From positions 62,001-126,000 of the forward strand of contig JAPOVD010000007.1 of assembly GCA_026708305.1 (NCBI GenBank): a stretch of DNA of 64,000 bases. Reading direction: 5' to 3'. The stretch is from Nitrososphaerota archaeon. Lineage in GTDB: Archaea; Thermoproteota; Nitrososphaeria; Nitrososphaerales; Nitrosopumilaceae. Made by a program: the position numbers and the translations under genes. Numbering within the stretch: position 1 is the first letter of the stretch; every line of letters starts with the position of its first letter. Shown piece by piece: positions 1-64,000 of this stretch. Under the pieces are notes generated by a model, which worked only from the letters and a program-made list of their open reading frames with translations, was not told the origin of the DNA and searched no databases.

Positions 1-346
1 ATATTGTTACACAAATAAAAAATTATTTGTTAATTAAATTTTTTAAATTAATATTTTTGTAATTCTTTCCATATATTTTTTATATATAATGTCATTAGGT
101 CAAAATCTTTACCTATATTTATTTGATTTATTAAATAATAATTAATCTAATTAATTTTATATGCTAATTTTCATATTTTTGTGTTAGTTTATAAAATAAA
201 ATGATTTTTGTCTAATAATTAATAATCTTTTTTAAAACATATGATTATAAACTTTGTTTTAAATTACATTTTGGTTGATTTATTTTTCAATTAATAATAT
301 TCAAAATTGAACATGTTACATGGTTTTATTTATTGAAATCATGATC
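1..346. other. gene-free AT-rich stretch
   Basis: No convincing coding region, tRNA or repeat is visible. The sequence is almost entirely A and T, with many stops in all frames. It lies downstream of the minus-strand UPF0147 gene and may hold that gene's T-rich terminator region or a promoter for a gene left of the window. Confidence 0.5.
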
Positions 347-616
347 TCATTCTCTTATTCTTTCTAGTATTGAAACTGCTTGCCAGAGAGTAACTCGTAT
401 GTGTGATGGTAAATTTGGATCTTGTGTAATTTCATCTAAAATGCTTATGGCATTAGCAGCTCGTACCGAAATTGGATCATTTTCACTAGCTAAATCATTT
501 GTCAAGTCTGTTATGCTTTTCCTAATTGTTTTTGGCGCAGCAAAATTCATTGAAACTTGTTTTAATGTGGCTATGGCATCATGTAATGATTTTTGGTTTT
601 GTTCATTTGTAGTCAT
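347..616 (-). CDS. UPF0147 family protein
   Basis: An 89-residue, mostly helical protein that I recognise as the archaeal UPF0147 family, whose members are about 85-95 residues long and of unknown function. The pattern of an N-terminal helix, a central 'RKSITDL' segment, 'DPISVRAANAISILDEI' and a C-terminal 'WQAVSILERIR' fits the family well. No signal peptide, metal site or catalytic motif is visible. It follows the Rieske ferredoxin gene on the same strand with about 20 bp between them, so the two may be co-transcribed. The family is widespread in archaea; no specific role can be given. Confidence 0.85.
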   Translation of the reverse strand: MTTNEQNQKSLHDAIATLKQVSMNFAAPKTIRKSITDLTNDLASENDPISVRAANAISILDEITQDPNLPSHIRVTLWQAVSILERIRE

Positions 617-636
617 GACTAACGTATTTTATCATA

Positions 637-945
637 TCATAATTCTATAAAAATATCTTCTGATTCTAATTTTATTTTATATGATTTTAAATCATCTATT
701 TTTGTGGGAAATTTCATTAATTTGCCAGTTTTATAATTAAATTTTGCTCCGTGCCAATCGCAAGTTATGGTATTCTTTTCTAGTTTTCCATCTGCTAAAC
801 TTGCTCCAGCATGAGTACATGTATCATCTATTGCATAAAAATTACTGTCGTCATTGATTATTAGTATTTCATTTCCATTTATTCTTGTTTTATATGCATG
901 TCCAGGTAGTATTTCTTTTATATTGCCTATTAATATCTTGCTCAT
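637..945 (-). CDS. Rieske [2Fe-2S] ferredoxin-like protein
   Basis: A small soluble Rieske-type ferredoxin of about 102 residues. The two cluster-binding boxes are present: C43-T-H45 and C62-D-W-H65, giving the 2-Cys/2-His ligands of a [2Fe-2S] centre. There is no membrane anchor, so it resembles free ferredoxins of the NirD/dioxygenase-ferredoxin type rather than the Rieske subunit of a bc complex. It probably passes electrons to an oxygenase or reductase that cannot be identified from the neighbourhood. I chose the ATG at 945; a TTG two codons upstream (951) is an alternative. The gene sits between gltX and the UPF0147 gene on the same strand. Confidence 0.88.
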   Translation of the reverse strand: MSKILIGNIKEILPGHAYKTRINGNEILIINDDSNFYAIDDTCTHAGASLADGKLEKNTITCDWHGAKFNYKTGKLMKFPTKIDDLKSYKIKLESEDIFIEL

Positions 946-1024
946 ATGCAATTGGTGAAATTAATGTTTAATAGTTTTTCTAATTTGTAAAAGATTGTTA
1001 TGATGATGAGTGTTGTTGGAAATA

Positions 1025-2725
1025 TTATTTATGACAGTATATTGCCATTATATCTGAATCCTTACGGCAATATCCAAATCTAATGAATTGTATCATTGAA
1101 TTATAATCTAATTTTAAATAATGAGTTTCAGTATATGCAGAAATTTCCACAAGGCTTTTTGGATTAAATTCGTCTTTGATAAAAATTTCTTTTGGAATTA
1201 ATATTTTTAATTTATGCATGTCATTTTCAGCTACCCATTGAATTTTTTTTATTTTATAATCTATTTCACTATTTGTAAATTCGCCATAAATGCAATTTGG
1301 TTCTATCTTTTTAATTTTTATACTTCCTAGATTTATTAACCATATTTTAGATTCTGGTTTCAGATTGGTAATATCTTCTTTTTCTACATAAAAAACTTCA
1401 TGTATTTTAATTGTTCTTTTTTCACTCTTATTTGGGTAATTCAGATGCTCTATCGTCTTAAACGGTATGTTTTTTATTATCATTTTTTTCTTTGATTTTA
1501 CCATATGTAATCTAATGCTCATTGGATCTATATTCTTTCTATTTATAGATTCTAAAACATCAAATGGCGCTAACGTGTTGGATTTAGTGAATCCTAACGA
1601 TATTATGAATTTTCTAATTGCAATTGGAAGTATACCTCGTCTTTTCATGGATCTTAATGTAGATAGTCTCGGATCATCATGACCTGATATTTTTTTTCCA
1701 TCTATTAATGATTTTATTTTTCTTTTTGATACTGGTATCCCCTTTAATTCCAATCTAGAAAATTCTAATACTTTTGGACTTCTCATTTTCAATGAATCTA
1801 GTATTTTATAATACAATTCGTTTCTTAACTCATATTCTTTTGATCTGAAAGCGTGAGTTATTCCATCGATACTATCTTCTATGGATGTAGAAAAATCATA
1901 GCTTGGCCACACTTTATATTTGGTTTTTAGAGTGGGATGACTTGTATTTATTATACGAAATAAAACAGGATCTCTCATCACAGTATTATTTGATTCCATG
2001 TCTCCTCTAAATCTTACTATGGCTTCTCCACTCTTGTATTTATTCTGCATCATGACCCATTTTGAATTATTTTGATCTTCGTTATTATTTCTACATTTAC
2101 ATGGTTTTTTATTATGTCTGTTATTTTGAACAATTTCTTTTTTACAAGTACAGATGTATGCAGAATTGGATTCAATTAATTTTACACATTTATCATACAT
2201 TAATTCTATATCTTCAGAAGAATTTTTTATATTACTAAATTTTATTTCGAGCCAATTCAGATCTTCTATTATGTGCTGATAATATTCTAATTTTTCGTTT
2301 AATGGATTTGTGTCATCGATTCTCAATATTATTTTCCCATTGTACATTTTAGAATATTCCTCATTTATTATTACAGCTTTTGCATGTCCTATATGCAAAT
2401 ATCCATTTGGTTCTGGAGCAAATCTTGTAACTACTTTTCCTTTTTTTGCATTTTTTAAAATTGGTAGTTGCGTATGGTACTTTTGTATACTGCTTTCGAT
2501 TTTATATTTTTTAAGTTCATTTTCTTGTTGGTATTTATCCAAATTATTTACTTCTTTCACAATTTTATTTATTTCGTAATTCACTTCATCTATTTTGTAA
2601 CGAAGATCTAAACGTAGGGATAAAACTCTATTCAAAATAATCTTGGCATGTGCTTTTCCATTATATTTCACAGCATTTTGTAATGCTAGCTTCCATACTT
2701 CGTTTTTTAGTTCAGTGTCAAACAA
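1025..2725 (-). CDS. gltX: glutamyl-tRNA synthetase (archaeal type)
   Basis: A class I aminoacyl-tRNA synthetase charging tRNA-Glu; archaeal enzymes of this type are often non-discriminating and also charge tRNA-Gln as a step of the transamidation route. The 566 residues are a usual length. The HIGH box is intact at residues 111-114 (PNGYLHIGHAKA) and the KMSKS-like loop is VSKRK at 332-336, which is the archaeal GlnRS/GluRS-like form. Cysteine pairs at 192/194 and 209/211 may bind zinc. It starts with TTG directly after the stop codon of the prenyl synthase gene, so it is the last member of the isoprenoid operon. Confidence 0.95.
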   Translation of the reverse strand: MFDTELKNEVWKLALQNAVKYNGKAHAKIILNRVLSLRLDLRYKIDEVNYEINKIVKEVNNLDKYQQENELKKYKIESSIQKYHTQLPILKNAKKGKVVTRFAPEPNGYLHIGHAKAVIINEEYSKMYNGKIILRIDDTNPLNEKLEYYQHIIEDLNWLEIKFSNIKNSSEDIELMYDKCVKLIESNSAYICTCKKEIVQNNRHNKKPCKCRNNNEDQNNSKWVMMQNKYKSGEAIVRFRGDMESNNTVMRDPVLFRIINTSHPTLKTKYKVWPSYDFSTSIEDSIDGITHAFRSKEYELRNELYYKILDSLKMRSPKVLEFSRLELKGIPVSKRKIKSLIDGKKISGHDDPRLSTLRSMKRRGILPIAIRKFIISLGFTKSNTLAPFDVLESINRKNIDPMSIRLHMVKSKKKMIIKNIPFKTIEHLNYPNKSEKRTIKIHEVFYVEKEDITNLKPESKIWLINLGSIKIKKIEPNCIYGEFTNSEIDYKIKKIQWVAENDMHKLKILIPKEIFIKDEFNPKSLVEISAYTETHYLKLDYNSMIQFIRFGYCRKDSDIMAIYCHK

Positions 2726-3700
2726 TTATAATGCTCTTTGTACAACAAAATCTAAAAGTTCTACTAATTCATTTCTTTGTTTTCCGTCATAATCATTGAT
2801 TATGTTTTTTGCCTTTTTTGAATAATTAGTAGCTTGTTTTCTCACAATATGATTTATTTTCATTTTATGGATAATATTGATTGCATTTACTAATTCTTCT
2901 TTTGTAGAATTAACATTTCCAAATACTTTCATTATCTCATTATGAGATCTTCCTTTGGATTTGTTTATAGCCATTATTATTGGAAGTGATTTTTTTCCTT
3001 CTCTTAAATCATTTCCTACTGGTTTTCTAGTAATTTTAGAGTCTCCAGATATTCCTATTAAATCATCTACAATTTGAAATGCTATGCCGATATTTTTTCC
3101 AAACTTGGCAAAATTTTTTATATCTTTGCTATTTTTTTGTGCACAAATTGCACCAATAGCACACGCGGATTCAAATAAAGATGCAGTTTTTTTTTCAATC
3201 ATCTTTATATATGAAGTTTCTGTAGGTATTGATTTATTTTGTGCCATTTTTATATCAGCATATTGGCCTTCACAAAGTTTGATGCATGATTTTGATAATG
3301 TTGAAATTACTTTTTGTGACATATGAGAAGGTATATGATCAGATACTATCTGATATGATTTAGAAAACAATATGTCTCCGGCTAAAATTGCTATTGGTAA
3401 ACTAAATTTTTTATGAACGGTATCTACACCATGACGAGTTTCATCATTATCTATTATGTCATCGTGAATTAAAGTAAAGTTATGTATCATCTCAATTGCA
3501 TTGGCTGCATAAATTGAATATTTTTCATCACCTCCAAGTATTTCACAACATTTTAAAACTAAATATGGTCTGATCCTTTTTCCACCATTTTTTATTAAAT
3601 GTGTTGCAGCATCATACAAATTAGATGGTTTTCCATTTAGGTTAGAAAGTAGTTTAAGTTTCAACGTAGTATTTTTGGTTAAAGAATTTATATTTATCAT
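2726..3700 (-). CDS. polyprenyl (geranylgeranyl) diphosphate synthase
   Basis: A trans-prenyltransferase of the IspA/IdsA family that condenses isopentenyl diphosphate with allylic primers to make C20 or C25 chains for ether lipids. The first aspartate-rich motif is DDIID at residues 80-84 and the second is DDLIG at 212-216 followed by GD; GGKRIRP around 39-45 binds the diphosphate. The length of 324 residues is normal. Chain length cannot be read with certainty from sequence; the position before the first DDxxD would need modelling. Its ATG overlaps the IDI stop by 4 bp, indicating translational coupling within the isoprenoid operon. Confidence 0.93.
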   Translation of the reverse strand: MININSLTKNTTLKLKLLSNLNGKPSNLYDAATHLIKNGGKRIRPYLVLKCCEILGGDEKYSIYAANAIEMIHNFTLIHDDIIDNDETRHGVDTVHKKFSLPIAILAGDILFSKSYQIVSDHIPSHMSQKVISTLSKSCIKLCEGQYADIKMAQNKSIPTETSYIKMIEKKTASLFESACAIGAICAQKNSKDIKNFAKFGKNIGIAFQIVDDLIGISGDSKITRKPVGNDLREGKKSLPIIMAINKSKGRSHNEIMKVFGNVNSTKEELVNAINIIHKMKINHIVRKQATNYSKKAKNIINDYDGKQRNELVELLDFVVQRAL

Positions 3701-4320
3701 TCAACAAACCTCCAATTATTTTTATTAGGAAAATAATAATTGATTGATTCTTCTAATGTTCTTTTGAATTCTAGTTTATTCCATTTATCAGCAATGTTGC
3801 CATAATTGATACGAGAGAAAAATAGTAAATACAATGCAACTATCATCCATGGACAATAAGCTTTTATGTTGGTTTTTAATTCATGATTTAATCTATTTAT
3901 ATCTGCCCACATTATTTTGCTAATTTCGTTTTTATTATAATTTATTTGTTTTTCTAATTTGCCAATTAATACTCCACACATCTCATTTTCTGAACCTATA
4001 TTTTCATATTGAATATGATATTCAAATTTGAATAAATATTCTAATTTGCAAGTGACACCCAATTCTTCTTGCATTCTTCTTTCTGCAGCAATTGTATAGT
4101 TTTCGGAATTTTTAGGATGACTTGCTATCGTGCCATCCCAACAATTTGACCATAACATCTTCGTATTGCTCCTTTTTGTTAAAAGTAGTTCGTTTTTATT
4201 GTTGAAAATGCAAGTAGTAAAAGCTCTGTGTAATTTTCCAGATGGTAAATGACATAAATATTTTTCTTCTGTTCCAACTACATCGTCATTTTTATCTACT
4301 AATATTACGTAATTAGACAT
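3697..4320 (-). CDS. idi: Nudix-type isopentenyl-diphosphate isomerase (type 1-like)
   Basis: A 207-residue Nudix hydrolase-fold protein placed exactly where an isopentenyl diphosphate isomerase is expected, between isopentenyl phosphate kinase and the prenyl synthase. The Nudix-like helix reads AAERRMQEELG, and the ENEMCG segment matches the catalytic-Glu region of type 1 IDI. The region that in E. coli IDI reads WTNSVCGHP is here WDGTIASHP, so the usual catalytic cysteine is an alanine; a cysteine lies two residues before the tryptophan-aspartate-glycine (NCWDG). Function as IDI is inferred from context; another Nudix role is possible. It overlaps the next gene by 4 bp (ATGA). Confidence 0.82.
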   Translation of the reverse strand: MSNYVILVDKNDDVVGTEEKYLCHLPSGKLHRAFTTCIFNNKNELLLTKRSNTKMLWSNCWDGTIASHPKNSENYTIAAERRMQEELGVTCKLEYLFKFEYHIQYENIGSENEMCGVLIGKLEKQINYNKNEISKIMWADINRLNHELKTNIKAYCPWMIVALYLLFFSRINYGNIADKWNKLEFKRTLEESINYYFPNKNNWRFVE

Positions 4321-4326
4321 TGTATT

Positions 4327-5064
4327 TCATTCAAGTAAAGTCCCAACAAATCTAACATTATTAATAGCATCTATTATTCTATTCGGTTTGTTTCCATTCA
4401 CAAAAAATACTTTTACATTTAATGTTTGTATTTGTTTAGCTTCATTACATTTACGTTCTATGCCGCCAGTAGAATCATTGATCATTTTTATATCTGGTTT
4501 TTCATTATTCAATTTATAAATCAATTTTTTTTTAGCGAAATTAGAATAGATTCCATCTTCATTTAAAATAAATATTGCTAATCTTGGTTTAATGATCTTT
4601 GATAATATAGTCATTATTCTATCACCTGACAATATGTATGATCTTCTCTTATAGCGCCATAATACATCACCATATGATATTGGAACTAGTCCTGATTTTG
4701 AAATCTCTTTCATTTCTAATATTTTCTCTATGATTGGAATACCATGAACATTTATGAAATTGCTAGCAGGAAAAACATATGGATTAAACCCAGTTTTGAA
4801 AAACGCATTTAAAATTATTTTGTTTAGCTCAACCATTGAATTTTTCACAATTGAAATTCCATGACTGTTATATTTCATAGGTTTTGTATGCATGTTATAT
4901 TTTAATGACCAATAATGCCCAAATGAACCACCTCCATGAATTATTATAATTTCTTCTTTGACGGTTTTTAACTTCTCCACAATTTTATTAATCCTATTTA
5001 ATTTTACAGTTAATGATTTTTGTTTGTTTGTTATTATGGACCCTCCTAATTTTATAATTATCAT
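4327..5064 (-). CDS. isopentenyl phosphate kinase
   Basis: A 245-residue amino-acid-kinase-fold enzyme that phosphorylates isopentenyl phosphate to isopentenyl diphosphate, the last step of the archaeal modified mevalonate pathway. The N-terminal lysine and glycine loop (KLGGS, residues 5-9) and the GGGSFGH segment ending in the catalytic histidine at residue 50 are present, as is the SGDRIM nucleotide-site segment. Its presence implies the archaeal route with phosphomevalonate dehydratase or decarboxylase rather than the classical route. It lies 6 bp from idi and 46 bp downstream of mevalonate kinase in one operon. Confidence 0.92.
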   Translation of the reverse strand: MIIIKLGGSIITNKQKSLTVKLNRINKIVEKLKTVKEEIIIIHGGGSFGHYWSLKYNMHTKPMKYNSHGISIVKNSMVELNKIILNAFFKTGFNPYVFPASNFINVHGIPIIEKILEMKEISKSGLVPISYGDVLWRYKRRSYILSGDRIMTILSKIIKPRLAIFILNEDGIYSNFAKKKLIYKLNNEKPDIKMINDSTGGIERKCNEAKQIQTLNVKVFFVNGNKPNRIIDAINNVRFVGTLLE

Positions 5065-5110
5065 ATATTGATCTGATCCTCAAAAATGTTAATTACTATT
5101 TTGTTCATAA

Positions 5111-6055
5111 CTAGTTTTGTTTATTGACAGTTACACCATGACGCTCATTTTCTATTTGAAAACATTTATAGTTTTCATTTATAGAATTAATCAGTTTATC
5201 TTCATTTTGTTTATCGATTAATACAATTATGCATCCTCCATCTCCAGCTCCGGTGATCTTGGCACCGTATGAAATATAATTTACTTGTCTTATTAAATTG
5301 TCTATGGTTTTATTGGATACTCCAATTTGTCTTAAATATTCTTGGTTTTTCTTCATTTGAGTACCAATAGAATTTAAATTATTATTAATTAAACTATGCT
5401 TCAACTTTTTAATCAATAGTAATTCTTTTTTACATAACAAATCAAAATGTTTTTTATTGTCATGTTTAAATTTCATAACTTTCTTAACTGTTAAATCTGT
5501 AGAATGCCTTGTCATGGAATTTATTACTAATAAATTGATTTTTTTATTGGTGTTAATTTTTTTGAAGCCGAATTTTTTGTCGTATTCTATAATTCCTCCA
5601 TAAGTACAAATCGTGCAGTCAGCTCCTGAAGTATTTTCAAAAATTGTTTTTTCTCCTTCTTTAGCTAATTCTACAATGCATTTTTTTGTAATTTTACCAA
5701 ATAATCCAGACACTGATGCTGCTACTGCCACACAACATGCTGAAGATGAGCCTAACCCTACTCCAACTGGTATATCTGATTTTATAATAATCTTTATTCC
5801 TCCTACATAATTATATTTATTAAATATTTTTTTTATGATACAAATAAAAGGCCTTATTATATTGATTGTATTGTCAGATAAATCATCTATGATCACATTG
5901 CAAATATCTGATGTTATTATTATTTTCTTACTCATGAATTCTGCAGTTACGTTTACACGCATATTTATTGAACATAAAATAGATTTAGTGCCATGTACAA
6001 CAAAATGCTCGCCGGCAAGTATTATTTTACCTGGAGCTGAAGCTATCGATTTCAA
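5111..6055 (-). CDS. mvk: mevalonate kinase
   Basis: A GHMP-family kinase that phosphorylates mevalonate at the entry to the isoprenoid pathway. Motif 1 (SAPGKIILAGEH, residues 6-17), the phosphate-binding loop PVGVGLGSSSA (96-106), the catalytic aspartate in SGAD (146) and the C-terminal KITGAGDGGC motif are all visible. The length, 314 residues, is standard for archaeal enzymes. The start is TTG at 6055. A TATA-like element about 20-25 bp upstream suggests it heads its own transcript running through ipk, idi, the prenyl synthase and gltX. Confidence 0.94.
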   Translation of the reverse strand: MKSIASAPGKIILAGEHFVVHGTKSILCSINMRVNVTAEFMSKKIIITSDICNVIIDDLSDNTINIIRPFICIIKKIFNKYNYVGGIKIIIKSDIPVGVGLGSSSACCVAVAASVSGLFGKITKKCIVELAKEGEKTIFENTSGADCTICTYGGIIEYDKKFGFKKINTNKKINLLVINSMTRHSTDLTVKKVMKFKHDNKKHFDLLCKKELLLIKKLKHSLINNNLNSIGTQMKKNQEYLRQIGVSNKTIDNLIRQVNYISYGAKITGAGDGGCIIVLIDKQNEDKLINSINENYKCFQIENERHGVTVNKQN

Positions 6056-6069
6056 CTGAAATTTATTAT

Positions 6070-6082
6070 GGTGATTTAAAAG
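6070..6082 (-). promoter_or_regulatory. putative TATA box for mvk operon
   Basis: On the minus strand this reads CTTTTAAATCAC, close to the archaeal TATA element. Its centre is about 20-25 bp from the TTG start of mevalonate kinase, so the mRNA would be almost leaderless. In such AT-rich DNA a match can occur by chance. Confidence 0.3.
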
Positions 6083-6231
6083 ATTAATTTTTTGATGCTT
6101 TGGTATTTGAGTTTTTTTAATGGTTTTAACATATTCTAAACTAAGTATATTGTAATTTTTTCACGTTTATGCATCAATCATCTTTATATGTTGTATTAAA
6201 AAGTTAATTTTATTGATAGTACACAGACGTT

Positions 6232-6852
6232 TTAATTTACGTCATCTCCAATTGTTTTAGTCTCAAAATCATCTATTTCATATTTCATTTTTTCGTTATG
6301 TGATAGTTTCCCTGTATTAAGTAATACTTCTTGTGTTAGTAACCAATATATAGTTGCAAGGGATTTTCTTCCTTTGTTGTTAGCTGGTATTATTAAATCT
6401 ACATTGGATGTTATATTATCTGTATTTGCTATTCCTATTACTGGTATACCTGCATTAGTAGCTTCTCTTATGGCTTGAATGTCTATTTGAGGATCTGAAA
6501 TCAATACAAGTTTAGGTTCTATATAATAAGGTAGAGATGGATTAGTTAACGTTCCTGGCATAAATCTTCCAAGTATTTTTTTTGCTCCTGTTAACTCACA
6601 AAACATTTCTATAGGTGTTATTGCATACTCTTTTCCAGAACATACTATGATCTTTTCAGGAGTTATTCTATTGATGAATTTTGCAGCTATTTGAATCCGT
6701 TCAAGTATTAAATTCATATTCAACATGTAAAGACCTTCTGGATTTGCTTTCGTTATAAATTGTTTCATAAACTTAGTTTTGACTTGCGTTCCTATCCTTA
6801 TTCCTGTTGCAAGGAGTTTTTTTTTTAAGATTAGTATTTCATTATTGCTCAA
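6232..6852 (-). CDS. rps2: 30S ribosomal protein S2
   Basis: A 206-residue archaeal S2 protein (the SA/p40 family) of the small ribosomal subunit. Diagnostic segments are GIRIGTQVKTKFMKQFI near the N terminus, GRFMPGTLTNPSL near residue 100 and the C-terminal GIPVIGIANTDN / NNKGRKSLA stretch. The start is TTG. It follows enolase by about 10 bp; the rpoN-eno-rps2-mvk order is a conserved archaeal arrangement, although no gene lies in the 176 bp between rps2 and mvk here. Confidence 0.96.
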   Translation of the reverse strand: MSNNEILILKKKLLATGIRIGTQVKTKFMKQFITKANPEGLYMLNMNLILERIQIAAKFINRITPEKIIVCSGKEYAITPIEMFCELTGAKKILGRFMPGTLTNPSLPYYIEPKLVLISDPQIDIQAIREATNAGIPVIGIANTDNITSNVDLIIPANNKGRKSLATIYWLLTQEVLLNTGKLSHNEKMKYEIDDFETKTIGDDVN

Positions 6853-6862
6853 ATTGTTATTT

Positions 6863-8098
6863 TTATAGTTGAGTCATTCCGTGTATTAAATCATACTCTG
6901 AAATTCGTATTAATTCATTGATTTTAGATATTCTTTCTCCTCCTACTACTCCGATTTTTAACATTTTAGATCCTGTGCATATTCCTATGTGTACTATTTG
7001 GGAATCTATAGTTTCTCCAGATCTATGAGATGTTATTATTTTAATATTGTGCTTTTTTGCATGTTTAGCAAATTTTAATGCATCATACAAACTTCCAGCT
7101 TGATTAACTTTGAGAATAGTTGCATTACATGATTTTAAATTTATAGCTTTTTCTAAAAACATTGTATTTGTAACTGTCAAATCGTCTCCAGCTATTAACA
7201 CATTAGGAAATTCATTAGTTAATTCTGACATTGCACCAAATGCATCTTGATGTACTGCATCTTCTACATATGTAAGCTTATATCTATTGATTAAATCAGA
7301 AACAAATTTAATTTGCTCTTCTTGATTAAAACGTTTATTATTTTTATATCTATATTTTTCAGATTTTTGATCCCATTGAGTAGAAGCTGCAATATCTATT
7401 CCCAATGATATGTCTTTGCCTAGTTTATATCCAGAACTTTCACATGCTTGGCATGAAGCTTCTAAAGCCTCTTCATTACCTATTTCTGGTGCCCACCCAC
7501 CTTCATCACTTTTCCCACCTGTAAAATTTATGTTTCTTTTTTGTAATATATTACGCAATTCATTATGTACTTTAAAATTAATTTCTATTGCTTCTCTTAT
7601 TGATTTTGCTCCATGTGGGCAAACAAGGATTTCTTGAATGTCTGGAGTTCCATTTCCTGCATGCAACCCGCCTCCTAAAATATTGCCTAATGGAATAGGG
7701 AATTCTAATTTTGATTCATCAGTTAATAACTTAAATAATGGAACACCAAAAAATCTTGAAGCAGATTCCATGGATGCAATGGTTATTGCAAAAGCTACCG
7801 CGCCTCCTATATTTGAATAATTATCAGTTTTGTCTACATTTCTAATTGTGTTATGTATGCATTTAAGATCTGCTGGATCTAATCCTAAAAATTTATTAAT
7901 GTTGTTATTTAGTAATTTTAAACATTTTTCTGGTTCCCCATTTGGGAAATTAATTGCTTCATTTCTTCCTATGCTAGCACCAGACGGTACTGACACTCTT
8001 CCCATGTATTTATTATCTGTTATTACATCTAACTCTATAGTCTTGCTACCTCGACTATCATAAATTAATCTACTTTTTACTTCAGTAATTTTTTGCAA
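6863..8098 (-). CDS. eno: enolase (phosphopyruvate hydratase)
   Basis: Interconverts 2-phosphoglycerate and phosphoenolpyruvate; in this organism it would act mainly in gluconeogenesis together with the PEPCK encoded at 43.4 kb. The 411 residues include the flexible loop SGASIGRNE, the metal-binding GDDLTVTN segment, the catalytic lysine segment LKVNQAG and the signature SHRSGET. Length is normal for archaea. The start is TTG, one base after the rpoN stop codon. Confidence 0.96.
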   Translation of the reverse strand: MQKITEVKSRLIYDSRGSKTIELDVITDNKYMGRVSVPSGASIGRNEAINFPNGEPEKCLKLLNNNINKFLGLDPADLKCIHNTIRNVDKTDNYSNIGGAVAFAITIASMESASRFFGVPLFKLLTDESKLEFPIPLGNILGGGLHAGNGTPDIQEILVCPHGAKSIREAIEINFKVHNELRNILQKRNINFTGGKSDEGGWAPEIGNEEALEASCQACESSGYKLGKDISLGIDIAASTQWDQKSEKYRYKNNKRFNQEEQIKFVSDLINRYKLTYVEDAVHQDAFGAMSELTNEFPNVLIAGDDLTVTNTMFLEKAINLKSCNATILKVNQAGSLYDALKFAKHAKKHNIKIITSHRSGETIDSQIVHIGICTGSKMLKIGVVGGERISKINELIRISEYDLIHGMTQL

Positions 8099-8099
8099 G

Positions 8100-8336
8100 C
8101 TATGTTAGCTCTGACTGAACTTCCTGATGTCGTCTTTGTATTGCTTCATGAAAAGGTATTATTTGTTGTATTGTTTCTACTGATGTGAGAAGCATTCTTC
8201 TACAACAATATCTTTTTATTCCAAATTCATCTAAAACAATTTTTGGTTTATCTCCTGATTTAACTCTCTCTAGATATTCATTAAACTTATCAGCTATTAA
8301 ATTACCACAAGTAAAACATCTTATTGGAATTAACAT
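8100..8336 (-). CDS. rpoN: DNA-directed RNA polymerase subunit N (Rpb10 homologue)
   Basis: A small zinc-binding RNA polymerase subunit, 78 residues. The metal site is C7xxC10 and the adjacent pair C44-C45 (CFTCG...YCCRRML), exactly as in archaeal RpoN and eukaryotic Rpb10. The C terminus is a few residues longer than the typical 65-70. In most archaea rpoN follows L13-S9; here the upstream neighbour is a divergent tRNA-Leu, so the ribosomal genes that usually precede it are elsewhere. Confidence 0.96.
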   Translation of the reverse strand: MLIPIRCFTCGNLIADKFNEYLERVKSGDKPKIVLDEFGIKRYCCRRMLLTSVETIQQIIPFHEAIQRRHQEVQSELT

Positions 8337-8395
8337 GTAATCAATATTAACTGCGAATCAAGGATTATAAAAACCATTCATTAAGAAGATTTGTA

Positions 8396-8477
8396 GCGGA
8401 TATTGCCGAGCGGTCAAAGGCGCTAGCTTGAGGTGCTAGTCTCTAGGAGTTCATGGGTTCAAATCCCATTATCCGCA
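8396..8477 (+). tRNA. tRNA-Leu (GAG)
   Basis: An 82-nt class II tRNA. The acceptor GCGGATA pairs with TATCCGC followed by discriminator A. The anticodon stem CTAGC/GCTAG encloses the 7-base loop TTGAGGT, giving anticodon GAG (Leu). The extra arm lies between this stem and the T stem ATGGG/CCCAT with loop TTCAAAT. No intron and no encoded CCA. It is divergent from rpoN. Confidence 0.95.
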
Positions 8478-8491
8478 TAATATGTGATCTG

Positions 8492-9097
8492 TCATCTAAT
8501 AGATTTCATAGTTTCTATTAATTTTGTTCGTCTCATTTCTTCTGTGACAGCAGATCTTGTATCCTCTATCAATATTCTATTCACATCAATTTTTCTTCTC
8601 ATTTCTTTTATTATTTTGTCATAGAATGTTAATGGATATAATGATGAATATAATTTCTCCATGAGATTAAAAATCTTGGAAGCTTCTGTTGGTTTACTAT
8701 TTCTGATCTCATAATATGTTAAACGTTTTAATTCTCCAATACAATCCAACAACCCTAAAATATATGAATCGCGTTGCACTCCTAATTGGTTTTGAGATTT
8801 TATTTCTTTTCCCTCTATTATTGTTAGTAACGAATCAGCTTCTACGTATTCTTGTTCTGCTGTGATCATATATCTGAATAAATTATTGCTGACTTTATTT
8901 CTATTTTTTATTAATAATTTTTTAGCTTTTTTAATCTGCATTCCAGCTTTTTCTAGTTTTCGTTCGTGTGATAATGCAATTGCTTTATTACATGCAATTA
9001 CCACTACTCGCATATTTTTTATTATATTTTCTCGCATAGATTGAATTTTTGTTAAATCTTTTATGATGTATTTTAATGATCTATTCACATTATTCAA
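8492..9097 (-). CDS. translin family protein
   Basis: An all-helical 201-residue protein I assign to the archaeal translin/TRAX family (COG2178), which in eukaryotes forms an octameric nucleic-acid-binding and RNA-cleaving complex. Supporting segments are the mid-protein GLLDCIGELKR, a family signature, and the C-terminal IEDTRSAVTEEMRR helix, which carries acidic residues. The archaeal members' substrate is not settled. The start is TTG. It ends 14 bp from the 3' end of the tRNA-Leu gene on the opposite strand, which is a suggestive neighbour for a tRNA- or RNA-related protein, but that link is inference. Confidence 0.82.
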   Translation of the reverse strand: MNNVNRSLKYIIKDLTKIQSMRENIIKNMRVVVIACNKAIALSHERKLEKAGMQIKKAKKLLIKNRNKVSNNLFRYMITAEQEYVEADSLLTIIEGKEIKSQNQLGVQRDSYILGLLDCIGELKRLTYYEIRNSKPTEASKIFNLMEKLYSSLYPLTFYDKIIKEMRRKIDVNRILIEDTRSAVTEEMRRTKLIETMKSIR

Positions 9098-9169
9098 TGT
9101 TTAAATTGTTATGTGCAACAATAAAGTTCTTTCCAAAGATGTTATTTACGAGAGTGGTTTAATAACACA

Positions 9170-9811
9170 ATGGATATAACTGTAAACCAAATGATGAAAA
9201 TAGAAGAAAATTCTCATGCTTTAGGCGTACATAAAAAACTCATGATGGAAAATGCTGGTTCGTCAATAGCTAAATTTTTGGTAATGCGTTTTAAGGATTT
9301 AACATCTAAACACATACTTATTTTTGTTGGATTGGGAAATAATGGTGGTGATGCATTAGTAGCAGCAAGGCATTTAGTTGGATATGGCGCAAAAGTCGAC
9401 GTTGTATTTTTGGGAAACGAACCTATGAAAAAATTAGAAAGTATAGAAAATTTTGAAATCGTCAAAAAAATGAAGTCTATACATCTATTCTATAATTGTA
9501 ATGATCTAGAATCTAATAAATACGATATATTAATAGATGGCATATTGGGAACTGGGATTAAAGGAGACATTGTAGAACCATATTTGTCAGCAGTACAGTT
9601 CATCAACTCATCTAATTCATTTGTTGTATCTATAGATGTTCCAACTGGCATCGATCCTGATACTGGTAATGTTAGTAACGTGTTTACCAGAGCCAATGTA
9701 ACCATCACATTCCATTTAACTAAAATTGGAATTAAAAAACAAAATTTTTGTGGCAAAATATATGTTGAAAAAATTGGAATACCTCCAGAAGCAGAAGAGG
9801 GTGTATTATGA
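9170..9811 (+). CDS. nnrE: NAD(P)H-hydrate epimerase (YjeF N-terminal domain)
   Basis: Epimerises the R and S forms of hydrated NAD(P)H so that the companion dehydratase can repair the cofactor. The 213 residues match only the YjeF N-terminal (epimerase) domain: EENSHALGV...MENAG near residues 12-30, the nucleotide-binding loop GLGNNGGDAL at 54-63, the GTGIKG segment and SIDVPTGIDPDTG. The fused C-terminal dehydratase domain common in archaea and bacteria is absent, so NnrD must be encoded elsewhere or missing. It overlaps the following hydrolase gene by 4 bp. Confidence 0.92.
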   Translation: MDITVNQMMKIEENSHALGVHKKLMMENAGSSIAKFLVMRFKDLTSKHILIFVGLGNNGGDALVAARHLVGYGAKVDVVFLGNEPMKKLESIENFEIVKKMKSIHLFYNCNDLESNKYDILIDGILGTGIKGDIVEPYLSAVQFINSSNSFVVSIDVPTGIDPDTGNVSNVFTRANVTITFHLTKIGIKKQNFCGKIYVEKIGIPPEAEEGVL

Positions 9812-10413
9812 AAATCAATCAAATTGAAGTTGGTTCCATGCAAAATTTTACATATTTGTTAGTTGATGATACATCAGATCATTCAATTATAATAGATCCT
9901 TCGTGGAACTTAGAAAATCTCAAAGAACTTATCACGCAACAAAATTTAAAGGTAAAGTATATTGTTAACACACATCATCATTTTGATCATGTTTTAGGCA
10001 ATGAAATTATGTCTAAATTTACGAAAGCTGAAATAATACAACACAAAAATTCTCCATTACGACATGACATATCTGTAGATAGCTGTGACAAAATAAAATT
10101 TGGTGCGTGCGAATTAACTGTAATTCATACTCCAGGGCATTCTCAAGATAGCATATGCTTGATAAATGATCAATGCATCTTCTCAGGAGATACTGTATTT
10201 GTGGGTGCATTCGGTAGAACTGATCTACCTGGTGGTGATGCAGGACAACTTTACGACACTGTATCAAAAATATTATCAAAGTTAAAAAATGAATTGGTGC
10301 TATATCCTGGACATAATTATGGTCCAACAACCAAATCTACAATACAGAATGAAAAAAAGACAAATTTTATTTTTCTATGCAAAAACAAACAAGATTTTTT
10401 AAAATATTATTAA
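9808..10413 (+). CDS. MBL-fold metallo-hydrolase (glyoxalase II-like)
   Basis: A 201-residue metallo-beta-lactamase-fold hydrolase. The zinc-binding set is complete: H56-x-H58-x-D60-H61, the HTPGHS histidine, the aspartate in FSGDTVF and the histidine in YPGHNYG. The overall pattern resembles hydroxyacylglutathione hydrolase-like proteins; archaea of this group do not make glutathione, so the natural thioester is unknown. Its ATG overlaps the stop of nnrE, suggesting coupled translation and perhaps a role in detoxifying or repairing metabolites. Confidence 0.88.
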   Translation: MKINQIEVGSMQNFTYLLVDDTSDHSIIIDPSWNLENLKELITQQNLKVKYIVNTHHHFDHVLGNEIMSKFTKAEIIQHKNSPLRHDISVDSCDKIKFGACELTVIHTPGHSQDSICLINDQCIFSGDTVFVGAFGRTDLPGGDAGQLYDTVSKILSKLKNELVLYPGHNYGPTTKSTIQNEKKTNFIFLCKNKQDFLKYY

Positions 10414-10425
10414 AATGATTCATAA

Positions 10426-11493
10426 TTGAAAATAGATATAGATATATTTGGAAATTATAGACTTGGAGAATGTTTCATAGATGATGTGTTTGCAAAAAAA
10501 TTCTTCTTTGCTCTTATAATATCATATACTGAAACTTGTAAAGTCCCTGGAATTACTATGGCTGGATCTGCAATGGACCTCATGGAACTTACCTCTCCAT
10601 CTGACGCTGAATTTATTAATTATGGTTATTGTAAAAACATGGCTTACATCCCTATGACACCAGATGGCAAACCAACTCCTGCAATCATTACTAAAACTAT
10701 GCTAGATAAATCTAATATTCCTCATATTACAATAAATTCAGGAAGTAAAATCGCTCCTAAAATTCCATATATAGAAACTAGTATTCCATATGGAAATAAT
10801 ATATTTCATATGCCTGGATTAGATATTCATTCATTCTTATCAGCTATTAATTATGGAAAGATAATGGGAAATACACTTTCATTATCTAATGATTGCTTGG
10901 TGATAGGAGAAAGCATACCTGGTGGAACTACTACTGCTTTGGCAGTTTTAAAGGGTCTTGGTATAAATGCCCAAGTGAGTTCTAGTATGCCTAATAATCC
11001 ATTAAATTTAAAAAACAAAATTGTGAATGCCGCATTATCGCGTTTAAATACAAAAGATCCATTCTCAATGGTTTCTAATTTAGGAGATCCAATGATACCT
11101 TTTGTAGCTGGTATGGTAAGTACTGCATCAAAAAATGCTAATGTAATATTAGCTGGTGGCACACAAATGGCTGCTGTACTTGCATTAGCAAAACACGTAG
11201 GTTATGAAAAAAAAAAATTATCTCTTGCTACTACACAATATGTAATTAATGATCAATCTGCAAATTTCACAAATATGGTAAAACAAATTGACGATCTTCC
11301 TATTTTTACTGCAAAATTAAAATTAGAAAATTCTAAACACAGTGCCATCAGATCGTATTCTGACGGATTTGTCAAAGATGGTGCAGGTGCAGGAGGAGCT
11401 ACCGTTGCAGCAATTTTATATAAACAGTTCAAAGCTAATGATTTACTAGATAGATTGGATAAAAACTATTGCTTATTACTTAACAGTTACTGA
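10426..11493 (+). CDS. cobT: CobT-like nicotinate-nucleotide phosphoribosyltransferase
   Basis: A 355-residue protein of the archaeal CobT family (TIGR00303), which activates the lower-ligand base for cobalamin synthesis. Visible family segments are CKVPGITMAG near the N terminus, GESIPGGTTTALAVL in the middle, the glycine-rich ILAGGTQMAAVLALA and the C-terminal VKDGAGAGGA, where family members usually carry glutamate in place of this aspartate. Thaumarchaea are known cobalamin producers, which fits. The start is TTG, 12 bp after the MBL hydrolase. The last 18 bp overlap the 3' end of the convergent glmS gene. Confidence 0.88.
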   Translation: MKIDIDIFGNYRLGECFIDDVFAKKFFFALIISYTETCKVPGITMAGSAMDLMELTSPSDAEFINYGYCKNMAYIPMTPDGKPTPAIITKTMLDKSNIPHITINSGSKIAPKIPYIETSIPYGNNIFHMPGLDIHSFLSAINYGKIMGNTLSLSNDCLVIGESIPGGTTTALAVLKGLGINAQVSSSMPNNPLNLKNKIVNAALSRLNTKDPFSMVSNLGDPMIPFVAGMVSTASKNANVILAGGTQMAAVLALAKHVGYEKKKLSLATTQYVINDQSANFTNMVKQIDDLPIFTAKLKLENSKHSAIRSYSDGFVKDGAGAGGATVAAILYKQFKANDLLDRLDKNYCLLLNSY

Positions 11494-13218
11494 TTTCGCA
11501 AGATTTTTTGGATGATCTGGATCCAAATTTTTTTCTAATGCTAAATAATATGCCAAAAGCTGTAACGGAATTATTTCTATTAATGGAAAAACAAATTCGT
11601 TTATAGTGGGCATTCTAATCCAATAATCATATAATTCATTATAGTGATTAGATATTCCTACTATTTTCGCTCCTCTAGATTTAATTTCACTTATACTTAT
11701 TTTCATATCGTCATACGTACTATCTTTTGGATTTATAGCAATAACGTAAGCATTTTCATCTATAAGTGTAAGTGATCCATGTTTTAATTCTCCTCCAAAC
11801 ATACTTTCTGCATGTATCGTAGACAATTCTTTTAATTTTAGAGCACCTTCTGAAGCTATAGGGTAATGTATACCATTACCCAAAACGTACATGTTTTTTA
11901 CATTTTTTAGTATTTTTGATATATTTATTACTTCTAATTTATTTTCTAAGATCATTAAGATAGATTTGGATACGCTTGCTAGGTTGATTAGTTTTTTATT
12001 GCTTATTTCTTCTAGTAATAAGTAAATTGTAGCTAATTGTGATGTAAAACTTTTTGTTGCAGCCACTCCAATTTCTATTCCACAATTTATTTTTACTACA
12101 CAATCGCATTTTGTTGTCAATAAAGAAGTTGGTACGTTTACAATTGCATACACATTTAAATTCTCTTTATTTGCCATATCTACTGCATCTATTACATCAG
12201 CTGTTTCGCCACTTTGAGAAATAGCAATTATTGCTGAATCTTCGTCCATGTTTGGTAATATTGTAAATTCTTCTGCAATTATGGCATCAACTATTTTCTT
12301 ACAATATCTTACCATTAGATATTTAGCTATTAGCGCAGCATTATAACTAGTACCACTTCCAATAATGTATATTTTTTCTGTATTTTTAATCAATTTTGAT
12401 AATTTCATAATTGATCTTTTATTAACTTGCAATATTGACTTTGCTTGCTCTATGATTTCCTTTAATGTAAAATGTTTGTAATCTAGTTTAGAAATTTTGT
12501 GAAACTTTTTTTCTATTCGTTTAGTTTTAAATCTGATATGTTCGCCACTAAAATCATACATTTCTATTCTTTTCTCACCTAATATCACAAAGCTTTGATC
12601 TTTCAAATAGATTATATCGTCTATTTCTATTGGAATGCCTAAAATATCGCTTGAAATAAAACATTCACCATCTTTTGTTCCTAACATCAAAGATTTATGA
12701 TGTCGTACTGCAATTAATTTATTATCTAAAATTGTTATAAAAGAATATTTTCCATGAAGTTGCTTAATTGTATTAATCATTGATTTTTTTATGTTTGATG
12801 TTTTTTCAAAATTATATTGTAATAAATTTGCTATTACTTCACTATCTGTATCGCTATAAAATTTATATCTACTTTTCATAAGGTGTTTTTTTATTTCCAT
12901 GTAGTTCTCAATTATACCATTATGTACTATTGATATTTTTCCAGAATTGCTCGCATGTGGATGTGCATTTATATCTGTAACGCTCCCATGTGTGGCCCAT
13001 CTAGTATGACCAATTCCTACATTTCCTGGAAGTCTGTCTAGCTTGTTTTTTTTATTAACTTCGTATATCCTACCTACTTTTTTCTTAGTTATTATAGAAT
13101 TTTTATGACATGTGGATATTCCAACACTATCATAGCCTCTATATTCCATTTTTTTTAGGTATTTTACTAATATCGGTGCTGCTAAGTTATTTCCACTATA
13201 ACCTATTACAGAACACAT
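11476..13218 (-). CDS. glmS: glutamine--fructose-6-phosphate aminotransferase (isomerising)
   Basis: Makes glucosamine 6-phosphate from fructose 6-phosphate and glutamine, the first step towards UDP-GlcNAc for glycosylation. An N-terminal class II glutaminase domain begins with the catalytic Cys2 (MCSVIGYSG) and contains GHTRWATHG; two SIS sugar-isomerase domains follow (GSGTSYNA and SQSGETADVI in the first, ELKHGSLTLI in the second), and the protein ends in the usual ...LAKSVTV tail. Length 580 is close to normal (about 590-610). It lies 34 bp downstream of rps4 on the same strand, in the place where S11 and rpoD stand in many archaea. Confidence 0.95.
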   Translation of the reverse strand: MCSVIGYSGNNLAAPILVKYLKKMEYRGYDSVGISTCHKNSIITKKKVGRIYEVNKKNKLDRLPGNVGIGHTRWATHGSVTDINAHPHASNSGKISIVHNGIIENYMEIKKHLMKSRYKFYSDTDSEVIANLLQYNFEKTSNIKKSMINTIKQLHGKYSFITILDNKLIAVRHHKSLMLGTKDGECFISSDILGIPIEIDDIIYLKDQSFVILGEKRIEMYDFSGEHIRFKTKRIEKKFHKISKLDYKHFTLKEIIEQAKSILQVNKRSIMKLSKLIKNTEKIYIIGSGTSYNAALIAKYLMVRYCKKIVDAIIAEEFTILPNMDEDSAIIAISQSGETADVIDAVDMANKENLNVYAIVNVPTSLLTTKCDCVVKINCGIEIGVAATKSFTSQLATIYLLLEEISNKKLINLASVSKSILMILENKLEVINISKILKNVKNMYVLGNGIHYPIASEGALKLKELSTIHAESMFGGELKHGSLTLIDENAYVIAINPKDSTYDDMKISISEIKSRGAKIVGISNHYNELYDYWIRMPTINEFVFPLIEIIPLQLLAYYLALEKNLDPDHPKNLAKSVTVK

Positions 13219-13251
13219 TATCTATTTTAATAATATATTATCTATAAACCA

Positions 13252-13764
13252 TTATTTTTTAGTGTCATCATTAGAATCTTTCCTTAAAGATGATTTCATA
13301 GATATATTGATGTTATTTTCTTCATCTACTTTGACTCTATATGATGGAACGTTTATAATTTTATTATTGATCATTATATGTTTATGTACTATTGCTTGTC
13401 TTGCTTGATATGGAGTTTTAAACAGAAGCTTTTTTTGAACAATAGACTGTAATCTACGTGATAACAAATCATTTATTTGTAAATTTAATACATCATCTAA
13501 AGTAGAATTTTTGTCTATTAATCCTATCCTTATTAACGATTTCATAAAGATTGGTTCTTTTAGTTCTCTTGTTTCTTTTCTTAAAGCAAGCAACGATCTA
13601 GCTTGATGCCTTATTTTAGAAAGTGTAGTGTGCTCTTTCCATAGTTCTTTTTTTGTCTTAAGACCAAATGTACCTATAGTCTTTAGCTCATCCATTTTGA
13701 GCTCGTAATTGAAAGGCCTTTTAGGTTTCTTCCACACTCTTCTAGATTTTTTTGGATCTCCCAT
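13252..13764 (-). CDS. rps4: 30S ribosomal protein S4
   Basis: A 170-residue archaeal S4 (S9 in eukaryotes). It starts MGDPKKSRRVWKKP, the usual archaeal N terminus, so I chose the ATG at 13764; an upstream ATG at 13773 would add three residues. The S4 RNA-binding domain is visible near residue 100 (LLSRRLQSIVQKKLLFKTPYQARQAIVHKHI). It follows rps13, as is standard, but S11 and rpoD do not follow. Confidence 0.95.
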   Translation of the reverse strand: MGDPKKSRRVWKKPKRPFNYELKMDELKTIGTFGLKTKKELWKEHTTLSKIRHQARSLLALRKETRELKEPIFMKSLIRIGLIDKNSTLDDVLNLQINDLLSRRLQSIVQKKLLFKTPYQARQAIVHKHIMINNKIINVPSYRVKVDEENNINISMKSSLRKDSNDDTKK

Positions 13765-13803
13765 TTCGATCATCAGTTATTAACATAAATCATTTTAATT
13801 ATT

Positions 13804-14283
13804 TCATTTTTGGTCTTGGTTTTTAGCAGGTAATACTTTACCTCCTTTTTTGACTCCTACTGCGCCACCCTTTCTTCCAGTACAACGTGTTCTTTGTCCA
13901 CGTACTTTTAATCCAAAAGTATGTCTATATCCCTTCCAGCTATTGGTTGTTTTTTCTCTTTCTATATCATTCCTAATTGTTAATGCCATATCTGAATCTA
14001 TTATGTGCATGTCTTTACCAGTTTCCATATCTTTTCTTCTATTTAAAAACCATATTGGAAAATGTAGTGTAGGGTCTTTAATTATTTCTTCTATCTCATT
14101 AATCTGTTTATCGGTAAGAAAACCAATATTGGTAGTATAATCTATTTTCATAATGTTTAACAATGTTTTTGCAAAATGACGACCTATGCCTTTAATTTTA
14201 GTCAATCCTGATATCGGTTTTTTATCTCCTGGAATATCATTTCCAACAATCCTAACAATATACTTATATTCGCTTTCACTCAA
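13804..14283 (-). CDS. rps13: 30S ribosomal protein S13
   Basis: A 159-residue archaeal S13 (S18 in eukaryotes). Recognisable segments are [15 protein letters not shown] at the start, the helix-hairpin-helix [16 protein letters not shown], and the C-terminal [20 protein letters not shown] that contacts the decoding region. The start is TTG. It is divergent from the small winged-helix gene at 14385, with about 100 bp of shared promoter region. Start of the rps13-rps4-glmS transcript. Confidence 0.95.
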
Positions 14284-14384
14284 GTAAACAAACTTAAAAT
14301 ATCCTAGTTAAAAATCATTCTAATTGTAAATTAACATTTCAAATTAATAGAAAATCTTAAACATAATAAACACAAAATTCTTCT

Positions 14385-14681
14385 ATGTTATATGATGAAG
14401 TAATAACAAGTTTGTTTAATGCTAACGTATATGAAATAATACTTGAATTAGAACAAGGTTCGAAAGATATTCTATATCTAGAAAATAAACTAAAAATATC
14501 AAAAATAGAAATTAAAAAACGCATTGCACCATTAATAAAATTTAATTTCATATCTGTATGTTTCGATAAAGATCAAACTCAATATACATTAAATACAAAA
14601 AAATTATCAAAAGTGGTTGATGGCAAATTTTTTGATAATGTTACAGATAAGCTAACTATTTTAAACAGTTTTTTAAACTAA
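14385..14681 (+). CDS. small winged-helix (ArsR-like) protein
   Basis: A 98-residue protein with the helix pattern of a winged helix-turn-helix domain: DEVITSLFNANVYEIILELEQG, then LENKLKISKIEIKKRIAPLIKFNFIS (recognition helix) and a beta-wing ending in the Tyr-Thr-Leu-Asn-Thr segment. No ligand- or metal-sensing cysteines are evident. I do not recognise a specific orthologue. It is divergent from rps13 and followed by a gene-free gap, so any target is unknown; autoregulation of the shared promoter is possible. Confidence 0.6.
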   Translation: MLYDEVITSLFNANVYEIILELEQGSKDILYLENKLKISKIEIKKRIAPLIKFNFISVCFDKDQTQYTLNTKKLSKVVDGKFFDNVTDKLTILNSFLN

Positions 14682-15200
14682 CGTTGTGTATATATGTGAT
14701 ATTAATTATGTGGTAATACAAACTTCGATATTAAGTAAAATTTCATTTATTAGATGCCCAAATAACCATTTATTTGATCTTTTATATCACATGGTTTGTA
14801 ACTACTGATCGGTCTTTTTTAATTTATTGAAATTTCTTTTTAATCATATTTTATGATATATAAAGTTTACTAGATCTGATCCAAATTTATAACATAAATA
14901 CAAAAATATTTCTATTTTTAGTTTGGATTACTTGTGTTCCAAATATGTTATTCTTAATATTAGTTTAATTGTATTTTTAGTTAACGTTCCTTAATATATT
15001 TATAATAATCATTTATAATAAAAATCTTAAATTATATAATAATAACATGAAATCATATTGGATAAAATAATGGTAAATTAATTATTGCTACTTTTTACAT
15101 GATGTATTTTGTTGCATTTAATGAGATGTATATTAGTTTCGGCTAACTTTTTTAACATTGTATAACTTTTAAATATGTTCGTTGCCATAATTACATAACA
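14682..15200. other. 519-bp gene-free gap before the multicopper oxidase gene
   Basis: No coding region, tRNA or clear repeat is visible. It is the longest internal gene-free stretch of the window and marks the left edge of the surface/copper island. The last 40 bp hold a TATA-like element for the multicopper oxidase gene. The rest could be decayed sequence or contain regulatory sites. Confidence 0.5.
15167..15176 (+). promoter_or_regulatory. putative TATA box for the multicopper oxidase gene
   Basis: TTTTAAATAT, centred about 30 bp upstream of the ATG at 15201. With the usual archaeal spacing of about 25 bp from TATA to transcription start, the mRNA would begin at or near the start codon, that is, leaderless. 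There is no purine-rich ribosome binding site before the ATG, which agrees. Confidence 0.45.
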
Positions 15201-16184
15201 ATGCATATTAAATTTTATTTGACAATTTTTGCAATAGTGTTAATAATATGTACATACTTTGGTACAGCTAATTTTGCACAAAGTGAAAAAACACAATTTT
15301 CGGAAATAGAAAAAAAAGAAAGCGGTTTGGTATTGGATCATATGATAAATGCACACTTACTTGAATTTGATGCTGAAAAATACTTGTATGATTTTGACTA
15401 TGGTGATGTAATTCAACATGATGATCTAACAATCAGACAATTTACTATAATTGCAAATGATGATATGAGTATGGAAATCTCTCCAGGGGTTTTTTTTAAT
15501 GTTTGGACATTTAATGGTAGTGTTCCTGGACCAACAATTAGAGTTAATGAAGGTGATCTTGTACGTATCACATTCATAAATAATGGTAACAAAGATCACA
15601 CACTACATTTTCATGGGATACATGATTCTGAAATGGATGGTGTGTTTGAGATTGTAAATCCGGGTGGAAAATTTGTCTACGAATGGATTGCTTCACCAGT
15701 TGGAGTTCATCCATATCATTGTCATGTTATGCCATTAGAAGAGCACATAGGACATGGCTTGTATGGAGTGTATATTGTTGATCCAAAAGAAGGTAGGCAA
15801 CAAGCTGAGGAAATGGTTATGGTGTTAAATGGATTTGATACAGATTTCGACATGGAAAACAATTTTTATGCTGCAAATACAGTGCCTTTTTATTATCAGG
15901 TTAATCCTATACAAATAAACACCAATGAATTAGTGCGAGTTTATGTAGTAAATATGGTTGAATTTGATCCTATTAATAATTTACATTTACATGGAAATTT
16001 ATATGATTATTATCCTACTGGTACTAATAGAATTTCATCTATCTTTACTGACATGATTACACTATCTCAAACAGAAAGAGGTATAATTGAATTTCAATAT
16101 GATTTTCCTGGCAAGTATCTTTTTCATGCTCATAAAGTTGAATTTTCTGAGAAAGGATGGGTTGGATTATTCTTAGTAAACTGA
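15201..16184 (+). CDS. secreted two-domain multicopper oxidase (NirK-like)
   Basis: A 327-residue exported protein with an N-terminal signal peptide (hydrophobic residues 5-24, likely cut after FAQ at about 27) and two cupredoxin domains. Domain 1 has copper ligands in HTLHFHG (H133, H136, H138) and a type 1 copper site with C174 in PYHCHVMPLEEH. Domain 2 keeps HLHG (262-264) and FHAH (309-311) but no type 1 cysteine. Such enzymes in thaumarchaea are annotated as nitrite reductase-like or two-domain multicopper oxidases; the short length and absence of a third domain argue for the latter. Possible roles are copper handling or nitrogen-oxide redox chemistry outside the membrane. The next gene, 4 bp away, is a ZIP-like transporter. 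Confidence 0.88.
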   Translation: MHIKFYLTIFAIVLIICTYFGTANFAQSEKTQFSEIEKKESGLVLDHMINAHLLEFDAEKYLYDFDYGDVIQHDDLTIRQFTIIANDDMSMEISPGVFFNVWTFNGSVPGPTIRVNEGDLVRITFINNGNKDHTLHFHGIHDSEMDGVFEIVNPGGKFVYEWIASPVGVHPYHCHVMPLEEHIGHGLYGVYIVDPKEGRQQAEEMVMVLNGFDTDFDMENNFYAANTVPFYYQVNPIQINTNELVRVYVVNMVEFDPINNLHLHGNLYDYYPTGTNRISSIFTDMITLSQTERGIIEFQYDFPGKYLFHAHKVEFSEKGWVGLFLVN

Positions 16185-16188
16185 TCTA

Positions 16189-17340
16189 GTGAAATTAGCA
16201 TTGTCAAGAATCAAATTTTATACTGTCATACTTCCTTTATTATTAATAATCTTTATGATATTTTATTTTAACAATATATCTATTTTAGAATTTGGAGTTA
16301 ATTTACCAAAGATCTCTATAGAACAAATTGATTTTGTTGAATCTGAAATACGAGTTAGTGTTAGGAACACTGGACATATTCCAGTAAATATAGTGATGGC
16401 AGATGTAAACGATAGAATACAATCAGCAAATATTGAGCCAAATAAAAAATTAGAACGATTTGATACAGCATTAATACATATTCCATTTGAATGGAGCAAG
16501 TCAAAACCATATGCTATAGGATTGACTACTGAAGATGGAATAAGATTTGAAAAGAAAGTGGAATCTGCATTTTATTTATTAAAACCAACCTTTGATGTAG
16601 TGTTATTACTTGTAACTCTTGGAATCTATGTTGGAATATTTCCAATACTTATTGGGTTTTCATGGCTTCCATTCATGAAGAAATTTAAAAAATACTATAG
16701 TTTTTTTTTATCTTTTACTGTAGGGTTATTATTTTTTTTAGTGATAGAAACGTCAGTAGAATTATTTGATTTGTCTCAACATCTTGATAGTAGTTTTAAT
16801 AGTACTACACTAATATTAATAATTATTTTATTGACTGCTTTTGGATTATATCATCTGGATTATAATGTTATAAATAGAAATCAAAGTGGCTTAAAACGCA
16901 GTTCAATAGCTATTTCATTAATGATCTCTGTAGGTATAGGCCTGCACAATTTTGGTGAGGGTATAATTATAGGAACATCTATAAATCTTGGTAAAATAGC
17001 ATTAGGTAATTTTTTGGTTATTGGATTTGCATTACATAACATCACGGAAGGTTTTGCTATATCTACTCCTCTAACAAAAGAAAATTTATTAGTTAAATAC
17101 TTGTTCGTACTATTACCTATAGCTGGCTTGCCTACTATTTTTGGTTTATTGGTTGGCGGATTTACAAATTCACTAATTGTTAATATAATATTCATTTCGC
17201 TTGGAATAGGATCTATATCATATGTAATTCTAACAATCATGAAGTGGATTAATAAACAATATTTCATATTAAATAAAGATATTACAACTGGGATTTCTTC
17301 AGGAATGTGCATTATGTATATCATAAGCATAATAGTATAA
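16189..17340 (+). CDS. ZIP-family metal transporter with extracytoplasmic N-terminal domain
   Basis: A 383-residue membrane protein starting with GTG. Residues about 10-28 form a membrane anchor, residues about 35-130 a predicted beta-rich outside domain, and the remainder has seven or eight membrane segments. Two ZIP signatures, HNFGEG and HNITEG, lie in neighbouring helices and would form the binuclear metal site of a ZIP-type zinc/iron/copper-related permease. The N-terminal extra domain is not part of usual ZIP proteins. It is translated just after the multicopper oxidase, so the pair probably works together in metal uptake, with the oxidase changing the metal's redox state; this is inference. 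Confidence 0.8.
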   Translation: MKLALSRIKFYTVILPLLLIIFMIFYFNNISILEFGVNLPKISIEQIDFVESEIRVSVRNTGHIPVNIVMADVNDRIQSANIEPNKKLERFDTALIHIPFEWSKSKPYAIGLTTEDGIRFEKKVESAFYLLKPTFDVVLLLVTLGIYVGIFPILIGFSWLPFMKKFKKYYSFFLSFTVGLLFFLVIETSVELFDLSQHLDSSFNSTTLILIIILLTAFGLYHLDYNVINRNQSGLKRSSIAISLMISVGIGLHNFGEGIIIGTSINLGKIALGNFLVIGFALHNITEGFAISTPLTKENLLVKYLFVLLPIAGLPTIFGLLVGGFTNSLIVNIIFISLGIGSISYVILTIMKWINKQYFILNKDITTGISSGMCIMYIISIIV

Positions 17341-17350
17341 ACAAAACTTC

Positions 17351-17360
17351 ATTTAAATAG
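17351..17360 (+). promoter_or_regulatory. putative TATA box for the repeat-containing surface protein
   Basis: ATTTAAATAG, a good archaeal TATA match. It would place the transcription start near 17380, upstream of both candidate start codons (TTG 17407, ATG 17428). Confidence 0.35.
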
Positions 17361-17406
17361 AAATATCTTATCAATATAATTAAATTCAACAAGTTTTTAA
17401 TATTGA

Positions 17407-18513
17407 TTGATTTTTAATAAAAATAAGATGGTAAATCAAAAACCTATGTACATAACAACATTTTTTGTTTTTTCGGTATTATTATTGCTAGATATGCCAA
17501 TTATAATAGCTACAAATGATTCTATTTACATAACTACAGAACATGATTCGTATAGATCTGGAGATTTAATTAATGTGAATGGTAGAATCGATTCTTATAC
17601 TAATGATGATTTTACACCTATTATACTTAGAATCATAGATAGTGATAATAACATAGTTATGATTGATCAATTTACACCAAAATTAGATGGCGTTTTTCAA
17701 AAATCGTATCCATCTTCTGGTCCTTTATGGAAATCTTCTGGAGAATATTTTATTACGATAAATTATGATACATATAGAACAGAAACATCATTTTTACTAA
17801 AGAATGTTGTAAATAACTACAAAGTAGAATCTACACTTGAAACATATCAGCAACAAACGGTTGATGAGAAGTCGCCACAAATTATTGTGGAGAAACAAAC
17901 GGTTGATGAGAAGTCGCCACAAATTATTGTGGAGAAACAAACGGTTGATGAGAAGTCGCCACAAATTATTGTGGAGAAACAAACGGTTGATGAGAAGTCG
18001 CCACAAATTATTGTGGAGAAACAAACGGTTGATGAGAAGTCGCCACAAATTATTGATGAATCAATTGTATGTGGACCTAGTACAATAGAAAAAGATGGTA
18101 TGTGCATACCGGAAGTTGACAAAGAACCAATAGGAGGAGGAGGATGTTTAATAGCTACAGCAACTTATGATTCTGAATTATCTGATCAAATAAAATCTTT
18201 AAGACATATTAGAGACAACGTAATTTTAAATACACGATCTGGACAAACATTTATGCAATTTTTTAATGGTTTTTATTATTCTTTTTCACCATATATAGCT
18301 GATCTAGAAAGAGAGCATGTAATATTAAAAGAAACAATCAAGATAATGATAGCCCCATTATTATTTTCACTTTCACTTTTTGATAAATTAGAAATTAATT
18401 CAGACTACGAAATGATTTTTTATGGATTGCTAATAATAATGTTGAATATCTTGATATACTTAATAACACCAACTTTATCATTATTAAAAATAAAACGTAT
18501 ATTGAAAAAGTAA
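17407..18513 (+). CDS. secreted surface protein with 14-residue tandem repeats and CFI-box-like C-terminal domain
   Basis: A 368-residue exported protein (or 361 from the ATG at 17428, which I think likelier; TTG at 17407 adds seven residues). Parts in order: signal peptide; a beta-sandwich domain at about 35-135 ending in GPLWKSSGEYFITINYDTY; nearly five copies of QTVDEKSPQIIVEK at 150-216; a short CGPSTIEKDGMCIPE segment with two cysteines; GGGGCLIATATY, which begins the domain called CFI-box in thaumarchaeal proteins; a hydrophobic helix near residues 315-325 and one at 340-360. It probably sits in the membrane facing outwards. The beta domain is homologous to that of the PEFG-CTERM protein at 19.4 kb. 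Function unknown; adhesion or envelope structure is possible. Confidence 0.75.
   Translation: MIFNKNKMVNQKPMYITTFFVFSVLLLLDMPIIIATNDSIYITTEHDSYRSGDLINVNGRIDSYTNDDFTPIILRIIDSDNNIVMIDQFTPKLDGVFQKSYPSSGPLWKSSGEYFITINYDTYRTETSFLLKNVVNNYKVESTLETYQQQTVDEKSPQIIVEKQTVDEKSPQIIVEKQTVDEKSPQIIVEKQTVDEKSPQIIVEKQTVDEKSPQIIDESIVCGPSTIEKDGMCIPEVDKEPIGGGGCLIATATYDSELSDQIKSLRHIRDNVILNTRSGQTFMQFFNGFYYSFSPYIADLEREHVILKETIKIMIAPLLFSLSLFDKLEINSDYEMIFYGLLIIMLNILIYLITPTLSLLKIKRILKK
17854..18054 (+). repeat. 42-bp perfect tandem repeat, 4.8 copies
   Basis: Copies begin at 17854, 17896, 17938, 17980 and 18022; the last stops after 33 bp. Every copy is identical at the DNA level, and each encodes the 14 residues QTVDEKSPQIIVEK in frame. 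The unit is less AT-rich than its surroundings. Identity at third codon positions points to very recent expansion or ongoing homogenisation. Confidence 0.98.
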
Positions 18514-18546
18514 TAAAGACAAATATTATTATTTTAAATAATACGC

Positions 18547-19302
18547 ATGGTAGTTAGAATAAAAAATGATGAAATCTATAACATTGATTGTATTGATGGT
18601 ATGAAATCAATTAAAAATGCTTGTGTGGATTTAATAATCACAGATCCACCATTTGCAATTAATTTTAGCAATAAAAAAAATAATTATAATAGAACTTTTG
18701 ATAAAGTTTTAGAAGGGTATAATGATATCAATCATAAGAGATATTATAATTTTACATATAAATGGATGATTGAAGCATTTAGAATACTAAAAGATTCTGG
18801 TAGTATGTATGTATTTTCAGGATGGAATAACCTTAATGATATTTTAACAGCGTTGGATACTATTGGATTTATTACAGTTAATCACATAATTTGGAAATAT
18901 CAATTTGGGGTTGTTACTAAAAGAAAATTTGTTACTGCCCATTATCATTGTTTATATGTTTGTAAGAATGACAGACTTCGAAAATTTTTCCCGTACGTAA
19001 GATTTAAACAAAATGATCGATCAAAAGATGGTAACAGAAGTTTACATTATAGAGATAAAGAAGATGTATGGTATATAAAACGCGAATATTGGACTAATAA
19101 ATTAAAAACCCCCACAAAATTACCATCTGCTTTGATTTGTAAAATTTTAGAATATTCAAGTACAAAATACGATGTTATAGTAGATCCTTTTTTGGGTTCT
19201 GGTCAAGTGGCTGTTGTAAGCAAAATGCTTGGTAGACATTATATTGGATTTGAAATTGTAGAAGATTATTATAAATTTGCTAAAAAACGTTTACAAGAAT
19301 AA
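18547..19302 (+). CDS. DNA methyltransferase (beta class, N6-adenine or N4-cytosine)
   Basis: A 251-residue S-adenosylmethionine-dependent DNA methyltransferase. The catalytic motif IV is TDPPF at residues 32-36 and the cofactor motif I is VDPFLGSG at 212-219; the order IV before I defines the beta class. Other landmarks are the initial IYNIDCIDGM and the C-terminal IGFEI. DPPF does not by itself separate adenine from cytosine methylation. No restriction endonuclease, specificity subunit or helicase gene is adjacent, so it is a solitary methyltransferase. It stands between two surface-protein genes and may be a mobile acquisition, although its base composition is like the rest. Confidence 0.88.
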   Translation: MVVRIKNDEIYNIDCIDGMKSIKNACVDLIITDPPFAINFSNKKNNYNRTFDKVLEGYNDINHKRYYNFTYKWMIEAFRILKDSGSMYVFSGWNNLNDILTALDTIGFITVNHIIWKYQFGVVTKRKFVTAHYHCLYVCKNDRLRKFFPYVRFKQNDRSKDGNRSLHYRDKEDVWYIKREYWTNKLKTPTKLPSALICKILEYSSTKYDVIVDPFLGSGQVAVVSKMLGRHYIGFEIVEDYYKFAKKRLQE

Positions 19303-19356
19303 TTAAATTATAATTTATGTATGTATATGTATTTAAAAAATGAAAAAAATTGAAGG

Positions 19357-20181
19357 CTAGTATCTTGAGAACACATTCAATCTTGATCTTGTTGTCATTA
19401 CAATTATAGATGTCACTGCAATTGCCAAGACAAATATTGCAATACTTCCAAATTCTGGAACTACAAAAGTTCCTATAATTTCTATTTCCTCGGCACCTTC
19501 TGGGAATGGAATTTTTAATGTCCTGTCTGTAGTTGTAGTATTTTCTTCAAAACTAACTTCGTTTCCATCTACAAGCACAAAGAAATCATCATCGCTATCT
19601 CCTATCTTTGCATCTATTGCTGTCCTTGGTAATGTTATACTCAATTCTCCAGCGTCAGTTGTTTTTATCACTGCAATTAACGAATTTGCATCTTCTATTG
19701 GGGTTAATTTGGTAATTTCACCATTAGTAATTTCGTATGCAATGTCAATATCGGTATTTTCTATTTTTACAGTGGGGCCTTTTTGTTTAACATCGGTTGT
19801 TGTTACTTCGATACTTCCGAATTCAAATGTTGTTTCATTAGTTCTAGATTCAGTACCATACAGAACTTTAACTGTATAAATTCCTGAAGATTTCCATAAA
19901 TTACCACCTGCAGTAATTTCTGTAGTGAATTTATTATCTTCATTTACATCTATTTGCTTTACTGTTACTAGATTCCCATTAGCAGCTATAACTTGTAAAC
20001 TAACTGGAAAACCAGATAATTTTTCTTTAACTTCTCCTGTTATTTTTACTACATCTCCATTGTCGTATGATTCTTTATCTGTATTTACAACGATCGGTTC
20101 TATCATTTGTGCAAAAGTCGGTGTTCCACTAATGCTTGCAATTAAAATTACAAACACAGCGAATATTTTCTTATTAATCAT
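19357..20181 (-). CDS. PEFG-CTERM surface protein
   Basis: A 274-residue exported protein. A signal peptide (residues 1-24, ending TFAQ) is followed by a beta-sandwich domain with ESYDNGDVVKITGEV and GNLWKSSGIYTVKVLYG, then a second beta-rich region. The C terminus carries the sorting signal: PEFG at 242-245, a hydrophobic helix and a basic tail (TTRSRLN). PEFG-CTERM proteins are a thaumarchaeal set thought to be anchored or processed by an archaeosortase-like enzyme. The first domain matches that of the repeat protein at 17.4 kb. Role unknown; cell-surface structure is likely. Confidence 0.88.
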   Translation of the reverse strand: MINKKIFAVFVILIASISGTPTFAQMIEPIVVNTDKESYDNGDVVKITGEVKEKLSGFPVSLQVIAANGNLVTVKQIDVNEDNKFTTEITAGGNLWKSSGIYTVKVLYGTESRTNETTFEFGSIEVTTTDVKQKGPTVKIENTDIDIAYEITNGEITKLTPIEDANSLIAVIKTTDAGELSITLPRTAIDAKIGDSDDDFFVLVDGNEVSFEENTTTTDRTLKIPFPEGAEEIEIIGTFVVPEFGSIAIFVLAIAVTSIIVMTTRSRLNVFSRY

Positions 20182-20305
20182 CGTGAATACGGGTTAAATT
20201 AATACTATTTAACTTTACGGAATTATATTGCATCTAATAATACGTATATATTATGAGCATACCAATAAATAAAGAGTTGTTTATAAAACTTAGTGGTGTA
20301 ATAAA

Positions 20306-20557
20306 TTGAATAAAGATGATATTCATGTTGACATATCTAATCATATTTATGTTCCTAAACATGAAATTATTGCAAAACAAGAGGCTGAAAAAGTATTACA
20401 AAAATTTAACTGTAAGCCTACTGAACTTCCATTGATATTTGAAAACGATCCTGCTATAATAAAATTAGGAGTGAAACCTGGTGATATAATTAAAATAACT
20501 CGTCAAAGTGCTACTGCTGGAGAAAGTCTATACTATAGATATGTAGTAGAAGTGTGA
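20306..20557 (+). CDS. rpoH: DNA-directed RNA polymerase subunit H (Rpb5 C-terminal homologue)
   Basis: An 83-residue RNA polymerase subunit that binds the jaw region. It matches archaeal RpoH throughout: NHIYVPKHEII near the start, the ELPLIFENDPAI segment and GVKPGDIIKITRQSATAGESLYYR at the end. The start is TTG at 20306. It heads the rpoH-rpoB-rpoA operon; rpoB begins at its stop codon. A TATA-like TTTATAAAAC lies about 20 bp upstream. Confidence 0.96.
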   Translation: MNKDDIHVDISNHIYVPKHEIIAKQEAEKVLQKFNCKPTELPLIFENDPAIIKLGVKPGDIIKITRQSATAGESLYYRYVVEV

Positions 20558-23500
20558 TTATGAATTCTAAAGATCGATGGCCAATAATTCAAGATATATT
20601 AAAAAGAGAAGGAATAGCTCGTCAGCATTTAGATTCTTTTAATGAATTCCTGGAACATGGATTACAAAGCATAATAAACGAAGTTGATCAAATAGAAATA
20701 GAAAATTCTGAATATCCATATTATATACAATTGGGGAAAATTAAATTACAACAACCGAGAATGATCGAATTAGACGGTTCGATCACACATACTACTCCTA
20801 CTGAAGGCAGGTTACGTAATGTTTCATATGCTTCACCATTGATGATGGAAACTAGTGTTGTTGAAGACGGTAAAATATTAGAGTCGCGTTTTATTCACAT
20901 TGGGGACATGCCAGTAATGATAAAATCTAATGCTTGTATATTACATAATTTTTCACAACAAAAACTTATTGAACATGGTGAAGATGCACATGATCCTGGA
21001 GGGTACTTCATAATTAATGGATCTGAAAGAGTTATTGTTGGATTGGAAGATCTTTCTTATAACAAAATCATAGTGGAAAAGGAAACAGTAGGTGGAAATT
21101 TAATATTTAAATCTAAAGTATATTCATCTATAGTTGGATATCGTGCAAAGTTAGAACTAATTTTAAAGAACGACGGGTTAATTGTATCTAGAATTCCAGG
21201 TTCTCCTGTAGATATACCAGTAGTTATTTTAATGAGAGCCTTGGGACTGGAATCTGATAAAACAATTGCTTCTGCAGTATCTCTAATTGATGATATACAA
21301 GATGAATTGGAAGGTTCTTTTGAAAAAGCTGGAGATATACGTACTTCCAAGGATGCTATTATTTACATTAGTAAACGAATTGCACCAGGAATGTTAGAAG
21401 AATTTCAAATCAAAAGAGCAGAAACATTATTGGATTGGGGATTACTGCCTCATTTAGGAAAACGTCCTGAAAATAGAAAAGAAAAAGCTCAATTTATAGG
21501 AGAAGCTTCATGTAAATTAATAGAATTAAAACTTGGATGGATAGAACCTGATGATAAAGATCATTATGGAAATAAAGTGATAAAATTTGCTGGACATATG
21601 TTAGCTGATTTGTTTCGAACAGCCTTCAGAAACTTAGTACGTGATATGAAATATCAACTTGAACGGTCAGGACAAAAAAGAGGTATTAATGCTGTCGCTG
21701 CTGCAATTAGGCCAGGTATAATAACTGACAAACTTAATAATGCAATAGCAACAGGTAATTGGGGACGAGGAAGAGTAGGAGTTACTCAATTATTGGACCG
21801 GACTAATTATTTATCCACTATAAGTCATTTACGTAGATTACAGTCTCCATTAAGTAGAACACAGCCTAACTTTGAAGCACGAGATCTACACGCAACACAT
21901 TTTGGAAGAATATGCCCAAGTGAAACCCCAGAAGGTTCAAATTGTGGTTTAGTAAAAAACTTAGCTTTATCAGCAATAATATCTATAGATGTACCAATAG
22001 ATGAAATAATCGAAAAATTATATGAATTAGGTACGATTTATTTTTCTGATGCAACTGATGATATAAAAGAACACAGCACTAGAATTTTTGTAGATGGAAA
22101 ATTAATTGGTTATCATATTGATGGTGATAAACTAGCTAGATCTCTTCGTGAACTACGTAGAAATGCGCGTCTTCATCCTCATGTTAGCGTATCTACTTAT
22201 GCTTCTCAGGTGAAATCTTCTACACGTAGATTATATGTAAATTGTAATGCAGGAAGAGTTCTAAGACCATTGATAGTTGTTAAAGATGATAAATCTTTAT
22301 TGACAAAAGAATTATTGGATAAAGTAACAAAAAAATTATTATCATGGACTGACTTGTTACGAGTTGGTGTTATCGAACTTATTGATGCAAACGAAGAAGA
22401 AAATTGTTATGTTGCACTTGAAGAAAATAATTTAAAAGATTATACGCATTTAGAGATATTTTTATCTACAATACTTGGTGCTGGAGCTTCTGTAATTCCA
22501 TATCCTGAACATAATCAATCTCCTAGAAATACATATGAGGCTGCAATGGCTAAACAAAGCTTGGGATTCTCTACACCTACAATGAATACTAATACATACG
22601 TTAGACAACATTTTATGCTATACCCGCAAACTCCTATCGTAACTACTAAAGCTATGAGTTTACTTGGCCTAGATGACAGACCTGCTGGTCAAAATTGTGT
22701 AGTTGCAGTTTTGCCATTTGATGGTTATAACATAGAAGACGCTATTGTATTAAGTAAGTCGTCTGTAGATAGAGGATTGGCACGTACATTTTTTTATAGA
22801 ATATATGATGCTGAAGCTAAACAATATCCTGGAGGAATGAGAGATAATTTTGAAATACCTAATGCCAATGAAAATATACGCGGATATAAAGGAGAAAAAT
22901 CTTATCGTTTGTTAGAAGAAGATGGTATTGTTGCTACTGAATCTCAGGTTCTTGGTGGAGACATATTAATTGGAAAAACAAGCCCTCCTAGATTTATGGA
23001 AGAATACAAAGAGTTTGAAACTAGTGGGCCATATAGAAGAGATACATCAATTAGTGTCAGACCATCTGAAACAGGAGTGGTGGATACAATAGTTATGACA
23101 CAATCAAATGAAGGCGGTAAAATGTATAAAATAAGAGTTCGGGATATGAGGATTCCAGAAATAGGTGATAAATTTGCTTCTAGACATGGACAAAAAGGCA
23201 TATTAGGAATATTAGCTAACAATGAAGATTTGCCATATACTGCTGACGGTGTTGTCCCAGATGTATTGATCAACCCTCATGCTTTTCCATCTAGAATGAC
23301 TGTCGGTATGTTTTTGGAATCCGTCACTGGAAAAGCAGCAGCACTAAGAGGTGCTAAATTTGATGGCTCAGCTTTTGTAGGAGAAAAAATGGATCAAGTT
23401 AGAGCAATATTAAACAACGCTGGTTTTAAATATTCTGGAAAGGAAATAATGTATGATGGCAAAACTGGAAAACCATTTCCAGTAGAAATCTTTATTGGTA

Positions 23501-23901
23501 TTGTTTATTATCAAAAACTCCATCATATGGTTGCAGATAAAATACATGCTAGAGCTAGAGGACAAGTACAAATGTTAACCAAACAACCAACTGAAGGTAG
23601 GGCACGTGGAGGAGGATTGAGATTTGGTGAAATGGAAAGAGATTGTCTCATTGCTTATGGTGCATCTATGATATTGAAAGATAGATTACTTGAAGAATCA
23701 GATAAATCTGAAATTTTCATATGTGAAAGATGTGGATTAGTGGCTTATTATGATATGAAACAACGAAAATATATTTGTAGAATATGTGGAGATAAAGCAA
23801 AAGTGTCTTCTGTCTCAGTTGCGTATGCATTTAAATTATTACTACAAGAAATGCAAAGCTTGAACATAGCACCTAGACTTCTGATTAAAGAAAAGGTATA
23901 A
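20554..23901 (+). CDS. rpoB: DNA-directed RNA polymerase subunit B (single gene)
   Basis: The second-largest RNA polymerase subunit, 1115 residues, undivided (some euryarchaea split it into B' and B''). Signature segments: GGYFIINGSERVIVGLEDL, the fork/hybrid-binding region with GRICPSETPEGSNCGLVKNLA, FDGYNIEDAIVLSKSSVDRG, GDKFASRHGQKG and a C-terminal zinc finger CERCG...CRICG. GTG at 20554 overlaps the rpoH stop; an ATG two codons later (20560) is an equally good start. rpoA follows after one base. Confidence 0.97.
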   Translation: MIMNSKDRWPIIQDILKREGIARQHLDSFNEFLEHGLQSIINEVDQIEIENSEYPYYIQLGKIKLQQPRMIELDGSITHTTPTEGRLRNVSYASPLMMETSVVEDGKILESRFIHIGDMPVMIKSNACILHNFSQQKLIEHGEDAHDPGGYFIINGSERVIVGLEDLSYNKIIVEKETVGGNLIFKSKVYSSIVGYRAKLELILKNDGLIVSRIPGSPVDIPVVILMRALGLESDKTIASAVSLIDDIQDELEGSFEKAGDIRTSKDAIIYISKRIAPGMLEEFQIKRAETLLDWGLLPHLGKRPENRKEKAQFIGEASCKLIELKLGWIEPDDKDHYGNKVIKFAGHMLADLFRTAFRNLVRDMKYQLERSGQKRGINAVAAAIRPGIITDKLNNAIATGNWGRGRVGVTQLLDRTNYLSTISHLRRLQSPLSRTQPNFEARDLHATHFGRICPSETPEGSNCGLVKNLALSAIISIDVPIDEIIEKLYELGTIYFSDATDDIKEHSTRIFVDGKLIGYHIDGDKLARSLRELRRNARLHPHVSVSTYASQVKSSTRRLYVNCNAGRVLRPLIVVKDDKSLLTKELLDKVTKKLLSWTDLLRVGVIELIDANEEENCYVALEENNLKDYTHLEIFLSTILGAGASVIPYPEHNQSPRNTYEAAMAKQSLGFSTPTMNTNTYVRQHFMLYPQTPIVTTKAMSLLGLDDRPAGQNCVVAVLPFDGYNIEDAIVLSKSSVDRGLARTFFYRIYDAEAKQYPGGMRDNFEIPNANENIRGYKGEKSYRLLEEDGIVATESQVLGGDILIGKTSPPRFMEEYKEFETSGPYRRDTSISVRPSETGVVDTIVMTQSNEGGKMYKIRVRDMRIPEIGDKFASRHGQKGILGILANNEDLPYTADGVVPDVLINPHAFPSRMTVGMFLESVTGKAAALRGAKFDGSAFVGEKMDQVRAILNNAGFKYSGKEIMYDGKTGKPFPVEIFIGIVYYQKLHHMVADKIHARARGQVQMLTKQPTEGRARGGGLRFGEMERDCLIAYGASMILKDRLLEESDKSEIFICERCGLVAYYDMKQRKYICRICGDKAKVSSVSVAYAFKLLLQEMQSLNIAPRLLIKEKV

Positions 23902-23902
23902 C

Positions 23903-26900
23903 ATGTCAATACAAGCTATAAAATCCATAAATGCAATAAGATTTTCTGTATGGTCTCCAAACGAAATAAGAAAATATTCTGTAGCTGAAATAACTGCTCC
24001 TGAAACTTATGATGAAGATGGCATGCCAGTTCAAGGTGGATTGATGGATGGAAGATTAGGTACATTAGAACCTGGACAAAAATGCTTGACATGTGGTAAT
24101 ACATCTGCTCGATGTCCAGGACACTTTGGCCACATTGAGTTAGCTGAACCTGTTTTGCATATTGCATTCATAGATAATATCTATAAATTATTATTAGCTA
24201 CTTGTAGATCTTGTTCCAGATTAAAAATATCTCAAGATGAGATAGATGAATTTGCTAAAATCACTAATCGCGACGCTGTTTATACCATAATTTCTAGAAA
24301 ACGTATACCAGAGCAAATTTTAGAAAAATCTAAAAAAACTAAAGAATGTCCACACTGTGGTAAAAAACAATATGAATTAATTTTTACGAAACCAACTATA
24401 TTCATAGAAAAAACTGATATAGGTGAAAATAGACTTCTGCCTATCACTATTAGAGAAAGATTTTCACAAATAACTGATGATGATATAAAAATACTTGGTT
24501 ATGATCCAGCTACTGCAAGGCCAGAATGGTTCATTCTTCAAGCATTACCAGTACCTCCAGTCACAGTAAGACCATCGATTATTCTAGAAACTGGAATTAG
24601 ATCCGAAGATGATCTTACGCATAAAATGGTAGATGTCATAAGAGTTAATCAGAGATTGAAGGAAAGCAAAGAAGCAGGAACGCCTCCTTTAATAGTTCAA
24701 GATTTGGTAGATTTATTACAATATCATGCAACTACATATTTTGATAATGAAGTTTCTGGTATACCTCAAGCACATCATAGATCTGGAAGACCGCTTAAAA
24801 CTTTGACACAAAGATTAAAAGGTAAAGAAGGTAGATTCAGAGGCTCGTTATCTGGAAAAAGAGTTGATTTTTCTAGCCGTACTGTAATTTCTCCAGATCC
24901 AAACTTAGATCTGTCTGAAGTTGGTATTCCAGAAACAGTAGCAATGAAACTTACAATACCTGAAGTGGTCACAGACTGGAATATGAATAGAATGAAAAAA
25001 ATAATCATTAATGGACCTAATAAATTCCCAGGTGTTAATTACATTGTTAGACCTGATGGAGTTAAAATTAGATTAGATTTCGTTGAGGATCGATCAATCA
25101 TAGCTAAAAACCTTGAAGTGGGATACTTAGTTGAAAGACACTTATCTGACGGTGATATAGTGATGTTCAATAGACAACCATCTCTACATCAAATGTCAAT
25201 AATGGCACATCATGTTCGTGTTTTACCAGGAAAAACATTTCGATTACATCCATCAGTATGTCCACCTTATAATGCAGATTTTGATGGGGATGAAATGAAC
25301 TTACATGTACCCCAAAGTGAAGAAGCTCGAGCTGAAGCAATGCTGTTAATGCGTGTACAAGATCAATTAATATCTCCTCGTTATGGAGGTCCAATTATAG
25401 GTGGGCTGAGAGACTTTATTACAGGTTCTTATTTATTAACTAAAGACGACACCAAACTATCTGTTCAAGACTTCTCTAATTTCGCTATGTTAGGGGGATT
25501 CAATGGAGTTTTACCAAAACCAAAATTTAATAATAATGATGATGGTAGTTCCATGTACTCTGGAAAACAACTATTTTCTTTATTCTTGCCAAAGGATTTT
25601 AATTATGTTATCACATCAAAGTGGTCTAAAGGTACAAATGGTACTGACAAAGATGTAGTGATTAAAAATGGACAATTGATAAGTGGAGTCATAGATAAAT
25701 CATCTATCGGAGCTGAAGAACCAGAAAGTGTACTTCATAGAATAGCTAAAGATTATGGAAATGTTGAAGCTAAAACATTCTTAAATTCTATTTTAATCAT
25801 AGTGAAACAATTTATAACTCATTATGGATTCAGCTATGGATATGCTGATCTTGAGTTGGATGATAACGTTCAACAAAATATTCTGTCAGAGATAGAAAAT
25901 TCATATGCTAAAGTTTATGACTTAATTGAACAGGCAAAAAACGGCACTTTAAAATTGACACGTGGTTTATCCTCTGAAGAAGCATTAGAAGCTTATATTG
26001 TAAATGAACTATCTAAAGCACGTGATAAAGCTGGAAGTATGGCATCTACGTCGTTCGATGAAAATAATGCTGGTAAAATAATGGCAATTACTGGTGCTAG
26101 AGGTTCTTCTCTTAATATAGGTCAAATGGCAGGTGCATTGGGGCAACAATCTAGACGTGGTCAAAGATTACACAAAGGCTATAATAACCGTGCCTTATCA
26201 CACTTTAAAAATAATGATAGGAATCCTGATTCTCATGGTTTCGTTAAATCCAATTACCGCGATGGCTTATCATCATTAGAGTTTTTCTTCCATGCCATGG
26301 GTGGTAGAGAAGGATTAGTTGACACTGCTGTTCGAACTCAACAAAGTGGCTATATGCAACGCAGACTCATTAATGCATTAGAACATATACGACTTGAATA
26401 CGATGGAACAGTAAGGGATCCACATGGTCATATAATTCAATTTTTGTATGGTGAGGATGGCATAGATGTAGCTAAAAGTGATCATGGTGAATCTTTTAAT
26501 ATTAATAGGTTGATAGATTCACAGAAAATAATTGATGTAGGAAAACCTGCATTACAAAACGAAATTAATTTAATTGCCAAAAAATACACAAAATCGTTTA
26601 ATCCTAGACTTAAAAAGGTTGTTTTGGAATCTCTATTACTGTCAAAATTAAGTATGGAAGGAATAGAAAAAGTATGTAAAAAAGGACTAGATTTGTATAA
26701 TAAAGCCAAAGTAGAACCTGGCCAGGCTGTAGGAATTATAACTGCACAATCTATTGGAGAACCAGGAACACAAATGACACTTAGAACTTTTCACTTTGCT
26801 GGGATACGAGAAAGAAATGTTACTCTTGGATTGCCAAGATTAATTGAACTTGTTGATGCTAGAAAAAAACCTGTTACCCCCACCATGGATATTTTCTTAG

Positions 26901-27703
26901 ATGAAAAAATCAAGTCGTCTAGAGAGAATGCTATTAAAACAGCACGTAACATACTGCAAACTAAAATAGGATCATTGATCTCAAACATTGAAACAGATTA
27001 TGCAACTCAACTGACACTAAATTTTAACCCATCTAGACTAAAAGAACGAGACTGCAAAATTGAAACTATAAAAACAACGTTGCAATCAAATAAAAAACTC
27101 AAAGTAGAAAGTAGTGGAAACACCAGCTTGGTATTAAAATTAATCGGTACACATGACGCTCCATCAGTAATAGCAATCAAGAATAAAATCCTTAATACTA
27201 CAGTAAAGGGTATTTCTGAAATTGAACGTGTCACATTGGTGCAAAAGGGCGATCAATGGATAATTCAAACAACGGGATCTAATCTGCCAAAAGTATTGGA
27301 AATAAATGGTATTGATACCAAAACTGTCAGGACAAATAATGTTTCAGAAATAGCAACTACCTTAGGAATAGAAGCAGCACGGAATGCGCTTATAGATGAA
27401 TTAACTTCTACTTTGGAAGATCAAGGACTTGAAGTGGATGTCAGATATATCATGTTAGTAGCGGATCTTATGTGTTCACGCGGCTACATGCAACAAATAG
27501 GTAGACATGGAATAGCTGGAACAAAAGATAGTGTACTCGCTAGAGCCGCATTCGAAATCACAGTTCCTACAATATCTCACGCTGCCCTTTCTGGAGAAAT
27601 AGAAAAATTGAAAGGAGTAACTGAAAATGTAATTGTTGGGAGTAATATACCTATAGGAAGCGGAATAGTAGATATTTATATGAACATGACTAACCAAAAT
27701 TGA
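23903..27703 (+). CDS. rpoA: DNA-directed RNA polymerase subunit A, unsplit (A' + A'')
   Basis: The largest RNA polymerase subunit as one 1266-residue chain. The A' part holds the zinc-binding CLTCG...RCPGHFGH (about 59-77), a second CPHCG motif and the active-site [13 protein letters not shown] around residue 457. The A'' part continues without a stop: [32 protein letters not shown] and the C-terminal [27 protein letters not shown]. Most other archaea encode A' and A'' separately; the fused form is a known thaumarchaeal trait and is the strongest taxonomic marker in the window. Confidence 0.97.
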   Translation: [1266 protein letters not shown]

Positions 27704-27775
27704 ACGATGCAAATTAGTAATAAATAAATTTAATTCAAAATTAATGTAAACTATAAATGTAAATAAAATACAAAC

Positions 27776-28117
27776 ATGACAATGTCACAATTACTTAAAA
27801 AAATAATTCAAAATTCTATTAAAGGAAAAAAATATGTAATTGGTTCAAAGGAAGTATTATCATCAATAAAAAATTCGAAATTAATTATAATATCAAAATT
27901 AATTAAAAATAATATAACAAATAAAATATTATCAGAAGCTAAAAACGAAAAAATCCCGATTTTATTTATTGAAAATCAAAATCTAAAACTAGAAAAAATA
28001 TCGAATATCCAATTCCGTGTATCCATAATGTCTATAACATCATCCAATGATCAAGATGTTAAATCATTATTGCAAGCAGCTAAAACCATTACATTAAATC
28101 AACAATATATTATATAA
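27776..28117 (+). CDS. rpl30e: 50S ribosomal protein L30e
   Basis: A 113-residue protein of the L7Ae/L30e RNA-binding fold. It fits by pattern (LKKIIQNSIKGKKYVIGSKEVLSSIKNSKL...ISKL) and by position, since L30e follows the RNA polymerase genes in archaeal operons. Sequence is rather divergent and lysine/asparagine-rich. A TATAAAT element about 20 bp upstream may give it its own start in addition to read-through from rpoA. Confidence 0.88.
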   Translation: MTMSQLLKKIIQNSIKGKKYVIGSKEVLSSIKNSKLIIISKLIKNNITNKILSEAKNEKIPILFIENQNLKLEKISNIQFRVSIMSITSSNDQDVKSLLQAAKTITLNQQYII

Positions 28118-28161
28118 GTTTAAATGAGAGAATCTAGAACAAATATATAATTGGTAATATT

Positions 28162-28620
28162 ATGCCACAAACTATTAAATTAACAACAGATCAAATGCGA
28201 TTATTGTCGTTATTTCAGAATATAACAGGTGTTACAGCACGTGATTGCGTTGATGATATTAAACAAAATAGAGTTATTTTTATAGTTAATTCTGGAAAGA
28301 TGGGACTTGCAATAGGAAAAGGAGGATCTCATATAAAATCATTACAAAATATAATTAAAAAGAATATCGAATTAGTAGAATATTCTAATGATCCAATTTT
28401 ATTCATAAAAAATATACTTAATTCTAAATTAGTTTCGGAAATAAAATTAAATAAAAAACCAGATGGTTCTACACAAGCTATAGTCTTAGTTGATCCCAAA
28501 AAAAAGGGAATAGTTGTAGGTAGAGAAGGACGTAATGCTGATAAAGCAAGAATATTAGCAAAAAGATATTTTGAAATAACTAATGTTTTGATAAACAATA
28601 ATGGTAAAACTTCGTGGTGA
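28162..28620 (+). CDS. nusA: NusA-like transcription factor
   Basis: A 152-residue archaeal NusA homologue made of two KH domains only, without the S1 and N-terminal domains of the bacterial protein. The KH loops are visible: [17 protein letters not shown] near residue 52-68 and [24 protein letters not shown] near 112-135. It likely binds RNA and affects transcription elongation or termination. It lies between L30e and S12, the conserved archaeal position. Confidence 0.93.
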
Positions 28621-28625
28621 AAATA

Positions 28626-29063
28626 ATGGCTAAATCTCCACTTGGTTTATTTGCTGGTCGTGTATTAAAAACAAAACGTAAAAAACAACGTTGGTCAATA
28701 TCGACTTTTAAAAGACGAGAATTTGGTTTAGATAAAAAAACAAATCCTTTAACTGGAGCTCCGCAAGCTCGAGGTATAGTTTTAGAAAAAATTGGTATTG
28801 AAGCTAAACAACCTAATTCAGCTGTACGTAAATGTGTTAGGATTCAACTCATAAAAAATGGTAAATCGGTTACTGCATTTCTACCACGTGATGGTGCAAT
28901 GAATTTTGTAGATGAGCATGATGAGGTACATGTTGAAGGTATGGGTGCTACACAAGGTGGAGCCATGGGTGATATTCCTGGAGTTAGATATAAGGTCTTT
29001 AAAGTAAATGGAATTTCGTTACATGAACTAATTATTGGAAAGAAAGAAAAACCAAGAAGATAA
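28626..29063 (+). CDS. rps12: 30S ribosomal protein S12
   Basis: A 145-residue archaeal S12 (S23 in eukaryotes), part of the decoding centre. The conserved loop [18 protein letters not shown] and the [12 protein letters not shown] segment are present. I chose the ATG at 28626, giving the usual [12 protein letters not shown] start; GTG codons at 28614 and 28617 overlap the nusA stop and would extend it by up to four residues. It is followed by rps7 after 2 bp. Confidence 0.96.
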
Positions 29064-29065
29064 AA

Positions 29066-29662
29066 ATGTTTACACAATCTTTTTTATTATTTAGAAAATG
29101 GGACGTATCTAAAATAGAAATAAATGATCCTGGTTTAAAAGATGTTATTTCATTAAAACAAGTAATAATGCCATTAACATTTGGTAGATCTGCATTACAT
29201 AGATTTAATAAAATTAACGTAAACATAACTGAAAGATTAATTAATAAATTAATGCACTTCGGAAAAAAATATGCAAAGAACACAGGACGAATGGGAGGAA
29301 AAAAAATGCGAGTTATTAACATAGTTAAAACAGCTTATGATATAATATACTTAAAAACTAATAAAAATCCAATTGAGATTTTAGTTCGTGCGATAGAGAA
29401 TTCTGCTCCAAATGAAGACACTACTAGAATAGTATATGGTGGAACTGTATATCATGTATCTGTTGATATATCGCCAGTACGAAGAGTTGACCTTGCACTC
29501 AAATTTATTACCAATGCTATTAAAGAAGCTACTTTTTCAAATCCAAAACCAATAGAAGAACATTTGGCAGAACAACTTATTTTAGCAGCAAGTAATGATA
29601 CTAATGGACCATCTATAAAAAAGAAGCGAGAACTTGAAAGAATAGCACAAGCTTCTAGATAA
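29066..29662 (+). CDS. rps7: 30S ribosomal protein S7
   Basis: A 198-residue archaeal S7 (S5 in eukaryotes), a primary binder of the 16S rRNA 3' domain. Supporting segments are LTFGRSALHRF, MGGKKMRVINIVKTAYDIIYLKTNKNPIEILVRAIENSAPNEDTTRI and the C-terminal EHLAEQLILAASNDTNGPSIKKKRELERIAQASR. It ends the rpoH-rps7 operon. An antisense tRNA gene begins 10 bp after its stop. Confidence 0.96.
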   Translation: MFTQSFLLFRKWDVSKIEINDPGLKDVISLKQVIMPLTFGRSALHRFNKINVNITERLINKLMHFGKKYAKNTGRMGGKKMRVINIVKTAYDIIYLKTNKNPIEILVRAIENSAPNEDTTRIVYGGTVYHVSVDISPVRRVDLALKFITNAIKEATFSNPKPIEEHLAEQLILAASNDTNGPSIKKKRELERIAQASR

Positions 29663-29672
29663 ATGCTTTTTA

Positions 29673-29773
29673 TAGCCCGAGGCAGATTTGAACTGCCGCC
29701 TCCACGTATATCCTCTAGTTAGATCCAGAGCGTGGAATCTTTTGTCATTATTTGACCGCTAGACTATCGGGCT
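29673..29773 (-). tRNA. tRNA-Gln (CTG) with intron and enlarged D loop
   Basis: Read on the minus strand: acceptor AGCCCGA pairs with TCGGGCT plus discriminator A; T arm GGCAG-TTCAAAT-CTGCC. The anticodon stem CCACG/CGTGG encloses 24 nt instead of 7. With the intron at the usual 37/38 site (29708-29724, 17 nt) the loop is CTCTGGA and the anticodon CTG (Gln). The D arm can be drawn as GTCT/AGAT, which leaves a 20-nt D loop containing GTCA-AATAA-TGAC, an inverted repeat; a second small intron there is possible. No encoded CCA. The isotype rests on the assumed splice site. Confidence 0.82.
29708..29724 (-). other. tRNA-Gln anticodon-loop intron
   Basis: Seventeen extra nucleotides between positions 37 and 38 of the mature tRNA, inferred because the flanking CCACG/CGTGG stem is perfect. 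CTCT of the loop can pair with AGAG in the intron, as expected of a bulge-helix-bulge substrate, but the structure is not fully canonical by eye. Confidence 0.7.
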
Positions 29774-29809
29774 ATTAAATGAATAATTAAAATTAAAAAC
29801 ATATTATTG

Positions 29810-30133
29810 TTATTGCTTAGTTCTACTTTCATGAATGGCACTAGAATATGTACAATTGGATTTTAATCTCATATATGGAATCAATCTGTAATGAATAAAA
29901 TATAAATTATTTTCTTTAAAGATAATGCCTTTATTTAGTAATGAAGTTAGCCCTCTTGACGCTATTATCCTTTCTATATTGTTTTCTTTACATATTTCAT
30001 TTCTTTTCTTTCGGTATTGTTGTAATGTAAAAGCAGCTTTATTTTGTTCTAATATTAAGGGCCAAATTATCTTGGTCCACACAAACTGTCTATTTTGTGT
30101 AGCTTTTGCATACTTACCTTTTTTGCTTAACAT
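29810..30133 (-). CDS. hypothetical protein, possibly winged-helix
   Basis: A basic 107-residue protein I do not recognise. The helix-rich middle (LQQYRKKRNEICKENN...ASRGLTSLLNKGIIFKENNLYFI) looks like a winged-helix domain with a recognition helix and a small wing, ending in a polar tail. No membrane segment or metal site. It is divergent from the YkgJ-like gene at 30166, sharing about 30 bp of upstream DNA, and downstream of it lies the tRNA-Gln gene. It could be a DNA- or RNA-binding protein; this is a guess from fold pattern. Confidence 0.55.
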   Translation of the reverse strand: MLSKKGKYAKATQNRQFVWTKIIWPLILEQNKAAFTLQQYRKKRNEICKENNIERIIASRGLTSLLNKGIIFKENNLYFIHYRLIPYMRLKSNCTYSSAIHESRTKQ

Positions 30134-30165
30134 TAATAATAGTTCGTAAATTTAATAATATATAA

Positions 30166-30870
30166 TTGCTAGATAAAGAAATAGAATCATCATTATTAAG
30201 TCTCAAAAAAAATTGGCATGTGGATCCAATAATAAATAATTTTATGCTAGGTAAAATTAGCAAAATTAGTGACCACACAACAAAAATCAATAATGTCATA
30301 TTCCATATTCCATTTTTAGATCAAACTGGGAAATTTATATTATGGAAATGTTTTTGGCCTGATTGTAATAACTGTTGTGACAGACAAGGACGATTGCCAT
30401 TAACGTCAAACGATCTTATCAGAATTGGAAAAAAAACTAATCACAGTAAAGTCTCTAATTTCATACATAATGAAACTAATATCACTACATGGAATGAGGT
30501 AAGCCCACAAGGGCAAAATATCACAATGACTACAATTAATTTGAAAAGGAAAACAAACGAAACAAGTTTGGAAGATGGCACACACATAAGATGCAGATTT
30601 CTTGACCAAAAGGGTTATTGTACATTACATCCATATAGACCTGGAGTTTGTTATCTTTATCCTTTTTCTGTCTGGTTGGAAAATACACAAAATTCTGTGC
30701 ATGTACATGCTACATTCCAATTTACTGGAGATTGTCCAGGATTTTATACATCTAAAAATCTAGAACCAATTAAAGAAATATTGAATGACTATTCTGTAAT
30801 CATATACAAATATTGTATGGAATCTTGTAATACATCTAGAAAAAATTTTTCGACAATTACATTTAATTAA
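30166..30870 (+). CDS. YkgJ/UPF0153-like cysteine cluster protein
   Basis: A 234-residue protein of the CxxCxxCC zinc- or iron-chelating domain family (YkgJ, formerly UPF0153). Cysteine groups are FWPDCNNCCD near residue 67, CRFLDQKGYCTLHPYRPGVC near 145-165 and GDCPGFY near 185; together they form the metal-binding core. The family's role is unclear, with some members acting in metal-dependent modification. The start is TTG at 30166. It is convergent with the geranylgeranyl-reductase-like gene, whose end overlaps by 4 bp. Confidence 0.82.
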   Translation: MLDKEIESSLLSLKKNWHVDPIINNFMLGKISKISDHTTKINNVIFHIPFLDQTGKFILWKCFWPDCNNCCDRQGRLPLTSNDLIRIGKKTNHSKVSNFIHNETNITTWNEVSPQGQNITMTTINLKRKTNETSLEDGTHIRCRFLDQKGYCTLHPYRPGVCYLYPFSVWLENTQNSVHVHATFQFTGDCPGFYTSKNLEPIKEILNDYSVIIYKYCMESCNTSRKNFSTITFN

Positions 30871-31874
30871 GCTTTTGCCACTTTGAGCAAATCTCTCATA
30901 TTAATTTTCATTCCAAACCTATTTTCATTTTTTTTCATATATCTGAATATGGAAATTAAATCTGGCACTTGTTTTATAATGTTAAATTTTTCTTTCATCT
31001 TATTTCTAACAAATTTAAAAACTTTGTTATATATTTCAAAATAATCCAAAATTTCTTTTTTATAAGCTTGATTATCTCCAATATTTTTTATAAATATATC
31101 TGCGCATATCATACTTGGTATTATACCTTCACCTAAGAGTGGGTATACAGTACCTATAGATTCACCTACTCCTACTACTTTTTTATGAAAAAATGGTTCA
31201 CACATATTAGGAACCGCTAATCGTATTGGACGTCCAACTTTTTTTATTATCTTCCCTTCATGTTTTTGGATGAACGTTTCAGTTTCTCTTACATGGTTTC
31301 TCATATAGTCGCCAGCTCCTATATGCGCAAAATTTTTGTTTAAAGGAAAATACCAGAAGTACCCAGTCATTTTAGAAAATGGTCTCACATAAAAATCATC
31401 TAAAGGCACTTTTTCATATTTTACTTTATATTGAAATGTCGGTAAATAGAAATCATTATCTATTTTTGGTAAATATGTCCTATGAAATCCTGTTGAATCT
31501 ATTATTAAATCATATTTTTTTTCTAATTCAGGCAATTTAGGCATACTATTATAATGCATTTCGCATTCTTTTACCATATGCTTAATTAATCCTATCTTAT
31601 TATATGTACATAAACCATTCAGTTTTATACTAAAATTATTGTTGTGATTCATGTTTATGTGCAATTTTTTTCCATTATGTATAATATATTGTTCAAAGTC
31701 TATATCCGCCTTTGAACATAATTCAATCATTTTGGATTTCGAAGTTCCCCATGCGCAAATTGAATCATGTTCCTTTTCACTCATTCTTTCAAAGCCTACT
31801 ACATCATGCTGATTTTTTAATCTTGCAATTAGATACCCTCCAGCAACACCAATGCCCACCACTGCAATTTTCAT
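30867..31874 (-). CDS. geranylgeranyl reductase family flavoprotein
   Basis: A 335-residue FAD-dependent oxidoreductase. The dinucleotide-binding loop G7-x-G9-x-x-G12 (VVGIGVAGG) is at the N terminus, and the second FAD segment VVGVGESIGTVYPLLGEGI is typical of the digeranylgeranylglycerophospholipid reductase/geranylgeranyl reductase family (COG0644). In archaea these enzymes saturate the isoprenoid chains of ether lipids or of quinones, so it links with the isoprenoid genes at 2.7-6 kb. It is somewhat short (usual 390-450), so another FAD-dependent halogenase-like or hydroxylase activity cannot be excluded. It is followed upstream by leuS on the same strand. Confidence 0.78.
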   Translation of the reverse strand: MKIAVVGIGVAGGYLIARLKNQHDVVGFERMSEKEHDSICAWGTSKSKMIELCSKADIDFEQYIIHNGKKLHINMNHNNNFSIKLNGLCTYNKIGLIKHMVKECEMHYNSMPKLPELEKKYDLIIDSTGFHRTYLPKIDNDFYLPTFQYKVKYEKVPLDDFYVRPFSKMTGYFWYFPLNKNFAHIGAGDYMRNHVRETETFIQKHEGKIIKKVGRPIRLAVPNMCEPFFHKKVVGVGESIGTVYPLLGEGIIPSMICADIFIKNIGDNQAYKKEILDYFEIYNKVFKFVRNKMKEKFNIIKQVPDLISIFRYMKKNENRFGMKINMRDLLKVAKA

Positions 31875-31915
31875 TATTTATTTGCATCTCCATATTTTAT
31901 AATTATTATTGTATT

Positions 31916-34771
31916 TCATTCTATTAATATTGCAGGTTTAAATGGTCTTGAATTTATAGATTTATTTGATGGATCATATTTATTTGAATCTGATTCTGAA
32001 TATATTTTGATTTCTATATCTAATTCTTTTTTTATTAATGGTGATAATTCAGAATTTAATATAGTTTTTTCATCAAAATTACTTAATTTCTTTCTGATTT
32101 TTTTCTCTTCTGCAGTGATTAAAGATATGTCTTTTATCGCTTTGTTGATAAAGCTAGCATATTTGCGTATTTCTTTAGCGTCGCTGAAAATTATATCACG
32201 TATTAATTTTTTAGTATTATAACTTTCATTCATAAGTTCCAATATTTTTTTATATATTGATATTTTTAATTCGTTAGCTGTGTATATAATAATTCTTTTT
32301 GGTATTATCTTAGTTACTTTGATAATGTTGTTTATATCCTCCATCACAGATTTTACAAAATTTTCTGAGTGTATTATGTAGGTATTATATTCATAACTTA
32401 ATTTCGGCCAGTTGTGCTCTGAAACAGTTTTTGAATTTCCTAGTTTTTCCCACATTTCTTCTGCTATATGTGGTGAAAAAGGTGACAGCATTAAAACCCT
32501 ATTAGATAAAAAATCATGAATGGCTTTAGTACTTTGTACTTCATCATATTTGGAATTAATTCTTCTTAAATACCAATTCATATCATTGTCAAAATCATAT
32601 AATATTTTGTTTAACGCATCTCGAAATCTAATTTTTGTCATTGAATCTGTAATACTTGATATTAAAAAATTCAACCGGCTTAAAAGCCATTTATCTTCTT
32701 TAGTTTCAGATACATTGTTTCTATTTTTTCCATATTTGATGCATTTTGTTAAAATACTTTCTAACTTAAATTGAATTTTGTTTATATGTTCTAAATTAAA
32801 ATCTACATCTTGAAGTAATTCTGAAGTTATTATCATGGAAATCCTAACTGGATCTGCTCCGTATTTTTTTATTGCGTCTCTCAATGGGAATGTATTGCCT
32901 ATAGATTTTGACATTTTTTTTCCATTCATTAATACTGATCCGTTTACAACAATTTTTTTTGGCCAATGCTGTTTTGAGAATATTGCAACATGATTCATTA
33001 TAAAAAATGTTAGATGATTGGTAATTAAATCTCTTCCAGAATGCCTGTAATCTACAGGATAAAAATATAGAAATTCATTTCTAATTTTTGATAATGTGAT
33101 TTCTGTTATTTTACATTCTAAGGCAACTGTTTTTGATTTTCCTATTCCTAATAAAACATAATCAAAAAATGAATTTGAGATGTTGCTTTCAATTGAAATG
33201 TCATTGTTATTTATATACTTTGAAATAATATAATATGCCATATATATAGTAGAATCTGATAAACTTTCTATAATCCAATTTTTATCCCATGTAAGATTAG
33301 TTCCAAGGCCTTGTTGCCTGGCACAAGCTCTTTCTTTTAACCAATCTATTATTCGTTCAAATTCTATTTTTATTTCAGTTGGTATAATATCCACATTTTT
33401 TATATGTTTAAGAGTTTGACTTTTCCAGTTTTCATCTCCATAATTCAAAAACCATTGATTGTCTAACATGTTAATAACGCATTTAGCTCCACATCTGCAC
33501 GTTACAGATTCTGATAATTCTAATAATGTGGTTCCATTATAATTTTTTATTATCCATGATTTTATAGCTTCTTTTGCTTTTTTAACTCTCATTCCAGAAA
33601 ATTTACCAGCATTTTCATTTAATTTACCAAAATTAAATTCATGTTTATAAAGATCATTAGTGGCTATCGTTAGATTTAAATCATGTTGGTTTTGTATATT
33701 AAGTTTATTTATCATTTCTTGTGAAGGAACAACGTTTGGTTCTTTACTGTCTATTAATATTATGGGTTTGATATTTTCTGTAATTAAGTTGTTTTTATTT
33801 TTCAAATCTACTAATGCTTGATAATCATATGGTGCATGTGCAGGAACTGACATAACTATACCTGTACCAATTTCATTTTTAACAAAAGTTGCTGGTAATG
33901 TAACTATTTCATTATTTTGAAAAGTTTTTACTTTTTTGTATAATAATCTCCTCCCTTGTATTTTTCCGACATGCCTTATATTTTTATATAAAAATTGAAG
34001 TTTATAAGAACAACCAGTGCTGACTATCCATTTTTCATTATTGACATCAATTATATCATACATTAATTCTGGGTTGATCCAAATATTTGTTACACCAAAT
34101 ATTGTCTCTGGACGTAAGGTTGCAGCAGGTAATATATATTCATTATAATAAAATTTAATTATTGTATATTCTATAAAATTTGGTTCAATATCTCCTATTG
34201 TGTCATGTTGAGACACCGGGTTTTTATCTGCTGGACACCATCCTACAGGATGTGTCCCTTGAATAATTAATTCTTTATTTTGTAAATGACTAAATTGCCA
34301 TTCTATAAATTTTTTGTATAATGGATCAATCGTAGTAAATTCTCTTCTCCAATCTATAGAATATCCCATTTCTATCATGCCTTTCTTGATCTCATTATGA
34401 AAATACTGTGCAATTTTTATAGGTTCAGTAAAATGGCTCATAATAGATTGTGGTATTTTATAGAGGCGATCAAAAGATTCTGATATTTCTTTGTCTTTTT
34501 TCTGGAATTTTTTAGCTATGCTTAATATTGGTGTTCCTGTATAATGGAAACCCATAGGAAATAAAACATTAAATCCTTGCATTCTCAAAAATCTTGAATT
34601 CACATCAGCTATAGTATATGTCCTTCCATGTCCTATATGTTGGGGCGAATTTGGATATGGATATGCTACTGTTATAAATTTTTTTTTGGTGTTTTTTACA
34701 TCAGATTTAAAGAATCCATTGTTCTCCCAAATTTTTCTCCATTTTAATTCTATGGAATTCCAATTAATCAT
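31916..34771 (-). CDS. leuS: leucyl-tRNA synthetase (archaeal type)
   Basis: A class I synthetase of 951 residues charging tRNA-Leu. The HIGH box is at residues 45-48 (PQHIGHGRTY), the inserted CP1 editing domain contains the TLRPETIFG segment, and KMSKS is intact near residue 617 (NGKKMSKSIGN). The anticodon-binding helical domain follows. The ATG overlaps the alaS stop by 4 bp, so two tRNA synthetases are coupled. Both have long, lysine- and isoleucine-rich surfaces reflecting the AT bias. Confidence 0.97.
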   Translation of the reverse strand: MINWNSIELKWRKIWENNGFFKSDVKNTKKKFITVAYPYPNSPQHIGHGRTYTIADVNSRFLRMQGFNVLFPMGFHYTGTPILSIAKKFQKKDKEISESFDRLYKIPQSIMSHFTEPIKIAQYFHNEIKKGMIEMGYSIDWRREFTTIDPLYKKFIEWQFSHLQNKELIIQGTHPVGWCPADKNPVSQHDTIGDIEPNFIEYTIIKFYYNEYILPAATLRPETIFGVTNIWINPELMYDIIDVNNEKWIVSTGCSYKLQFLYKNIRHVGKIQGRRLLYKKVKTFQNNEIVTLPATFVKNEIGTGIVMSVPAHAPYDYQALVDLKNKNNLITENIKPIILIDSKEPNVVPSQEMINKLNIQNQHDLNLTIATNDLYKHEFNFGKLNENAGKFSGMRVKKAKEAIKSWIIKNYNGTTLLELSESVTCRCGAKCVINMLDNQWFLNYGDENWKSQTLKHIKNVDIIPTEIKIEFERIIDWLKERACARQQGLGTNLTWDKNWIIESLSDSTIYMAYYIISKYINNNDISIESNISNSFFDYVLLGIGKSKTVALECKITEITLSKIRNEFLYFYPVDYRHSGRDLITNHLTFFIMNHVAIFSKQHWPKKIVVNGSVLMNGKKMSKSIGNTFPLRDAIKKYGADPVRISMIITSELLQDVDFNLEHINKIQFKLESILTKCIKYGKNRNNVSETKEDKWLLSRLNFLISSITDSMTKIRFRDALNKILYDFDNDMNWYLRRINSKYDEVQSTKAIHDFLSNRVLMLSPFSPHIAEEMWEKLGNSKTVSEHNWPKLSYEYNTYIIHSENFVKSVMEDINNIIKVTKIIPKRIIIYTANELKISIYKKILELMNESYNTKKLIRDIIFSDAKEIRKYASFINKAIKDISLITAEEKKIRKKLSNFDEKTILNSELSPLIKKELDIEIKIYSESDSNKYDPSNKSINSRPFKPAILIE

Positions 34772-37452
34772 TTTATGTTTTTTATATATGCTTCCACTGT
34801 ATTTATTTTTGATTTTGAAGTACCTCCTCCCTGAGCAAATTTTTCATTGCCTCCTGATGATCCGCCTAGAATATCAGAAATATTTTGTGCTATTTTATTT
34901 GCTTTCATAGTTTTACATGCTACGTCTCCTGAAAATATAATTATTTTTACATTTTTTTTAATTACTAATACGCAATACACTAATGATGGATCGTATGTAG
35001 TTGATTTTTTTCCAATATTTATGTGAAATTTTTCATCAAGATTGTAGTCTATGACATAATAAAGTTTTAAATTTCCTAATTTAATTGACGATTTTATTAC
35101 GTTTGTTATTGTGTTTTGAGATGTTTTTTCTATTATGTGTTGTAATTTTTCTTTTGTTTTTTCTAATTCTGTTAATTTATTTTTAAATGATTCTACGATA
35201 CTCGATTTTTCTGTCTGTAATAACTTTGTAATATTCGTGATGTCGTTATCCTGTTCTTGAACATACCTTACTGCTTTGTCTCCAGAAACAAATTCAATTC
35301 TTATTACTCCATTTTGTATTCTATCTGTCTTGATTATTTTTATTAATCCTATTTCTCCGGTTCTTTTAACGTGCGTTCCTCCACACGCTTCTACGTCAAA
35401 TCCATCTATATCTACTATTCTTAATGATTTAAATGGTATGATCCCGCCTTGATAGATATTAAAACCAAATTTTTGTTCTGCTATGTTGCGTTCGTATTCT
35501 TTTATATACACTGGCAAATTTTGTTGTATTACATTGTTAGATATCTTTTCTATCTCTGTAATTTCTTTCCTAGTTAAACTTGAATGATGTATTATATCCA
35601 ACCTTCCATATCTTTCTTCTTTAAACGCAGAATTTTGCCATACCCAATTACCTAGTATTTTTCGTGATGCTGAATTTATTATGTGAGTACTAGTATGATG
35701 TTTAGTTATATTTTTGCGTCTCTCTATATCTATTGAGCAAGTTACAACATCTCCAACTTTAATGTCATTAATTTTATGTTCTACTTCGTGCACTATAATT
35801 TTTTCATATTTTTTTACATCTATAACATTATGTTTGTTTATTTTGCCATGATCTGGCTCTTGACCTCCGCTTCTGGCATAAAATGAGGTTTTATCTAATA
35901 TTATAAATCTATCATACACTTTTAGAACATTAGCTTTGAACTTCTTAGGATCGTTTTTATAAAACAAAAGATCTGTATCTTGAACTTTATCTATTGTTAC
36001 CTGTGATATTTTTTTTTTAGCAGGTTTATTTTTTTTTGATAATAAAGAATAAAAATCAGACGGATATGAAGAAATTATGTTATTGTCTTTTAAATAGTCA
36101 GGAGTTATTCCGTCTGATTCATATAATTTTACTAATTCATTTAACCCATAATTTTTATTAGATATTTTCATTTTTTCTACGACTTTGTTTATTCTTTTTT
36201 GAGAATCTAAATATCTATTGCGTTCCAGATTTATTATTTCTTTTATATCGTTTCTAGAATTTACAATTTCTGGATATGAATATTGTAAGTAATTGATCTC
36301 TTCATCAATTATCTCATTTATATCTATTTTTACTTTTAATTTATTAATTGCAACTAGCATTTTCCTTATAATTATCCTTAAGTTATAACCGCCACCCATA
36401 TTACTAGGTATCATTCCATCAGTAAAAGCAAAAATTAATGTTCGTATATGATCTAAAATTAAATACATTAATTCAAGAGACGCAATATTTTTTAAATCAG
36501 AATTCGATATATTGATCAATTTAGCAACCCTATTCTTACGAGTTGTTATGTCTTGACGCTTCTCATTTTTTATTAATTCTTTAAAATATTTATTTAAAAT
36601 ATCAGTAGACACATCAATTCCTATTTTTTGGATCATTTTTTTCGTAATATTTCCAAAACAACAATCATATGCGGTTGGGCTGCCGATGGTGATCCAGGAC
36701 ATTCTTTCCAATCCTGCCCCCATGTCGATTACCATTTGGCTCAGTTTTTTATATTTTGTTAATGTTCCTTGAAATTGAGTAAACACTGCATTTCCTAATT
36801 CTAAACCGTTAACAAAATATTCTAGTGATGCACCAAAAGTCCCTCCTCCTTCCCATGCATCTTCTACAAAAACTATTTCGTCTTTTGAGATTTTGAATTT
36901 TTCTGTTAGCAACTTAAAATCTAATTCTATACATTTATCTTTCCAATATCCTCCAGAATCGTATACGCTATGTTGTCCAATCATACAAAAACTAGAGAAA
37001 TGTTTTCCAGTCACTCCTACATTTTCGATATCATTAAATCTTAAACATATTTGAGGTACTAATAATGGGTTAAATGGTAATTCAAAAATTATTTTAGAAT
37101 TTATAATTCTTTGAAAATTCACAATTGAAGCAATAGTAAAATATAAATCTTCTCTCCATCTACATACCACTGGATATCTGTTTATTATTGAATGGTTATT
37201 TTCTGCAAAAAATGACTTTATTTCACGTAATGCATTTGTGTAATCTAATCTTACATTTGTAGGTGGATTTCCAATAAAAGCATACGGTTCTTCATCATCT
37301 TCTGGACATAAATTTTTATTTTCATTCAACGTCCAAAAAAACCTTTTACACTTGGTGCATGATCTACGATTAAAATTATAATCATCAAATAATGAACTTT
37401 TGTAATATTTATCAGGTTCAGCAGAAAATTTTTTTGTAATTTCGACATTCAT
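34768..37452 (-). CDS. alaS: alanyl-tRNA synthetase (archaeal type)
   Basis: A class II synthetase of 894 residues charging tRNA-Ala. The catalytic part includes GAGLERMSW and the archaeal N-terminal zinc motif CTKCKRFFWT. The editing domain has the zinc-ligand histidines HHTSTH near residue 585 and CGGTH near 688. The C terminus has the glycine-rich GGSSGGNEKFAQGGG of the oligomerisation domain. Its trans-editing of mischarged Ser and Gly appears intact, which is relevant because the D-amino-acid proofreading gene at 41.6 kb is broken. Confidence 0.97.
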   Translation of the reverse strand: MNVEITKKFSAEPDKYYKSSLFDDYNFNRRSCTKCKRFFWTLNENKNLCPEDDEEPYAFIGNPPTNVRLDYTNALREIKSFFAENNHSIINRYPVVCRWREDLYFTIASIVNFQRIINSKIIFELPFNPLLVPQICLRFNDIENVGVTGKHFSSFCMIGQHSVYDSGGYWKDKCIELDFKLLTEKFKISKDEIVFVEDAWEGGGTFGASLEYFVNGLELGNAVFTQFQGTLTKYKKLSQMVIDMGAGLERMSWITIGSPTAYDCCFGNITKKMIQKIGIDVSTDILNKYFKELIKNEKRQDITTRKNRVAKLINISNSDLKNIASLELMYLILDHIRTLIFAFTDGMIPSNMGGGYNLRIIIRKMLVAINKLKVKIDINEIIDEEINYLQYSYPEIVNSRNDIKEIINLERNRYLDSQKRINKVVEKMKISNKNYGLNELVKLYESDGITPDYLKDNNIISSYPSDFYSLLSKKNKPAKKKISQVTIDKVQDTDLLFYKNDPKKFKANVLKVYDRFIILDKTSFYARSGGQEPDHGKINKHNVIDVKKYEKIIVHEVEHKINDIKVGDVVTCSIDIERRKNITKHHTSTHIINSASRKILGNWVWQNSAFKEERYGRLDIIHHSSLTRKEITEIEKISNNVIQQNLPVYIKEYERNIAEQKFGFNIYQGGIIPFKSLRIVDIDGFDVEACGGTHVKRTGEIGLIKIIKTDRIQNGVIRIEFVSGDKAVRYVQEQDNDITNITKLLQTEKSSIVESFKNKLTELEKTKEKLQHIIEKTSQNTITNVIKSSIKLGNLKLYYVIDYNLDEKFHINIGKKSTTYDPSLVYCVLVIKKNVKIIIFSGDVACKTMKANKIAQNISDILGGSSGGNEKFAQGGGTSKSKINTVEAYIKNIK

Positions 37453-37528
37453 TAATTTTCTATATGCAGTTTCCTAGTTATTAATCATCCATATTATGAA
37501 ATAAATATAATGCTTCAAACATATAGAT

Positions 37529-38041
37529 GTGTTCAAAAAAAAATCTACCATTAAAGAAGAAGACTACGTGCTTGCATCTATACGATCACAAGACGATTTT
37601 TGTAATATTGTGATAGGTACTGTGACTGGAGTAGACAATGATGACATTGGGATAAGTGGAATCAATATTAATCCAGTTGGACTAAAAAATAAAGTGAAAC
37701 AAGGAAAAACTGGACCTAGATCCATAGAAATATTAAAAAATCCAACACCTGATAATTGTATTCTTGCATTCATATACCGTGTGGAATATAAAAATTACAC
37801 GGGAGTATTAAGCATTAAACGTAATAATATAGTATTGATTTCTTCCAAAACTTATTCTGTTCTTGATGGTTGGATGCGTGAATCGTTATCGGAATTAATT
37901 AACAACGTTTTGTCTCTTCAAGAAGGAGATGAAAAGGAACAAGCTAAAGTTATTCTTAAACAAAGAATGGATACATTATATGACAAAAACCTAAAACGTA
38001 ATCTGTATTCTGTTTGTAGAAGTTTGAAGATTCTAACTTGA
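37529..38041 (+). CDS. hypothetical protein (upstream of ribosomal P1)
   Basis: A soluble 170-residue protein I cannot assign. The N-terminal half is beta-rich (YVLASIRSQDDFCNIVIGTVTGVDNDDIGISGI), and a segment CILAFIYRVEYKNYTGVLSI follows; the last 60 residues look helical (LSELINNVLSLQEGDEKEQAKVILKQRMDTLY). No transmembrane helix or metal motif. The start is GTG at 37529, with a TATA-like AAATAAATATAA about 25 bp upstream, suggesting a leaderless mRNA. It is divergent from alaS and 48 bp ahead of P1 on the same strand, so a role linked to translation is possible but unproven. Confidence 0.6.
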   Translation: MFKKKSTIKEEDYVLASIRSQDDFCNIVIGTVTGVDNDDIGISGININPVGLKNKVKQGKTGPRSIEILKNPTPDNCILAFIYRVEYKNYTGVLSIKRNNIVLISSKTYSVLDGWMRESLSELINNVLSLQEGDEKEQAKVILKQRMDTLYDKNLKRNLYSVCRSLKILT

Positions 38042-38089
38042 TAGTGTTTTTGCATTAGTTTTATATTGAATATATGCAGCAACAAGATA

Positions 38090-38401
38090 ATGGAATATGT
38101 TTATGCAGCATTAATATTACATAAATTAAAAAAAGAAATTAATGAACCAAATGTAACATCGATAATCCAAGCAGCTGGAGGCGATGTTAATACATCTAAG
38201 GTTAAAGCATTGGTAGCATCTTTATCTAATGTAGATATCGAAAAAATAATTAATTCGGCTAGTGTTTCACCTGTACAAACTCCACAACAATCTCCTGATT
38301 CTAATATTCAAAATAAAGAAAAAGAATCTAAAACTAAAGAAGAAAAAAGTGGTAAAACAGAAGAACAAGCCATGGAGGGCCTAGCATCACTATTTGGATG
38401 A
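38090..38401 (+). CDS. rpl12: 50S ribosomal protein P1 (L12 stalk protein)
   Basis: A 103-residue archaeal P1. It begins MEYVYAALILHKLK, the normal start, so I chose ATG 38090 over the in-frame TTG at 38066. It has an alanine-rich dimerisation half, a charged hinge (EKESKTKEEKSGKTEEQAMEG) and the final LASLFG tail that binds translation factors. It is convergent with L10 rather than downstream of it as in other archaea, with only about 20 bp between the two stops. Confidence 0.93.
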   Translation: MEYVYAALILHKLKKEINEPNVTSIIQAAGGDVNTSKVKALVASLSNVDIEKIINSASVSPVQTPQQSPDSNIQNKEKESKTKEEKSGKTEEQAMEGLASLFG

Positions 38402-38421
38402 TCCACTCAAGCTAAAATAAA

Positions 38422-39279
38422 CTAGATTGCATCTTTGATTTTCGAACTTAATACTAAAGCATAATTATATGCATTTGATACAACATGTTTTTTATTATCA
38501 TCAGTAACATATGCAATATTCATTGATATGTTATATGCTTGATTAACTAAATTGGTAAAAATCATACTTATGTTCTCTTGCATTATATAATTACATTTGG
38601 TAGATAGCAATATGTTATTTTTATATGATTCTATGATCTTGAAAATGTACGTATTTGTGTCCAAAGTTAATTCATCATTATTGTAATATTTGCTATCTTC
38701 TATCGCTCCATTTAATCTCACTGTAGCTTCTATTGGTTTAATACTTAATTTCCCAAGAATAGAAGCTAGTTTTGACGATATTTTTTCACCTTTTTTGATT
38801 ATTGTTGTTTCTTTTGTAATCCAGATTGTGCCTTGATCAATTTTTGTTGGTATTCCATTTTCTTTAAAATCTGTCAAAATTGGGCCTGGAGCTATCCCTG
38901 TATTTTTTGCAGATATTACAACATCAATGTTAGAAACATCTCCTTCTCTAGCTAATAACATAGTTTTATTTTTTGCCAAGATCAAACTTAGCTTAAAAGG
39001 AGACATATTTGTAAAAACTAACATACATTGACCATTTATTCCATTTATAATATTTGTGATTCTTTGCACATTAGTATTTATTAACGCTTTTTTAGCTATT
39101 CTATCTTTTATACCGAAAATTTTTGTATCGTTTAATTTTTTTCTTAATGTTGATATTTGAGAAGCTCTCACTTTTTCCATTCGTATTAATGCGATATTTT
39201 TATATTGATTTGCATAAATAGACAATGATTTGTACATATTATTTTTCTTTTTAGGATATGTCGTACGGTTTTGGTACAT
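38422..39279 (-). CDS. rpl10: 50S ribosomal protein L10 (P0)
   Basis: A 285-residue L10/P0, the base of the stalk. It matches in the N-terminal rRNA-binding part (IRMEKVRASQISTLRKKLN, IAKKALINTN, FTNMSPFKLSLIL) and in the helical spine, including KLSIKPIEATVRLNGAI. It ends SSKIKDAI: the acidic, LFG-ended tail found on many archaeal P0 proteins is not present. It is followed by nothing on its own strand and lies convergent to P1. L1 is upstream, 2 bp away. Confidence 0.9.
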   Translation of the reverse strand: MYQNRTTYPKKKNNMYKSLSIYANQYKNIALIRMEKVRASQISTLRKKLNDTKIFGIKDRIAKKALINTNVQRITNIINGINGQCMLVFTNMSPFKLSLILAKNKTMLLAREGDVSNIDVVISAKNTGIAPGPILTDFKENGIPTKIDQGTIWITKETTIIKKGEKISSKLASILGKLSIKPIEATVRLNGAIEDSKYYNNDELTLDTNTYIFKIIESYKNNILLSTKCNYIMQENISMIFTNLVNQAYNISMNIAYVTDDNKKHVVSNAYNYALVLSSKIKDAI

Positions 39280-39281
39280 TG

Positions 39282-39914
39282 TTATTGTATCACTTCTCCC
39301 ATTGTTGTTTTTACTAAGATTTTTTTAATATTTTTGTCACCGTTTGGTAATTTTTTTTCAACAGCATTAATTATAGTGAAAGCATTTGATGCAAGTTCTT
39401 CATTGGGCATATTTTCGTTACCTATTTTACAAGATAATGCTGATGATCCACTTGTTTTTATCCGTATTGATGATTGAAATTTAGATAAAATTGATTCTAT
39501 AGATGCATTAAATGGAATTGGAGTAGGCATCTTACCACGTGGACCTAGAAACTGTCCTAAATTCTTACCAATTATGGGCATAAGCTTCGTATCTGCCAAA
39601 AAGAAGTCATATTTATTAATAAACTTCTTTATTTTTTTCTTATCAGAACTTAATTCAGATAATTGATTTGCATCTATAACATTATCAGCTTTTGCATTAT
39701 TGGCTTTTAATCCCATTTCTCCAGAAGCAAATACGCATATTGATGAAGGATTATCTTTTTTATTAGGAAGCTGAATAATATCTTTTATTGTGAAACCCTT
39801 TTTTGCATCTACGTCTTTAAAAACTATTATTATTTCTACTGCTTGTTTAAATTTACATTTATTACTATTTTTAGCATCGTCAATCATTTTTATAATTTTA
39901 GATTCGTTAATCAT
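39282..39914 (-). CDS. rpl1: 50S ribosomal protein L1
   Basis: A 210-residue L1 of the large subunit's L1 stalk, which in archaea can also repress its own operon. Recognisable segments are KIMPIIGKNLGQFLGPRGKMPTPIP and the C-terminal ...SNAFTIINAVEKKLPNGDKNIKKILVKTTMGEVIQ. It is separated from L11 by an Lrp-family gene on the other strand, so its promoter must lie between 39915 and 39999. Confidence 0.94.
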   Translation of the reverse strand: MINESKIIKMIDDAKNSNKCKFKQAVEIIIVFKDVDAKKGFTIKDIIQLPNKKDNPSSICVFASGEMGLKANNAKADNVIDANQLSELSSDKKKIKKFINKYDFFLADTKLMPIIGKNLGQFLGPRGKMPTPIPFNASIESILSKFQSSIRIKTSGSSALSCKIGNENMPNEELASNAFTIINAVEKKLPNGDKNIKKILVKTTMGEVIQ

Positions 39915-39968
39915 ATTGATTACTTATCACATGGCTATTTAAAATAGTTGAGGTTGATTGATGTTGAA

Positions 39969-39977
39969 ATTTAAATA
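39969..39977 (+). promoter_or_regulatory. putative TATA box for the Lrp-family gene
   Basis: TTTAAATAA, centred about 27 bp before the ATG at 40000, which predicts a leaderless transcript. This element also lies in the region that must hold the divergent L1-L10 promoter. Confidence 0.45.
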
Positions 39978-39999
39978 AAGTTAATCAAATTGTAATATT

Positions 40000-40440
40000 A
40001 TGAAAATCATAAATAAATTAGATAGACTAGATACAGATTTAATTAATGAATTGGTTAAAGATAGTTCTGTTTCTATACCTGATCTGTCTATAAAACTCGG
40101 ATTTGGAACATCTGTATTATATAGCAGAATAAATAGATTAATAAAAAAAGGTATCATTGAAAAATTTACTATAAAAATAAATTACATCAAATTAGGATTT
40201 TGTGTTAATGCTATAGTTGGAATTAATACCACTGTAAAATTAAAAAAAATTATTTATGAAAAATTATCAAAAATTAGTGAAATCTCATCTATATCTGAAA
40301 CTGCTGGTAGATTTGATACGTTGATAAAAATACGTGTAAAAAATTTACAAACGTTGCATGATCTAATTAATAACAAATTAAGTACAATTGAAGGAATAAA
40401 CAACACAGAAATTTTTATAGAATTGCAAAAATACGAATAA
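40000..40440 (+). CDS. Lrp/AsnC family transcriptional regulator
   Basis: A 146-residue regulator with an N-terminal helix-turn-helix (LDRLDTDLINELVKDSSVS...LSIKLGFGTSVLYSRINRLIKKGII, residues 5-60) and a C-terminal AsnC ligand-binding domain (VNAIVGINTTVKLKKI and the SSISETAGRFDTLIKIRV strand). Such proteins sense amino acids or act globally. Its place between rpl11 and rpl1, both on the opposite strand, breaks a normally continuous ribosomal operon, and it is divergent from rpl1; control of rpl1-rpl10 is an attractive but untested idea. Confidence 0.9.
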   Translation: MKIINKLDRLDTDLINELVKDSSVSIPDLSIKLGFGTSVLYSRINRLIKKGIIEKFTIKINYIKLGFCVNAIVGINTTVKLKKIIYEKLSKISEISSISETAGRFDTLIKIRVKNLQTLHDLINNKLSTIEGINNTEIFIELQKYE

Positions 40441-40460
40441 TATTTAATTTGATATATATT

Positions 40461-40943
40461 TTAATTAAATTGTTTATTTAAAGCACCATTTTCTATTTCT
40501 TTATTAATTTCTTTTGGTGTTTTGTCGTTTACTTTAACCCCCACTGATAAACACGTTCCAAGTATTTCTTTAGCTACTTTTTTTAAAGTTAGACTGTATG
40601 AAGAATCTATCTTGATCTTAGATATTTTTATAACTTTAGCAAAATCAATACTTGCAACCCATTTTTCATTTGGATTATTAGTTCCTTTTTGTACTCCTGC
40701 TTCTTTTAGTATTAATGCTGATGTAGACGGAATTCCTACCACTACATTCCATTTTTTGCTATCTGGATCTACGTTAACTGTGATTGGAATTTTCATCCCT
40801 TCAAAATCCTTTGTTAACTCATTAATTTTATTAATTACTTCTATTATATTTACTCCTAATGGACCTAATGCTGGTCCCAATGGAGGACCAGATGTAGCTT
40901 TTCCTCCTGTGACTAAAGCTTCTATAGATTGATTTTTTGACAT
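40461..40943 (-). CDS. rpl11: 50S ribosomal protein L11
   Basis: A 160-residue L11 that binds the GTPase-associated centre of 23S rRNA. It matches in the N-terminal ALVTGGKATSGPPLGPALGPLGVNI, in TVNVDPDSKKWNVVVGIPSTSALILKEAGV and in the C-terminal KKVAKEILGTCLSVGVKV. It follows spt5 with about 25 bp between, in the canonical secE-spt5-rpl11 order. Confidence 0.96.
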   Translation of the reverse strand: MSKNQSIEALVTGGKATSGPPLGPALGPLGVNIIEVINKINELTKDFEGMKIPITVNVDPDSKKWNVVVGIPSTSALILKEAGVQKGTNNPNEKWVASIDFAKVIKISKIKIDSSYSLTLKKVAKEILGTCLSVGVKVNDKTPKEINKEIENGALNKQFN

Positions 40944-40968
40944 ATCTACAACCTATCAAATTAAAAAT

Positions 40969-41430
40969 TTAATTGTTGCTAGATGAAATTTTTAGATAAT
41001 TAGCATCCACAGTTACTGGTAATTGATATGGCGCATCCAATAAAATTACAGTAGCTTCTTCTTTTTCGTGATCTACTCTAGTTATCGTTGCTTTCATACC
41101 TTTAAAAGGCCCTCCTATTATTTCTACTACTGAATCCACTGACAACTCTGTGACTGTAGATTTTTTTATTAGATATTTTTCTATGTCGCTAAACGAGATT
41201 TCGCCTCTTAGTTGCCCACGTATGTTTCTTATTCCTTGTATAGCTTCAAATACTGAGCTGGGTTCCTGAGCTTCAATCACTATATATCCTTTTAGATTTT
41301 CTATCAAAACTACTGATTTTATATCTATATTTTTTTTGTGGATTTTATTTTCTAAGAGCTTTATGATTATCTTTTCTTGCCCTCCTGTAGTTCTTAGCGC
41401 ATATAATTTTGTATCATTAACATTTGACAA
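40969..41430 (-). CDS. spt5: transcription elongation factor Spt5 (NusG)
   Basis: A 153-residue archaeal Spt5 with an N-terminal NGN domain (KLYALRTTGGQEKIIIKLLENK, then VLIENLKGYIVIEAQEPSSVFEAIQGIRNIRGQ) that binds the RNA polymerase clamp, and a KOW domain (VDSVVEIIGGPFKGMKATITRVDHEKEEATV). The start is TTG. It increases processivity together with Spt4, which is not in the window. It lies next to secE, the conserved arrangement. Confidence 0.95.
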   Translation of the reverse strand: MSNVNDTKLYALRTTGGQEKIIIKLLENKIHKKNIDIKSVVLIENLKGYIVIEAQEPSSVFEAIQGIRNIRGQLRGEISFSDIEKYLIKKSTVTELSVDSVVEIIGGPFKGMKATITRVDHEKEEATVILLDAPYQLPVTVDANYLKISSSNN

Positions 41431-41434
41431 TTTA

Positions 41435-41608
41435 TCATCGATCTAGCTGGATTACTGAAAAAACAAATTGAATTACAAATCCAATTATTCCTATTGTTGA
41501 TATACCTAATAATACTAGCCTAAAGTGTTGCATATAATCATCTCTATCTGATTTTCTAGCAAGTTTTATTGTATTTATCATGTTCTTGATTGTATTTGTT
41601 AAACTCAT
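41435..41608 (-). CDS. secE: preprotein translocase subunit SecE (Sec61 gamma)
   Basis: A 57-residue tail-anchored membrane protein, the gamma subunit of the Sec channel whose large subunit SecY is encoded at 50.3 kb. The cytoplasmic amphipathic helix (NTIKLARKSDRDDYMQHFRLV) is followed by one transmembrane helix (LLGISTIGIIGFVIQFVFSVI). I chose the ATG at 41608 to give the normal short N terminus; an in-frame upstream start at 41647 would run into the divergent pseudogene's start region. It is the first gene of the secE-spt5-rpl11 transcript. Confidence 0.88.
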   Translation of the reverse strand: MSLTNTIKNMINTIKLARKSDRDDYMQHFRLVLLGISTIGIIGFVIQFVFSVIQLDR

Positions 41609-41645
41609 TGTTGAGATTAAATAGTATTTATTTATAATTTTATTC

Positions 41646-42400
41646 ATGGAATTAATTGTAGCATATAAACATGATGTTGCTGGTTATAAAATGGCAAAAT
41701 TTATTTCTCAAAACCTAACAATTACAAATGGTGTATATAAAGGAAAATTTTTTGATGTTATGATAATTGATTCTCCAACTATTTATGCCTGATTGGATAT
41801 CGAAATATGATTATGATAGTTATATTTTTTTATCAAAGCATACTGCAAAATTTAATATACTTTCATTGACATGTCATTCTACTGGTATTATTAAAACAGA
41901 TTCAATTAATCGTATTAAGCAAGCGTCTGTGCCACATCCACACCTGAAAAAATCATATATGCAATCACTATGGGATAATAAACACAAGATAAGTGATTTT
42001 CGAATCACGATAGAAACTACTCATCATTCTATCGTCTATATGTAAACCAACTTTGTTCATAGAGATTGGAACTACTGAAAAACAATGGAATGATTTAGAT
42101 TTATGTGAATTGATATCTAAAATTATTGTAAAAAATCTGCCAATGAAAAAACTTATCTTACTGTCATAGGTATAGAAGGAACACATTATCCACATAAATT
42201 CACAAATGAGATTCTTCATGGAAGATATACTTTTGGTACTATAATACCCAAACATTATATAGATTATTTAGACCAAAATTTATTGAATAATATATTAAAA
42301 AAGTTACATGGCTGATTCTATTATAATTGATAGTGATGGCTTAAAATTAGAAATTATATCTAAATTAAGTAACTTGGATATGAAAGTAATTGAAATCTAA
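41646..42400 (+). pseudogene. dtdA: broken D-aminoacyl-tRNA deacylase (DTD2/DtdA)
   Basis: Conceptual translation across three frames gives a nearly full DTD2 protein, the archaeal/plant enzyme that removes D-amino acids from tRNA. Pieces: 41646-41790 (start MELIVAYKHDVAGYKMAKF, stop TGA); about 41790-42030 (YIFLSKHTAKFNILSLTCHSTG, then RITIETTHHS); about 42035-42150 (KPTLFIEIGTTEKQWNDL); about 42140-42315 (VIGIEGTHYPHKFTNEIL, FGTIIPKHY); 42311-42400 (a GLKLEII C terminus, TAA). At least four frameshifts separate them, with internal stops at 41790, 42043, 42167 and 42313. Flanking genes are intact. It is divergent from secE. Confidence 0.85.
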
Positions 42401-42491
42401 ATTTGCTACGTTGTAATATTCTTCGATAACAGTGATATACTAAACGCATAATATTTTTGATTTGTCTATCTAGTTTTTACTTGTAGGGTGA

Positions 42492-42941
42492 TTATTCCTT
42501 TTCCATTTCTTCATTTAATAATTCACGTAAGTGTGCATTGTTTCTTACTCTATTTCCTTGAATTTTTTTGTAGATTTTCCAAAAAACTTTATTTGTGATA
42601 TCTCCATGTTTTTTAGACACTTTTAACCTATAACGCAATGAACGTACTTTTTCAACATATTTCTTTTTACTATTAAATCGAGCATTACTCCGTCCTTTTT
42701 TTGATCCTGTCTTTATACCTCTTTTATTTTTTTGTAATTTTTTTATTTTGCTACGTAGTCTTGATGTTCCCTTTGTTGGTATTATTTTTATTTTATTTGC
42801 TGTTATTAAACCTCGTACATTTTCACGTGTTATTGCATCAGTTACTTCATCTAAATGTTCTACGTTTAATTTTATTCTGTTTACGCCAACATTGGTAACT
42901 CTTGAAATCAATGATTTTTTAGTTCTTAGATTTACTACCAT
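42492..42941 (-). CDS. rpl19e: 50S ribosomal protein L19e
   Basis: A 149-residue, highly basic L19e. The N-terminal LRTKKSLISRVTNVGVNRI, the central KRGIKTGSKKGRSNAR and the C-terminal NKVFWKIYKKIQGNRVRNNAHLRELL are standard. It overlaps the L32e gene by 23 bp. In most archaea L32e-L19e is followed by L18 on the same strand; here L18 lies 5.8 kb away on the other strand. Confidence 0.95.
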   Translation of the reverse strand: MVVNLRTKKSLISRVTNVGVNRIKLNVEHLDEVTDAITRENVRGLITANKIKIIPTKGTSRLRSKIKKLQKNKRGIKTGSKKGRSNARFNSKKKYVEKVRSLRYRLKVSKKHGDITNKVFWKIYKKIQGNRVRNNAHLRELLNEEMEKE

Positions 42942-43308
42942 TTTTAGATACCCTACTATTAAAAATTTTGAATTTCATTTCTAATGCTTTCATAACTATT
43001 GAGATCCTTTTTTTTGTACCTACATTATGTCCAATTCTAATTCCATCTATCTTTGGATCCAAATTAGATATTTCATTTATATTATGTATTAAATTATCTT
43101 TATACCCTGAAGGATGCAATCCTCTAATGTTTTTTTGTTTTTTATAACCTATTTTCACTATTGGCATTTCTCCTTTCTTCTGTTTTCTTTGATGATTGTC
43201 TATCCCTTTGGGTTTTCTCCATGTGGTTTCAAGTCGTTTATATCGCCAGCTTTCTTTTCTTATAAAATTTGGTTTACGTTTATTTGTATTAAGATTACTT
43301 AGTGGCAT
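42919..43308 (-). CDS. rpl32e: 50S ribosomal protein L32e
   Basis: A 129-residue L32e of the large subunit. The conserved core KPNFIRKESWRYKRLETTWRKPKGIDNHQRKQ, then HPSGYKDNLIHNI and KIDGIRIGHNVGTKKR, is complete. I chose the ATG at 43308 because residues further upstream (an in-frame run to 43407) look like hydrophobic non-ribosomal sequence. It is divergent from pckA. Confidence 0.93.
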   Translation of the reverse strand: MPLSNLNTNKRKPNFIRKESWRYKRLETTWRKPKGIDNHQRKQKKGEMPIVKIGYKKQKNIRGLHPSGYKDNLIHNINEISNLDPKIDGIRIGHNVGTKKRISIVMKALEMKFKIFNSRVSKNGSKSKN

Positions 43309-43435
43309 AATATTTATTCCAAAATTTTTAAATAAATAGCTTATTATTTTTAGAAAGGATAATAAGGAAAATAAATCGCATCGATTTACTAAATGATCAA
43401 GTTTCATTGTCTAAGTAAGATTATGGTGGTAAATT

Positions 43436-45046
43436 ATGAAAAAATATGAACAAAATGAAAATTCTTGTAGTTTGAAACTCAATGGTAAAGTCATTAACTG
43501 TAAAATCAATAGAAATTTGACAGTAGATCAGCTTATTCATATTATAATAGAAAAGAACGAAGGCATAATTACTGATAATCAATCTATTTCTGTAACAACT
43601 GGTGAATACACAGGTAGATCTCCAAATGATAGATATATAGTCTGTGATGATCAAACACATGATACTATAGCTTGGGGTAAAATGAACAATAAATTTACAC
43701 CGAAAGACTTTGATAACATATTTTCAAAAATGATGAAATTCATAGATGGGAAGGAGCTATTCATATTTGATGGTTTTATAGGTGCAGACAAAGCTATACG
43801 CACGTCAATTAGAGTAATAAGTGATCATGCGTGGCAAAGTCTGTTTGTAAGACAATTATTTATAAGACCTGACACTATAGAATTGCTATCTCATGTACCA
43901 GAATTTACAATTTTATGCATTAATGATTTTTATTCTGATCCTATTATATGCAATACTAGATCTAATGTTTTTATACTTATCAATATTTCACTGAAACTTG
44001 TCTTAATAGGTGGAACAAGCTATGCTGGTGAGATAAAAAAAGCTATGTTTTCCATAATGAATTACATCTTGCCGCCAAAAAATATTTTACCTATGCATTG
44101 TTCAGCAAATATAGGTTCTAATGGTGACACTACATTATTTTTTGGATTATCTGGTACTGGGAAAACTAGTTTGTCTGCTGATCCTAGTAGATCATTAATT
44201 GGAGACGATGAACATGGCTGGTCTGATAATGGCATATTTAATTTTGAAGGTGGTTGTTATGCAAAATGTATTAGGCTTGATAAAAATAAAGAACCTCAAA
44301 TTTGGAATGCTATTAAAAAAGGAACTATATTAGAAAACGTGATCGTTGATCCGCATACATTGCATCCAGACTTTGAAGATAGTAGTCTCACAGAAAATAC
44401 TCGTGCTGCATATCCATTGAATTATATACATGGATCCAAATCACCAAGTGTTGGAAATCATCCTAATGTAATCTTGTTTCTTACTGCCGATGCTCTTGGT
44501 GTATTGCCGCCGATATCAAAATTAACAAAAAATGGAGCCATGTTTCACTTTATGTCTGGTTACACAAGCAAACTAGCTGGTACCGAAAGAGGAATTAAAG
44601 AACCTAAAGCTGTTTTTTCAGAATGCTTTGGAGCTCCATTCATGCCTCGATCTGCACATGTTTATGCAAAAATGTTGGGAGATCTCATAATTAAACACAA
44701 TACTAAAGTATACTTAGTAAATACAGGATGGACAATGGGTCCATATGGTATTGGAAAAAGAATTAACATATCATATAGTAGATCTATGGTATCAGCAGCT
44801 TTAGATGGATCCATTGATAATTCTGGATACAAATACAATGAATTATTCAATTTATACACTCCAATACAATGTAACTGTGTACCATCCAAAATATTGAATC
44901 CAAGAAACACATGGGAGGATAAAAATTCATATGATAAAACTGCAAATAAACTTGCACAAATGTTTGTTGATAATTTCAAAAAATTTGATAATGTAGAAAA
45001 ACAAATAAGTAATGCAGGACCAAATGTTTATAACAATCAAAATTAG
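43436..45046 (+). CDS. pckA: phosphoenolpyruvate carboxykinase (ATP)
   Basis: Converts oxaloacetate and ATP to phosphoenolpyruvate, the entry to gluconeogenesis; with enolase it would feed sugar synthesis from CO2 fixed by the thaumarchaeal pathway. The 536 residues include the oxaloacetate-site RSPNDR, the HCSANIG segment, the Walker A GLSGTGKTSLS near 237-247, the metal site DDEHGW near 257 and EGGCYAK. All are as in ATP-dependent PEPCK, not the GTP form. A GGTGG ribosome binding site is seen 7 nt before the ATG. Confidence 0.96.
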   Translation: MKKYEQNENSCSLKLNGKVINCKINRNLTVDQLIHIIIEKNEGIITDNQSISVTTGEYTGRSPNDRYIVCDDQTHDTIAWGKMNNKFTPKDFDNIFSKMMKFIDGKELFIFDGFIGADKAIRTSIRVISDHAWQSLFVRQLFIRPDTIELLSHVPEFTILCINDFYSDPIICNTRSNVFILINISLKLVLIGGTSYAGEIKKAMFSIMNYILPPKNILPMHCSANIGSNGDTTLFFGLSGTGKTSLSADPSRSLIGDDEHGWSDNGIFNFEGGCYAKCIRLDKNKEPQIWNAIKKGTILENVIVDPHTLHPDFEDSSLTENTRAAYPLNYIHGSKSPSVGNHPNVILFLTADALGVLPPISKLTKNGAMFHFMSGYTSKLAGTERGIKEPKAVFSECFGAPFMPRSAHVYAKMLGDLIIKHNTKVYLVNTGWTMGPYGIGKRINISYSRSMVSAALDGSIDNSGYKYNELFNLYTPIQCNCVPSKILNPRNTWEDKNSYDKTANKLAQMFVDNFKKFDNVEKQISNAGPNVYNNQN

Positions 45047-45067
45047 TTTGTGGTTTTTAGATAAACT

Positions 45068-45076
45068 AATAAATAC
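45068..45076 (+). promoter_or_regulatory. putative TATA box for sod
   Basis: AATAAATAC, about 22-27 bp before the ATG at 45095, predicting a leaderless or near-leaderless message. Chance matches are likely in this AT-rich DNA. Confidence 0.3.
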
Positions 45077-45094
45077 ATCAAAGATACTACTTGT

Positions 45095-45712
45095 ATGTCT
45101 AAATATGAACTCCCAGAAATTACGTATGGATATAATGAATTAGAACCTTATATAGATGCTAAGACTATGGAAATACACCACACTAAACATCATCAAAAAT
45201 ATACTGATATGATGAATACTGCATTAGAAAAACTTCCAAAAGAATTACAAGATAAAAATATTCATGAAATACTTACAAATATTAATTTAATTCCTTCTAC
45301 TTTGAGAAGCGCAATAAATTTTAATGCGGGTGGATTTGATAACCACAACTTGTTTTGGAATAACATGACTCCAAACGGAGGAGGTCAGCCTAATGGTAAA
45401 CTATCTGAAGAAATATCTAGCACATTTGGAAGTTTTGAAGAATTCAAGACATTTTTTTCAACTAACACTGCATCAATACAAGGAAGTGGATGGGGATGGC
45501 TTGTTTACAATAAAGAATCAAATAAAGTTGAATTTAAATCAATGCCAAATCAAACAAGTCCTAGAACCATTGGTCTGACACCATTATTAGGATTAGATGT
45601 GTGGGAACATGCGTATTATCTTAAATATCAAAACAGACGACCTGAATACATATCACAGTGGTGGAACATAGTTAATTGGAGAGAAGTAGAAAACAGATTT
45701 AATTCGATCTAA
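45095..45712 (+). CDS. sodA: superoxide dismutase (Fe/Mn family)
   Basis: Disproportionates superoxide to oxygen and peroxide. The metal ligands are H28 (EIHHTKHH), H84 (DNHNLFW), D168 and H172 (LDVWEHAYY). The length of 205 residues and the GWGWLVYN segment are normal. Iron versus manganese cannot be decided. An aerobic lifestyle fits with it. It is a single gene between pckA and prefoldin, all on the same strand. Confidence 0.96.
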   Translation: MSKYELPEITYGYNELEPYIDAKTMEIHHTKHHQKYTDMMNTALEKLPKELQDKNIHEILTNINLIPSTLRSAINFNAGGFDNHNLFWNNMTPNGGGQPNGKLSEEISSTFGSFEEFKTFFSTNTASIQGSGWGWLVYNKESNKVEFKSMPNQTSPRTIGLTPLLGLDVWEHAYYLKYQNRRPEYISQWWNIVNWREVENRFNSI

Positions 45713-45785
45713 TTTTGCTTCTATTTTTAGATAATACATTTTAGTTGAGTGCACATTTATACCTAATAATTAATTATAAATACAG

Positions 45786-46211
45786 ATGAGCGAAGAACAA
45801 GCACAAAAATTATTATATCAAATGCAAACGTTGGAAACATATTTTGCAGATTTAATTCAAAAAGAAAATACATTAATTAACGTATTAAGAGAAGCTAGAT
45901 CTGCAATAGAGTCGATTATGTCATTAGGAGAAAAATTAGAATCTGACACACTTATGCCAATAGGAATGGGAGTTTACATTAAAACAAAGATCACATCCAA
46001 TCAAAATGTTGTTATCAATATGGGAAGTGGTATAGCCATGGAAAAAAATAAAACTAATGCAATAAATTATTTAGAGCATAGAATTAAAGAAATAGAGACT
46101 GCAATTAAAAACACAGCAATACAAAAGCAAGATGTAGCACTCAAACTGGAGCAAGGCAAACAAGAAATTAATCGTTTGACTAATGCATCAAAACAAAAAA
46201 ACACGACATAA
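45786..46211 (+). CDS. pfdA: prefoldin alpha subunit
   Basis: A 141-residue coiled-coil chaperone subunit; two alpha and four beta subunits form the hexamer that hands unfolded proteins to the thermosome. Long N- and C-terminal helices with heptad pattern (residues 1-50 and 90-135) flank a beta hairpin (PIGMGVYIKTKI ... VVINMGSGIAMEK). It immediately precedes ftsY, a conserved archaeal pair. Its last codons overlap the upstream ATG candidate of ftsY. Confidence 0.93.
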   Translation: MSEEQAQKLLYQMQTLETYFADLIQKENTLINVLREARSAIESIMSLGEKLESDTLMPIGMGVYIKTKITSNQNVVINMGSGIAMEKNKTNAINYLEHRIKEIETAIKNTAIQKQDVALKLEQGKQEINRLTNASKQKNTT

Positions 46212-47352
46212 TTTGTTTTCGAAATTACGTAAAGCATTTTCCAATGTAGTAAATAATATAAATGTACATGGAAAAGAAGTAACCAAAAGTGATATTGACA
46301 ATATTCTATCTGAATTAGAGATTTCATTATTAGAATCTGATGTTGCAGTGGAAATAGTAGATCTATTGAAGAAAGATTTGTATCAAAAGCTTACAGGCAT
46401 TCAAATTGATAAATCTAAATTATATCAAACAATTAAAAATAGCTTAATTCAAAATATCTCGTCATTATGTGATTCTATATCTAATATTAATATAATCTCG
46501 CTTATTAACTCAAAGAAGAAAATAAATCATGATGCTTTTGTAATAATGTTTGTAGGAATTAATGGCACTGGAAAAACAACTACACTTGCTAAAATTAATT
46601 ATTTATTAAAAAAATCTGGAGTTTCTACTGTTATTGCTGCATCGGATACTTATAGAGCAGGCGCAATAGAACAATTACAAATACATGCAAATAAACTCAA
46701 CACTAAATTGATACACCAAAACTATGGCTCTGATCCTGCATCTGTAGCTAGGGACGCAATACTCTATGCAAATTCGCATAACATTGATTGCGTATTGATC
46801 GACACAGCTGGTAGAATGCAAAATAGCAAAAATTTAATGGATCAGATATCCAAAATTGTCAATGTGACTAAACCAGATCTAAAATTATTTGTAGGTGATT
46901 CTTTGGCAGGTAACGATGTAGTCAATCAAGCACAACAATTTTATGATTATATTACATTTGACGCATCAATACTAACAAAAGCAGACGCTGATTCACAAGG
47001 TGGTTCTGCATTATCCATTATGAAATTAACATGCACTCCAATTATATATTTCGGTACAGGGCAAAGTTATAATGATTTAAAACAATTTAATAAAAATGAG
47101 TATATTTCTACTATGTTTCCTGATTTCGATCAAACTAAGTCCATAATACCAGTTATAAGTGACGCAAGTACTAACAAAAAAGCTAGTAATTCTAAACTGC
47201 TAATACACGATGTGGATAATCATACTAACTCTAAAACCACTAGCAAATCAAATTTAACTCAAAATAATCACCAAATAAAAAATGATAACGATAAACATAA
47301 AATTAATGAACATTCAAAGAAAAAAGGATTTTTTTCTAGATTTCGAAAATGA
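46183..47352 (+). CDS. ftsY: signal recognition particle receptor FtsY
   Basis: The SRP receptor GTPase that delivers ribosomes to SecY. An N-terminal four-helix N domain is followed by the G domain with GINGTGKTTTLAKI (P loop), DTYRAGAIEQL, DTAGRMQNS and TKADADSQGG. A polar, Ser/Asn/Lys-rich C-terminal tail of about 50 residues follows, unusual for the family, and ends FFSRFRK. ATG at 46183 overlaps prefoldin by 29 bp; TTG at 46213, two bases after the prefoldin stop, gives the more typical start MFSKLRKAF and may be the real one. Confidence 0.94.
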   Translation: MHQNKKTRHNLFSKLRKAFSNVVNNINVHGKEVTKSDIDNILSELEISLLESDVAVEIVDLLKKDLYQKLTGIQIDKSKLYQTIKNSLIQNISSLCDSISNINIISLINSKKKINHDAFVIMFVGINGTGKTTTLAKINYLLKKSGVSTVIAASDTYRAGAIEQLQIHANKLNTKLIHQNYGSDPASVARDAILYANSHNIDCVLIDTAGRMQNSKNLMDQISKIVNVTKPDLKLFVGDSLAGNDVVNQAQQFYDYITFDASILTKADADSQGGSALSIMKLTCTPIIYFGTGQSYNDLKQFNKNEYISTMFPDFDQTKSIIPVISDASTNKKASNSKLLIHDVDNHTNSKTTSKSNLTQNNHQIKNDNDKHKINEHSKKKGFFSRFRK

Positions 47353-48269
47353 AATTATCTTCAAATAGCTTATTAACAATTAATGAATTAAGCAAAAATG
47401 AAATATTGCAATTAATAGAATTGGGAATAAAACTTAAACAAAATTCTAAAACTGATAAACATATTGATAGCATGAAGAATAAAACTATGGTAATGATCTT
47501 TCAAAAACCATCAACCAGAACTAGAATCAGTTTTGAATTATCCATGTTACAGCTCGGTGGAAATGTAGTAAGCTTATCACATAATGACCTACAGCTAGCT
47601 CTTGGAGAATCTATAGAAGACACAGCTAAAACTTTATCAATTTATAGTGATATTATAGTAGCAAGAGTATACGAGCATAAACATTTAGAACTTTTAGCAA
47701 GTAATTCTAACGTCCCAGTTATAAACGGATTGTCTAATACTTTTCACCCATGTCAAATTCTGGCAGATTTTATGACAATAAAAGAACATAAAAAAAATTT
47801 ACAGAATATTAAAATAGTGTGGATCGGAGACTGTACAAATGTATGTAATTCGTTGATTTACGGATGTTCTAAATTGGGGATTAATATGTCTATTGCTACT
47901 CCAAAAGGGTACGAACCAAAATCTGATGTTATAAAAGAATCACAGAAATACATTGAAATAGAAATTAGCGAAAATCCATTAAATGTAATAAATAATGCTG
48001 ATGTCATAATGACTGATACTTTTATTTCTATTCATAATCTCAACGATCAAAAAGAAAGAACACAAAAATTTTTACCCACGTATAGAGTAAACAATTCACT
48101 CATGAAAAAAGCAAATAAAGATGCGATTTTTTTACACTGTTTACCGGCAAAAAGAGGTTATGAAGTCACAAATTCTGTTCTTGATGGTAAACAATCAGTA
48201 ATTTGGAATGAAGTTGAAAATAGGTTGTATATGCAAAAAGCACTTTTACTATCATTATTCAATCTTTAA
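47349..48269 (+). CDS. argF: ornithine carbamoyltransferase
   Basis: Makes citrulline from ornithine and carbamoyl phosphate in arginine synthesis. The carbamoyl-phosphate site STRTR is at residues 55-59 (FQKPSTRTRISFE), FHPCQILADF carries the second substrate motif, and the catalytic-cysteine motif HCLPAKRG is near residue 265. The length of 306 residues is normal. Its ATG overlaps the ftsY stop by 4 bp, so it is expressed with ftsY although the functions are unrelated. Confidence 0.95.
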   Translation: MKLSSNSLLTINELSKNEILQLIELGIKLKQNSKTDKHIDSMKNKTMVMIFQKPSTRTRISFELSMLQLGGNVVSLSHNDLQLALGESIEDTAKTLSIYSDIIVARVYEHKHLELLASNSNVPVINGLSNTFHPCQILADFMTIKEHKKNLQNIKIVWIGDCTNVCNSLIYGCSKLGINMSIATPKGYEPKSDVIKESQKYIEIEISENPLNVINNADVIMTDTFISIHNLNDQKERTQKFLPTYRVNNSLMKKANKDAIFLHCLPAKRGYEVTNSVLDGKQSVIWNEVENRLYMQKALLLSLFNL

Positions 48270-48305
48270 CGTTTATAAGAGTAAGTTTAAGTTTTTGCCC
48301 TAGTG

Positions 48306-48794
48306 ATGACACACAAAAAAATATTGAAACGAGCCAAATCAGGAAAAACCAATTATCATAAAAGAAGAGTGATGTTAATGAGTAAGCGTGAATTTATAAC
48401 AGTTAAAATTTCAAATGAAAACACATTGGTACAGATACATAAACCTGAATTTATAGGAGACGTTGTTATAGCATCTGCACATTCTAGATTTCTAATCAAC
48501 AAAGGATGGAAAGGTTCTAGAAAAAATATACCAGCTGCATATTTAACAGGATATTTAGCAGGAAAAAAATCTATAATACGTGGAACTAGCAATGCAATAT
48601 TGTACAGTGGTACTGATAAATATACTCATAGAATGGCAGCAGCACTTAAAGGACTTATTGACGCAGGACTACAAATACCAGCAGATCATAAAACATTTCC
48701 TTCGAAACAAAGAATTAATGGAGCGCATCTATCAATACAAAATAATATAGAAGACATCAAATCTATAATAGATAAGGTTACAATAAATGAATAA
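48306..48794 (+). CDS. rpl18: 50S ribosomal protein L18
   Basis: A 162-residue archaeal L18 (L5 in eukaryotes) that binds 5S rRNA. Segments include KSGKTNYHKRRVMLMSKREF, the AYLTGYLAGKK helix and AALKGLIDAGLQIPADHKTFPSKQRINGAHL. GTG at 48303 directly precedes the chosen ATG. It starts the L18-S5-L30-L15-secY operon without the L32e-L19e genes that usually come first. Confidence 0.96.
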   Translation: MTHKKILKRAKSGKTNYHKRRVMLMSKREFITVKISNENTLVQIHKPEFIGDVVIASAHSRFLINKGWKGSRKNIPAAYLTGYLAGKKSIIRGTSNAILYSGTDKYTHRMAAALKGLIDAGLQIPADHKTFPSKQRINGAHLSIQNNIEDIKSIIDKVTINE

Positions 48795-49425
48795 AAATAA
48801 AAGTACGCAACGCGTTTCTGATTCAGAACCAAAAAAAATTGATTGGATGCCAAATACAATTCTTGGCAAGAAAGTCTTGTCTGGAGAAATTACAACAATG
48901 TCAGAAATATTTGAAAACGGTTATAGGATTCAAGAATCTGAAATCATTAAAAAATTATTACCAGATTTAAAAATGGAAGTAATTGATGTAGGAATAATAC
49001 AAAAAATGACTGCTAATGGACAATCTACACGATTTAAGGCTATGGTTGCAGTAGGCAATGAAAAAGGCTGGTTAGGAATAGGCCAAGGAAAATCCAAACA
49101 AATGAGAACTGCTATAGAGAAGGCTACAAATGTAGCATATCTTAATGTCAATCCTATTAAATTAGGTTGTGGAAGCTGGGAATGTAGATGTGATCAACAA
49201 CATTCTGTACCTTTCAAAGTATCTGGTAAAGGTGGCAGTGTAATTATCAATATTCTTCCAGCACCAAGAGGTTTAGGATTAGTAGCAGGTGGACAAATTA
49301 GAAGATTACTTAAATTAGCTGGATTGAATGATGCTTGGATTAGTGCAAAAGGATCCACATCTACTATGAATTCAACTTCTAAAGCAGTGATGGAATGTTT
49401 AAGACAAACATTCAGCCAGGGTTGA
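48787..49425 (+). CDS. rps5: 30S ribosomal protein S5
   Basis: A 212-residue archaeal S5 (S2 in eukaryotes). The double-stranded-RNA-binding-like domain (KMTANGQSTRFKAMVAVGNEKGWLGIGQGKSKQMRTAIEKA) and the C-terminal PAPRGLGLVAGGQIRRLLKLAGLNDAWISAKGST are both complete. It overlaps L18 by 8 bp. Cysteines C157 and C161 region (GCGSWECRC) is a known archaeal S5 feature. Confidence 0.96.
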   Translation: MNKNKSTQRVSDSEPKKIDWMPNTILGKKVLSGEITTMSEIFENGYRIQESEIIKKLLPDLKMEVIDVGIIQKMTANGQSTRFKAMVAVGNEKGWLGIGQGKSKQMRTAIEKATNVAYLNVNPIKLGCGSWECRCDQQHSVPFKVSGKGGSVIINILPAPRGLGLVAGGQIRRLLKLAGLNDAWISAKGSTSTMNSTSKAVMECLRQTFSQG

Positions 49426-49430
49426 TTAAT

Positions 49431-49898
49431 GTGTCCAACTCATTTTTAATTTTGCGTATTAAAGGACAAGTAAATTTACCACATTGGGTAGTAACTACAT
49501 TCAAACTATTCAATATGGAAAAGAAATATAGAGCTACAATTATACCAAAAAAAGATAATTATATTGGGATGCTTAATAAAATCAAAAATTATGCTTGTTG
49601 GACGGACGCTGGAATGTCATTGGTTGAAGAATTAATAAATAAAAGAGCTTATAAAATAGGTAACATAAAGTTCACAGATTCTGACGCTGTAAAATCTGGA
49701 TTCAACAATATTAATCATTTAGCACGATCTATTTCAGATGGCAAAACAACTTTATCTAAAATAAAAATGCTTAAACCATGGTTCGCATTATCACCACCTA
49801 AACATGGATTTAAAAAAAGTACAAAGAAAATGTATAGTGAAAATGGTATATTAGGATATAATAAAGATTTAGGTATCTTGATTAAAAATATGATGTAA
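49431..49898 (+). CDS. rpl30: 50S ribosomal protein L30
   Basis: A 155-residue archaeal L30p (L7 in eukaryotes). It begins SNSFLILRIKGQVNLPHWVVTTFKLF, carries the KDNYIGMLNKIKNYACW segment and ends with the archaeal extension SPPKHGFKKSTKKMY. I chose GTG at 49431, six bases after the rps5 stop; an in-frame upstream start at 49395 would overlap rps5 by 31 bp and adds atypical residues. Confidence 0.92.
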   Translation: MSNSFLILRIKGQVNLPHWVVTTFKLFNMEKKYRATIIPKKDNYIGMLNKIKNYACWTDAGMSLVEELINKRAYKIGNIKFTDSDAVKSGFNNINHLARSISDGKTTLSKIKMLKPWFALSPPKHGFKKSTKKMYSENGILGYNKDLGILIKNMM

Positions 49899-49899
49899 T

Positions 49900-50316
49900 A
49901 TGACTACTAGGCTAAGAAAAACTAGAAAATACCGTGGATCTAGAACACATGGTTGGGGGCAAATAGGCCAACACAGATCTACTGGGCATAAAGGAGGACA
50001 AGGACAATCTGGACAATTAAAACACCATTTTAGTTCTATGTTAAAATATGATCCTGATCACTTTGGCCATGATTCTATGCACCCGCCAAAACAAAAAGTT
50101 ATACATAAATGGATTAATATACGTGATCTAGATCATGTATCATCTAAATTGCATCTAAAAAATGATATTTTGGACCTTAGTTCACTTGGTTATGACAAAT
50201 TACTTGGAGGAGGATCTACTAAACATAAATATACAATAAAAATCAAGAATTTTACAAAAAATGCTGAAAATAAAATTAAACAAGCAGAAGGAATAGTGTT
50301 ATCAAATAATGACTGA
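49900..50316 (+). CDS. rpl15: 50S ribosomal protein L15
   Basis: A 138-residue archaeal L15 (L27a in eukaryotes). The N-terminal RKTRKYRGSRTHGWGQIGQHRSTGHKGGQGQSG is the classic glycine/arginine-rich extension that reaches into the ribosome core. The C-terminal TKHKYTIKIKNFTKNAENKIKQAEG fits. It overlaps secY by 8 bp, the conserved order. Confidence 0.96.
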   Translation: MTTRLRKTRKYRGSRTHGWGQIGQHRSTGHKGGQGQSGQLKHHFSSMLKYDPDHFGHDSMHPPKQKVIHKWINIRDLDHVSSKLHLKNDILDLSSLGYDKLLGGGSTKHKYTIKIKNFTKNAENKIKQAEGIVLSNND

Positions 50317-51739
50317 AGGCAAAGCTACAACTTTAATTAGAACTGTAGTTCAAAAATCTGAACCTTATTTGCCACAAGTACCTAAACCACGTAAAAAATT
50401 ACCATTACAAAATAGACTATTGTGGTGTGGTATCGCATTATTAATATATATGATCATGGGGCAAACTCCATTATATGGAGCTTCTACTCCTGATTTTGAT
50501 TTTTTAGCTTTTGCACGAGTTATTTTTGCATCTCAACAAGGTACATTAATTGAACTTGGTATTGGTCCAATAGTCACTGCTGGATTGTTGATGCAATTGT
50601 TGAAAGGTTCTGAAATACTTAATTTTGATTTTAAAAAACCTACAGAAAGAGGAATATTCCAAACAGCTACTAAACTAGTTACATACGTAGTAATTATAGT
50701 GGAATCTATTGTCTATGGTACTGCTGTTTATGGACCTGGAATGTCAGAACCTATGTCTTTGTATATCCTAATTGGACAACTTATGAGCGCATCAATAATA
50801 ATTATGATGCTTGATGAATTAATACAAAAAGGATGGGGTTTAGGAAGCGGTATTAGTCTTTTTATAATGGCAGGTGTAGCTCAACAAATATTATGGAGCG
50901 TATTTAGTCCTTTGCCTGCTGGAGATGGAGGTTCAATTGGAATTTTACCATACATAGGACAATCTATTATGGATAATAATTTGTATGACACAATATTTCG
51001 TTCTAATCAATTGCCCAGTATTTTTGGTTTATCATTAACAATTGGTATATTGCTAATTTTAATTTATACTCAAGGTATGAAAGTAGAAATACCAATAATT
51101 TCAACCAAATACAGAGGGTTTTCTGCTGTATATCCTATCAAATTAATGTATGTATCAAACATTCCAGTCATCCTTGCCTCTGCATTAACTGCTAACGCAG
51201 TTTTCATTGGGCAAATGTTTTGGGCCAATTTTAATTCCAACAATAATAATATATTTATGAATATAATTGGACAATTTGATACTACTAACCCATCTACTCC
51301 GATAGGTGGTTTGATCTATTATGTTACACCTCCGCGTGGTATTGAAACAGCTTCATTAGATCCTCTACGTGCCATAGCCTATATAGTTTTCATGATTGTG
51401 ATAGTTATAATCTTTGGAAGATTATGGGTTGAACTAGGCGGATTGTCTCCAAAAAATGCTGCTAAAAATCTCCTAGATGCTGACGTTCAAATACCAGGAT
51501 TTAGAAGATCCAATAAGCCAATAGAATCATTATTAAATAAATACATATCTTCAGTTACAATTATCGGTTCTACCATATTAGGAGCTTTAGCTGGAATATC
51601 TGATGTTTTAGGAGTGTTTGGAACTGGAATTGGATTGTTATTATTAGTAGACATTTTAATAAATTATTATAATCAACTAGTCAAAGAACAAGTTGAAATC
51701 GTTATGCCAAAACTTGGTGCATTGCTTGGTAGAAAGTAA
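50309..51739 (+). CDS. secY: preprotein translocase subunit SecY
   Basis: The channel-forming subunit of the Sec translocon, 476 residues with ten predicted membrane helices. Landmarks are the plug/TM2 region (FARVIFASQQGTLIELGIGPIVTAGLLMQLL), LGSGISLFIMAGVAQQ, the cytoplasmic loop with IISTKYRGFSAVYPIKLMYVSNIPVIL and the last helices with EVIMPKLG-like sequence (QVEIVMPKLGALLGRK). It works with SecE (41.4 kb) and FtsY (46.2 kb). Adenylate kinase begins within its end, the widespread archaeal and bacterial pairing. Confidence 0.97.
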   Translation: MTEGKATTLIRTVVQKSEPYLPQVPKPRKKLPLQNRLLWCGIALLIYMIMGQTPLYGASTPDFDFLAFARVIFASQQGTLIELGIGPIVTAGLLMQLLKGSEILNFDFKKPTERGIFQTATKLVTYVVIIVESIVYGTAVYGPGMSEPMSLYILIGQLMSASIIIMMLDELIQKGWGLGSGISLFIMAGVAQQILWSVFSPLPAGDGGSIGILPYIGQSIMDNNLYDTIFRSNQLPSIFGLSLTIGILLILIYTQGMKVEIPIISTKYRGFSAVYPIKLMYVSNIPVILASALTANAVFIGQMFWANFNSNNNNIFMNIIGQFDTTNPSTPIGGLIYYVTPPRGIETASLDPLRAIAYIVFMIVIVIIFGRLWVELGGLSPKNAAKNLLDADVQIPGFRRSNKPIESLLNKYISSVTIIGSTILGALAGISDVLGVFGTGIGLLLLVDILINYYNQLVKEQVEIVMPKLGALLGRK

Positions 51740-52304
51740 AAAAATAGTTATAGTTGGAATTCCAGGAGTAGGAAAGACGACTTTAGTTTCTAAAACGGTT
51801 GAATTGTTAAACCTAAAAAAAACAACTGTTTCTGTATACAGTTTTGGTACTATAATGTTAGAAGCAGCTAGAAAAAACAACATACATGATAGAGACGCTA
51901 TACGTAAATTGCCTATAAATGATCAAAAAAAATTACAACTTTTAGCAGCGAATCAGATTTCGAACTTCAACGATAAAGTAGTAATAATTGACACACACGC
52001 ATTTATTTCTACCAAATCTGGGTTTTATCCAGGGTTACCAGAATATGTATTAAAGATTATTAAACCAGCTAATTTTATTTCTGTATCTGCACGACCAGAA
52101 GAGATCTATAATAGAAGAATGAATGATAAAACAAGAAACAGAATTCTCACGTCCATAGATACAATAAAAAAAGAATTGGCAGTACAAGAAGCAATGCTAT
52201 CAAGTTGCTCGGTCTTATCAGGTTCTCCAATTATACAAATATTAAATAAAGAAGGAAAAGTTACTACGTCTGCAGAATATATAATAAAAGCAATTGGTTT
52301 ATGA
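51726..52304 (+). CDS. adkA: adenylate kinase (archaeal AdkA type)
   Basis: Balances AMP, ADP and ATP. It is the archaeal trimeric-type enzyme of about 192 residues, with the P loop GIPGVGKTTL at 11-20, the FISVSARPEEIYNRRMND lid region and the C-terminal EYIIKAIGL. Of several non-ATG starts (TTG 51693, GTG 51717, TTG 51726) I chose TTG 51726, giving MVESKKIVIVGIPG, the usual beginning; this overlaps secY by 14 bp. Confidence 0.92.
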   Translation: MVESKKIVIVGIPGVGKTTLVSKTVELLNLKKTTVSVYSFGTIMLEAARKNNIHDRDAIRKLPINDQKKLQLLAANQISNFNDKVVIIDTHAFISTKSGFYPGLPEYVLKIIKPANFISVSARPEEIYNRRMNDKTRNRILTSIDTIKKELAVQEAMLSSCSVLSGSPIIQILNKEGKVTTSAEYIIKAIGL

Positions 52305-52308
52305 TTAT

Positions 52309-52923
52309 ATGGAACTTAATTTTGTTACTTTATTTTTAGATTCAATATTACAACTTGATATTTTTGGTGCCAGAGAAGGTCCATTAGGAAGTGCAGATCC
52401 AATAATAAAAGGTACTATACCTTCTGTTTTCGGAATAATCGGATTTTCTATTTTATTAAACTTGTTTAATTCTGCTATAAGAAAAAAATTAGTTGATCAA
52501 GATAAGCTAAAAAGAATAACTAAAGAAACTCGAGCATGGCAAAAAGAGCGTATTGCAGCATTTCGCAATAGAGATTCTGCCAAACAAGCAGAATTGAACA
52601 AAAAATCAATGTATATGAATAAACTAAATATGGAAATTATGCAAATGAATATGCGACCTATGTTGATAACATTTGTACCTCTAATCTTGATGTTTTATTT
52701 CGTTTTGCCCCCTCTATTTTCATATACTGTAGCATTATCTCCTATATCTTTAAATATCATACCAGGTAATTTTTTCCAACTCACTTGTACTTATGATCAA
52801 ATTGATGGTAAAATATGCACAGAAGAAAACGAAATATATTTTTGGGCATGGTATTTTTTATCATCTATTGCGTTTAGTGGAATTATAATGAGACTTACTA
52901 AAACATCTATGGATATTAATTGA
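52309..52923 (+). CDS. DUF106 membrane protein (YidC/EMC3-like)
   Basis: A 204-residue membrane protein of the archaeal DUF106 family, related to YidC/Oxa1, EMC3 and TMCO1 insertases. It has a first membrane helix (SVFGIIGFSILLNLFNSAI), a long charged coiled-coil loop (VDQDKLKRITKETRAWQKERIAAFRNRDSAKQAELNKKS), two closely spaced helices with the LITFVPLILMFYFVLPPLF pattern and a final helix. ATG 52309 lies 5 bp after adkA; TTG 52294 is an alternative. Its place in the secY operon agrees with a role in membrane protein insertion. Confidence 0.9.
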   Translation: MELNFVTLFLDSILQLDIFGAREGPLGSADPIIKGTIPSVFGIIGFSILLNLFNSAIRKKLVDQDKLKRITKETRAWQKERIAAFRNRDSAKQAELNKKSMYMNKLNMEIMQMNMRPMLITFVPLILMFYFVLPPLFSYTVALSPISLNIIPGNFFQLTCTYDQIDGKICTEENEIYFWAWYFLSSIAFSGIIMRLTKTSMDIN

Positions 52924-53480
52924 TCAAGTCGATAATTATTTCTGGACCTCCAGCAATAGGCAAAACTACTATTGCAATGGGTCTAGCTAAAGAATTTAAC
53001 TTGCAATATGTTAGTGGCGGTGATACTCTTAAAGAAATTGCACATGAATATGGGTTTCAAATAGATGGTAAAGACTGGTGGGACACTAAATCTGGAATGT
53101 ATTTTTTAAACAAACGACGCCAAAATTTTGTATATGATAGGATTGTAGATAAAAAACTTAAAGAAATTTTTGATAGAGGTAATGTCGTGATTACAAGTTA
53201 TACATTACCATGGCTTGTTGATGATGGAATTAAAATATGGCTTCTTGGTTCTCATCAAAATAGTGCTGATCGTATGAAAGTTAGAGATAATGTAACAAAA
53301 GAAGAAGCACTTAAAATAGTAAAACATAGATATGAAGAAAATAAATCATTGTACAAAGAATTATATGGTATAGATTTTAAAGAAGACGCTACTATATTTG
53401 ATGAAATAATAAATACTAGTAATCTTAATGCAAATGAAGTATTACAAATAGCTAAATCAGTAGTGCATAAACTAATTTGA
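52920..53480 (+). CDS. cmk: cytidylate kinase (archaeal type)
   Basis: A 186-residue P-loop kinase phosphorylating CMP and dCMP. GPPAIGKTTI is at residues 9-18; the following LQYVSGGDTLKEIA and LPWLVDDGIKIWLLG, with NVTKEEALKIVKHRYEENKSLYKELYGID in the lid region, match archaeal Cmk. It starts with TTG within the DUF106 stop codon and its own stop overlaps the cbf5 start, so it is tightly coupled on both sides. Confidence 0.9.
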   Translation: MIKSIIISGPPAIGKTTIAMGLAKEFNLQYVSGGDTLKEIAHEYGFQIDGKDWWDTKSGMYFLNKRRQNFVYDRIVDKKLKEIFDRGNVVITSYTLPWLVDDGIKIWLLGSHQNSADRMKVRDNVTKEEALKIVKHRYEENKSLYKELYGIDFKEDATIFDEIINTSNLNANEVLQIAKSVVHKLI

Positions 53481-54469
53481 AGTTTAAACAATTTGAAAAT
53501 TTGATATGTGTTAGTCACGATGATGTTGACCATAAAATAGACTATTTTAATATGGATCTGCTTGCTTTAGATAGACTTCTGAAATATGGTTTAATATTAC
53601 TAGATAAGCCTTCTGGACAAACATCTAATGAAGTTGTATTTATGGTGAAACAAATTTTGAAAATACAAAAAGCTGGGCATAGTGGTACATTAGATCCATT
53701 AGTATCTGGATTATTGCCTATAGGACTAAATGATGCTACTAAAGCATTAAGTATACTTCATTTGGGTCCTAAAGAATATCATGCAATAGGCAGATTACAT
53801 GCACATTTCAAAATAGATGATATAAATAATATATTATCAAAATTCCGTGGAGATATATATCAAAAACCACCACAACGTTCATCAGTTTTGAGAAAAACAA
53901 GAATTAGAAAAATATTTGAACTGGAATTAATAGAGCAAAAAAATAATCTAGTATTGATTCGTGTTTTATGTGCAAGTGGTACATATATACGTAAATTACT
54001 TTATGATGTAGGTGAACTATTAGGTAGTGGAGCTACTATGATAGAATTACGACGTAATAGGATTAACCAATTTAACGAAAATAATTCGCGTTTTGTTACT
54101 TTGCATGAATTATTTGATGCATATGAATTATGGATACAAAAAAATGACTGTTCGAAACTTAAAAAAATAATACTGCCAATTGAATTGGCATTAAGTGAAA
54201 TAAAAACAGTAATAGTAAGAGATTCAGCTGTTGACGCCTTATGCCATGGAGCACAACTTGCTATACCGGGAATTTTATTCATATCTCCCAATATTCAAAA
54301 AGGTGATCTAATTGCAATCTACACATTAAAATGTGAAATAATAGCTCTTGCAGAAGCCACGTTATCAAAAGATGAAATCAGTAAAAATGTTAAAGGATAC
54401 GCATTCAAAACTAAAAGAATAATAATGGTTCCAAATACTTATAAAAAAAGTTGGCGTACTAACTCTTAA
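53477..54469 (+). CDS. cbf5: tRNA/rRNA pseudouridine synthase Cbf5 (dyskerin homologue)
   Basis: A 330-residue TruB-family pseudouridine synthase, catalytic subunit of H/ACA RNPs. The catalytic aspartate is D73 in GHSGTLDPLVSG; LLDKPSGQTS precedes it and ASGTYIRKLLYDVGELLGSGATMIELRR follows. A C-terminal PUA domain (IVRDSAVDALCHGAQLAIPGIL, residues about 240-310) binds the guide RNA end. The start is TTG. Genes L34e and L14e, which interrupt this secY-adk-cmk-cbf5 order in other archaea, are absent here. Confidence 0.95.
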   Translation: MKFKQFENLICVSHDDVDHKIDYFNMDLLALDRLLKYGLILLDKPSGQTSNEVVFMVKQILKIQKAGHSGTLDPLVSGLLPIGLNDATKALSILHLGPKEYHAIGRLHAHFKIDDINNILSKFRGDIYQKPPQRSSVLRKTRIRKIFELELIEQKNNLVLIRVLCASGTYIRKLLYDVGELLGSGATMIELRRNRINQFNENNSRFVTLHELFDAYELWIQKNDCSKLKKIILPIELALSEIKTVIVRDSAVDALCHGAQLAIPGILFISPNIQKGDLIAIYTLKCEIIALAEATLSKDEISKNVKGYAFKTKRIIMVPNTYKKSWRTNS

Positions 54470-54919
54470 TTGAATTCTAGCTTTGTTTTTAGTATATTTT
54501 TAGGTGTGATTTTTGGAATGGTGATTGGATTAGTATTTATGAATCTGAATAACATGAACCAACTAATTTTTGTAGAAGGCTCCTCTCTATCTGTAGTAAC
54601 TGAAAAAACAAATTTTACAATTGGAGAGAATATAACTATTAATTTAGTAAATTCTGGAACCATTAGATTAAAACTTGATGATATATTACTAAAAATCACT
54701 AGCCTTGATGGACGAGTACTATATTCATTACCAATGAGATCTGATCAAATAATTTTTTTGGAACCACAAGAAACTAAAACATTAACTTGGAATCAAATAC
54801 GTAATGACGGCTCTCCTATAACTACTGGCAGTTATAAAATAATTTCTTCAGCAACTGACGATTTGAATTATAAAATTACTAAATCTATAATAATTAATGT
54901 CAACAAGACAAAATACTAA
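54470..54919 (+). CDS. membrane-anchored Ig-like hypothetical protein
   Basis: A 149-residue protein starting with TTG right after the cbf5 stop. One N-terminal membrane helix (FSIFLGVIFGMVIGLVFM, residues 7-24) is followed by an outside beta-sandwich resembling BsuPI/Ig-like domains, with NFTIGENITINLVNSGTIRLKLDD, PMRSDQIIFLEPQETKTLTW and GSYKIISSATDD. No catalytic residues are seen. It probably decorates the outer membrane face. It may simply be carried along at the end of the cbf5 operon. Confidence 0.65.
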   Translation: MNSSFVFSIFLGVIFGMVIGLVFMNLNNMNQLIFVEGSSLSVVTEKTNFTIGENITINLVNSGTIRLKLDDILLKITSLDGRVLYSLPMRSDQIIFLEPQETKTLTWNQIRNDGSPITTGSYKIISSATDDLNYKITKSIIINVNKTKY

Positions 54920-54960
54920 ATACTTATTTTTTTATATTATTTTAGGTTAACAAGAAATAT

Positions 54961-55058
54961 GCCGGGGTCGCCTAGTCTGGAATGGCGCGCGCCTGGAAAA
55001 CAAAATCTAGAAAGCGCGTATTCTATTGAATACGAGAGTTCAAATCTCTCTCCCGGCG
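54961..55058 (+). tRNA. tRNA-Ser (GGA) with intron
   Basis: A class II tRNA. Acceptor GCCGGGG pairs with TCCCGGC (last pair G-U) plus discriminator G, a serine identity element. D stem GCC/GGC; anticodon stem CGCGC/GCGCG encloses 21 nt. Removing 14 nt (54999-55012) leaves the loop CTGGAAA, anticodon GGA (Ser). The extra arm is TATTC-TATT-GAATA and the T arm GAGAG-TTCAAAT-CTCTC. Only CA follows, so no full CCA is encoded. Confidence 0.95.
54999..55012 (+). other. tRNA-Ser anticodon-loop intron
   Basis: Fourteen nucleotides at position 37/38, AT-rich, deduced from the perfect flanking stem and from the resulting GGA anticodon. Splicing by the archaeal tRNA endonuclease is expected. Confidence 0.85.
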
Positions 55059-55090
55059 CATTTTTAACTTATTGTTCATTGTAATCTTTA

Positions 55091-56389
55091 ATGCCAAAAT
55101 TTGATATTATTATTATAGGAGCTGGTATATTAGGTACTACTCTATCGTATTGGTTATCTTCTTTAACTGATCTCAAAATTTGTGTAATTGACAAAGAATT
55201 TACCGTTGCAAGGCATGCAAGCAGTAGGAACACCGGTTTGATTCATTCCCCATTTTATATAGACCCTGATAAAAAAAAAACTATAGCCAAATCTTCATTT
55301 TTGTCTCATGATCTTTGGAAATTAATAGCAAATAAAAATGAGATTCCATGGTTAGAAGTTGGTACTATTGAAGTTGCATTAAATGAAACACAACATAATA
55401 TTCTAGAAATGTACCTTGATTGGGGCACTAATAATGGATTAAATGAAAGTGAGCTAAGCATATTAGATCAGAATCAAATTTCTAAAAAAGAACCACATGT
55501 AAAATGTTATTCTGGACTTTATTGTACAAAAGATGTTTCTACTAATTACGGTTTACTAACAAATGCTATGAAACAATATTCAGAAAAAAACGATACTAAT
55601 TTTATTTTCAATTTTGAAGTTAAATATGTTGTGAACTCATTAGATGACATTAAACTAATTTCCAAGAATAATGATGTATTGATAGCTAAATTTGTGATTA
55701 ATTGTGCTGGTGGGTATTCTTTAGATTTAGCAAAAAAATTTGATGCTGCTAATGAATATGTCAGTATAAATTTCAGAGGAGAATATTTAACAGCTTCACA
55801 AAATCATGGTACACTAGTGAACACAAATGTCTATTCGGTACCCAAATTTTTAGATTATCCATTTTTAGATCCACATTGGATCAAAAAATCAGATGGTAGT
55901 ACAGAAATAGGACCAAATGCAGTTCCAGTACCAACTCCAGAAACATATTGTGGATATATTGAAAATTTTAATGATGTTATTCGTAGCATATTCAAACATA
56001 TAAATAAAAACACATTAAGATTAATACTTAATAGTAATTTTTTAGAATTGGCATCTAAAGAATTTCTTAGTTTTGTATCTAAAACCAGTATGGTTAAAAG
56101 AATAAAAAAATTTATCCCAGATACCGATTCTCGTTATTTTTCTAACAATGGTACTTCTGGAATTAGAAGTCAAATAATATGCCCTGATGGCACATTTATG
56201 AATGGCATATTAGAAATTTACAATGGTAATTCTGTTCACATACTTAATTATAATTCCCCAGGTGCCACTGGAGCTCCAGCATATTCTGCATTTATTGTCA
56301 AAAAACTTCACAAAAAAGGATTTATAAAAATTAAAAATAACGCAAATGGAATTTGGAATTATGAAAAATTAATAGACTTATCAAACTAA
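55091..56389 (+). CDS. lhgO: FAD-dependent oxidoreductase, L-2-hydroxyglutarate oxidase-like (LhgO)
   Basis: A 432-residue DAO-family flavoenzyme. The FAD loop GAGILGTTLSYWL is at residues 10-22, followed by the characteristic ARHASSRNTGLIHSPFYIDPDKKK near 39-60 and the VINCAGGYSLDLAKKF segment in the middle. These match the L-2-hydroxyglutarate oxidase family, which clears L-2-hydroxyglutarate or related hydroxy acids; the natural substrate here is not proven. It directly precedes a 2-oxoacid:ferredoxin oxidoreductase that could use 2-oxoglutarate, so a joint role around 2-oxoglutarate is plausible. Confidence 0.88.
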   Translation: MPKFDIIIIGAGILGTTLSYWLSSLTDLKICVIDKEFTVARHASSRNTGLIHSPFYIDPDKKKTIAKSSFLSHDLWKLIANKNEIPWLEVGTIEVALNETQHNILEMYLDWGTNNGLNESELSILDQNQISKKEPHVKCYSGLYCTKDVSTNYGLLTNAMKQYSEKNDTNFIFNFEVKYVVNSLDDIKLISKNNDVLIAKFVINCAGGYSLDLAKKFDAANEYVSINFRGEYLTASQNHGTLVNTNVYSVPKFLDYPFLDPHWIKKSDGSTEIGPNAVPVPTPETYCGYIENFNDVIRSIFKHINKNTLRLILNSNFLELASKEFLSFVSKTSMVKRIKKFIPDTDSRYFSNNGTSGIRSQIICPDGTFMNGILEIYNGNSVHILNYNSPGATGAPAYSAFIVKKLHKKGFIKIKNNANGIWNYEKLIDLSN

Positions 56390-56431
56390 ATATTAACTAT
56401 GATTATATTAGTATGCAGTAATTAGAAAATA

Positions 56432-58324
56432 ATGGTATTTGATCATACATGGATGATTGGAGGTCCACAAGGTAGTGGAGTCGATACTGCTGCTAACATT
56501 TTTGCTACTGTGTGTGCATTAAATGGATACAAAATATTTGGTAAACGTGAATATTACTCAAATATTAAAGGTGAACATAGTTATTATGAAGTACGGTTGT
56601 CCAATGTTAAAGTGAATTCTACAACCAGTAATATAAATACATTAGTTGGAATAGATGCTGAAACCATAATAAGACATGCAGAAGATGTTGTTAGTAAAGG
56701 CATAATTATTTTTAATAATGATATACTAAAAGTAAAAATTGATGAAATTAAAACCATGGACGATTATTTCAACATAAGGTTAAAAAAATATTTGAGTAAT
56801 AAAAACAAAGATTTTTCTGTACATGGAATTTTAGAAACTGCTAAAGATAGAAAAGTATTATTATACCCAATCTCGTTACTTGATATTCTTACTAAGATCC
56901 CAAAATTAACATGTAGAAATTATAATTCTTACAGGCTACTTAATATAATTTATGTTTCTTTGTCGTTAGCTATTTTCAATGTGCCATTTACATCTATTTC
57001 TGATGTTATAGGTAAAATTTTCTATAGTAAACCTAATGTAATTAAACATAATGTTGAAATATCTAAATTAGCGTATCAATATGCAGTTGATAATTTTAAA
57101 ATAATCAGTAATTTGAAACTAAATTTTAAACATGATATGTTGATTAAGGGGCATGAAAGCATAGCATTAGGAAAAATAATTGCAGGCTGTAAATTTCAAT
57201 CATATTATCCCATTACGCCAGCTACTGATGAATGTTTATACTTAGAGTCAAAGAAATTTATCAATAAAAATATGGTAGATGAAGTAACTGTGATACAGTC
57301 TGAAGATGAGATTTCATCTATTTGTATGGCAATCGGAAGCTCTTTGACTGGTGTAAGATCCTCTACTTCAACATCTGGACCTGGGTTTTCATTGATGGTT
57401 GAATCCCTTGGATGGGCTGGAATAAATGAAGTACCTATAGTAATAACATTATATCAAAGAAGTGGACCATCAACAGGATTGCCAACTAGACACGGTCAAG
57501 AAGATTTATTATTCGCCATACATGCTGGACATGGAGAATTTTCAACTATCGTATATGCGTCAGGAAGCATAGAAGAATGTTTTTATGATGCCATCACATG
57601 TTTTAATCTTTCTGAAATTTACCAAATTCCAGTAATACATATGGTTGATAAATTCCTTGCAAGCTCCATAATTACTTGCAACAAATTTGATTTAGGAGTA
57701 ATTAAAATAATGAGAGGTAAATTACTACATGATGTGAACAAGGATTTTAAATATAAAAGATTTGAAATCACAAAAGATGGAATCTCTCCACGATCAAAAT
57801 TAGGACAGCACAATGGGATATTTTGGAACACTGGTGATGAAAGTGATGAATATGGACATATTACTGAAGATCCATTATGTAGAATTCAAATGATGGATAA
57901 GCGTATCTCGCGCCTTGATCTTATAATCAAAAATATTCCAAAGTCGCAACAAATCGTCTTACATAAATTGAATGAATATTGCATTATAAGTTGGGGTTCT
58001 ACTGCTGGGCCGATATTGGATGCAATTAAAATGTTGGAAAGAATAAATATTAAAGTTGGATTTTTACAAATTAAATTATTACAACCATTTCCAACAGAAT
58101 ATGTAAAATCTTCTTTATGTGATGTGAGAATCATAATAGATATAGAATCAAACAAGACATGCCAATTAGGAAAACTATTTAAACAAAATTTGCATCGCGA
58201 TATTGACTATTATATTTTAAAATATACTGGTAGACCAATGACATGTACAGAAATATATCGTTCTCTCAAAAATATATTTAATAAAACAGCAACCAAGGAA
58301 ATGATTTTAACTCATGGTAAATAA
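56432..58324 (+). CDS. 2-oxoacid:ferredoxin oxidoreductase, fused gamma-alpha subunit
   Basis: A 630-residue subunit whose N-terminal 190 residues are the gamma domain (GGPQGSGVDTAANIF, KREYYSNIKGEHSYY) and whose remainder is the alpha part (YYPITPATDE, QSEDEISSICMAIGSSLTGVRSSTSTSGPGFSLM, RSGPSTGLPTRHGQEDL). It belongs to the pyruvate/2-oxoglutarate/indolepyruvate ferredoxin oxidoreductase family; the fused form is typical of many archaea. It oxidises a 2-oxoacid with CoA and reduces ferredoxin. The beta subunit overlaps its end by 11 bp. Confidence 0.93.
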   Translation: MVFDHTWMIGGPQGSGVDTAANIFATVCALNGYKIFGKREYYSNIKGEHSYYEVRLSNVKVNSTTSNINTLVGIDAETIIRHAEDVVSKGIIIFNNDILKVKIDEIKTMDDYFNIRLKKYLSNKNKDFSVHGILETAKDRKVLLYPISLLDILTKIPKLTCRNYNSYRLLNIIYVSLSLAIFNVPFTSISDVIGKIFYSKPNVIKHNVEISKLAYQYAVDNFKIISNLKLNFKHDMLIKGHESIALGKIIAGCKFQSYYPITPATDECLYLESKKFINKNMVDEVTVIQSEDEISSICMAIGSSLTGVRSSTSTSGPGFSLMVESLGWAGINEVPIVITLYQRSGPSTGLPTRHGQEDLLFAIHAGHGEFSTIVYASGSIEECFYDAITCFNLSEIYQIPVIHMVDKFLASSIITCNKFDLGVIKIMRGKLLHDVNKDFKYKRFEITKDGISPRSKLGQHNGIFWNTGDESDEYGHITEDPLCRIQMMDKRISRLDLIIKNIPKSQQIVLHKLNEYCIISWGSTAGPILDAIKMLERINIKVGFLQIKLLQPFPTEYVKSSLCDVRIIIDIESNKTCQLGKLFKQNLHRDIDYYILKYTGRPMTCTEIYRSLKNIFNKTATKEMILTHGK

Positions 58325-59270
58325 TTTTTCTAAATATCGTACAAACACTCATAATGATTGGTGTGCTGGATGTGGAGATTTTGGTATATTGAATTCTATA
58401 CAGATGGCATTATATGATTTAAAAATTAAGAACCATGAAACTGTTATTTTTTCTGGTATTGGTTGTTCTGGAAAAACACCTCATTTCATAAACACCTATG
58501 GAATACATACAATACATGGTAGAGTTTTACCATTTGCTCAAGGTGCTAAAATATCTAATCCCAAAATCACAGTAATTGCAGTTGGAGGTGATGGTGATGG
58601 ATTAGGAATAGGAGCTGGACATTTTATTGCTGCTGGAAGAAGAAATATTGATATTTCTTATATAATTTTCAATAATGGAGTATATGGACTTACAAAAGGA
58701 CAACCATCTCCAACTTTACGCAGGGGAATTAAAACTAAAAATAGTATACATGCTAACATTAATTGTAATATTGACCCAATAGAATTAGCTATTGTATCAG
58801 GTTTTACATTCGTAGCTCGTGGTTATTCATTTGATATGAAACATCTTAAAAATTTAATGATCTCATCAATTATGCATAAAGGATTATCATTTTTAGATGT
58901 TATACAACCGTGCCCCACTTATAATGACATGATATTCAATGAAAATAATACTGGATCGAATGAACATTCTTCACAATCATATTATAAGCTCGAAGATACA
59001 AATTATGATCCAGTAATTAATAAAGACGATGATGAATTGACACAACATAAAAAACTAAACAAAATATTTATGAAATCTCGTGAATTAGGGCATAAAATAC
59101 CGATTGGTGTTTTTTATCAAAATAATATTATTCCGTCATATCATGATAGACTTAATGATATAATGATTAATTATGATATGATTCCACCTGCATTTTCACA
59201 AATATCTGATCAAAATAATAATACTACTGCTGATATTTCTAAACTCCTAGATGAAGTATCATTGAAATAA
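58314..59270 (+). CDS. 2-oxoacid:ferredoxin oxidoreductase, beta subunit
   Basis: The thiamine-diphosphate subunit, 318 residues. The cluster-binding cysteines are in NDWCAGCGDFG near residue 17-20 and GIGCSGKTPHF near 53; the TPP-binding signature is GDGDGLGIGAGHFIAAGRRN, and NNGVYGLTKGQPSPT follows. It completes the enzyme with the fused subunit upstream. Substrate range (pyruvate, 2-oxoglutarate) cannot be told from sequence; both have been suggested for thaumarchaeal enzymes. Confidence 0.93.
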   Translation: MVNNFSKYRTNTHNDWCAGCGDFGILNSIQMALYDLKIKNHETVIFSGIGCSGKTPHFINTYGIHTIHGRVLPFAQGAKISNPKITVIAVGGDGDGLGIGAGHFIAAGRRNIDISYIIFNNGVYGLTKGQPSPTLRRGIKTKNSIHANINCNIDPIELAIVSGFTFVARGYSFDMKHLKNLMISSIMHKGLSFLDVIQPCPTYNDMIFNENNTGSNEHSSQSYYKLEDTNYDPVINKDDDELTQHKKLNKIFMKSRELGHKIPIGVFYQNNIIPSYHDRLNDIMINYDMIPPAFSQISDQNNNTTADISKLLDEVSLK

Positions 59271-59374
59271 GTATTTTATTGGTGTTCTTATTATCCTCCT
59301 CATAACTTGAATTATAACACAATGACTTATGTAGTTAATAAAAAGTCATATACTAAGAACTATTTTAACCCAAT

Positions 59375-59896
59375 TTATTTGGACAATTTCCATGATTTAT
59401 TTATAAATACAAATTTTTGTTTTGGTGTAATGGCATTTGCTATCCAGCGATCATCATGCATGTCAAATATATAATTAATTTTGATTACGTTTTTAGGGAA
59501 TTTTGCTTGATCTAAATGATATGGCAACAACTCTAATACAAAGCTAATTTTATCTATAGCCAAATTAAACTTGCTTATTTCTTCAACATCTACTATAAAA
59601 ATAATTTGAATTGTATCTATAAAACATATAGTGATTTTTATAGAGTTATTTTTACCTCTGCGTCTTTTTATCTCTTTGAACATTGATTTTAATTTGTCCC
59701 ATTGTTGTAATCCAAACCAATTAAAAAATTTATTGAATGCTATTGAAATATCTAATTTAATTATACTCAAAAAAATATTATCTTCATCCTGTTCTATTTC
59801 TTTAAGATAAACTTGGAATTTATTATTTAGCATCTCATAGAGTACTTCAATCTCCCATGGAGACATTCCATAATGAAGTAATTTTACTGTTAGCAA
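59375..59896 (-). CDS. hypothetical protein downstream of cofE
   Basis: A soluble 173-residue protein I do not recognise. The N terminus (LLHYGMSPWEIEVLYEMLNNKFQVYLKEIEQDE) is helical, the middle contains KFFNWFGLQQWDKLKSMFKEIKRRRGKNNS and the rest is beta-rich (IKITICFIDTIQIIFIVDVEEI). No signal, membrane helix or metal site. It ends the cofE-59955-59375 minus-strand group, 58 bp from its neighbour, and is convergent with the oxidoreductase beta-subunit gene. Confidence 0.6.
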   Translation of the reverse strand: MLTVKLLHYGMSPWEIEVLYEMLNNKFQVYLKEIEQDEDNIFLSIIKLDISIAFNKFFNWFGLQQWDKLKSMFKEIKRRRGKNNSIKITICFIDTIQIIFIVDVEEISKFNLAIDKISFVLELLPYHLDQAKFPKNVIKINYIFDMHDDRWIANAITPKQKFVFINKSWKLSK

Positions 59897-59954
59897 TTTA
59901 TTATCTGATCATACTCATAAATTTTGGAATTACGTTTAAACTATTTTGCATAAT

Positions 59955-60515
59955 TCAAACAGTATGTATATATTTCCATAAATAAATTATTCCAACTGTA
60001 CTTATAACAAATATCATTGGTTTCCAAGCAAATACTGGTATTTGTGTATCTAATTTAATTTTATAATTATCTAAAATCTTATGAGCATATTTTCTTATTC
60101 TGTTGTTCCAAATCTTATAATCCACCTCATATTTTTTCATAAGGTTTGCTATTTCGTAAATTACTGGCGTTCTTTGTGAAAAAAGATGCTGTAAATAATC
60201 TCTTGATACTTCTACTTCTGCATAAATAGCAATTAATCCTTTTTTCATATCAACTAACCGCACATGTAATTCCCAAGGCTTATTTAATTTTAATGATAAT
60301 CCATTACCTATTTGAAATGGTTTTTTATGTTCAAATTTGACTTTAGTAAAACCTTCATTCACAAATATTTTTAATAAGTCATCGATATTTTTTTTTACTA
60401 TTAATGTTAATTGTTCTACACCATTTTTTGTATCTGTTTGTATTTTCTCTACTAATCCATTTGGAAGATACATTGTTTTAGGATATTTTGTTAAATATTC
60501 CATTTGATAAAACAT
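59955..60515 (-). CDS. hypothetical tail-anchored membrane protein
   Basis: A protein of about 186 residues (from ATG 60515; ATG 60503 is also possible, and the frame is open up to 60557, overlapping cofE). The middle is mixed alpha/beta, with KPWELHVRLVDMKKGLIAIYAEVEVSRDYLQHLFSQRTP, then a charged helical stretch, and one C-terminal membrane helix (FVISTVGIIYLWKYI). The orientation suggests a cytoplasmic domain held to the membrane. No family recognised. Its close position to cofE hints at a shared transcript. Confidence 0.6.
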   Translation of the reverse strand: MFYQMEYLTKYPKTMYLPNGLVEKIQTDTKNGVEQLTLIVKKNIDDLLKIFVNEGFTKVKFEHKKPFQIGNGLSLKLNKPWELHVRLVDMKKGLIAIYAEVEVSRDYLQHLFSQRTPVIYEIANLMKKYEVDYKIWNNRIRKYAHKILDNYKIKLDTQIPVFAWKPMIFVISTVGIIYLWKYIHTV

Positions 60516-60534
60516 ACAATAAGACAAATTTATG

Positions 60535-61314
60535 TTAAACGTTAAATGTAGATGCAATTAAACTACGAATATATATACATTGTTCATATGGTATATTCAT
60601 TTCATCAGATTTGATTTCTCTATTGGTTATTTCAATATTTGAATTTCTTATTATTGCAATCGGCTTGGAATCATTTCCTTCTCCCATCAGGTGATTTGCA
60701 ATTGATGCTAAATTGTCAGCAGTTGCTTGTCTTGTAACTTTCAATTTATTTCCAGTTAAATCTATATCTGATCTTCTATCCCATACCGGATTCATTCCAG
60801 CACAAGCTATAGCTATTCCGGTAGTGCCTATTCTTGATGGTGCTAATCTACTATCTGTGATAATTATTCCTACATTGACATGATACTTCAAAAAAAAACT
60901 TCGTTTTAATTGTTGGGCTATTAGAAAAGAATCATGTGGATATAATATAACTTTATCATTCATTATATTAGATTTATCTATGCCTGCATTAGGAGCTAAC
61001 ATATTATTAGATTCAGTTAATACATATCCATTTACACCACCAAAAATGCAATCAGCTTCTCGTATTATAATTTCGGCAATTTCTGGAATTATTTTAAATT
61101 TTTTGGATAACTTATAACCATCAATTGAAACATTTATTGAGCTTAAATCTAATGCACGTCCCTGAGCGCTTGAAATATATTTACTAGAGATGATTATTAT
61201 GTCTCCATTCTTAATTGTTATTTTTTGTAAATGGAACGCTGTAAATATCTCTTTAAATAGATTAAACTTATGATTCTTTTTATTCATTCTAATTGTTTTT
61301 ATTTTTAAACACAA
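60535..61314 (-). CDS. cofE: coenzyme F420-0:L-glutamate ligase CofE
   Basis: Adds glutamate residues to coenzyme F420-0. The 259 residues contain the family segments GDIIIISSKYISSAQGRALDL, READCIFGGVNGYVLT...NMLAPNAGIDKSN, IITDSRLAPSRIGTTGIAIACAG and the GWDRRSDIDLTGNKLKVTRQATADNLASIANHLMGEG-like region. It shows the organism uses F420, as reported for other thaumarchaea. It lies ahead of two unknown genes on the same strand and is divergent from leuC. Confidence 0.93.
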   Translation of the reverse strand: MCLKIKTIRMNKKNHKFNLFKEIFTAFHLQKITIKNGDIIIISSKYISSAQGRALDLSSINVSIDGYKLSKKFKIIPEIAEIIIREADCIFGGVNGYVLTESNNMLAPNAGIDKSNIMNDKVILYPHDSFLIAQQLKRSFFLKYHVNVGIIITDSRLAPSRIGTTGIAIACAGMNPVWDRRSDIDLTGNKLKVTRQATADNLASIANHLMGEGNDSKPIAIIRNSNIEITNREIKSDEMNIPYEQCIYIRSLIASTFNV

Positions 61315-61361
61315 TATTTTGATATTGAAAGATTTTAATCTAAAAAATGTTTTGATTATTT

Positions 61362-62633
61362 ATGAACATAACCGAAAAAATAATTTCTAATGCATCTGGA
61401 AAATCAGTTGTATGCCCAAATGAAGTATTATTTGTTAGAGTAGATAAAGTTATGTTACACGATGTTTCTGGACCTGGTGTAATAAAAGTATTTGATAGGT
61501 TGAAAAATCAAGGAATTAAAGTCGATTCTATATATGATCCAAATAGTGTTTGGGTTGCAGAAGATCATTTCGTACCATCTCCAGATGAAATATCTGCAAC
61601 AAATATAAAAAAATTATCTGATTTTACACATAAATACGGTATCAAAAAACATTTTAAGTATGGTATGGGTCAATATGGTATCTGTCATACTTTATCTCAT
61701 GAAGAAGCATTAGTATTGCCAGGAGAAGTTTATGCAGGTGGCGATTCGCATACAAATACCACTGGAGCTTTAGGTGCATTTGCATGTGGTTTTGGACATA
61801 CTGATATAGCATATATATTACTAAAAGGAAAAATATGGATTAAAGTGCCTGAAACTATATATTTTAAATTAAATGGCAAATTACCAGACTATGTTATGGC
61901 TAAAGATTTTATTTTGCAAATTATTGGAGATCGGGGAACTGATTTTTGTACTTATAAAACTATGCAATTTGGAGGAGACGGAATTGAAAAAATGCCCATA
62001 GATGAGAGATTAACATTAACAAATATGAGTACTGAAGCAGGAGCCAAAAATTCTATAATAGAACCTGATCAAAAAGTAGTCGATTATATGCAAGAACGCG
62101 GAATTAGAAATATGAATTTAGTTAAAGGTGACTCTAATTCAACATATCATAAAATTCTCGAATACGATTCCAATGATCTGCAACCATTGGTAGCTAAACC
62201 TTTTTCACCACAAAATATTGCTGTAGCTCATGATTGTAGTGGAATTGATCTAGATAAAGCTTATATAGGATCATGTACTGGTGCAAAATTAGAGGATTTA
62301 GCAGCTGTATCAAAAATATTAAAAGGACATAAAGTAAAAATAAGAACTGAAATCTTGCCTTCTTCATTATCAATTTATAAAAAAGCAATGGACATGGGAT
62401 TTATTAAAATATTTTTAGATGCTGGAGCTACTATCGGTCCACCTACATGTGGTGCATGTTGTGGAGCACATATGGGAGTATTATCAGAATCAGAAGTATG
62501 TATTAGTACAACTAATAGAAATTTCCCTGGTAGGATGGGACACCCTAAATCTAAAACTTATCTTGCATCTCCATTCGTAGTAGCAGCTTCATCACTCACC
62601 GGTAAAATAACAGACCCTAGAGATCTAAATTGA
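61362..62633 (+). CDS. leuC: 3-isopropylmalate dehydratase/homoaconitase large subunit (archaeal type)
   Basis: A 423-residue aconitase-family large subunit of the archaeal LeuC/HacA type. The [4Fe-4S] cysteines are in GSCTGAKLEDL near residue 305 and PPTCGACCG near 365-372. VYAGGDSHTNTTGALGAFACGFGHTD carries substrate-binding residues. It isomerises 2-isopropylmalate (leucine) or homocitrate (lysine); the family cannot be split by eye. It pairs with the small subunit that begins at its stop codon. A second, different large subunit gene follows. Confidence 0.88.
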   Translation: MNITEKIISNASGKSVVCPNEVLFVRVDKVMLHDVSGPGVIKVFDRLKNQGIKVDSIYDPNSVWVAEDHFVPSPDEISATNIKKLSDFTHKYGIKKHFKYGMGQYGICHTLSHEEALVLPGEVYAGGDSHTNTTGALGAFACGFGHTDIAYILLKGKIWIKVPETIYFKLNGKLPDYVMAKDFILQIIGDRGTDFCTYKTMQFGGDGIEKMPIDERLTLTNMSTEAGAKNSIIEPDQKVVDYMQERGIRNMNLVKGDSNSTYHKILEYDSNDLQPLVAKPFSPQNIAVAHDCSGIDLDKAYIGSCTGAKLEDLAAVSKILKGHKVKIRTEILPSSLSIYKKAMDMGFIKIFLDAGATIGPPTCGACCGAHMGVLSESEVCISTTNRNFPGRMGHPKSKTYLASPFVVAASSLTGKITDPRDLN

Positions 62634-63112
62634 TTAGCAAAGTTATCGCATATAAAAAAAATAATATTGATACAGACACTATCATACCTGGAAAATATTT
62701 GAAAATACATGAATATGACGAACTTGCTAAACATGCAATGGAGGGATTAGATTCATCTTTTAGAATTAGAACAAAAGATTGTAGTTTCATAATAGCTGGA
62801 AATAATTTTGGTTGTGGATCTAGTAGAGAACACGCTCCAATTGCATTATCTTATTCTGGAATAAAAATAATTCTAGCACTTTCATTTGCCAGGATTTTTT
62901 ATAGGAATGCAATAGATGGCGCTTTTATTATACCGATAGAAATAGATCAAAATACATACAATAGCATTAATGATAATGATGAGCTTGATATTGATGTACA
63001 AAACAACAAGATCGCTAACTTAACTACATCTAGAACTTACATCACTAAACCATTTCCTAATCTAGTCAAGAAAATAATTGATGCAGGAGGTATCTTCAAA
63101 TTAGATGTGTAG
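62630..63112 (+). CDS. leuD: 3-isopropylmalate dehydratase/homoaconitase small subunit (archaeal type)
   Basis: A 160-residue swivelling-domain subunit. Characteristic segments are YKKNNIDTDTIIPGKYLK, IAGNNFGCGSSREHAPIAL and the helix FARIFYRNAIDGAFIIPIE. The short length is the archaeal type. Its start overlaps the leuC stop by 4 bp, a true subunit pair. It is followed after 3 bp by a second large-subunit gene. Confidence 0.92.
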   Translation: MISKVIAYKKNNIDTDTIIPGKYLKIHEYDELAKHAMEGLDSSFRIRTKDCSFIIAGNNFGCGSSREHAPIALSYSGIKIILALSFARIFYRNAIDGAFIIPIEIDQNTYNSINDNDELDIDVQNNKIANLTTSRTYITKPFPNLVKKIIDAGGIFKLDV

Positions 63113-63115
63113 TAG

Positions 63116-64000
63116 ATGACACAAACTTTATACGAAAAAATTTGGGATTCTCATATAATAACTAAACAAAATAAATCTAGTTTGTTATATGTTGATAGGC
63201 ATTTCATACATGAAGTTACTTCTCCACAGGCATTTGATGGTTTACGTTTAAATAGAAGACATGTAAGAAGACCAGATTTAACAATTGCAACAGTCGATCA
63301 TAATGTACCTACAGTAGATAGATCTCTTCCAATACTGGATCAAACTTCTAAAATACAGATTAATACACTAGAAAATAATTGTAGAGAATTTGGTATAACG
63401 ATATTTGGTATGCAAAGTGAATATCAAGGAATAGTACACGTGATTGGTCCGCAACTTGGAATTACTCTTCCTGGAACCACCATAGTTTGTGGAGATAGTC
63501 ATACTTCAACTCATGGTGCGTTTGGAGCTCTTGCATTTGGTATAGGTACAAGTGATGTTGAACATGTTTTGGCAACTCAAACTATATGGACACAAAAATC
63601 AAAATCTTTTAAAATTATTATAAATGGGAAACAAAATTCTGCAATAACTGCTAAAGACATAATATTGTTTATTATTCGTACTATTGGCACATCTGGAGGT
63701 ACCGGAACTGTAATAGAATATACTGGTGATGTAGTCAAAAACTTTTCTATGGAACAAAGAATGACTATTTGTAACATGTCCATAGAAGCTGGAGCTAGAG
63801 CTGGGCTTATAGCTCCAGATGAAAAAACGTTTGATTACTTGCGTAATAAAAAATATACTCCTGCAAATTATGAATCCTTAGTAGATTTATGGAAATTGAA
63901 TTTACATTCTGATAAAAACGCTACTTTTGATAAAGAAATTAACATAAATATAAGTAGAATAACACCGCAAGTAAGCTGGGGTACAAACCCATCTATGGTA
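63116..64000 (+). CDS. leuC: 3-isopropylmalate dehydratase large subunit, bacterial type (partial, runs off the window)
   Basis: An open frame of 295 residues with no stop before the window's end, starting at the ATG 63116. It begins TQTLYEKIWDSHI and continues with LLYVDRHFIHEVTSPQAFDGL, DHNVPT and VCGDSHTSTHGAFGALAFGIGTSDVEHV, diagnostic of the bacterial-type LeuC (about 465-475 residues). It is clearly distinct from the archaeal-type subunit two genes upstream. The missing C-terminal part should contain the cluster cysteines. A second leuD is expected just outside the window. Confidence 0.92.
   Translation, partial: MTQTLYEKIWDSHIITKQNKSSLLYVDRHFIHEVTSPQAFDGLRLNRRHVRRPDLTIATVDHNVPTVDRSLPILDQTSKIQINTLENNCREFGITIFGMQSEYQGIVHVIGPQLGITLPGTTIVCGDSHTSTHGAFGALAFGIGTSDVEHVLATQTIWTQKSKSFKIIINGKQNSAITAKDIILFIIRTIGTSGGTGTVIEYTGDVVKNFSMEQRMTICNMSIEAGARAGLIAPDEKTFDYLRNKKYTPANYESLVDLWKLNLHSDKNATFDKEININISRITPQVSWGTNPSMV

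Follow-up and report, generated by a model that had tools for sequence, protein, structure and literature searches.

DTD2, the D-aminoacyl-tRNA deacylase that strips D-amino acids from tRNA, is described as the chiral proofreader of the archaea, and as the sole known enzyme that clears and recycles D-aminoacyl-tRNAs modified by formaldehyde or methylglyoxal (PMC10942605). The kind of event described in this article, the loss of a stand-alone chiral proofreader, is already known. Bacterial dtd is absent from all Mollicutes except A. laidlawii, and in these reduced genomes of less than 1 Mb the loss of DTD1 is accompanied by that of editing functions of the aminoacyl-tRNA synthetases (PMC4014445). 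Among the Thermoproteota, two genera with genomes of 1.3-2.2 Mb, g82 of family f41 and g51 of family f23, have neither DTD2 nor DTD1, and some of their genomes consist of a single contig.

The locus under study may be set against each of these systems. It belongs to the family of the archaeal enzymes of known structure (1YQE of AF0625 and 2GFQ of PH0006) and is colinear with them over its whole length, but its frame is broken four times, its THHGP and GGTHYP motifs are damaged, and the entire genus carries Ile instead of Asn81 and Asn instead of Gly88, at sites invariant in 30 relatives. In contrast to the Mollicutes, the enzyme involved is the unrelated DTD2, the organism is an archaeon carrying amoA, the editing domains of AlaRS and ThrRS have been kept, and the loss has been caught as a pseudogene. 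It also differs from the situation in g82 and g51, where no DTD2 match is left, in that a readable remnant persists, within a genome of 0.84 Mb. What is noteworthy is that the loss recurred inside a single genus of ammonia-oxidizing archaea with very small genomes. We understand the locus, with considerable confidence, as a gene recently inactivated in an ammonia oxidizer with a strongly reduced, AT-rich genome, where selection for chiral proofreading would have been relaxed and DTD2 knocked out independently at least twice.

A remnant readable in three frames

The window that we analysed is a stretch of 64,000 nucleotides (G000:C5:62001-126000) from an assembly, G000, of 836,782 bp in nine contigs, 95.5% complete with 0.02% contamination and a GC content of about 29%. 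The remaining members of the family that were sampled have genomes of 1.1-3.2 Mb, all larger than this one (0.84 Mb) and its sisters (0.8 Mb). A heterotrophic lineage of marine Thaumarchaeota has a similar genome size (PMC7300363), but G000, a genome of Nitrosopumilaceae type, possesses amoA, and the PQQ_2 repeats of PQQ-dependent dehydrogenases were not found in any of the three genomes of the genus; the organism is therefore an ammonia oxidizer and not a member of that lineage. In the literature on sponge symbionts, the genomes of ammonia-oxidizing archaea are larger, or else small without a link to this genus.

The remnant occupies positions 41646..42401 of the window, on the + strand. A profile search matches it to PF04414 across the length of the domain, with E=5.3e-25 for one frame, through five in-frame stops, and a second piece of the locus gives its own match (E=3.9e-7). 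The DTD2 protein of G020, a genome of the same family, aligns with the locus over residues 5-255 (E=2e-42). The preliminary description had recovered a nearly complete DTD2 from the letters alone, and three-frame translation of 41646-42405 reproduces all its quoted fragments (ETTHHS, FIEIGTTEKQW, GIEGTHYP and FGTIIPKHY) in order, as well as the exact succession of frames, 0,1,2,1,2, and the stops at 41790 (TGA), 42043 (TAA), 42167 (TAG) and 42313 (TGA); the final in-frame stop ends at 42401. Its count of at least four frameshifts becomes exactly four (+1, -2, -1 and -2) when the intact gene of a sister species (L034:2890-3651, in G002) is used as the alignment reference for placing the indels.

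The reading thus begins in frame 0 with the N-terminus, MELIVAYKHDVAGYK...SPTIY (41646..41787, +), in a frame whose first stop is the TGA at 41790. An insertion of one nucleotide at 41788..41789 (+), outside any homopolymer, gives TATGCC where both sisters have TATGC, and shifts the reading into frame 1. This second segment, DWISKYDYDSYIFLSKH...ETTHH (41790..42027, +), closes at the TAA of 42043, and its open reading frame taken by itself still matches PF04414 (E=3.1e-14). A deletion of two nucleotides follows at 42027..42028 (+), again off homopolymers, which takes out the codon for the glycine in the invariant THHGP motif. It leads into a frame-2 segment containing TLFIEIGTTEKQWNDL (42028..42153, +), closed by the TAG of 42167. 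At 42153..42154 (+) one nucleotide is deleted beside six consecutive A, and frame 1 resumes with YLTVIGIEGTHYPHKF...FGTIIPKHY...NNIL (42154..42299, +), which carries the invariant Gly178 as Glu and closes at the TGA of 42313. Finally, two nucleotides are deleted inside an A-run (42297..42302, +), and the C-terminus, MADSIIIDSDG...MKVIEI followed by the stop, is read in frame 2 (42303..42401, +). Four indels and four stops leave no uninterrupted DTD2 frame. The damage exceeds what frameshifts alone would entail, since the first deletion removes the Gly codon of THHGP and the Pro that comes next is changed: compared with 30 relatives, invariant Gly128 and Pro129 are both gone, in addition to the change at Gly178. 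All three residues are retained in the intact gene of G002.

The neighbouring genes (L11, NusG, SecE-like, L19e, L32e, PEPCK and SOD) are open, as had been claimed. The place of the gene is conserved in close relatives: in both G000 and the sister G001 it lies between L10-L1-Lrp-L11-NusG-SecE-like on one side and L19e-L32e on the other, and G002 shows the same order from L10 up to DTD2, where its contig stops. Between DTD2 and the SecE-like gene, a short divergent stretch (41606..41645, no strand assigned) with the TATA-like TTTATAAT is nearly unchanged in a three-species alignment; it may have been conserved as the promoter of SecE or as part of the SecE N-terminus.

Sister species and the timing of the decay

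The preliminary description had proposed a comparison with sister genomes, and the two of the same genus, each about 0.8 Mb, give contrasting answers. At the same place, G002 (MEX2-MAG6, JAHRAP010000109.1) encodes an intact DTD2 of 253 residues (L034:2890-3651), which matches 1YQE (E=1e-26) and possesses the ETTHHGP, LFIEIGTTE and GGTHYP motifs. In G001 the gene is broken by two -1 shifts, of which the first falls at codon 8-9 and the second directly after THHG. Not a single shift is shared between G000 and G001 in the alignment; each gene is broken close to THHGP, but the lengths of the changes differ. A tree built from L1, L10, L11 and NusG groups G001 with the intact G002, so that two independent losses are the simplest reading, and the decay of the two genes is probably independent. 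The support for this grouping, 79, is moderate, and a first, non-coding hit may have arisen in a common ancestor and been shared.

That the loss is recent, as had been proposed because residues can still be read, is borne out by the way substitutions are distributed. Between G000 and G002, 80 of 490 sites differ at codon positions 1 and 2, and 108 of 245 at position 3 (p=2e-15). The pattern is not that of neutral substitution; the third-position bias remains, as expected when inactivation is recent, and we can therefore understand DTD2 as a gene that purifying selection maintained during most of the period after the two species diverged.

This same bias, together with the good conservation of the pieces, would fit a fragmented gene that is still active, whether its product is made by programmed frameshifting or its parts come together as a split enzyme, and the two long open pieces of G001, of 124 and 101 codons, could be thought to point in that direction. 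Such an arrangement is nevertheless hardly credible. It would require in G000 four shifts in mixed directions, in a gene where the Gly of the catalytic motif has been deleted, while the usual starts of the second piece in G001 fall past the conserved LFIEIGTTE motif. Furthermore, no point of fragmentation has the same frame change in both species, unlike what is expected of a split that has been selected. The genus, with one species that has kept DTD2 and two in which it is broken differently, constitutes a natural experiment that bears on the conditions under which cells need this safeguard.

Two residues set the genus apart irrespective of the frameshifts. At codons 81 and 88 of L034:2890-3651, sites where 30 relatives invariably have Asn and Gly, all three species, including that with the intact gene, have Ile and Asn respectively. 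From the sequences compared, the constraint on DTD2, or its specificity, may have changed or loosened in the genus ahead of the frameshifts.

Broken genes in the rest of the genome

How unusual four shifts in one gene are can be appreciated from a screen in which the proteins of G020, a genome of 1.23 Mb, were aligned with the whole of G000 by tblastn. Orthologs were found for 892 proteins (E<1e-20), spanning 723 kb, and 828 of them run in a single frame across at least 80% of their length. Many apparent stops came from stop-to-stop ORFs that extend past the N-terminus, from antisense ORFs or from rRNA-like cases (these last judged by look). They were left out of the list of broken genes, and after this filtering there remained DTD2, a HEAT-repeat protein and two genes with one lone shift each. 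The HEAT-repeat remnant, outside the window (G000:C1:81761-82087, L059), is clearly decayed, with at least six stops in its best frame. A GPN-loop GTPase (PF03029; G000:C9:84253-84968, L157 and L159) has one frameshift off homopolymers and is intact in G001; by its sequence this could be an error or a new pseudogene. A GalT/HIT-like protein (G000:C8:8001-9010, L045) is interrupted once, at a run of A10 (about C8 8600), possibly by homopolymer slippage or by error.

Two lone shifts per 723 kb make for a background that is only roughly estimated, from which the Poisson chance of finding four in 755 bp is about 1e-12, and the size of this gap settles that the disabling changes of DTD2 stand above the background despite the roughness of the estimate. 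The preliminary description held sequencing error to be a poor explanation, and we likewise consider it very unlikely that the organism has an intact gene into which sequencing or assembly introduced the four shifts. The indels were, to be sure, read from the assembly, two of the four fall within or adjoin runs of six A, and the lone frameshift at the A10 run indicates that homopolymer errors could occur in principle. Against this, beside the low background, the other two indels are off homopolymers, the loss of the THHGP glycine and of a further invariant Gly is not an effect of random indel error, and the separately assembled G001 is broken elsewhere in the same gene. With the assembly sequence as the material at hand, the locus may yet contain a population polymorphism or a local assembly error.

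Breadth of the loss and candidate replacements

The view that DTD2 is widely conserved in archaea stands in the main: a match was found in 57 of 61 sampled relatives and, across the phylum, in 373 of 393 near-complete genomes. It has to be tempered by the 20 without one, which are clustered (six are genomes of g82, for example, some of them single-contig), and a few genera have no DTD2 at all; the loss, though uncommon, has precedents. It would be tempting to link the loss to simple genome reduction. This link is not supported, since G050, of the same order, has an intact DTD2 at 0.8 Mb, and a small genome is thus not in itself a predictor of the loss.

The alternative first put forward, that D-aminoacyl-tRNA editing is dispensable or that another enzyme has replaced DTD2, had been left undivided. 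The search for a second dtd gene has since been extended to the entire 837-kb genome: the remnant is its single PF04414 locus, and DTD1 (PF02580) was not found in G000, G001, G002 or 20 tested genomes that lack DTD2. As G000 is 95.5% complete, a second DTD2 might lie in the missing part. AlaRS, editing domain included, is intact (a frame of 901 codons), and so is ThrRS with its archaeal N-terminal editing domain (628 codons), which implies that the loss of DTD2 was selective and did not belong to a general collapse of tRNA editing. An intact TatD-family protein is also present; this family contains the cyanobacterial DTD3.

It may therefore be asked whether another enzyme took over the removal of D-aminoacyl-tRNAs in the genus and made DTD2 redundant. 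TatD would be one candidate, and the editing domain of ThrRS, structurally related to DTD1 (PMC10954443), another. We regard such a takeover as improbable. TatD was found in all 14 control genomes, four of them archaea that also carry DTD2, and is therefore not a specific replacement; nor did DTD1 turn up in the three genomes of the genus or in the 20 tested without DTD2, in searches for known families, which a new family would escape. No recognisable replacement having been found, dispensability is favoured, and the separate breaks in G000 and G001 indicate that the safeguard can be lost without one.

In the reading that we prefer, recent inactivation under relaxed selection, the pressure to keep the proofreading of D-aminoacyl-tRNAs, and of their aldehyde adducts, would have weakened in the genus, perhaps because these molecules are rare in its niche or tolerated there, and DTD2 would then have been knocked out in at least two lineages independently. 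D-aminoacyl-tRNAs would be tolerated, kept scarce upstream, or cleared by weak side activities, without a dedicated deacylase. We suggest, tentatively, that this genus of ultra-small ammonia oxidizers offers natural knock-outs in which DTD2 was repeatedly lost without replacement, or else that it harbours an undescribed family of deacylases. It provides, in any event, close pairs in which exposure to D-amino acids and aldehydes may be compared and a hidden back-up enzyme sought. The genera g82 and g51, for their part, may possess a chiral proofreader yet to be described, or may live without any.
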